Of a DNA stretch of 34,691 nucleotides, positions 1-34,691 are shown in pieces; position 1 is the first letter of the stretch; the number at the start of each line of letters is the position of its first letter. The notes below the pieces were generated by a model that was not told where the DNA came from, did no database searches, and saw nothing but the letters and a program-made list of their open reading frames with translations. The stretch covers positions 1 to 34,691 of the forward strand of contig JAJZYP010000009.1 in the NCBI GenBank assembly GCA_021798015.1. Reading direction: 5' to 3'. The position numbers and the translations under genes were made by a program. This DNA is from a bacterium. GTDB lineage: Bacteria > SZUA-79 > Acidulodesulfobacterales > Acidulodesulfobacteraceae.

Positions 1-2
1 AA

Positions 3-386
3 GACGGGGTTAAAGCTGGAGACGGGGTTATTTCCTATAGCGGTGTTGTTGGAAGGGTTGTTTACGATGGGAATAATCATTCTAAAGTTATTCCCGTTAC
101 TAATCCCAAATGCGTCTTTTCAGTAGTGGATGCAAATACAGGAACCATTGGTATAGCTCAGGGGCTTGGAAACGGTTATCTTAAAATGCGCTTTGTGTTT
201 AATTCCCAGAAAGTCAATGTAGGCGATGAGATTTTAACTTCAGGATTGGGAGGAGTTTTTACTTCAGGCATAAATGTCGGTAAAGTGTTTTCGGTAAAGA
301 AGAAAGGGTATAAAATATTTCAAAGGATAACAATAACCCCTCAAAAAAATTTATTTAACGCTAAACATGTACTTGTCGAAGAATAA
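3..386 (+). CDS. mreC: Rod shape-determining protein MreC, C-terminal part (5' truncated by window)
   Basis: Frame stays open upstream of the listed ATG to position 3 (DGVKAGDGVISYSGVVGRVVYDGNNHSKVIPVTNPKCVFSVVD...); MreC-type C-terminal beta domain (GDEILTSGLGGVFTSGINVGKV); followed by mreD. Confidence 0.9.
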   Translation, partial: DGVKAGDGVISYSGVVGRVVYDGNNHSKVIPVTNPKCVFSVVDANTGTIGIAQGLGNGYLKMRFVFNSQKVNVGDEILTSGLGGVFTSGINVGKVFSVKKKGYKIFQRITITPQKNLFNAKHVLVEE

Positions 387-903
387 TACGGTGAAATATA
401 TTTATATATTTTGCTTTTCTTTGTTTTTAATGTTTGTGTCTTTAGTATTAATAAATAATTTTAATAAAATAGACATTTTTCCAAACCTTTCTATTATAGC
501 CTTAATATATATTTCGGCATATACGGATGTCTACTCCGGCGCCATATTATCTTATCTGATATTCTACATTTACGGTTCTATGACAGTTTTAAATCCGGCT
601 GCTTTCTCACTTGTAGGGATTGCCTCTTATTCCGTTGCTTATATTCTATGGCGGAAAGTTTCGGCAGAAAATGGGGTAAACGAGATTTTAATCACCTTTT
701 TTGTATCCACAGTTTATTACTTTATACTTTTTTTGATAGTTTTTTATTCTTTAGGTATGCATTTTAATTACTGGAATTTTTTTCTTTTATATAGTCTTCC
801 GGTATCTATAACTACTTCATTAATTTCACCTCCGCTATTTTTCATTTTTAAAAAGATTGGCTTTAAAAACTTTTTGAAAAGAAACAAAATAATTTTAGAT
901 TAA
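367..903 (+). CDS. mreD: Rod shape-determining protein MreD-like, multi-pass membrane protein
   Basis: Hydrophobic ~178 aa, overlaps mreC 3' end, precedes mrdA/rodA region; synteny-based. Confidence 0.75.
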   Translation: MYLSKNNTVKYIYIFCFSLFLMFVSLVLINNFNKIDIFPNLSIIALIYISAYTDVYSGAILSYLIFYIYGSMTVLNPAAFSLVGIASYSVAYILWRKVSAENGVNEILITFFVSTVYYFILFLIVFYSLGMHFNYWNFFLLYSLPVSITTSLISPPLFFIFKKIGFKNFLKRNKIILD

Positions 904-1012
904 CTAAATAACCGCCGTTTAATTTTTCATTTGCATAAAATTTTATTGCCGTATAAAATAAGATTATACTGTGATTTAATTTATTTTAATAATTCGAGGA
1001 TTTTAAATTATT

Positions 1013-2056
1013 ATGCTTGATTTTTTAAGAAGATTTTATACCCACCCATTAGGCAAGGTTGTTACCATTCTTGTGGGCGCCCTGTTTGTTATCGGTTTTA
1101 GCTTTCTACCGTATATTATCGGCGGAGGCGGGGTTGTTTCACCGCAAGATGTTGCCACTGTGGGCGGAAAAGGAATCTCTATGAATGAGTTTAACCGATA
1201 TTACGGGTCGCTTAAAAATGAATATGAACATTTATACGGCAATAAATTAAGCCGTGAACAGTTAAAAGGGCTGAATTTACCGGGGGTGGCGTTATCTTCG
1301 TTAATAGCCGACAAAGTTCTTGAGTCCAAAACAGATGTATTTGGAATTTATGTCTCCAAAGGTTTTATAGCAAGAAATATTGCGTTATTCTCCTCATTTC
1401 AAAAAAACGGGAAGTTTAGCAATAAACTATTTAATTCTGTTTTATTGGCTAATCATACTACTCCTGCCGCCTTTGAAAAGACATATAAATCCCAGATAAC
1501 AAGGTCTTACATCAGAAGAGCAATCGAAGAATCTTTCAGTATGGTTGGCGGACAGTTTTTGGATAATTACAGAATAGACAATAAATCCGTTGCTTTTGAG
1601 ATTGCGCTTTTTAAATCTCAAAAGGATGCCGACAGTTTTCTCAAAAGGTCTATTTTATCTAGTAATAATTTTAAAGGGTTAGCAAAAGAATTTAAAGGAA
1701 CATTAGAATCTGTCCCGTTATATCCCAAAATTGACTTTGTTAAATCAGTTTATTTTAAAAAGTATGGTTTGAACGAAAACATATTGAAGGCTATTTTTTC
1801 AACACCTGTAAATACCGTGATAAGCAAGGTTTTTCCGGTAAAATCCGGATTTGCCGCAATTAAAATATCAAAGGTATATTTTCCAAAGTATGTTAATGTA
1901 AATAGCGATAAAAATAAAAGGAATGCAATGTTAAAGCAAAAGGAAACATATGCGCTTCAAAAGGAACAGGAATTTTTATATAATTATGTAAACTATCTTG
2001 AATCGAAAGCAGATGTTAAGATAAACAAAAAGGCGTTAACCGCCTTTCATTTTTAA
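1013..2056 (+). CDS. SurA/PpiD-like N-terminal domain protein, membrane-anchored periplasmic chaperone/foldase
   Basis: N-terminal TM segment, then SurA_N-like region (VATVGGKGISMNEFNRYYGSLKNEYEHLYGNKLSREQLKGLNLPGVALSSLIADKVL); C-terminal parvulin-like region is degenerate. Confidence 0.65.
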   Translation: MLDFLRRFYTHPLGKVVTILVGALFVIGFSFLPYIIGGGGVVSPQDVATVGGKGISMNEFNRYYGSLKNEYEHLYGNKLSREQLKGLNLPGVALSSLIADKVLESKTDVFGIYVSKGFIARNIALFSSFQKNGKFSNKLFNSVLLANHTTPAAFEKTYKSQITRSYIRRAIEESFSMVGGQFLDNYRIDNKSVAFEIALFKSQKDADSFLKRSILSSNNFKGLAKEFKGTLESVPLYPKIDFVKSVYFKKYGLNENILKAIFSTPVNTVISKVFPVKSGFAAIKISKVYFPKYVNVNSDKNKRNAMLKQKETYALQKEQEFLYNYVNYLESKADVKINKKALTAFHF

Positions 2057-2057
2057 G

Positions 2058-2906
2058 ATGGAAAATATCTTAAAAGATAAGATAAACAATCTCGAAAAAG
2101 CAATAAGAAAGACGGAAAATATCGCCATTGCATTTAGCGGCGGAATAGATTCGACATTTTTATTATTTATGTCAAAAAAGGTTCTTGGTAATAAAAATGT
2201 TATTGCTATTACAGGGAATTCTTTTGCCATTCCTGAAAGAGAGCTTAATTTTTGTAAAGAAAGGGCTAAGGAACTTGAAATACAACATATAGTTGTCAGA
2301 ACTTCAGAGTTTTTAGAAGAGTCTTATATCAGAAATGACAGGATGAGGTGTTATTTCTGCAAAATTTCATTATTTAAAATGATAATGTCTTATATCCCAA
2401 AAACATATGGCGTAGCGGTTGGAACCAATGCAGATGATGCTTTAATGGTAAATGACAGACCGGATATACTTGCCGAAAAGGAATTCGAGATTTTATCTCC
2501 GTTGCGAGAGACCTCTTTTTATAAGTCAGATATAAGGCAAGCATCGAAGTTTTTCGGTATAGACATTTGGGATAAGCCTCAAACGACATGTCTCGCGACA
2601 AGAATACCTTTTGGGAACATAATAACACAGGATAAAATCAAGATGATCGCCGGGGCAGAGGATATTTTAGCGGAAAACGGTTTTAAAGGGGCTAAGGTTC
2701 GCCATTATGGTGAACTTGCCAAAATAGAGGTTCATAGGGAGCATGTGGCGTTACTTTTCAATTTAGGTTCCATAGACAAATTAGTAAAAGAAATTAAAAG
2801 TATCGGTTTTAGATATGTTGCGATAGACTTAGAAGGATATAGAACAGAAGGCTCTTATTTAAAGGCGGAAGATGCCAAACAAAATTCGTGCCGCACTCAA
2901 TGTTGA
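2058..2906 (+). CDS. larE: ATP-dependent sulfur transferase LarE (PP-loop)
   Basis: PP-loop AIAFSGGIDSTFLL; RCYFCK; GTNADD; PQTTCLATRIPFG; KVRHYGELAKIEV. Confidence 0.85.
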   Translation: MENILKDKINNLEKAIRKTENIAIAFSGGIDSTFLLFMSKKVLGNKNVIAITGNSFAIPERELNFCKERAKELEIQHIVVRTSEFLEESYIRNDRMRCYFCKISLFKMIMSYIPKTYGVAVGTNADDALMVNDRPDILAEKEFEILSPLRETSFYKSDIRQASKFFGIDIWDKPQTTCLATRIPFGNIITQDKIKMIAGAEDILAENGFKGAKVRHYGELAKIEVHREHVALLFNLGSIDKLVKEIKSIGFRYVAIDLEGYRTEGSYLKAEDAKQNSCRTQC

Positions 2907-3703
2907 GACCTGATGCCGATTTAATCGATCTGGAAAAATTTTTGGATTTTGCACTATCCCTTGCAAAAAATTGCGGCAAAATTATATCTAAATCTTTCAG
3001 GAAAACACATTCCGTTAAATATAAAGGGCCTGTGGATATTGTTACGGAGGTTGATATCGCCTCTCAGCATTTAGCCGTAGATAGCATTAGAAAAGCATTT
3101 CCGTATCATTCCATTTTAGCGGAAGAAGAAAACATCGATATTTCTAGCGAAACTAAATTTAAATGGATTATAGACCCCTTAGATGGAACTACCAATTATG
3201 CCCATGGGGTTCCAATTTTTTGTTTTTCCATTGCACTTGAAGTAGGTTCGGAGGTTGTATTGGGATGCGCTTATAACCCTATTTTAAAGGAACTTTTTTA
3301 TGCAACGAAAGGAAACGGGGCATATTTTAATGGAAAAAAGATAAATGTTTCAAAAAACTATTGTTTAGAAAAAAGCCTTTTATCAACCGGATTTCCCTAT
3401 GATAAAAAGACAAATCCGGATAACAATTTTGACCATTTCAGGGATATTTCTATTAATGTTAGGGGGATCAGGAGACTGGGCTCTGCCGTTCTTGATTTAT
3501 GTTATACCGCTGCGGGTTTTATAGATGGATATTGGGAGCTTAATTTAAACCCGTGGGATATGGCTTCAGGAAGTTTAATGGTTAAGGAGGCAGGCGGTAT
3601 TGTAAGTGATTTCTGTAAAAAACCGCTTAATATTTATAACCGAAGAATACTTGCATCTAACGGGCTTATCCACAATGAATTGGCAAAAATTTTATGTAAG
3701 TGA
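2888..3703 (+). CDS. suhB: Inositol monophosphatase family protein (start could be ATG at 2900)
   Basis: IMPase motifs IIDPLDGTTNYAHGVPIF and NPWDMASGSLMVKEAGG. Confidence 0.85.
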   Translation: MPHSMLRPDADLIDLEKFLDFALSLAKNCGKIISKSFRKTHSVKYKGPVDIVTEVDIASQHLAVDSIRKAFPYHSILAEEENIDISSETKFKWIIDPLDGTTNYAHGVPIFCFSIALEVGSEVVLGCAYNPILKELFYATKGNGAYFNGKKINVSKNYCLEKSLLSTGFPYDKKTNPDNNFDHFRDISINVRGIRRLGSAVLDLCYTAAGFIDGYWELNLNPWDMASGSLMVKEAGGIVSDFCKKPLNIYNRRILASNGLIHNELAKILCK

Positions 3704-3722
3704 AAATAAGTGAAAAAGAGTT

Positions 3723-5618
3723 ATGTCATCATTATATAATGAAAACGGAATATTAAAAGGGCAAAAAAACAGAATTAATTTATTAGCTATCATATTTACT
3801 CTATTAATCTTTATTTTAATCATCAGGCTGTTTTATTTGCAGATAATTAGGGGCGGTTATTATTATAAACTGGCAGGAAATAATGCCACGAGGGTTATAT
3901 ATCTTACAGCCCCAAGGGGTGATATACTTTCAAACGGAGGTAAAATTTTTGTAGATGATGAATCCTCGTTTAACATTGCAATTACCCTTGCGCATATAAA
4001 AGATTTAAAGACAGAATTAATCTTTTTAGCAAAGTTAATGCATAAAAGCTATAATAAGCTTTTAAAAACGGTTGAAAAAGAAGAATTTTTACCAACTTAT
4101 GAACCGATTATTCTTATGCGTAATATTTCAGTTAAAGAATTATCAAGGTTTGAGGTAAATAAGATGTTTTTGCCGGGTTTTTTTATCGCAAAGATCCCAA
4201 TAAGGTATTATCCTTACAAAAAAATCGGCGCCCAAATTTTTGGGTATGTCGGACCTATTTCACCTGCTCAACTTAAAGAAAAAAAATATGATTATCTTAA
4301 TTCTTCCGATATTATCGGTGAAACGGGACTCGAATATTATTATCAAAAATATTTGCATGGCAAAGACGGAGAAAAACGCGTTGTCGTAAATTCTCGCGGC
4401 GAGCCTATCGGTAAAATTATTATCAAAAAGCCTGTTATGGGAGCAAATTTATATACAACTCTTGATTTGCCGTTAGAAAGACTTGCCTATAAACTTATGA
4501 AGAAAAGAGAAGGGGCGGTAATTGCCGTGGATCCAAATAATGGAAAGATACTTGCTATGGTTTCCACCCCTTCTTTTAACCCGTTTTACTTTTCCGAAGG
4601 GATTAGTCAAAACCGTTGGAATAAGATTATAAAAAACAATCAACATCCTTTAGAAAACAAAGCTATTCAGAATGCGCTTGCCCCAGGATCTACTTTTAAA
4701 GTAGTAGGCGCCTTAGCAGCCCTTTCTTTGCATTTAATTACACCAAGGAAAAAAATATATGCCGGTCCTACCTTTAAATTGGGTAATGCCGTTTTTTACA
4801 ACTGGAACCCTAACCAGAAATCTAAAATAAATCTTTATAGGGCAATTGCGGAATCGGTTGATACATATTTCTATCATTTAGGGGTGAAAATTAGCATGGA
4901 TGAACTGGCAAGCTATGCGTTTAAGCTTGGCTTTGGAAAAAAAACAGGAATAGACCTGCCTGATGAAAACCCGGGTTTTATACCGACAAGACAGCTTGTT
5001 TATACAACGTATCACAGACACTGGTATAAAGGTTCTACCCTTTCGGCAATTATTGGACAAAGCTATGATCTTGTTACCCCAATTCAGCTTGTAACGGCAT
5101 ATAGCGCTATTGCCAACGGCGGTAATCTATACAGACCTTATTTATTAAAAAAAATTGTGTCACAGAAAGGCACAGTTTTAAAAGAAATGAAACCAGAGCT
5201 TATCAAACATATAAATATTAAAAAAAGCTATTTGAGGGCAGTAAAGAAAGGGCTTTGCGATGTTGTAAACAAAAACTACGGGACCGCGGTAAACGGCAGA
5301 ATTAATGGTATAACTTTTTGCGGAAAAACCGGAACTGCGCAGATCATATCAAAAATATACTCGATTTACGATATTAAGAAAATACCGAGAAAATACAGAG
5401 ATAATGCCTGGTTTGTTGGATTTGCGCCGCTAAAAAATCCAAAAATAGCCGTGCTTGTTTTAGATATGCATGCCAAGTTTCTAGGGGCAAATGCGGCAGT
5501 CATAGCGAAAAAAATAGTCGAAAAATATTTGGAGCAAAAGGGCTTGTGGAAACCGCCGGCTCATAAAAAAGTTAAGAGTAAGAGCAAATTACCAAGTTTT
5601 ATATACACAAGTTTTTAA
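3723..5618 (+). CDS. mrdA: Penicillin-binding protein 2 (peptidoglycan transpeptidase)
   Basis: N-terminal TM, PBP dimer domain, transpeptidase SxxK (APGSTFKV), KTGTAQ motif; directly precedes rodA. Confidence 0.93.
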   Translation: MSSLYNENGILKGQKNRINLLAIIFTLLIFILIIRLFYLQIIRGGYYYKLAGNNATRVIYLTAPRGDILSNGGKIFVDDESSFNIAITLAHIKDLKTELIFLAKLMHKSYNKLLKTVEKEEFLPTYEPIILMRNISVKELSRFEVNKMFLPGFFIAKIPIRYYPYKKIGAQIFGYVGPISPAQLKEKKYDYLNSSDIIGETGLEYYYQKYLHGKDGEKRVVVNSRGEPIGKIIIKKPVMGANLYTTLDLPLERLAYKLMKKREGAVIAVDPNNGKILAMVSTPSFNPFYFSEGISQNRWNKIIKNNQHPLENKAIQNALAPGSTFKVVGALAALSLHLITPRKKIYAGPTFKLGNAVFYNWNPNQKSKINLYRAIAESVDTYFYHLGVKISMDELASYAFKLGFGKKTGIDLPDENPGFIPTRQLVYTTYHRHWYKGSTLSAIIGQSYDLVTPIQLVTAYSAIANGGNLYRPYLLKKIVSQKGTVLKEMKPELIKHINIKKSYLRAVKKGLCDVVNKNYGTAVNGRINGITFCGKTGTAQIISKIYSIYDIKKIPRKYRDNAWFVGFAPLKNPKIAVLVLDMHAKFLGANAAVIAKKIVEKYLEQKGLWKPPAHKKVKSKSKLPSFIYTSF

Positions 5619-5660
5619 TTTAAAATTTTACAGGATTAATTTTTATTAATTTGTTAATTT

Positions 5661-6776
5661 ATGAAATTATTAGATAATGAATATGTAAAAAATTTTGACT
5701 TTGTAATATTTTTTACCGTTATTATAATTTCTATCATGGGCATTATAAATCTTTACGGGTCGTTAAGCGTGGGGCATAAAGACTTCTTTGACCCGTATGC
5801 GATTAAGCAGATTATCTGGTTTGTGATAGCCTTTTTGCTAATGTTTGCAATTATATCTGTCGATTATAACACCCTTATAGAGATTGCCTATTATATTTAC
5901 GGATTTATACTCATACTAATAATAGTCGTGTTGTTAAAGGGTAGGATTACTCATGGCGCTTCCCGCTGGATTTCTCTCGGCACGTTTTCGTTTCAGCCGT
6001 CTGAGTTTATGAAAATTGGATTGGTATTCGCGCTTGTTAAATATTTAACCTCTTATGAAAACAGAAATTGTTATTCCATTAAGGAATTAATAATCCCTTT
6101 GATAATAATCCTTTTACCCGCTTTATTAATTGCAAAAGAGCCTGATTTAGGGACCGCATTAATAGTCCTTTTTGTTGGAATTATAATAATTTACCTTGCA
6201 GGTATTAAAAGAAGTGCTATTTTAATTTTAACAGGCATAGCGTTATTTTTAGGACCCGTTTTATGGTTTCATTTAAAGCCGTATCAAAAAAGCAGAATAC
6301 TAATTTTTTTGCATCCGGCTAAAGATTATTTGGGAGCAGGATATAATATAATACAATCGGAGATTGCAGTGGGAGCCGGAAGACTTTTTGGAAACGGATT
6401 CGGCAACGGTTCCCAGAGCACTTTAAATTTTTTGCCCGCAAAGCACACCGATTTTATATTTTCAACATTCTCCCAGCAGTTTGGTTTTTTCGGAGGAATA
6501 ATCCTTATTGCGTTGTATTTCATACTCATAATAAGCGGATTTAAGATTGTATATCAGACAAAAAAATTGCAGGGGTTTTTGCTTGGAGCCGGAGCGCTTA
6601 GCATACTTGCGCTTCATGCGATAATAAATATTTATATGACTATCGGCTTACTGCCTGTTGTGGGCGTTCCCCTGCCATTTTTTAGTTATGGCGGGACATC
6701 CGTTATTGTAGATATGTCTGCGGTTGCAATACTTTTAAATATAAAGATGAGAAGATATAAATTTCAATCGCCGTAG
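5661..6776 (+). CDS. rodA: Rod shape-determining protein RodA (SEDS family)
   Basis: SEDS motifs: GASRWISLGTFSFQPSEFMKIG, KEPDLGTALIVL, KHTDFIFSTFSQQFGF, PFFSYGGTSVI. Confidence 0.95.
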   Translation: MKLLDNEYVKNFDFVIFFTVIIISIMGIINLYGSLSVGHKDFFDPYAIKQIIWFVIAFLLMFAIISVDYNTLIEIAYYIYGFILILIIVVLLKGRITHGASRWISLGTFSFQPSEFMKIGLVFALVKYLTSYENRNCYSIKELIIPLIIILLPALLIAKEPDLGTALIVLFVGIIIIYLAGIKRSAILILTGIALFLGPVLWFHLKPYQKSRILIFLHPAKDYLGAGYNIIQSEIAVGAGRLFGNGFGNGSQSTLNFLPAKHTDFIFSTFSQQFGFFGGIILIALYFILIISGFKIVYQTKKLQGFLLGAGALSILALHAIINIYMTIGLLPVVGVPLPFFSYGGTSVIVDMSAVAILLNIKMRRYKFQSP

Positions 6777-6859
6777 TTTTTTTATTATCCTATTATTATC
6801 TCAAACTAAAGATATGCGTATTTTAAGGGCTATAAGGAAGAGGGAGGCGAAGGCATAGA

Positions 6860-7345
6860 ATGGAAAAACGAAAGGGATTTAATTTACCTTTATTTATATC
6901 AACCTTTTTTTATGCCGGTTTTTTTCCATATGCACCCGGAACGGTCGGTTCTATTGCGGGATTTATTATATATGCCGTATTACTGAGGTTGCTAAATCCG
7001 TATGAATATATGATAATCTGCCTGTTTGTTTTTATTGCCGGAGTATATTATTCCTCCAAGGCGGAAAAGTTAATGGGGGTCAAAGATCCTTCGCCTGTTG
7101 TGATTGATGAAGTTCTTGGGTATTTTGTAACTATGATGGGGGGATTTTGGACACCTTTTTCCATTCCTTACGCTTTAGTTGGGCTTGGACTGTTTCGGCT
7201 TTTTGATATATTAAAGCCTTTTCCTGTAAGATACATAGATAAAAAAATAGCCGGCGGGTTCGGCATTATGCTTGACGATGTCGTTGCCGCCATATTTTCG
7301 GCAATTATTTTAAGGCTTATTATTATTTTAATCGTTGGAATTTAG
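6860..7345 (+). CDS. pgpA: Phosphatidylglycerophosphatase A
   Basis: PgpA motifs: APGTVGSIAGF, VVIDEVLGYFVT, FRLFDILKPFPVRYIDK, GGFGIMLDDVVAA. Confidence 0.9.
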   Translation: MEKRKGFNLPLFISTFFYAGFFPYAPGTVGSIAGFIIYAVLLRLLNPYEYMIICLFVFIAGVYYSSKAEKLMGVKDPSPVVIDEVLGYFVTMMGGFWTPFSIPYALVGLGLFRLFDILKPFPVRYIDKKIAGGFGIMLDDVVAAIFSAIILRLIIILIVGI

Positions 7346-7379
7346 CTTTGAACTTTGAACTTTGAAAGAGATAAAATAA

Positions 7380-8639
7380 ATGGATATTAAAATTCTTATT
7401 ATAGCAGATGATAATAATTTTGTTGAAGCGGGGGAAGCTATTAAGGGTTTATCGGAGGTGCTTCTAAACTATAACCTTAGATTTAAAGAAGCCGTTATAC
7501 TTCCCCAAACCGAAAGAGATAGCATTTACAAGGTAATGTCTTACATGGCTTCGGAGGGTTCATTTGTGATAGTTTGCGGAGGGATGAAAGAAGATGACTG
7601 TATTACTCAAAATATAGCTGCCGAAGTTTTTAAAAAAGAGCTTACAAAGAGTAAAGATGCTATGGATTTAATGAGACTCGTGTACGATTTTAATAAGAAG
7701 CAGTTAAATCGGTCAAACGAAAAGGCCTGTTATTTTCCTGAGAATTCTTTTATTATTCCCAATCAAAACTCTGGAATTTCAGGTTTTTATCTAACGGAAC
7801 CTATATTTTTTGCCGCTATGCCTTTAGAACCTAAAAACGCCGTAAATATGTTCAAAAGTCACGTTTTAGGGAAAATGCTTGGAAAATTGGGAGTTAATTA
7901 TTTTATAAAACTGAGGAAATACAAGCTATTTGGTTTAAAAGAAAAGGAATTCGAAAGACTTTTTGAGATATTAAAGAAAAACTTCGAATATAATTTTAAT
8001 TTTGAATATTCTTTTGGCGAGATTATTTTGAGCGCGTACATAAACGGGGTTTCAACACAAAAACTTAATGAAAATATAAGGGTGGTAGATGCGGCAATCA
8101 TAGATACATTTAAGGATTATCTTTACGGTTATGACGATGACGAGCTCAATATAGTCTGTTCGTATTTGTTCAGGGAAAAGGGTGTTAGCATTGCTCTGGC
8201 GGAGTCTTTGACCGGGGGCTATATATCCGATAAACTTACCGATTTACCCGGTTCATCCGGTTATTTTATTTATGGCGGTGTTGTGTATTCAAATTATTCT
8301 AAAACCGATATATTAGGGGTGGATAGCGGCATTGTAGAAAAAGACGGGGCAGTTTCCGAAAGTTGCGCTATGGAGATGGCAAATCAGGTGAGAAAAAAGG
8401 CTTTAAGCGATATTGGTCTTGCCGTTACAGGTTTTGCGGGTCCCAAGACCCCGTACGACAATTATCCTGTGGGCACCGTTTTTATAGCCTTATCATCGGC
8501 TAAAGTAAAAGAGGTAAGAAAGTATTTATTCACAGGCTCCAGATTGGATATCAAGGCTTATACCTCAAAAATGGCTTTGTTCTGGATTTACAGGATGCTA
8601 AGCGGCACTCCTTTATCGCTAATAAAGGAACAACAGTGA
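7380..8639 (+). CDS. cinA: CinA family protein with C-terminal nicotinamide-nucleotide amidohydrolase (PncC) domain
   Basis: C-terminal SIALAESLTGGYISDKLTDLPGSSGYFIYGGVVYSN, AVTGFAGP..., PVGTVFIAL; N-terminal part resembles a divergent MoaB/CinA domain; precedes recA. Confidence 0.85.
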   Translation: MDIKILIIADDNNFVEAGEAIKGLSEVLLNYNLRFKEAVILPQTERDSIYKVMSYMASEGSFVIVCGGMKEDDCITQNIAAEVFKKELTKSKDAMDLMRLVYDFNKKQLNRSNEKACYFPENSFIIPNQNSGISGFYLTEPIFFAAMPLEPKNAVNMFKSHVLGKMLGKLGVNYFIKLRKYKLFGLKEKEFERLFEILKKNFEYNFNFEYSFGEIILSAYINGVSTQKLNENIRVVDAAIIDTFKDYLYGYDDDELNIVCSYLFREKGVSIALAESLTGGYISDKLTDLPGSSGYFIYGGVVYSNYSKTDILGVDSGIVEKDGAVSESCAMEMANQVRKKALSDIGLAVTGFAGPKTPYDNYPVGTVFIALSSAKVKEVRKYLFTGSRLDIKAYTSKMALFWIYRMLSGTPLSLIKEQQ

Positions 8640-8640
8640 A

Positions 8641-8686
8641 CTAAAGCCATTTTAAGGGTTTCTACCTGTAATTTTGGGACCATAAT
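8641..8686. repeat. Diverged half copy of the element at 28385-28554
   Basis: CTAAAGCCATTTTAAGGGTTTCTACCTGTAATTTTGGGAccATAAT aligns with CTAAAACCATTTTAAAGATTTCTATCGGCAATTTTGGGAtAAT (28515 onward). Confidence 0.7.
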
Positions 8687-8691
8687 TTAAC

Positions 8692-8720
8692 TTGATATTA
8701 TTCTTTTTTTAAGCTATAAC
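8692..8720 (+). promoter_or_regulatory. Putative sigma70 promoter of recA
   Basis: TTGATA (8692-8697) - 17 nt - TATAAC (8715-8720). Confidence 0.55.
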
Positions 8721-8838
8721 TTTAATTAATTAACTTAATAAAAATGCGGTGTCATTCTCCACAGAGCTTCCGGACGGGGATTGTCTGTAATTTAATTAAA
8801 TAATTATATAAATAAATTATATAAATAGAGGAGTTAAG

Positions 8839-9879
8839 ATGTCTTTAAAATCCATGGATAACAAAGATAATAAGGTTAAGGATACCGTAAACGATCAAAA
8901 GCTTAAAGCCTTAGATTTAGCCATTTCTCAAATAGAAAAACAATTCGGCGTGGGTGCCATAATGAAACTTGGCGGGAAGCCGCCTGCCGAAAATATTCAG
9001 GCTATCCCAACAGGGTCTTTATCTCTCGATATTGCGCTGGGTATAGGCGGAATACCAAAGGGCAGGGTTATTGAAATCTTTGGACCCGAGTCCTCAGGTA
9101 AAACCACTCTTACGCTTCAAATTGTCGCTCAAGCGCAAAAAAAAGGCGGGATTGCAGCCTTTATCGATGCTGAGCATGCTCTCGATTTAAATTATGCTAA
9201 AAAAATCGGAGTTAACGTGGATGATTTGTTGGTTTCTCAGCCGGGCACAGGTGAAGAGGCCTTAGAAATTGCTGATTCGCTTGTTCGTTCCGGTTCAATA
9301 GATGTATTGGTTATAGATTCCGTTGCGGCGCTTGTTCCAAAAGCCGAAATAGAAGGGGAAATGGGGGATGCTCATATGGGTCTTCAGGCAAGGTTAATGT
9401 CACAGGCTTTAAGAAAGCTCACATCGGCGATAGCAAAATCTAACACCTCCGTTATTTTTATAAATCAGATAAGAATGAAAATAGGCGTGATGTTCGGTTC
9501 TCCGGAAACCACAACCGGCGGAAATGCCCTAAAGTTCTATTCTTCCGTAAGGATAGATATAAGAAGAATAGGCTCTATTAAAAAAGGGGATGAGGTTATT
9601 GGTTCCCGCACAAAAGCAAGGATTGTTAAAAATAAAGTTGCCCCCCCGTTTAAAGAAGCCGAGTTTGATATAATATATGACAGCGGAATATCGCTGGAGG
9701 GGGATGTGGTGGATTTAGGCGCAGATAGCGGCATAATAGAAAAGGCAGGAACATGGTTTAGTTATGGCAAAGAAAGATTAGGTCAGGGAAGGGAGGCAGC
9801 GAAAGAATCGCTTAAAAATAATCCAGTTTTGAGGGATGAAATATATTCTAAAATTATGGTAAAATATAATCTTAAGTAA
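8839..9879 (+). CDS. recA: Recombinase RecA
   Basis: [10 protein letters not shown] Walker [52 protein letters not shown] gaggag. Confidence 0.98.
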
Positions 9880-9968
9880 ATTGCACAAAGAAATCTTAGT
9901 GAAACTCTTATTTTCGGATTTTAACAAAGTATAATTAATATAATTAATTAATCTATTGCAATATAGCT

Positions 9969-11117
9969 ATGGATGAACAGCCGTCTTTTATAGAAAAGCT
10001 TTTAAGAACAGCCACCGATATGGGGGCATCCGATGTACACCTTAAGGTAAATTCGCAACCTATATTCAGAATAGACGGAGAAATTTATCTTCAAGAGGGT
10101 TTTGGCATATTGTCAAAGGATGTAATTGAAAAAATTACCTCAAGCATGATGGATAAACATCAGCTTCGGGTGTTTCAGGAAAACAGAGATGTTGATTTAG
10201 CTTACAGCCTGTCTAACATCGGTAGATTCAGGGTAAATATATTTTCTCAAAGAAATTCCATAAGCGTAGCGATGAGATATATACCGTTTAATATTCCTTC
10301 TTTCGATTCTTTAAATCTTCCTAAAATTATAAAATCTATTGCGCTAAAGGAAAGAGGACTTGTTATTGTAACAGGTATTACCGGAAGCGGAAAATCAACG
10401 ACGCTTGCATCGATGATGGATTATATCAACAATAATAAAGCGGTTCACATTATAACGATAGAAGACCCGATAGAGTATTTGCATAAAGATATAAAAGCTG
10501 TAATAAATCAGCGTGAATTAGGCATGGATGTTTACTCTTTTTCGCACGGTTTAAGGGAAGCTTTAAGACAGGATCCCGATGTTATTTTGGTGGGCGAGAT
10601 GAGAGACCTTGAAACTATCGAGACCGCAATAACGGCGGCGGAAACAGGGCATTTTGTTATGAGCACGCTTCATACACTCGATGCGCAGGAAACTATCAAC
10701 AGGATTATAGCGGTTTTTCCGCCGTATCAGCAAAAACAGATCAGGATACAGCTTGCATCGGTAATTTCAGCCGTAATATCCCAGCGCCTTATTATTAAGG
10801 CTAATAAAAAGGGCAGACTTCCTGCTATTGAGGTAATGGTTGGAACAGAGACAATAAAAGAGTGTATTGCCAATGAGGATAAGACGGCAAGCATTAGAGA
10901 TTATATAAAGAGCGGCAATATTCAATATGGAATGCAGACATTCGACCAATCCCTCTATAATTTTTATAAGGCCGGTTTAATTACCTATGAAGACGCCTTA
11001 GCCGAATCTACTTCGCCAAATGACCTTGCTTTATTAATATCGGGAGTAAACGCGACAGATGCAGGTGTAACCGAGTTTTTAGGCAATAAGGCAGCCGGTT
11101 CACATTGGGGTAGTTAA
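9969..11117 (+). CDS. pilT: Type IV pilus retraction ATPase PilT
   Basis: GASDVHLKVN, GITGSGKSTTLASMMDYIN, TIEDPIEY, LREALRQDPDVILVGEMRDLETIETAITAAETGH. Confidence 0.95.
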   Translation: MDEQPSFIEKLLRTATDMGASDVHLKVNSQPIFRIDGEIYLQEGFGILSKDVIEKITSSMMDKHQLRVFQENRDVDLAYSLSNIGRFRVNIFSQRNSISVAMRYIPFNIPSFDSLNLPKIIKSIALKERGLVIVTGITGSGKSTTLASMMDYINNNKAVHIITIEDPIEYLHKDIKAVINQRELGMDVYSFSHGLREALRQDPDVILVGEMRDLETIETAITAAETGHFVMSTLHTLDAQETINRIIAVFPPYQQKQIRIQLASVISAVISQRLIIKANKKGRLPAIEVMVGTETIKECIANEDKTASIRDYIKSGNIQYGMQTFDQSLYNFYKAGLITYEDALAESTSPNDLALLISGVNATDAGVTEFLGNKAAGSHWGS

Positions 11118-11120
11118 GAG

Positions 11121-11615
11121 TTGAAAGTATCGCAAAATAATATATCGAAAAGAAAATTGAAGACTACGGGGACGCCTTTAGATTATTCTCTTAAGCTTCT
11201 TTCCATGAAGTCCTATTCGGAAAAATCGATGCTGGAAAAGCTGATTAAAAAAAAGTTTTCGACCAATGAGATAAGCCAGACCGTTAAAAAATTAAAAGAA
11301 TACGGCTATATAAATGATGAAGCCCTTGTAGAACGCCTTATAAAAACTGGTAAGGGAAAACTTATCGGAAGGATAAAATTAAGTTATGATATATATAAAA
11401 AAGGAATAAATAAGCAGCTCGTAGATGAATTTATCGGTAAATTTTATACTAAAGAGGAAGAAAAGGATATAGCTGTTAAGGCTTTAAACAAAAAAACGGT
11501 TTCGCTAATTAAATATAAAGAAAACGACCTGATATTTAAAAAAAAGCTATATGATTTTTTACAGCGTAGAGGATTTTCTTCTGATGTTATCGAAGGTATA
11601 TTAAATATAAGTTAA
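11121..11615 (+). CDS. recX: Regulatory protein RecX (TTG start)
   Basis: RecX three-helix repeats (ALKLLSMKSYSEKSMLEKLIKKKF-type; LKEYGYINDEALVERLI); between recA/pilT and alaS. Confidence 0.85.
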   Translation: MKVSQNNISKRKLKTTGTPLDYSLKLLSMKSYSEKSMLEKLIKKKFSTNEISQTVKKLKEYGYINDEALVERLIKTGKGKLIGRIKLSYDIYKKGINKQLVDEFIGKFYTKEEEKDIAVKALNKKTVSLIKYKENDLIFKKKLYDFLQRRGFSSDVIEGILNIS

Positions 11616-11662
11616 ATCGGTTAGAAATGATTATAAACAGAAAGGGTTAAAGGTTTTTAACG

Positions 11663-14299
11663 ATGAAAAATTTACTGTCAGGCGAATTAAGAGAAGTATT
11701 TATAAACTATTTTAAGGAAAGAGGGCATAACCCTGTGGCGAGTTCCTCTTTAATTCCTGCGGGCGACGAGTCCATTATGTTTACTAATGCAGGTATGGTT
11801 CAATTTAAAGAGTATTTTACAGGTCAGGTTAAGCCGCCATTTTTACGAGCCGTAACTATCCAAAAATGTATGAGAGCGGGCGGCAAACATAACGACTTGG
11901 AAAATGTCGGCAAAACTTCGCGTCATCATACTTTTTTCGAAATGCTTGGAAATTTTTCGTTTGGAGACTATTTTAAAAAGGATGCCATTATCTATGCCCA
12001 TAAATTTTTAAAAGATATTTTGGAGATGGATGAAAACCGTCTTTATGTTTCGGTTCATAAAAAGGATAAGGAGAGCTATTTTATATGGAAAGACATTATC
12101 GGGTTTGACGAAAGTAAAATTTATAAGTTTGGGGATGATTCAAATTTCTGGCAAATGGGAGAAACCGGTCCTTGCGGTTATTCCAGTGAGATATTTTTCG
12201 ATACGGGGAATAAAAAATCAGGACATAAAGAGTGCGATATAAACTGTGATTGCGGAAGATATTTGGAGATTTGGAATCTTGTTTTTATGGAGTTTAACAA
12301 AGACATAAAAGGCGCCATTGCAAAACTTCCAAAACCGTCGATAGACACGGGCATGGGACTTGAACGAATTTTAAGGGTTTTGCAAAATGTAAAATCTAAT
12401 TATGACACGGATGTCTTTAAACCGTACATAAATGAGATAGATAACATCACAGGTAAAATGTATAACAGCGGGGATGAAAGTTATGATACTGCCGTCAGGG
12501 TAATAAGCGATCATATCAGGACATCAATGTTTTTGTCTGCCGAATCGGTTTTTCCTTCAAATGAAGGCAGGGGTTACGTCTTTAGAAGAATAATGAGGAG
12601 GCTTATAAGATTTTCTTTAAAACTTAATCTCACCTTAGAAAATTTAATATATTTAGGAAATATTGTCGTGATTACAATGGGTGGATTTTACCCAGAGGTT
12701 AGAGACGGCCTTACAGCTTTCTGGAAAATAATGTCCGAAGAGTATGAAAAATTTAACGACACTATTGGTTTTGGTCTAAAACTTCTTGAGGAAAAGATAT
12801 TGGAGCTAAAAAATAATAAGGAGAAAATTATACCGGGTGACTTTATCTTTAAACTTTATGATACTAACGGTTTTCCCGTAGATTTAGCCATAGATATCGC
12901 ATCGGAAAATAATTTATCCTTAGATATAAAAAGATTCGATGAGCTTATGGATATTCAGAGAAGCGGTTCAAAACAAAAAAAAGAAAAATTTAATATTTTA
13001 GACATCGACTTAAGTTTTCCAAAGACAAATTTTACAGGATATAACAATTTTGACGATAACGGTAAAATCCTTGGTTTTTTAAATGAATCGGGCGAATTAA
13101 CAAACAATGTGGAAGAGGGCGATGCAGGCTATATAATATCGGATATTACTCCATTTTACCCCGATGCTGGCGGTCAATCCGGTGATGCTGGGATAATAGA
13201 ATGGGAAGATGGATATTTAAGGGTTTCCAATACTTTTAAGACAAAAGGCGGCATAATATTGCACTATGGAAGGATATTCGGAAAATATAACGCGCCAGCC
13301 CTTGCAAGATTTACGGTCGATAAAAATATTAGAAAAAAAACAGCGTCAAATCACAGCGCCACCCATCTTCTACAGAGCGCTTTAAGAACTGTTTTGGGAA
13401 GCCATGTTATTCAGCAGGGTTCGTCTGTGGATTCGGAAAGATTGAGATTCGATTTTTCGCAGGCAAAGCCTATTTCGGACAGTGAGTTGCGAAAAGTGGA
13501 ATCTCTGACGAATGAGTATATTTTTTCCGATTTCGAGGTTAAAGTAGAAGAGCTTGATGTTAAATCTGCGCTTGATGCGGGAGCGCTTCATTTTTTTGAC
13601 GAAAAATACGAAGATAGGGTTAGGGTTGTTTCAATGGGGGATGTTTCAAAGGAATTTTGCGGGGGAACACATGTAACCCGAACCGGAGAGATAGGATTCT
13701 TTAAAATAATGCGCGAATCTTCCGTTGCTTCCGGTGTAAGAAGAATTGAGGCGGTTACAGGCTATAACTATTTAAATCAGTTATACATCGAAGAAGATAA
13801 TTTAAACAATATTGCTTCATTGTTAGGGGTTTCAAAGTCGGATATATATAATAAAATAATAAATCTTTATTATGACTACGAATATTTAAAAAAAGAGAAT
13901 AGCGATATTAAGTTAAAATTGAACACATTTGAATCTGAAAGGCTTGTTAAAGAATTTAAAAACATTGGCTCTATCTATTACTTAATTTCTAAATTTAAAG
14001 ATTTATCCCAGGATGACCTTAAGGAATTGATTAATATATTAAAATCGAGGCAGGATTTTCCCGAGGGGGACAGTGTCGTGATTTTTATTTCTTTAATTAA
14101 TAAAGAGAGATTAATTTATATCTGCTCTACCGAAGGCGCTATCGATGCATCCAAAATAGTTAAGCTTTTAAATGGACAGGTCGGTGGAAAAGGCGGAGGA
14201 AAGAGGGATTTCGCCCAGGGAGGCTCAACCGACATTTCAAAATTTAACGAAATCGAAAAAATATTAGAGGATTTATTTACAAATAAAATCTCAATTTAG
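11663..14299 (+). CDS. alaS: Alanyl-tRNA synthetase
   Basis: LREVFINYFKERGH, TNAGMVQFKEYFTG, HHTFFEMLGNFSFGDYFK, editing-domain HSATHLL and CGGTHV, C-terminal GGGKRDFAQGG. Confidence 0.97.
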   Translation: MKNLLSGELREVFINYFKERGHNPVASSSLIPAGDESIMFTNAGMVQFKEYFTGQVKPPFLRAVTIQKCMRAGGKHNDLENVGKTSRHHTFFEMLGNFSFGDYFKKDAIIYAHKFLKDILEMDENRLYVSVHKKDKESYFIWKDIIGFDESKIYKFGDDSNFWQMGETGPCGYSSEIFFDTGNKKSGHKECDINCDCGRYLEIWNLVFMEFNKDIKGAIAKLPKPSIDTGMGLERILRVLQNVKSNYDTDVFKPYINEIDNITGKMYNSGDESYDTAVRVISDHIRTSMFLSAESVFPSNEGRGYVFRRIMRRLIRFSLKLNLTLENLIYLGNIVVITMGGFYPEVRDGLTAFWKIMSEEYEKFNDTIGFGLKLLEEKILELKNNKEKIIPGDFIFKLYDTNGFPVDLAIDIASENNLSLDIKRFDELMDIQRSGSKQKKEKFNILDIDLSFPKTNFTGYNNFDDNGKILGFLNESGELTNNVEEGDAGYIISDITPFYPDAGGQSGDAGIIEWEDGYLRVSNTFKTKGGIILHYGRIFGKYNAPALARFTVDKNIRKKTASNHSATHLLQSALRTVLGSHVIQQGSSVDSERLRFDFSQAKPISDSELRKVESLTNEYIFSDFEVKVEELDVKSALDAGALHFFDEKYEDRVRVVSMGDVSKEFCGGTHVTRTGEIGFFKIMRESSVASGVRRIEAVTGYNYLNQLYIEEDNLNNIASLLGVSKSDIYNKIINLYYDYEYLKKENSDIKLKLNTFESERLVKEFKNIGSIYYLISKFKDLSQDDLKELINILKSRQDFPEGDSVVIFISLINKERLIYICSTEGAIDASKIVKLLNGQVGGKGGGKRDFAQGGSTDISKFNEIEKILEDLFTNKISI

Positions 14300-14334
14300 A
14301 AATTTTAAACTATATTAAACTATATCCTGTATCA

Positions 14335-14544
14335 ATGATAAAAATATACGGATGTGTGGGTACAAGGGCGGAGGAGGTCGAGGCTTTAATAAGGAAATTT
14401 TTGTTTAAAAAGGAAAGTTTTAAACTTTATAATATAGATAATGATGAAGCGGCATATCTTGAGTTTTTGGATATTACCAAAGGAAACGCTGAACTGCCCG
14501 CGGTATTGGTAATAGATGAAGAAGAAAATATTTGTGAAAATTAA
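14335..14544 (+). CDS. Small glutaredoxin/thioredoxin-fold-like protein lacking a CxxC
   Basis: 69 aa beginning MIKIYGCVGTRAEEVEALIRKFL; PAVLVID segment resembles the cis-Pro strand of thioredoxin folds; weak assignment. Confidence 0.5.
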   Translation: MIKIYGCVGTRAEEVEALIRKFLFKKESFKLYNIDNDEAAYLEFLDITKGNAELPAVLVIDEEENICEN

Positions 14545-14556
14545 ATTAATAAAATT

Positions 14557-15345
14557 TTGAAACCCTTAAAACTAAAATATATAGCTATACCCGTTGTCCT
14601 AATGATTTTATTTGCTTCATCTTTAAGTTTTAGCGGATGCGGCTATTATGTTAAAAAACCCGAAAGATTTAAAAAACCCGTTAAAATCACTTATAAAACT
14701 AAAAAAGAGGTTTTAAAAGGGCTTGCAAAGAATTATGAAAATTTTAAAGGAATGTCGGGAAGACTTGTAATAACAGTAAACAGTGACGATTTTTCCTTTG
14801 AAGAAGCGGGGCTTTATAAATATGTTAAAAACAAATATATAAAGTTTACCATTTTCGATATGTATGGTGATCTGCTTTTTTATGCTAAAATAATCAAGGG
14901 CAAAGATAAGGCTGCATTTTTTGATTCGGGAAGTAAGAGGATTAAAATCATTTATTTTAATAAAAAATATCAAGGTAAAAAACTTTTGTATGAAAAACTT
15001 TTTCGGGTGTTTAGAATTTTTTTAAATTTGAACAGCCTTCATAAAATTAAAAATTCCTATGTTTTTTACAATACGGGCAGCGGATTTTTCTTTGAATATC
15101 ATAAAAAATCCAATGGTTACTATAATAATTATTATATTTATGTCAACAAAAAATATCTTATTAAGAAAATTACCATCGTAAAGCATAAAAAGATGCTCGA
15201 GACTATTTATTTTAAAGATTATATTCCAAAAGACGGGGTTAAAATTCCTTTGAAAATAAATGTTGACGATTATCTTTATAATGTTAAAATAAAAGTGGCG
15301 GTTTCAAAAGGGAGTAAGGTATTTCATATAAACTATTTTAACTGA
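14557..15345 (+). CDS. Outer-membrane lipoprotein, possibly LolB/DUF4292-like (TTG start)
   Basis: Signal peptide with lipobox-like LSFSGC; beta-rich remainder; followed by bamD-like lipoprotein. Confidence 0.6.
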   Translation: MKPLKLKYIAIPVVLMILFASSLSFSGCGYYVKKPERFKKPVKITYKTKKEVLKGLAKNYENFKGMSGRLVITVNSDDFSFEEAGLYKYVKNKYIKFTIFDMYGDLLFYAKIIKGKDKAAFFDSGSKRIKIIYFNKKYQGKKLLYEKLFRVFRIFLNLNSLHKIKNSYVFYNTGSGFFFEYHKKSNGYYNNYYIYVNKKYLIKKITIVKHKKMLETIYFKDYIPKDGVKIPLKINVDDYLYNVKIKVAVSKGSKVFHINYFN

Positions 15346-15371
15346 AGAGTAATATTGTTAATCGGAGTGAT

Positions 15372-16121
15372 ATGAAAAGTAAAATATATCGGCTATTAGT
15401 TATAGCCATAATGGCAATAACAATATCTTCGGCATCCTTTATCCTTTTAACCGGATGCGCTAAAAATGTCAAAAAGCATATACTGCCCCCCGATGTTTAT
15501 TACAAAAAGGGCATTTTTTATGCCCAACAGCACAATTATTCCGGAGCGGCTAAAAATTTTAAAGCCCTTATCGAAAACTATCCTACATACCACAATGCAC
15601 AAAAGGCGGAGTTAAAACTTGGCGACGCCTATTTTCTGGAAGGAAAGTTTATAGAAGCGCAAGGGGCTTATATGGATTTTATTCATCTTCACCCCAGATC
15701 TAAATTTACCCCTTTTGCGATGTATTATGCAGCTATGTCATATTATAAAAGAAAACAGGCGATTGGAAGAACCCAGAGTCCTTTAAAGCATGCCAAGCTT
15801 GTGTTTGAAGAATTAATATCAAAATATCCTTATTCAAAATATTCAAAAAAGGCTTTTAAATATATTAAAATAATAAATATGGATTTATCTGAAAACAGTT
15901 TTTTTACGGGGCTTTACTATTTTAATGCGAGTCTATGGAAATCTGCCGCTTATATGTTTAAGGTTGTTCTTAAACAGTACCCTGGTACGCCTATTATTCC
16001 AAAGACTTTATATTATTTAACAATGTGCTATAAAAACTTAAACGATAAAAAGATGGAAAGTTATTATAAAAATACTTTGCGAGAAAATTATCCGCAAAGT
16101 AAATATGCAAAAATGGCATAA
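15372..16121 (+). CDS. bamD: Outer membrane assembly lipoprotein BamD-like (TPR)
   Basis: Lipobox LLTGC; TPR-like YYKKGIFYAQQHNYSGAAKNFKALIENYPTYHNAQKAELKLGDAYFLEGKFIEAQGAYMDFIHLHPRSKFTPFAMYYAAMSYYK. Confidence 0.8.
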   Translation: MKSKIYRLLVIAIMAITISSASFILLTGCAKNVKKHILPPDVYYKKGIFYAQQHNYSGAAKNFKALIENYPTYHNAQKAELKLGDAYFLEGKFIEAQGAYMDFIHLHPRSKFTPFAMYYAAMSYYKRKQAIGRTQSPLKHAKLVFEELISKYPYSKYSKKAFKYIKIINMDLSENSFFTGLYYFNASLWKSAAYMFKVVLKQYPGTPIIPKTLYYLTMCYKNLNDKKMESYYKNTLRENYPQSKYAKMA

Positions 16122-16135
16122 TCTGCTAAATTTTC

Positions 16136-16164
16136 TTGACACTAAACATGAATTATGCAATAAT
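16136..16164 (+). promoter_or_regulatory. Putative strong sigma70 promoter of infC operon
   Basis: TTGACA (16136-16141) - 17 nt - AATAAT (16159-16164). Confidence 0.65.
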
Positions 16165-16207
16165 CTTAAAACCATACTAAAATTTAAAAAACAAAGGAGA
16201 GATTCGC

Positions 16208-16741
16208 ATACAAAAAAATATTAGGACAAATGTAAATGAAGGTATTAAGGCTAAAGAAGTCAGGGTTATAGATGAAGAAGGCAAACAAATTGGAATAATA
16301 TCTTTATTTGCCGCTATTAAACTTGCAAAGGAAAAATCTCTTGACCTTGTAGAGATGTCCAAAGATGCCGCGCCTCCTGTTTGTAGGATAATGGATTATG
16401 GAAAATTTAGATATGAGCAAAGTAAAAAACTTCAGGAAGCTAAGAAAAAACAGGTTGTTGTTCATATAAAAGAGGTTAAATTCAGACCGAATACCGATGA
16501 ACATGACTATCAATTTAAATTAAAAAATATAATTGCCTTTTTGAAAGAAGGCAACAAGGTAAAATTAACCGTTGTATTTAAAGGTAGGGAGCTTGTTCAT
16601 ACAGGACTGGGGATTAAAGTAATATTAAGGGTTATCGAAGACATTAAAGAATTCGGTATTCCTGAATTTCCAATTAAACCCGATGTTAAAAGAACATTCA
16701 GCACTGTAATCGTTCCGGTTAAAGCAAAAAAAGCGCGATAA
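16208..16741 (+). CDS. infC: Translation initiation factor IF-3, non-canonical start (AUA 16208 favoured by SD spacing; AUU 16202 possible)
   Basis: Frame of the listed ORF extends upstream of ATG 16355: (I)QKNIRTNVNEGIKAKEVRVIDEEGKQIGIISLFAAIKLAKEKSLDLVEMSKDAAPPVCRIMDYGKF, canonical IF-3 N-domain; no ATG/GTG/TTG in frame upstream; AAAGGAG at 16193-16199. Confidence 0.9.
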   Translation: MQKNIRTNVNEGIKAKEVRVIDEEGKQIGIISLFAAIKLAKEKSLDLVEMSKDAAPPVCRIMDYGKFRYEQSKKLQEAKKKQVVVHIKEVKFRPNTDEHDYQFKLKNIIAFLKEGNKVKLTVVFKGRELVHTGLGIKVILRVIEDIKEFGIPEFPIKPDVKRTFSTVIVPVKAKKAR

Positions 16742-16754
16742 AAGGAGTTTAAAA

Positions 16755-16958
16755 ATGACAAAGATAAAGATTAAAACCAAAAGGGGAGCAAAGAAAAGGT
16801 TTAAGATTACGGCTAACGGAAAGTTGGTTCATTATAAGGCAAACAAAAGCCATATATTAACCACAAAGACAAGAAAAAGAAAGAACAGACTTAAGAAAAG
16901 CGTTATCGTTAATTTGGTTGACGCCATGAATATCAAGAGGCTTGTTCCTTATTTATAA
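16755..16958 (+). CDS. rpmI: 50S ribosomal protein L35
   Basis: 67 aa KIKTKRGAKKRFKITANGKLVHYKANKSHILTTKTRKRKNRLKK. Confidence 0.95.
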   Translation: MTKIKIKTKRGAKKRFKITANGKLVHYKANKSHILTTKTRKRKNRLKKSVIVNLVDAMNIKRLVPYL

Positions 16959-16972
16959 AAAGGAGTTAAATA

Positions 16973-17323
16973 ATGTCAAGGGTAAAAAGAGGGATTTTAA
17001 CAAAAAAAAGGCATAAAAAGGTTTTAAAGCTTGCAAAGGGTTACTACGGCGCAAGGGGCAGGCTTTTTAAGTCGGCGCAGGAGACTGTCTTAAAGGGTCT
17101 TAATTACGCTTATAGAGATAGAAAGGTTAAAAAAAGGCAGTTCAGAGGGCTATGGATAGTCAGGATTAATGCCGCATGTAGGGCTAACAATATATCTTAT
17201 TCAAAATTTATTAATGCACTTAACAAGAAAGGAATCAATTTAAACAGAAAGGTTCTGGCTGAAATTGCTTTAACCGACCCCGATACATTTACGGGCATAG
17301 TTAAAAAAGCAACATCAAATTAA
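16973..17323 (+). CDS. rplT: 50S ribosomal protein L20
   Basis: [68 protein letters not shown]. Confidence 0.97.
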
Positions 17324-17389
17324 AATTTTAAAGCCGGATAGTTAAATTTAACCTCAATTAAGTCCTATAAATTGGAGTGTTGATAATAA

Positions 17390-17695
17390 ATGTCTTTAAC
17401 TAAATCAGACCTAACAAATAAGATTCGCAGCAAGGTCGGTTTGACCTCCACCGAATCTTTAACTTATGTAAACTCCTTTTTTGATTTTGTAAAATCGGAA
17501 GTCGAAACTGACGGTCCTATTAAACTAACAGGTTTTGGAAGTTTTATTATTAAAGAAAAAAAAAGAAGAAAAGGTCGGAATCCCCAAACAGGCGAGCCTA
17601 TTTATATCAGTGAAAGAAAGGTGTTAAAATTTAAACCCTCGGTTGTTTTAAAATCACAAATAAATAAAAAACATAAAAATGGATCCGGCAGATGA
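17390..17695 (+). CDS. ihfA: Integration host factor subunit alpha
   Basis: HU/IHF family: LTKSDLTNKIRSKVGLT, KLTGFGSFIIKEKKRRKGRNPQTGEPIYISERKVLKFKPS. Confidence 0.88.
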   Translation: MSLTKSDLTNKIRSKVGLTSTESLTYVNSFFDFVKSEVETDGPIKLTGFGSFIIKEKKRRKGRNPQTGEPIYISERKVLKFKPSVVLKSQINKKHKNGSGR

Positions 17696-18011
17696 GAAGC
17701 TTTATTATAAAATCGGAGAAGTTGCAAAAATAATAGATATTGCACCTTATGTCATAAGATACTGGGAAACTGAATTTACTTTTTTAAAACCATATAAATC
17801 TAAAAGTTCCCACAGGCTTTATTTAAAATCCGATATCGAAAAGCTTTTATTGATAAAGGATTATTTATACAATAAAAAATTTACCATAGAAGGGGCAAAA
17901 AAAGCGATAAAGATAAAATCATCTCAAAAGGATGATAATACGCTGTTTATAAAAAACATTTACAATGAGCTTAATTCTATTAAGTCCCTTTTGTTATCGA
18001 GAAAAAAATAA
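17679..18011 (+). CDS. MerR family transcriptional regulator
   Basis: YYKIGEVAKIIDIAPYVIRYWETEFTFLKPYKSKSSHRLYLKSDIEKLLLIKDYLYNKKFTIEGAK; overlaps ihfA end, a common arrangement. Confidence 0.9.
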   Translation: MDPADEKLYYKIGEVAKIIDIAPYVIRYWETEFTFLKPYKSKSSHRLYLKSDIEKLLLIKDYLYNKKFTIEGAKKAIKIKSSQKDDNTLFIKNIYNELNSIKSLLLSRKK

Positions 18012-18013
18012 CA

Positions 18014-18823
18014 ATGAATATTCTTCTTTCAAACGATGACGGAGTTTATGCAACAGGTATAAATATCTTATTTGAAGAGCTTAAAAAGTTTGCCGATGTC
18101 GTGATTGTTGCCCCCGACAGAGAAAGAAGCGCAAGTTCCCACTCTTTAACCATCGATAGACCGTTAAGAGTTAATGAAATCAAACCGGATATATTTTCCG
18201 TTGACGGTACACCCACGGATGCCGTTAATATTGCCGTTCACTCCATATTAAAGTCCAAACCTGATTTAATCATATCGGGTATAAATTACGGCGGCAATAT
18301 TTGTGATGATGTTATTTATTCCGGAACCGTGTCTGCGGCGATGGAAGGGGCTATTATGGGAATAAAATCGATAGCCGTTTCATTGGTTGTAAACAAAGGC
18401 GGCGGGTATTTGCCAAAAGACCCGTCTCTTGAAGATGATCTTGAGTTATCGTTTCAAAGGGCGGCTGAGTTTGTTTCAAATCTTGCCGCTTTCGTTCATA
18501 AGTATTTCCTTCCTGAATATACCCTGCTTAATGTAAATATTCCGCAAACGATAATAAATAAACAAAACAGCTTTGAATATCGCATAACAAAACAGGGTAA
18601 GCGTTATTTCGAGGACTTTGTTGTTGAAAAGATAGATCCTCGCGGTAAAAAATATTACTGGATTTGGGGGAAAAATATAAGGTTCGAAGATGCTCCGGGA
18701 AGCGATTACGAGGCTGTTCATAATGGACTTATCTCAATTACTCCTATACACCTCGATATGACAAATTATAAGGCAATGGAAAAATTAAAAAATATCGATT
18801 TCCTTTATAATATTAAATCCTGA
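18014..18823 (+). CDS. surE: 5'/3'-nucleotidase SurE
   Basis: MNILLSNDDGVYATGI, VVAPDRERSASSHSLT, SGINYGGNICDDVIYSGTVSAAMEG. Confidence 0.96.
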   Translation: MNILLSNDDGVYATGINILFEELKKFADVVIVAPDRERSASSHSLTIDRPLRVNEIKPDIFSVDGTPTDAVNIAVHSILKSKPDLIISGINYGGNICDDVIYSGTVSAAMEGAIMGIKSIAVSLVVNKGGGYLPKDPSLEDDLELSFQRAAEFVSNLAAFVHKYFLPEYTLLNVNIPQTIINKQNSFEYRITKQGKRYFEDFVVEKIDPRGKKYYWIWGKNIRFEDAPGSDYEAVHNGLISITPIHLDMTNYKAMEKLKNIDFLYNIKS

Positions 18824-18919
18824 TTTGAGTATTCAATACATAGATAGAAATATAAATTAAAAATAAACCAGACTTCCCTCATCCTGTGGGAGGGGACAAG
18901 GGAAAAGAGGTGAGCCCTT

Positions 18920-19564
18920 ATGATAAATTTTAAAAACTCCATAGACAGGGTTACCGAACAGGCTCTCGTTGTGAAGGGAATTACCGATAAAAATGTATTG
19001 GATGCGTTAAGAAAAATTCCAAGAGAGAAATTTGTAGAGGAATCGTTAAAAGAATTAAGTTATTCGGACATACCTCTCCCCATAGGGCATAATCAAACAA
19101 TATCCAGTATTTACACTGTCGCTTTAATGACGCAGTCTCTTCATTTAAATAAAAGCCATAAAATTCTTGAAATAGGAACAGGCTCGGGCTATCAGGCGGC
19201 GATTTTGTCCATGCTTTGTATGAATGTTTTTACGATAGAACGCATAAGGGATTTATCTTTAAAGGCAAGGGATATTGTCGGAAAGCTTAACATTCATAAT
19301 ATTACATTTATTATTGGCGATGGAACGATCGGGTTTAAGGAATACGCCCCTTACGACAGGATACTTGTTACGGCCTGCCCCCCCGATGTTCCAGAGGCGC
19401 TTTTTGCCCAGTTAAGCGAGGGCGGAACAATGGTTATGCCTCTTGAAAATGGCGATTTACAAAATATTTTTGTAATAGAAAAGAAAAATGGTAAAATGTA
19501 TTCTAATAATATTGCCCCTGCAAATTTTGTAAGACTTATAGGTAAGGACGGTTTTAAATCTTAA
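18920..19564 (+). CDS. pcm: Protein-L-isoaspartate O-methyltransferase
   Basis: IPREKFV, PIGHNQTISSIYTVALMTQ, ILEIGTGSGYQAAIL, RILVTACPPDVPEAL. Confidence 0.95.
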   Translation: MINFKNSIDRVTEQALVVKGITDKNVLDALRKIPREKFVEESLKELSYSDIPLPIGHNQTISSIYTVALMTQSLHLNKSHKILEIGTGSGYQAAILSMLCMNVFTIERIRDLSLKARDIVGKLNIHNITFIIGDGTIGFKEYAPYDRILVTACPPDVPEALFAQLSEGGTMVMPLENGDLQNIFVIEKKNGKMYSNNIAPANFVRLIGKDGFKS

Positions 19565-19589
19565 CCATTTATTTTAATTATTTATAATC

Positions 19590-20504
19590 TTGGGAACAAA
19601 AACTAATAAAGATGCCGAGTCTGTAGCCTTAGAAAACAGCGAAAAAGCCGCCGCCGCTCCGTTTGCCGATAATATTATATCCCGGCAATATTTAAAATAT
19701 CTTAAAAAATACCCTCTTTTAACAAAAGAAGAGGAGTATAATCTTGCCTTAAAAGTTCAGGATGGGGATAAAGAAGCCAGAGACTTAATGATTAAATCTA
19801 ACCTTGGGCTTGTCATTAATGTGGCAAAAAGATTTCTTGGAAGAGGACTTTCGTTTGACGATTTAATTATGGAAGGAAATATCGGGCTTATGAAGGCTGT
19901 CGATAAATTTATTCCTAAAAAGGGCTTTAGGTTTTCAACTTACGCTATATGGTGGATAAGACAGTCTATCGAAAGGGGGATATTAAATTCCGGCAGGCTT
20001 ATAAGGCTTCCTATACATATTTCCGAAAACCTTTTTAAATATTCAAGGGCGGCAAGGGATATGACAGGTGAGCTGGAAAGAGAACCAAATATGGGTGAAA
20101 TTGCAAAACATATGGGAATCGAGGAAAAAAAACTTGAAAAGATTTTGGGTTTTATAGGAAATATTTACTCCCTTGATTTTTCCTTTGCGCAGAATCAAAA
20201 TCAGGATGGTGAACAAAATTTAGCCCTTGCAAATGTTATAAAAGAGGATGAGGAAAATACATCCTCTTTTGATATGCTCGATAAAATAGAGACATTAAAA
20301 CTATTAAACAGATGGCTTTTAATGCTTGGTGATATAGAAAGAAAGGTCATAATACTACGATACGGACTTAACTATGAAAAGCCGATGACGCTTAATGAGA
20401 TAGGACTTATTTTTAATCTCACTAAAGAGCGCATCAGACAGATTGAGGTTAAGGCGTTAAAAAAGCTTAAAAATATGGCTAAAGAAGCAGGAATGGACGG
20501 TTAA
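19590..20504 (+). CDS. rpoS: Sigma-70 family sigma factor, RpoS-like (TTG start)
   Basis: Regions 2-4 (NLGLVINVAKRFLGRGLSFDDLIMEGNIGLMKAVDKFIPKKGFRFSTYAIWWIRQSIERGI; MTLNEIGLIFNLTKERIRQIEVKALKKLK); surE-pcm-rpoS synteny. Confidence 0.8.
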   Translation: MGTKTNKDAESVALENSEKAAAAPFADNIISRQYLKYLKKYPLLTKEEEYNLALKVQDGDKEARDLMIKSNLGLVINVAKRFLGRGLSFDDLIMEGNIGLMKAVDKFIPKKGFRFSTYAIWWIRQSIERGILNSGRLIRLPIHISENLFKYSRAARDMTGELEREPNMGEIAKHMGIEEKKLEKILGFIGNIYSLDFSFAQNQNQDGEQNLALANVIKEDEENTSSFDMLDKIETLKLLNRWLLMLGDIERKVIILRYGLNYEKPMTLNEIGLIFNLTKERIRQIEVKALKKLKNMAKEAGMDG

Positions 20505-20510
20505 TTTCAA

Positions 20511-22277
20511 ATGCTAATAACTGAGCCTGAAAAAACCAAGGAAATTATCGGCGCTATATCTAAATATGAAAAAATCTCTTCGAACTTAATCAGTATCATC
20601 CAGACCCACATATCACGCGTTTTTATAACGCCCGGATTTGTCTATAAACAAAAAAAACCCGTTAATTTTAGGTTTGTGGATTATTCATCATTAGAAAAAA
20701 GAAAATTTTTTGCAAGAAAGGAACTGTCTTTAAATAGAAGGACTTGTTCCGGTATATATCTGGATTTGGTGGAATTAAGGCAAAAAAATGAAGATATTTT
20801 TATCGGGTTTAAAGGCGGAGCATTAAAGGATGTTTTTGTAAGAATGAGGCATGTGGACGGCGAAAGGTTTTTAAATAATATATTGGATTCGTTTAATAAA
20901 AATGACGTTAAAAATTATAAATTTAATAAATTAGATGTTTTAAAAAGGGTTGCAAGAAGAATTTATCTATTTCATAAAAACGCAAAATCGTCAAAAAGGA
21001 TAAGTAGTTTTGGTAAAACTGAGGTTTATAGGGAGAACTGGGAGGATAACCTTTTATCCGTTAAAAAACTTGTAAGCGGCTTTAAGGATTTTAATGAAGC
21101 CGAATGGGTAAATGAAGCTAAAAGCGCTGCGGGAGTTGATGTAAACAGCCTTGCGGGTATTCTCGAATATATGGAGAAGTCTTACGATGAGTTCTTACAA
21201 TCGAGGTTATTTAACGAGTTTGTAAATTTCAGGATCAAAAACGGTTTTATTAAAGACTTGCACGGCGATTTAAGAATGGAACATGTAGCCGTTATCGATG
21301 AAGGAAGGATTAACGGCGTGTGTTTAATGGATTGCGTGGAATTTAACGAGAAGTTTAGAAATCAGGATTTGTATTTAGATATTGCATTTTTACTTATGGA
21401 TTTTGAGTTTAACGGCTTTTTTTATGAATCCGTCCTATTTTTTAATTATTACAAGGGGTTTTTCAACTACAAAAGCGATATAGAAGAATATGAAAAATAT
21501 GAACCTTTTATAATTCCTTTTTTTAAAACATACAGGTCTATCGTAAGGACAAAGATTTCTTTCCTCTCTAACAGGTTTAAAGAAGGCTTACAACATTTAA
21601 ATTTAGCCCTGTTTTATATTGAGTTTTTAAAAAAACCCGTTGTTATTCTTAATATCGGTTTATCCGGCAGCGGAAAGACCATTCTTTCCGATTTGCTGGC
21701 AAACTATTTTTATTCTCAAAACATAAAATCAGACAGATTAAGGCAAGAGATGTTTGGCTTTACGGATAAAATATTTAAATATGGCAGGAATGCAAGTAAA
21801 ATGGTTTATGACAATATGTTCCAAGAAGGGGTTAAGCGGTTTAACGAAGGTAAAAATGTGATATTTGATGCAACATTCTTAAAGAGAGAGCACAGAGAAA
21901 AATTTATTGACTATTTTAAAAAAAAAGACTGTCATTTTATTATTATATACTCTAAAATATATGGGGATAAAGAAAAAGTTATACTAAGAAGGCTTGAAAA
22001 GAGAAAAGAGGGAGGTCAAAAGATATCAGGCTTAAAAAAGGGGACTGATGACGTGGGTGGAAAATTTGAAAAAGAATATTCGGAAGCCGATATATCGGTT
22101 TACCTGAACCAAAAAAGGGTGTTTGAGGAGCCCGAGCCGCAGTTCAAGAATTTGTCATCATTTCAAAACCAAAAAGATGCCGCGAATATTAGTTTTATAA
22201 CAGTAGATGCGTCTTTAGAATTAAACGAGCGGTTTAATTATGTATTTGAAAAAATAAGCGGGATAAAGGCTTTATAA
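20511..22277 (+). CDS. Fused aminoglycoside-phosphotransferase-like / P-loop (gluconokinase/zeta-like) kinase
   Basis: APH-like HGDLRMEHV...LMDCVEFN in N-terminal half; C-terminal Walker A GLSGSGKTILSDLLA and FDATFLKREHRE. Confidence 0.8.
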   Translation: MLITEPEKTKEIIGAISKYEKISSNLISIIQTHISRVFITPGFVYKQKKPVNFRFVDYSSLEKRKFFARKELSLNRRTCSGIYLDLVELRQKNEDIFIGFKGGALKDVFVRMRHVDGERFLNNILDSFNKNDVKNYKFNKLDVLKRVARRIYLFHKNAKSSKRISSFGKTEVYRENWEDNLLSVKKLVSGFKDFNEAEWVNEAKSAAGVDVNSLAGILEYMEKSYDEFLQSRLFNEFVNFRIKNGFIKDLHGDLRMEHVAVIDEGRINGVCLMDCVEFNEKFRNQDLYLDIAFLLMDFEFNGFFYESVLFFNYYKGFFNYKSDIEEYEKYEPFIIPFFKTYRSIVRTKISFLSNRFKEGLQHLNLALFYIEFLKKPVVILNIGLSGSGKTILSDLLANYFYSQNIKSDRLRQEMFGFTDKIFKYGRNASKMVYDNMFQEGVKRFNEGKNVIFDATFLKREHREKFIDYFKKKDCHFIIIYSKIYGDKEKVILRRLEKRKEGGQKISGLKKGTDDVGGKFEKEYSEADISVYLNQKRVFEEPEPQFKNLSSFQNQKDAANISFITVDASLELNERFNYVFEKISGIKAL

Positions 22278-22278
22278 A

Positions 22279-24096
22279 TTGGAAAGGGCGATAGATAAAC
22301 TTTTGGAATATTTTAATACATATTACGATAGATATAAGTATGAATTTTATCTAATTTTATTATCCGTATTAGTTTTCATTATACATTTACATCTTGCCTC
22401 CACTTTAAACTTGGGCAATGACGAGGCTCACTACTATGTCTGGTCGCTAAAACCGTCGTTTGGTTACCTTGACGATGCCCCTTTCGTCAGTTATATTATC
22501 TATTTTTTTACTAAGCTTTTTGGAAAGAGCGAGCTTAGTGTCAGGCTCGGCGCGATTATTTTTTCGTTTTTAGACGGCTTTTTAATATATTATCTTTCGT
22601 ATTTGCTCTTTAGAAATAAAAGGGCATCTTTTTTTGCTTTTTTGTTTTTTTTATCGGCATTAATATTTAGTACCGTTCTATCCGTTATGATGATGCCTGA
22701 CGCGTCTCTTTTGTTTTTCTATCTGTGTTTTTTAGTTATCTTTTATAAAACCCTCGGGTACAGAAATAAAAAAGGTAAAGCCGAAGATGGTTTAGAAAAA
22801 CAGCGAAGGTTCAATGATAGCTTATTGCTATGGATACTTACCGGGGTTTTTTTGGGCCTTGCATTTTTAAGCAAATATACCGCGGCTTTAATCCCTCCTT
22901 CCGTTTTCTTATATTTATTAGTTTCTAAGAAAAATAGGGCTGTTTTAAAAACATTTTATCCGTATCTGGCTCTTGCTATTGCCCTTCTTGTTTTCTCACC
23001 TGTAATTTATTGGAATTTTACGCATAATTTTATATCCTTTAAATTTCAGCTTTCACACGGTTTTTCACACCCTACGCCCGGAATTTCTCTATTTATAGAC
23101 GGATGGCTTGGGCAATTTTTAGTAATTACGCCGTTTATCTATCTGTTTTTAATTGGAACATTCGGTTATTCTATAAAATTTGTTTTGTTTAAAAAGCGGC
23201 ATGATTTAAATATAAAGGGGTCTGATTTCAAATCAGACCCCTTTATTGATAACCTGAAGGCAGAATCCTACGCGGATATTGCCGAGGGGTTTTTATATTC
23301 CATCTGTTTATCGCTTCCTATTTTAGTTTTCTTTATTGTAAACGGATATTCGCATAGGATTCTTGTTCACTGGCCAGATATAGGTTATATGACCGCATTT
23401 CCTATTATGGGGTATGTTGCGGATAGGATTAGCGGAAAAGGAAACCGGATGAAACTCTGGGAAAAATTCAAATTAAATGCCGCCAAATCTTATGTATATT
23501 TTGCAATTTTTTTTGGCTTTTTCTTATGTTTTGTTTTATACAATCAGATTTATTATAATTCAATACCGGTAGGAAAAATAATAAGATATATCGATAAGGA
23601 AAAGCAGCTTAAAAAAAGCGAAATATTTTCATTAATACCACATATCCCCGGAAAACCAAAAACGGCAGATATAACGAATGATCTTTTTGGGTGGAAAATG
23701 AGTGCAAAATATATCGGCATTGTTTTTAAAAGGTGTGAAGCCGTTTATCATCCGCTTTTTATCCTGACGCATCACTATGCCATAGCCGATGAGCTTGTCT
23801 ATTACGGAGGATATAAGCCTGCGAGGAATATTTACAACATATCCGGATTTTTAAATCAATACGACTTATGGCAAAATTTAAACAAAATAAACGGGGAAAA
23901 TGCAATTTTTATAATGGATAATAAGTATATGATAAATCCGATACGGACATATAAGAAGGATTTTAAATCCATAAAAGAAATAGGCAGACTTGATATATAT
24001 GTTAAATTTAGACCTGTTAGGGTATATTATCTGTATTTGATGAAAGATTTTAACGCAAAAAAGGCTATAATACATATTAAAAGAAGGATGTATTGA
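22279..24096 (+). CDS. Glycosyltransferase family 39-like (ArnT/PMT) membrane protein (TTG start)
   Basis: NLGNDEAHYYVWSLKPSFGYLDDAPFVSYIIYFFTKLFGKSELSVRL signature; multi-pass; downstream GT2 gene. Confidence 0.85.
   Translation: MERAIDKLLEYFNTYYDRYKYEFYLILLSVLVFIIHLHLASTLNLGNDEAHYYVWSLKPSFGYLDDAPFVSYIIYFFTKLFGKSELSVRLGAIIFSFLDGFLIYYLSYLLFRNKRASFFAFLFFLSALIFSTVLSVMMMPDASLLFFYLCFLVIFYKTLGYRNKKGKAEDGLEKQRRFNDSLLLWILTGVFLGLAFLSKYTAALIPPSVFLYLLVSKKNRAVLKTFYPYLALAIALLVFSPVIYWNFTHNFISFKFQLSHGFSHPTPGISLFIDGWLGQFLVITPFIYLFLIGTFGYSIKFVLFKKRHDLNIKGSDFKSDPFIDNLKAESYADIAEGFLYSICLSLPILVFFIVNGYSHRILVHWPDIGYMTAFPIMGYVADRISGKGNRMKLWEKFKLNAAKSYVYFAIFFGFFLCFVLYNQIYYNSIPVGKIIRYIDKEKQLKKSEIFSLIPHIPGKPKTADITNDLFGWKMSAKYIGIVFKRCEAVYHPLFILTHHYAIADELVYYGGYKPARNIYNISGFLNQYDLWQNLNKINGENAIFIMDNKYMINPIRTYKKDFKSIKEIGRLDIYVKFRPVRVYYLYLMKDFNAKKAIIHIKRRMY
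23212..23246. repeat. 35-bp perfect palindrome within the GT39 CDS
   Basis: ATAAAGGGGTCTGATTT C AAATCAGACCCCTTTAT; near-identical core at 26072-26116. Confidence 0.9.
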
Positions 24097-24117
24097 TTTA
24101 ATTTTTATTTATTTTTT

Positions 24118-24888
24118 ATGAACATACTCGTGGCAATACCCACATATAATGAAAAAGAAAATGTCGGAAAGATGATAAAATCAGTTTTAAATCTAAACGA
24201 CAATGAAACGGTTAAGGGATTAAACATTAAGATAAGCCTTGTTATAATAGACGATAACTCGCAGGATGGAACGTGGGAAATCGTGAAAAGTTTTATTGAA
24301 AATAACGGAAAGAATGAAAATACTGGCAGATTTAAAAATAATCTGTTTTTAATCGAAAGGGAAAAGAAATCAGGTCTTGGAACGGCTTATGTCGCGGCAT
24401 TTAAGTTTGCCATAGACAGGGGTTTTGATTATGTTATTACGATGGATTGCGATTTTTCCCATAATCCGGATGAAATTGCCGGTTTTATCAGCCTTATGAA
24501 TGATAAAAAATATGGGATGATTGTTGGTTCAAGATATATAGGTGGAATAAGGATAATAAACTGGAGTATGAAGCGGCTTTTAATATCATATTTTGCCAAT
24601 ATTTACGCTAAATTAATTACAGGGGTTAAAATAGATGATTTGACGGGCGGTTTCAATATGTACGATGTAAACTGTCTTAAAAAGATAAATTTAGACGGCA
24701 TTAACTCAAGGGGGTATGCTTTTCAAATTGAAATGAAATATAGGGTGAAGAAAGAGGCAGGTGAAGGTTTTGAGGAATATCCGATAATATTTTATGAAAG
24801 AACTAGGGGCAAATCCAAGATGTCAAACGGCATTATTTTTGAAGCCTTTTTTACTGTAATTAAACTCAGGCTTGGGCTCTATAAATAA
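24118..24888 (+). CDS. Polyprenol-phosphate glycosyltransferase (GT2, DPM1-like)
   Basis: VAIPTYNEKENVGKMI, VIIDDNSQDGTWEIV, GLGTAYVAAFKFAIDRGFDYVITMDCDFSHNPDEI, RYIGG, GFNMYD. Confidence 0.9.
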   Translation: MNILVAIPTYNEKENVGKMIKSVLNLNDNETVKGLNIKISLVIIDDNSQDGTWEIVKSFIENNGKNENTGRFKNNLFLIEREKKSGLGTAYVAAFKFAIDRGFDYVITMDCDFSHNPDEIAGFISLMNDKKYGMIVGSRYIGGIRIINWSMKRLLISYFANIYAKLITGVKIDDLTGGFNMYDVNCLKKINLDGINSRGYAFQIEMKYRVKKEAGEGFEEYPIIFYERTRGKSKMSNGIIFEAFFTVIKLRLGLYK

Positions 24889-24955
24889 TTTCCCTCTTTT
24901 GGAGGGGTGTCAGGCTTTGCTTGATGTGGTGTCCATTTTCCTGTTTTTTTTGTAT

Positions 24956-24984
24956 TTGAATTTAATTTTATGATAATATATAAT
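24956..24984 (+). promoter_or_regulatory. Putative sigma70 promoter of apt
   Basis: TTGAAT - 17 nt - TATAAT. Confidence 0.55.
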
Positions 24985-25016
24985 AATTTAGTTTTTTTAG
25001 TCGAGGTGAATAAACT

Positions 25017-25565
25017 ATGGATGAGTTAGGCATCGTCAGTTCAATTGATGATTTAAAGGGTTTTGTCAGGGAAATTCAAGATTTTCCTAAAAAAGGGATT
25101 AATTTTAAAGATATTACACCTCTCCTTGCAAACCCAAAGGCTTTTGCATTTTCCATCGACAGTCTTGTAAATAAGTATCTAAACGAAAATATTGATTATG
25201 TTGTTTGTATAGAGGCGAGGGGTTTTGTGATTGGTTCAGCGCTTGCTTACAGGCTTGGAGCAGGGGTAATATTAATTAGAAAGCCCGGTAAACTTCCATA
25301 TGAGTGCAGTTCGTTAAACTATGACCTTGAATATGGAAGCGCAACGTTAGAAATTCATAAGGACGCATTAAAAAAAGGGGATAGGGTAATTGTAGCCGAT
25401 GATGTTCTGGCAACCGGCGGCACGGCGCTTGCGACAATCGACCTTGTCAAGGGTTTTGGTGCAAATGTGGCGGATACGGTATTTTTGGCCGAGCTTTCAT
25501 TTTTAAACGGAAGAGATAAATTAAAGCCATATACTATTAATTCCTTGATGAAATTTGATTATTGA
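25017..25565 (+). CDS. apt: Adenine phosphoribosyltransferase
   Basis: IQDFPKKGINFKDITPLL, EARGFVIGSALAYRLGAG, IRKPGKLP, VIVADDVLATGGTALATIDLV. Confidence 0.96.
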   Translation: MDELGIVSSIDDLKGFVREIQDFPKKGINFKDITPLLANPKAFAFSIDSLVNKYLNENIDYVVCIEARGFVIGSALAYRLGAGVILIRKPGKLPYECSSLNYDLEYGSATLEIHKDALKKGDRVIVADDVLATGGTALATIDLVKGFGANVADTVFLAELSFLNGRDKLKPYTINSLMKFDY

Positions 25566-25668
25566 TAACGATATTAACGATATTAAATTAAACGGTTAAC
25601 TTAAAATTAAAACAAAATAAATTATTTAAATTTTTAAATATAAATTAAGTATAAATTAAGGGGGGTTT

Positions 25669-26058
25669 ATGAAAAAGGGTTTTACAATTATTTTTATCGT
25701 TCTTGTTATTGTTTTAGGTTATATTGTTATTCATGCGATTACTGCGCCGGTTAAATTATCGGCCGCGCAGCTTGGATACCAGCTCATTCACTCTAACAAA
25801 ACAGGGATTGATTGTTTTGCCTGTCATACTATAAACGGAAAGGGTGGAAATATTGGACCTAATCTCTCGAAAGAAGGTGCGCTTAAACATTCTATCAAAT
25901 GGCTTGAGGTACAAATTGCGACACCTTCAAAACATTTTAAATCTGGTTCTATGGTTAAGATAAACGGTAAAACATATATGGCTATTATGCCCGACCACAA
26001 AATGCTTTCCAAAAAAGAGCTTTTTGAGCTTGCCTCATACCTAGACTCATTAAAGTAA
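25669..26058 (+). CDS. Membrane-anchored/periplasmic monoheme class I cytochrome c
   Basis: N-terminal TM/signal, CFACH heme motif with GKGGNIGPNLS, distal AIMPDHKMLSKKEL candidate Met ligand. Confidence 0.85.
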   Translation: MKKGFTIIFIVLVIVLGYIVIHAITAPVKLSAAQLGYQLIHSNKTGIDCFACHTINGKGGNIGPNLSKEGALKHSIKWLEVQIATPSKHFKSGSMVKINGKTYMAIMPDHKMLSKKELFELASYLDSLK

Positions 26059-26071
26059 GCATCATTTTTGT

Positions 26072-26116
26072 TTAGAAAAAAGGAGTCTGATTTGAAATCA
26101 GACCCCTTTTTTCTAA
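26072..26116. repeat. 45-bp near-perfect palindrome, second copy of the 23212 element; may act as terminator
   Basis: TTAGAAAAAAGGAGTCTGATTT G AAATCAGACCCCTTTTTTCTAA; one mismatch in the stem. Confidence 0.9.
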
Positions 26117-26136
26117 TGAAAATTTTTTTTGAAATA

Positions 26137-26161
26137 ATACTTGACTAATTTAGTAAAGTAT
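26137..26161 (+). promoter_or_regulatory. IscR type-1-like operator upstream of the NifS/IscS-like gene
   Basis: ATACTTGACTAATTTAGTAAAGTAT matches ATASYYGACTRWWWYAGTCRRSTAT at 24 of 25 positions and overlaps a -35-like TTGACT. Confidence 0.65.
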
Positions 26162-26233
26162 GTTTTACTTGTTATATGAAATGTTTTTGATGTTTTAATG
26201 TTTAAGTTTAATATTTAAGACGCGGAGGAAAAA

Positions 26234-27418
26234 GTGAAAATCATAAATTTTGACCATTTTGCGGCAACAATGATGAGACCGGAGGTAAAAGAGGCGATGG
26301 AGCCTTTTTTTATTCAGGAATACGGTAACCCGCAGAGTATTCATACGCTTAGCGACGAGCCAAGAGAGGCGTTGAACAGGGCAAGGCTTCAGGCGGCGGA
26401 CATTTTGAACGCTGCAAGTAACGAGATTATATTCACTTCAAGCGGTTCTGAATCTAACAATCTTGCCATTAAAGGAACGGCTTTTGCCAGAATGGATAAG
26501 GGGAAACATATTATAGTCTCTAAAATAGAACATTTTAGCGTTTTAAACGCCGTTAAGTCTTTAGTTAAACTTGGTTTTGAGGTGAGCGAAGTTTCCGTTG
26601 ACAAATACGGTACGGTTAATCCTCAAGATATTAAAAACGCTTTAAGGAAAGATACGATTCTCGTTAGTATAACACACGCTTCGAACGAAATTGGAACTAT
26701 TCAGGATATTAAAGAAATTTCTAAAATAGTGCATGAAAATTCAGGGGCATATATACATACAGATGCAAACACTTCCTGCGGGTTTATTGAAACGGATGTT
26801 AAAGAATTAGGTGTGGATATGCTTTCTGCCTCGCCACACAGATTTTACGGACCAAAAGGAACAGGGCTGTTTTATCTTAAAAAAGGCGTGCGGATAATGC
26901 CTTTAATCGATGGCGGTATTCAGGAGTTTGGCAGGAGAGCCGGTACGGAAAATGTCCCTGCAATTGTTGGGGCAGGTGTTGCATGTGAGTTGGCAAAAAA
27001 GGAATTAAAAGACAGAACGGCGCATTTACTTCCCATCCAAAAAGAGATTATGGACGGGGTGTTAAGCGGACTTGACGAGGTATATTTAAACGGTCATCCT
27101 GAAAAAAGGCTTCCTAACAATTTAAACTTTGTCGTTAAATATATCGAGGGCGAGTCGATGCTTATGTGGTTGAACAACAACGGGATTATGGTGGCAAGCG
27201 GTTCAGCATGCACATCCAAGATTTTAAAATCTTCACATGTGTTAAGCGCAATAGGAGTTGACCCTGCACTTGCTCAAGGCTCTTTACTCATCTCGCTCGG
27301 TGAGGATAATACAATGGAAGATGCCGCTTATTTTGTAAAGGAACTCCCTCCGATAGTCGATAAATTAAGGCAGATGTCTCCTCTTTACGAAGAGGTTAAA
27401 AGAAAGAATAAAGTATAA
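26234..27418 (+). CDS. NifS/IscS-like class V aminotransferase-fold protein lacking the PLP Schiff-base lysine (GTG start)
   Basis: IscS-like throughout (FTSSGSESNNLAIKGTA, IEHFSVLNAV, HTDANTSCG, GRRAGTENVPAIVG, VASGSACTSKIL) but SPHRFYGPKG in place of S.HKIYGPKG. Confidence 0.88.
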   Translation: MKIINFDHFAATMMRPEVKEAMEPFFIQEYGNPQSIHTLSDEPREALNRARLQAADILNAASNEIIFTSSGSESNNLAIKGTAFARMDKGKHIIVSKIEHFSVLNAVKSLVKLGFEVSEVSVDKYGTVNPQDIKNALRKDTILVSITHASNEIGTIQDIKEISKIVHENSGAYIHTDANTSCGFIETDVKELGVDMLSASPHRFYGPKGTGLFYLKKGVRIMPLIDGGIQEFGRRAGTENVPAIVGAGVACELAKKELKDRTAHLLPIQKEIMDGVLSGLDEVYLNGHPEKRLPNNLNFVVKYIEGESMLMWLNNNGIMVASGSACTSKILKSSHVLSAIGVDPALAQGSLLISLGEDNTMEDAAYFVKELPPIVDKLRQMSPLYEEVKRKNKV

Positions 27419-27472
27419 GTATAAATATAAATAAAATATAGATAAAGATAATATAAAATATGGAGGTATGTT

Positions 27473-27913
27473 ATGCCGGTATATTCGGAAAAAGTTATGG
27501 ATCACTTTCAAAATCCAAGAAATGTCGGAGAGATAGAAAATGCGGACGGTGTAGGGGAACTTGGCAATCCCACTTGCGGCGATATAATGAAAATATATAT
27601 CAAGGTTAAAGACGATAAAATCGACGATATAAAATTTAAAACATTCGGTTGCGGGGCTGCAATTGCCACAAGTTCTATGGTAACCGAGCTTGTTAAGGGG
27701 AAAGCTCTGGAAGAGGCTGAAAAAATATCAAACGAGGTCGTTGCCGAGGCTTTGGACGGACTCCCCCCCGTTAAGATGCACTGTTCCAATCTTGCCGCGG
27801 ATGCGCTTCATCTCGCCGTGGAAGATTACAGGGCAAGAAAGGCGGGCAAAGGTCCCATCGGAAGAGTCGAAACACCGGAACACGACGAAAGCGACATTCT
27901 TGAGCATGTTTGA
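27473..27913 (+). CDS. iscU: Fe-S cluster scaffold protein IscU/NifU-N
   Basis: MDHFQNPRNVGEI, GNPTCGDIMKIYIKV, KTFGCGAAIATSSMVTELVKGK, VKMHCSNLAADAL; all ligand Cys/Asp/His present. Confidence 0.95.
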   Translation: MPVYSEKVMDHFQNPRNVGEIENADGVGELGNPTCGDIMKIYIKVKDDKIDDIKFKTFGCGAAIATSSMVTELVKGKALEEAEKISNEVVAEALDGLPPVKMHCSNLAADALHLAVEDYRARKAGKGPIGRVETPEHDESDILEHV

Positions 27914-27999
27914 CATACTCGCATTTATTGAGGCAGACAACACCCCTCCTCTCCACTTGCGGGAGTGAAGAGGTGTTGTAAGAGTATAAGAGATAAATT

Positions 28000-28224
28000 A
28001 TGAAACACGATTACGAACTTGACACATTTGGGTTATCCTGTCCAGTCCCCATTATGAAAGTGGCGGAGGAGTTTAAAAACATTCCTGAAGGCTCCGTATT
28101 AAAGGTAATAGCTTCCGATGGGGGTATTGTCGAGGATTTAAAAAGCTACTGCAAAAAAACCAATCACGATTTCTTATTTTATGAAATTAACCTTCCCGAA
28201 TACATAGTTTATGTAAAAAAATAG
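28000..28224 (+). CDS. TusA-like sulfur carrier protein
   Basis: 74 aa with LDTFGLSCPVPIMKVAEEFKNIPEGSVLKVIASDGG, CPxP motif. Confidence 0.88.
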   Translation: MKHDYELDTFGLSCPVPIMKVAEEFKNIPEGSVLKVIASDGGIVEDLKSYCKKTNHDFLFYEINLPEYIVYVKK

Positions 28225-28289
28225 ATAAATTAAAGCCGCTTTAAGTCTTAGAAGTTTAATTTATTTATCAAATTTATTTAATTTAATTA

Positions 28290-28318
28290 TTGACAAAACT
28301 TAATTTTAGATATATATA
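28290..28318 (+). promoter_or_regulatory. Putative sigma70 promoter upstream of the nested repeat and Cyc2-like gene
   Basis: TTGACA (28290-28295) - 17 nt - TATATA (28313-28318). Confidence 0.45.
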
Positions 28319-28384
28319 AATATATATAATATAATTGGAATTAAAGCGGCGTATTTTAAGCCTATTAATATATTGCAATTGATA

Positions 28385-28554
28385 ATCCCAAAATTGCCGA
28401 TAGAAAATTATTTTTCTGGATTCCCGCCTACGCGGGAATGACTTTGCGGGGATTTAACTTTTCACCCAACGGGTGTCATTCCCGCGTAGGCGGGAATCCA
28501 GTGTTAATATAACTCTAAAACCATTTTAAAGATTTCTATCGGCAATTTTGGGAT
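28385..28554. repeat. 170-bp nested inverted-repeat (MITE-like) element with dRS3-like inner arms
   Basis: Outer 22-bp perfect IR (28385-28406 / 28533-28554, ATCCCAAAATTGCCGATAGAAA); inner 27-bp perfect IR (28416-28442 / 28475-28501, CTGGATTCCCGCCTACGCGGGAATGAC). Confidence 0.9.
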
Positions 28555-28706
28555 AATGTGAAAAAATTAAAAATGTTTAAGGAGGTGGAAAAGAGGAAAG
28601 AGATTAAAACATGTCATCTCTGCAGTACATTTGGGCAGGGATTTGTAGTTTGTTAAGTGTTGGTTTGTTTTTTTATTAATTTTTAACTTTTAGAGAGAGG
28701 AAAGTT

Positions 28707-30170
28707 ATGAAAAAGAAATTGGCAGTAACTCTGGTTTCCTTGCTCATTTTGGCGTTTTCTTTTGCTATGGCGCCAAAAAAAGCAAACGCAATTCCGGCTT
28801 TTGCGCAAAAGTACCATTTTTCATGCGCAGTTTGTCATACGGTATTTCCAAATTTAAACCCGTTCGGCAGGGCTTTCTGGAGAAACGGCTTCAGGCTTCC
28901 CGGAACAAACGGAACCCCATCCGATGCAACACAGATAACCGATGGTTTAAGCCTTCCAAACCCATGGCCTATTCCGGTTATGATCGAGCCGATTATCGGT
29001 TATCAACACTATACAAATGAACATGTATCATCCGCAACGGATGCATTTAGCGCAGAGGCTGATTTAGTGACGGCCGGTGCATTTAAGATTTATACTCCGT
29101 TGGCAAATTCTATTTCATTTTATGTCCATTACAACAGTGCAACAACCTTTCTGAAATCTAATGGAACATCATCAGCTCCAGCATTCGCACAGAAACAGAT
29201 ATTTGCATCAATCAACGGTCTTGGAAGTGGATACGGCGTTCCGTCGCATTTGCTTAACTTAAAGCTCGGTGAGGTTACAACAGCAAGCCCGTATTTTTAC
29301 AGACAGATGCCGTTCTACATTCTTGGCGGTCCCGTAGGAAATGGGCAGGGATTAGCCGTAGGTTATGACGGTGAAGCAGCTAACTTAATCCACGCAAGAA
29401 ATGAAGGATTTGCCCTTTACGGAACGCCCGGTTACCATTTGTGGTATAAAGTAACGGTTACGAATGATGCGGGAAGTGGAACAGGAGAGGCGGCAACAGT
29501 AGTAAATAGTAGTGGTGGTGATACTTCTGTATCTAATGCTATGGAGTATTCCTATCAGTTAAAGGAATATTATCCAATCCCAATGGGTCAGTTAGAATTT
29601 GGTTATTACGGGGCAACAGTTGCAGAACCTTTCAATGGGAATGCTGGTTCTTGGACTAACCGTGTAACGATAAACGGCGTTGACCTTGACCTTGCCAACG
29701 ATATTTACGAGCTTGGCTTGACATACATGGTTCAGAGCGATAATCATCCATATGGAAATCCATCGTTACCGGCTACCCAGTTATATGTCGGTTCTAGTAA
29801 TGTCGGTAATACCAATTCAAGCAATGGTTACTCAACCTTTGAGGTTTATGGAAGATATTTGTTTCCGCAAATTGGTAAGGGTTTAATGCTTTCTGCAGAT
29901 TATGCCCAGTATTCCTGGACGCATAAAGACCTTCAGGAAGGTTTTAATCAATATATTAGTAGTACTCCATTATGCGCAAGCAATAGCGGTTTATATGAAT
30001 CAGGAACCTACGCAAGCAACAACGATTGCACTAATGAAGGCATAAAAGATGCGTTTGCAATTAATGCTGAATACAACTTAGCTTACAACGCCCATTGGTA
30101 TCTTGGATACTTGTTCACCAATAAATCTCAAGACGATACATTAGGCACAGGTCTTGACTTTGCATTCTAA
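28707..30170 (+). CDS. Cyc2-like fused monoheme cytochrome/outer-membrane porin
   Basis: Signal peptide; IPAFAQKYHFSCAVCHTVFPNLNPFGRAFWRNGFRLP N-terminal heme segment; ~420 aa beta-rich remainder ending in aromatic ...TGLDFAF. Confidence 0.7.
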   Translation: MKKKLAVTLVSLLILAFSFAMAPKKANAIPAFAQKYHFSCAVCHTVFPNLNPFGRAFWRNGFRLPGTNGTPSDATQITDGLSLPNPWPIPVMIEPIIGYQHYTNEHVSSATDAFSAEADLVTAGAFKIYTPLANSISFYVHYNSATTFLKSNGTSSAPAFAQKQIFASINGLGSGYGVPSHLLNLKLGEVTTASPYFYRQMPFYILGGPVGNGQGLAVGYDGEAANLIHARNEGFALYGTPGYHLWYKVTVTNDAGSGTGEAATVVNSSGGDTSVSNAMEYSYQLKEYYPIPMGQLEFGYYGATVAEPFNGNAGSWTNRVTINGVDLDLANDIYELGLTYMVQSDNHPYGNPSLPATQLYVGSSNVGNTNSSNGYSTFEVYGRYLFPQIGKGLMLSADYAQYSWTHKDLQEGFNQYISSTPLCASNSGLYESGTYASNNDCTNEGIKDAFAINAEYNLAYNAHWYLGYLFTNKSQDDTLGTGLDFAF

Positions 30171-30199
30171 TCGGGTTTATGCCTGATTGTCATAAAATT

Positions 30200-30229
30200 A
30201 AAGCGAGGGTTAATCCCCTCGCTTTTTTT
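30200..30229 (+). terminator. Rho-independent terminator after Cyc2-like gene
   Basis: AAAGCGAGGG ttaatc CCCTCGCTTTTTTT. Confidence 0.9.
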
Positions 30230-30344
30230 ATTTCCTTCTATCTTAACCAAATCGTAACAAAAAGTTCATCCATTTTTAATATTCCGGTCATCATTTTTTA
30301 ACATTCGTTTAGTATAATAATAAAATAAATCGCAAATTTGTAAT

Positions 30345-30372
30345 TTGAAAAAAATAATTTGAATGTTATAAT
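30345..30372 (+). promoter_or_regulatory. Putative sigma70 promoter of coiled-coil gene
   Basis: TTGAAA - 16 nt - TATAAT, followed closely by AAAAAGGAG. Confidence 0.5.
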
Positions 30373-30387
30373 TAAAAAGGAGATTTA

Positions 30388-30939
30388 ATGGAAGAATTCA
30401 AAAAAGAGGATGATTTTGTGAATATGAGCTTATCGGTTTCTCCCGAAAAATATTTCGACGCTCGTTTTGACGGTCAGGAAAAGCTCTTTACCGAAAAGTT
30501 TAATGGGCTTAAGACGCAATTCGACGAACGGTTTAACAGCCTTGAAGCAAGAATCGATAATCTTGAATCTAAATTTGACGAAAAGTTTAACAGCTTTGAA
30601 GCAAGAATCGATAATCTTGAATCTAAATTTGATGGGAAAATTAATAATCTTGAATCTAAATTCGACGAACGGATTAACAGCCTTGAATCTAAATTCGACG
30701 AACGGATTAACAGCCTTGAATCTAAATTCGACGAACGGATTAACAGCCTTGAATCTAAATTCGACCAGCGGATTAACGGCTTGGAAACTAAGTTTGACGG
30801 TGAGATCAAAATTCTATTGGAAAAGATTGAAAGCGTTGATAAAAAATTAAACTGGACATCTAATTTGACTTTTGCAATTCTTGGATTAGCGTTGGTTATG
30901 GTTGGAACTTTATTTGCCAAATTAGTTTTGCACTTTTAA
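30388..30939 (+). CDS. Hendecad-repeat coiled-coil protein with C-terminal TM helix
   Basis: Repeats of NLESKFDERINS; C-terminal LTFAILGLALVMVGTLFAKLVLHF; AAAAAGGAG RBS. Confidence 0.85.
   Translation: MEEFKKEDDFVNMSLSVSPEKYFDARFDGQEKLFTEKFNGLKTQFDERFNSLEARIDNLESKFDEKFNSFEARIDNLESKFDGKINNLESKFDERINSLESKFDERINSLESKFDERINSLESKFDQRINGLETKFDGEIKILLEKIESVDKKLNWTSNLTFAILGLALVMVGTLFAKLVLHF
30544..30783 (+). repeat. Intragenic tandem repeats: 54-nt (21+33) units then 33-nt units
   Basis: GAATCTAAATTCGACGAACGGATTAACAGCCTT three times perfectly at 30652-30750, variant unit 30751-30783; upstream GAAGCAAGAATCGATAATCTT + 33-nt units at 30544-30651. Confidence 0.95.
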
Positions 30940-31010
30940 CAAAAATAAGGAAGATATTCGAAGAAACCGTTGGAGTGGAAATAAAAAAAATAATATTATG
31001 TGGGATTTTT

Positions 31011-31289
31011 ATGAAAAAGATTGCCGTTATACTTACTAATACTTATGGACACTCGGAAGGATTAAGGATGGCGGCAGGCCTTAGCCTGCTGGATGATAGG
31101 GTCGATATTTATCTGATAGATAAAGATTTTGATGTCAAGGATACTCTTGCTATCGAAAACTACCTTAATATGATAAAGTTGGTCGGCATCGGGTTATATT
31201 CTAATTTTAAAAAGGATGAATTTAATTTTATATCCACGGCTGATATCGGAAGAAAATTTCCGGAATATGATTATGTAATTCCTTATTAA
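31011..31289 (+). CDS. DsrE-fold small protein (start ATG 31011 preferred over GTG 30975)
   Basis: MKKIAVILTNTYGHSEGLRMAAGLSLLDDRVDIYLIDKDFDV, DsrE/TusD-like N-terminal pattern. Confidence 0.65.
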   Translation: MKKIAVILTNTYGHSEGLRMAAGLSLLDDRVDIYLIDKDFDVKDTLAIENYLNMIKLVGIGLYSNFKKDEFNFISTADIGRKFPEYDYVIPY

Positions 31290-31340
31290 CTTCCTTATTA
31301 ACTTAATTTATTTTTATTATATTATTGTGAATATTTTATC

Positions 31341-31520
31341 ATGAAAATATTGTACTTGGTGAAGGAAAAAGCCAGTTTTACGGATACTCTAAAAGGGATT
31401 ATAGATGCGCAAGTTTCTAGCGGAAACGAGGTGTCAATCATAAATCTTTACGAGGAAAATATCGATTACGATATTCTGGTTGACAAAATATTCGGGCATG
31501 ACAAAATTATATGTTTTTAA
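31341..31520 (+). CDS. 59-aa TusB/DsrH-like small protein, absent from the ORF track
   Basis: Read directly: MKILYLVKEKASFTDTLKGIIDAQVSSGNEVSIINLYEENIDYDILVDKIFGHDKIICF*; alternating beta/alpha pattern, next to the DsrE-like gene. No clear SD. Confidence 0.5.
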   Translation: MKILYLVKEKASFTDTLKGIIDAQVSSGNEVSIINLYEENIDYDILVDKIFGHDKIICF

Positions 31521-31596
31521 TTATTTAAGATATAATCAAAAACTTAGCGTTACTTTATACAATATACAACTAAAAAAAAGGAGGAGTAAAGGCATT

Positions 31597-32373
31597 ATGG
31601 ATTACGGTTTAAAAAACAGACTTTCGAGAATCATTAAACCAAATGATAACAGGACGGTTATGCTTGCTATAGACCACGGCTATTTTATGGGACCTACAAG
31701 CGGGCTTGAAGATGTTAAAAACTCTATTACTCCGCTTTTGCCCTATGCCGATTCGCTAATGCTTACAAGAGGTATTTTAAGAAATCAAATCGATGCGGGC
31801 ATCGATATTCCCATTGTTTTAAGAGTTAGCGGGGGGACAAGCATATTAAAGGACGACTTATCCGATGAAGATATTACCGTTTCAATGGAGGAAGCCGTAA
31901 GATTAAATGTAAGCGCGGTAGCTTTATCGATATTTATCGGCTCAAAAAATGAGAAACAGGGTATAATAAATCTTGCAAGATTGATTGACGAAGGAAATAA
32001 ATTTGGTATTCCGGTTTTGGCGGTTACGGCTGTCGGAAGGGAAATGGCAAGGGATGCACGTTATCTGTCGTTGGCTGTGAGAATTGCGGCGGAAACAGGG
32101 GCAAGCATCGTAAAGACTTATTATTGTGAGGATTTTGAAAAGGTGATAAACACCTGTCCCGTGCCTGTCGTTGTTGCGGGAGGCAAAAAAACAGCGGAAA
32201 GGGATGCCTTAGAACTTGCGTATAATGCTGTGAGGAGCGGTGCGGCCGGCGTGGATATGGGCAGAAATATATTCCAGTCGGAAAAACCTGTTAATATGAT
32301 TAAGGCGGTGAGGGCAGTCGTGCATGAAGGGCTGACCGCTGAAGAGGCTTATAATACCATATGTAATAAATAA
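31597..32373 (+). CDS. LsrF/DhnA-type class I aldolase (3-hydroxy-5-phosphonooxypentane-2,4-dione thiolase-like); start corrected from 31480
   Basis: AAAGGAGGAG at 31577-31586 before ATG 31597; MDYGLKNRLSRIIKPNDNRTVMLAIDHGYFMGPTSGLEDV, LMLTRGILR, KTYYCEDFEKVINTCPVPVVVAGGKK, GVDMGRNIFQSEKPVNMIKAVRAVVH closely resemble LsrF. Confidence 0.8.
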   Translation: MDYGLKNRLSRIIKPNDNRTVMLAIDHGYFMGPTSGLEDVKNSITPLLPYADSLMLTRGILRNQIDAGIDIPIVLRVSGGTSILKDDLSDEDITVSMEEAVRLNVSAVALSIFIGSKNEKQGIINLARLIDEGNKFGIPVLAVTAVGREMARDARYLSLAVRIAAETGASIVKTYYCEDFEKVINTCPVPVVVAGGKKTAERDALELAYNAVRSGAAGVDMGRNIFQSEKPVNMIKAVRAVVHEGLTAEEAYNTICNK

Positions 32374-32394
32374 AATATAATAATCGATAATCCG

Positions 32395-34320
32395 ATGAAT
32401 AACTTAAAAAGCGAAAAGGGTTCATATCTAAAATCCGCAGTTCGTCAACCTGTTAACTGGTATCCATGGTGCGCGGAAGCGTTTGATAAGGCAAAAGAAA
32501 ATGATTTGCCTGTGCTTTTGGATATCGGGGCTGTCTGGTGCCATTGGTGTCATGTAATGGACAAAGAGTCTTACGAAGATGAAGAGACGGCAAGTATAAT
32601 AAATCAGGATTTTGTTGCGATTAAGGTTGATAAAGATGAAAGGCCGGATATCGATTCCCGTTATCAAAAAGCGGTTAGCGTATTCTCCGGTAACGGAGGG
32701 TGGCCTCTTACCGCATTTTTGACGTACGAGGGGTACTTTTTTTATGGCGGGACATACTTTCCGAAGGAAGCAAAATTTGGAATTCCTTCTTACAAATCGG
32801 TTTTAGCGGAGATTGCAAAATATTATAAGGAAAATAAAGAGGCTATTTTTTCGCAAAGCAAAGATTTTTATGACAGGATATTTAGGGATTCAAACAAATT
32901 TTTAATCTTTAACATTCAGAGAATAAACGAAGCCGTTAAAGAGGGTAAAAGTTTAAGCGAAGAATACGTTAAAGGGCTTTTAAGCGAGGCGGCGCAAGAG
33001 TTCAAACTTCATTTTGATAATGAAAACGGAGGAGTTGACGAGTTCCCCAAATTTTTTTATTTTTCTTCGCTGGAACTGCTTTTGTGGGATTATGCGGTAA
33101 ACCATGATAAAGATTCTTTGTCAAAAGGGGTTTTTACCCTGAAAAAGATAGCCGATGGCGGTGTTTTTGACCATGTCGGCGGCGGTTTCCACAGATATTC
33201 CACCGATAAAAAATGGATAATACCCCATTTTGAAAAGCTTGCCAATGACAATGCAAATGCATTAAGGGTTTATTTGAATTATTACAGGATTACAGGCGAC
33301 AAAGTCATATTAAATGCTATAAACAGGACGCTGGATTTTATTACAAACGATTTATATGACAGAATTAATGGGGGCTTTTATGCCAGTATGGATGCCGATG
33401 TAACAGAGGGCGATGACGGAAGTTTTTTTACATGGACTTTTGATGAGCTAAAGGGTATTTTTCCGGATAACGAAGAGTTAAAAGCGATAATAAATTTGTT
33501 TAATATCGGTAAAGACGGCAGAATGCGGGAGCAAGGCGAAAACGGTAACGGGGCGGCTGTAATAGGCGGGATAAATGGAGCAACCCCAAATGTTTTATAC
33601 ATTAATTCGCGAGAACGGGAAGGGGATATTGTTTTAAGTAAATTTTACAATGATGCCGTATGCAGACTTAAAACTCAAAGAGATAAAAGAAAACAGCCGT
33701 TTATAGATAAGATTAAATATAGTTCCGTAAACGGAAATATCATATATTCGATAACTGAATTAAGTAAGATTTTCAGTTTTAATAACAACGATAACGGTAA
33801 TAGACAAAAACTTAATGAAATAGCCGAAAAATCTATTAAGCCTTTTTTAGACGTTTTTGATAAAAACGGTGATGTAGGAAGATTTATTGGCGAGCCTGGC
33901 GGTTCTCTTCTTGAGGACAACGCTTATATAATTTTAGCTTTAACAGGTTTGTTCGAAACAACATCTAAACCGATGTATCTGGTTTATGCAAAAAGAATTG
34001 CCGAGCATGTTATAAAAAACTATTATGACGGCGAAGAGGGCGGTTTTTTTGACATAAAGCATACCGTAAAAAGTTCAAAAATTGGATTTCTAAGTCATAA
34101 AGAAAAATCTATTGCCGATTATGGGGGTTATTCGCCAAATTCAATGATATTATTGGGGATGGCAAGGCTTTATGTATTAACGAACGAGATTCGGTTTCAA
34201 AATGTCATATTAAAATCCTTTGAGTATTTTATTAATGATGCAAATAATTTTAAATATAACAGCTCAAGCTATATAATGAGTTTGATGCATCATGCGCTGG
34301 GAATAAATAAAAATATCTAA
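32395..34320 (+). CDS. Thioredoxin-domain DUF255 protein (YyaL/SSP411-like)
   Basis: NWYPWCAEAFDKAKENDLPVLLDIGAVWCHWCHVMDKESYEDEETASIINQDFVAIKVDKDERPDID; GGWPLTAFLT; GGVFDHVGGGFHRYSTDKKWIIPHFEK. Confidence 0.93.
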   Translation: MNNLKSEKGSYLKSAVRQPVNWYPWCAEAFDKAKENDLPVLLDIGAVWCHWCHVMDKESYEDEETASIINQDFVAIKVDKDERPDIDSRYQKAVSVFSGNGGWPLTAFLTYEGYFFYGGTYFPKEAKFGIPSYKSVLAEIAKYYKENKEAIFSQSKDFYDRIFRDSNKFLIFNIQRINEAVKEGKSLSEEYVKGLLSEAAQEFKLHFDNENGGVDEFPKFFYFSSLELLLWDYAVNHDKDSLSKGVFTLKKIADGGVFDHVGGGFHRYSTDKKWIIPHFEKLANDNANALRVYLNYYRITGDKVILNAINRTLDFITNDLYDRINGGFYASMDADVTEGDDGSFFTWTFDELKGIFPDNEELKAIINLFNIGKDGRMREQGENGNGAAVIGGINGATPNVLYINSREREGDIVLSKFYNDAVCRLKTQRDKRKQPFIDKIKYSSVNGNIIYSITELSKIFSFNNNDNGNRQKLNEIAEKSIKPFLDVFDKNGDVGRFIGEPGGSLLEDNAYIILALTGLFETTSKPMYLVYAKRIAEHVIKNYYDGEEGGFFDIKHTVKSSKIGFLSHKEKSIADYGGYSPNSMILLGMARLYVLTNEIRFQNVILKSFEYFINDANNFKYNSSSYIMSLMHHALGINKNI

Positions 34321-34349
34321 AAAATATTAAAAATTCACATTAGATTTTC

Positions 34350-34379
34350 TTGACATACTTAAGCCGGTTGTAGTAATAT
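34350..34379 (+). promoter_or_regulatory. Putative sigma70 promoter of LysM gene
   Basis: TTGACA - 18 nt - TAATAT. Confidence 0.5.
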
Positions 34380-34472
34380 ACATAAAAAAAATAGCATAAT
34401 AGCATAATTAGGATTAGGTTCAATAAAAATAAATAAATGAGTTATTAAAATTACAGGGGGGGTAAAGAGTAA

Positions 34473-34691
34473 ATGAAGAAAAGAAATTTTTCTTTGCGTG
34501 CTAAGTTTCTTTTGTTTATTTTATCTTTCTTAGTATTTTTTGTTGGTTTTTCCCCTTTTAATGCTTATTCTTTTTATAATTACATGACCGTTCACTCGGG
34601 AGAAACACTCTCTCAGATTGCAGATAGCCATAATACCACGGTTGCATCTATAATGTCTTTAAACAGACTCCATAGTTATATCATATTTCCG
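34473..34691 (+). CDS. LysM-domain secreted protein, N-terminal part (3' truncated by window)
   Basis: Signal peptide MKKRNFSLRAKFLLFILSFLVFFVGFSPFNAYS, then LysM: YMTVHSGETLSQIADSHNTTVASIMSLNRL. Confidence 0.85.
   Translation, partial: MKKRNFSLRAKFLLFILSFLVFFVGFSPFNAYSFYNYMTVHSGETLSQIADSHNTTVASIMSLNRLHSYIIFP

Follow-up and report, generated by a model that had tools for sequence, protein, structure and literature searches.

The window analysed here, a stretch of 34,691 nucleotides from a member of the Acidulodesulfobacterales, encodes an IscS/NifS-type protein whose residues make cysteine desulfurase activity very unlikely: the PLP lysine and the substrate arginine are both replaced, and the mobile-loop cysteine is kept. 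The protein is likely the partner of the IscU encoded next to it, and we tentatively favour the reading that its sulfur comes from outside, most likely through a TusA persulfide. ISC-type Fe-S assembly is held to start universally with a cysteine desulfurase. In the lineage described here, the only IscU found is paired with an IscS devoid of cofactor and substrate residues, and an entire phylum of acidophilic sulfur bacteria appears to make its Fe-S clusters with an IscS that lacks both of the residues required for obtaining sulfur from cysteine. If this is true, IscS can persist as an externally fed platform, Fe-S assembly would be tied to the TusA/DsrE2 carrier network, and the sulfur source of Archaeoglobus fulgidus-type systems would become testable in bacteria.

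Active-site residues and predicted structure

The preliminary description of this DNA had placed an arginine at the catalytic lysine position, encoded within the codons CAC AGA (26837-26842), and had noted that the PLP-associated His and Asp and the loop cysteine were kept and that the neighbouring Gln had become Thr. Its observations on the sequence were right in every detail that could be tested: direct reading of the codons and alignment with E. coli IscS (from NC_000913) located R203 in the K206 column and T180 at the position of Q183, and H100 (E. coli H104), D177 (E. coli D180) and C326 were retained (Table 1). A second catalytic loss, absent from that description together with the downstream tusA, was the replacement of E. 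coli Arg354 by Leu352, and leucine occupied this position in 10/10 rows of the window's family. In IscS/NifS proteins, Arg354 binds the carboxylate of the substrate cysteine. Known IscS chemistry thus argues that, without K206, no internal PLP aldimine would be formed and that, without R354, the cysteine carboxylate would not be held, so that desulfurase activity is not expected. Another lysine acting as the Schiff base was considered and rejected, since the lysine of the YGPKG motif (K208) is a regular feature that nearly all IscS proteins share, and the K206 column is filled by R203.

The class V aminotransferase fold was recognised in the window protein (PF00266, E 7.6e-72), and its scores fell below the NCBIfam cut-offs for NifS or IscS, with both TIGR03402 (452 bits against 531) and TIGR02006 (365 against 643). 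An AlphaFold2 model obtained from a 27-sequence alignment reached a pLDDT of 91 and a pTM of 0.90, with the Cys326 loop disordered. The best PDB matches to the model were the A. fulgidus IscS structures 4HVK, 4EB5 and 4R5F, and TM scores to IscS structures ranged from 0.91 to 0.95.

Table 1. Features of the iscS-iscU-tusA region of the window and the basis of their assignment.
Feature	Position	Strand	Basis
Terminator-like hairpin and T-run in the gap separating iscS from the cytochrome c gene	26083..26112	+	direct sequence read
IscS/NifS-type protein with R203 in place of the PLP lysine and L352 in place of the substrate Arg; C326 retained in the loop	26234..27418	+	GTG start, 394 aa
H202, codon CAC	26837-26839	+	codon read
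Arg203, codon AGA, position of E. coli IscS Lys206	26840..26842	+	alignment, codon read
Cys326, codon TGC, mobile-loop persulfide cysteine, E. coli C328	27209..27211	+	alignment, codon read
Leu352, codon CTC, position of E. coli IscS Arg354	27287..27289	+	alignment, codon read
IscU/NifU_N scaffold with Cys, Asp, Cys and His-Cys ligands and LPPVK	27473..27913	+	profile and motif read
TusA-family sulfur carrier, CPVP motif	28000..28224	+	profile and motif read

Conservation within the Acidulodesulfobacterales

A protein search of 60 genomes included 30 members of the family, the window's among them. The gene was present in 29 of these 30 Acidulodesulfobacterales genomes, the remaining one being only 59% complete, and all 29 carried arginine at the K206 position, encoded by AGA in 16 genomes and by AGG in 13. 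The HRFYGPKG motif was otherwise unchanged across the family, except for one member with Gln in place of His202, and dN/dS values of about 0.03-0.05 indicated strong purifying selection on iscS, which agrees with the earlier view of a conserved, non-decaying protein. AGA and the lysine codon AAA are one base apart, which would suit a pseudogene, a sequencing error or a chance substitution behind R203. However, 29 independent genomes, two arginine codons, a dN/dS of about 0.04 and a good fold prediction stand against such an origin; error and gene decay were ruled out on these grounds, and the probability left to this explanation is negligible.

A bacterial clade of IscS proteins without the PLP lysine

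Searches of 287 and 383 genomes spread over bacteria, in which the K206 site was read in the best matches, revealed Lys-less IscS proteins in about 20 bacterial families; the lysine is replaced by Q, R, H, S, T, G or V (V in two loci fetched later). In an active-site table of 99 proteins using E. coli numbering, R354 was an arginine in 65/65 Lys-bearing proteins outside the clade, and this position was occupied by L, V or I in 32/32 of the Lys-less rows scored, one further row having a gap. C328, H104 and D180 were retained in all 33 Lys-less rows; Q183 was mostly lost, H205 often, and N155 in many members. Among loci fetched later, R354 was missing from 3/3 new Lys-less proteins (V, V, S) and present in 16/17 Lys-bearing ones, and three further Lys-less loci, fetched last, were all without it. 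The joint loss of K206 and R354, with the sulfur-carrying cysteine kept, is what one would predict for a protein that has given up making sulfur and still handles it. Two related proteins (L116 and L190) had the PLP lysine together with Leu at position 354 and an odd loop, PGSTCTF; L116 fell inside the Lys-less clade with tusA nearby, L190 had tusA 1.5 kb away, and both possibly represent an intermediate state.

In a maximum-likelihood tree built without the catalytic columns, the Lys-less bacterial proteins and the window protein formed one clade (support 100/98), and A. fulgidus IscS grouped with its Asp-bearing relatives in a separate clade (100/99), placed apart also in a larger quick tree. 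The tree favours two origins of Lys-less IscS proteins over a single one, although an AU test does not reject a single clade (p=0.36). The idea of arginine as a special functional choice found no support: the many different residues at the K206 site across the clade imply that arginine itself is probably not special, though it does occur there in a second lineage (L139, L243) as well.

Gene neighbourhood and Fe-S gene content

In the window, the gene order was iscS-iscU-tusA, and the predicted terminator-like hairpin upstream suggests that this trio begins its own transcription unit. Family members retained the trio, arranged either as iscS-iscU-tusA or as iscU-tusA-iscS. Lys-less genes from outside the family adjoined tusA, often together with a DsrE2 gene (PF13686) and sometimes without iscU. 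With loci treated as independent, tusA lay within 1.5 kb of 14/20 Lys-less genes versus 1/57 Lys-bearing ones (p=6e-10), and dsrE2 within the same distance of 11/20 versus 0/57 (p=2.5e-8). Pooling with the later loci gave 17/26 versus 1/74 for tusA and 14/26 versus 0/74 for dsrE2; in the other 9 of the 26 Lys-less loci tusA was not found within 1.5 kb, some of them lying at contig ends. Because these p-values assume independence and no more than 2-3 independent changes can be counted on the tree for the tusA link, too few for an independent-pairs test, its strength may well be due to shared descent instead. TusA-type genes numbered 5-12 per family genome, and their abundance could make the position of tusA beside iscS a sulfur-regulon effect.

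Several arrangements departed from the trio. In four loci (L099, L094, L109 and L111), a Lys-less iscS was followed by dsrE2 and tusA without iscU, and here the IscS platform may take part in a sulfur relay with a purpose different from Fe-S assembly. In genome G027, an 86% complete MAG, tusA-iscS(R) was present at locus L058, and neither the genome nor the upstream part of the contig yielded an IscU; a palindrome (ATTCCCGC...GCGGGAAT) was located upstream of this tusA, different from the palindrome-like sequence seen in the window between iscU and tusA (27914-27999). The gene 5′ of iscS in the window (25669-26058) encodes a SoxX-like single-haem cytochrome c and was kept in at least three of the relatives read (L036, L048, L051). 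Downstream of the trio, a secreted protein that carries a single CxxCH motif and matches no NCBIfam model (28707-30170) was also kept in relatives, and the window further encodes a protein of 33-base in-frame repeats (FDERINSLESK) with a predicted coiled coil and a C-terminal hydrophobic stretch (30388-30939).

A match to IscU was obtained in 28/30 family genomes, as a single copy in 27 of the 28 and as two contig-edge fragments in the other (G013), and it adjoined the Arg-form IscS wherever the contig was intact. SufB was not found in any of the 30 family genomes by a search that was positive in 14/14 control genomes. A canonical, Lys-bearing IscS paralogue was present in most relatives, lying beside cysE, an iscR-like gene and mnmA in those read; no copy was detected in the MAG that contains the window (79% complete). 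In five near-complete family genomes, this paralogue was the sole other IscS/NifS protein, the remaining class V matches being unrelated enzymes. DsrE2-type genes occurred in all family genomes, and dsrAB is carried by these organisms.

Proposed role and alternative explanations

The gene neighbourhoods make feeding by TusA the best-supported idea of the sulfur source. The window IscS would act as a dimeric platform for loading the neighbouring IscU, and the co-encoded TusA would deliver the sulfur in persulfide form, having received it from DsrE2-type transferases, from inorganic sulfur metabolism or from the Lys-bearing paralogue. TusA would then persulfidate Cys326 in the loop, in the reverse direction of the E. 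coli flow from IscS to TusA, and Cys326 would either hand the sulfur to the cluster on IscU or be a ligand of this cluster, as in the A. fulgidus IscS-IscU complex. As the only scaffold found is of the IscU type and SufB was not found, the Arg-form IscS would serve general Fe-S assembly, and the Lys-bearing IscS beside mnmA may supply tRNA thiolation. A broader version of this proposal, in which a doubly inactivated IscS fed by TusA/DsrE2 persulfide constitutes a wide bacterial route from inorganic sulfur to Fe-S clusters without cysteine and is the sole system in the phylum Acidulodesulfobacterota, is doubtful.

The preliminary description had named sulfide as the sulfur source, which is no longer the first choice, since the neighbouring TusA and DsrE2 point to a persulfide carrier; we regard it as rather unlikely that IscS acts on IscU as a structural partner and as the source of a Cys ligand, with free sulfide supplied by dissimilatory sulfur metabolism and TusA as a mere neighbour. 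The presence of dsrAB and the reported ability of SMS to use sulfide (PMC12192291) would suit such a role, as would A. fulgidus IscS, in which K206 and R354 are both lost according to our residue table, and which is described as inactive as a desulfurase because an Asp replaces the lysine and as ligating the cluster on IscU through Cys321 (PMC7585200, PMC9769115). However, free sulfide leaves unexplained both the linkage of Lys-less genes to tusA and dsrE2 and the survival of the trio through rearrangement, and members of the Acidulodesulfobacterales have been reported as facultative, not always in sulfide.

If cysteine were still the source, the Lys-bearing IscS could charge TusA, which would pass sulfur to the Arg-form IscS/IscU pair, the two paralogues dividing the labour. 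Near-complete family genomes with exactly two IscS/NifS proteins, one of each form, and the occurrence of the Lys-bearing protein in most relatives are consistent with this relay, but its gene sits with mnmA and not with iscU or tusA, the window's MAG (79% complete) yielded no copy, and the association with dsrE2 seen in relatives suggests an inorganic sulfur supply; we consider the relay unlikely. H104 and D180, invariant in all Lys-less members, may indicate that PLP or a similar ligand is still bound, and PLP is part of the deposited structure of the A. fulgidus complex as described in PMC9769115. That the window IscS binds such a ligand non-covalently for another reaction or for cysteine sensing is nevertheless very unlikely, given that R354 is lost, as are Q183 and H205 in most members and N155 in many, removing substrate and cofactor contacts, and that residue 206 is unconstrained across the clade.

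Comparison with known systems

Transcripts of nifU, iscS/nifS and sirA (TusA-type), of unspecified gene copies, were among the top ones of Acidulodesulfobacterales in situ, where they were read as nitrogenase maturation, and a 'suf' transcript of unspecified identity was also listed (PMC6776010). The present results also bear on annotation: genes of this type carry the label cysteine desulfurase or nifS, and in situ they were taken for nitrogenase maturases (PMC6776010). In the literature searched, whose coverage was incomplete, no description of a Lys-less IscS with TusA/DsrE2 was found. The principle is already known from Archaeoglobus, but the papers searched mentioned neither the bacterial clade nor the paired loss nor a coupling to TusA/DsrE2.

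The bacterial parallel to the non-desulfurase IscS of A. fulgidus, already drawn in the preliminary description, is a good reading, as both proteins lack the PLP lysine, have Leu at position 354, keep the loop cysteine and have IscU as partner (a likely one in the case of the window protein), and the A. fulgidus protein is the best fold match. The case now reaches further, through the loss of R354 and the wide clade, and the two differ in that A. fulgidus has Asp instead of Arg, belongs to a separate clade (with one origin not rejected, as given above) and possesses SmsCB according to the literature, in contrast to the family of the window, whose genomes yielded no SufB. The IscS1 of Methanosarcina acetivorans, an archaeal protein, was likewise reported without the catalytic lysine (PMC7585200). 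The minimal ISC system (MIS), composed of IscS and IscU without carriers, was described with a working cysteine desulfurase (PMC12192291); it resembles the window system in its two-gene iscS-iscU core and anaerobe-type lineage, the family having one IscU and no SufB found, but the window IscS is predicted to lack desulfurase activity, and its locus has tusA in addition. The fold, the mobile-loop cysteine and the IscU partner are shared by the window protein with E. coli IscS and human NFS1, and IscS also binds TusA (3LVJ). In these proteins, however, K206 and R354 are intact and sulfur goes from IscS to TusA.
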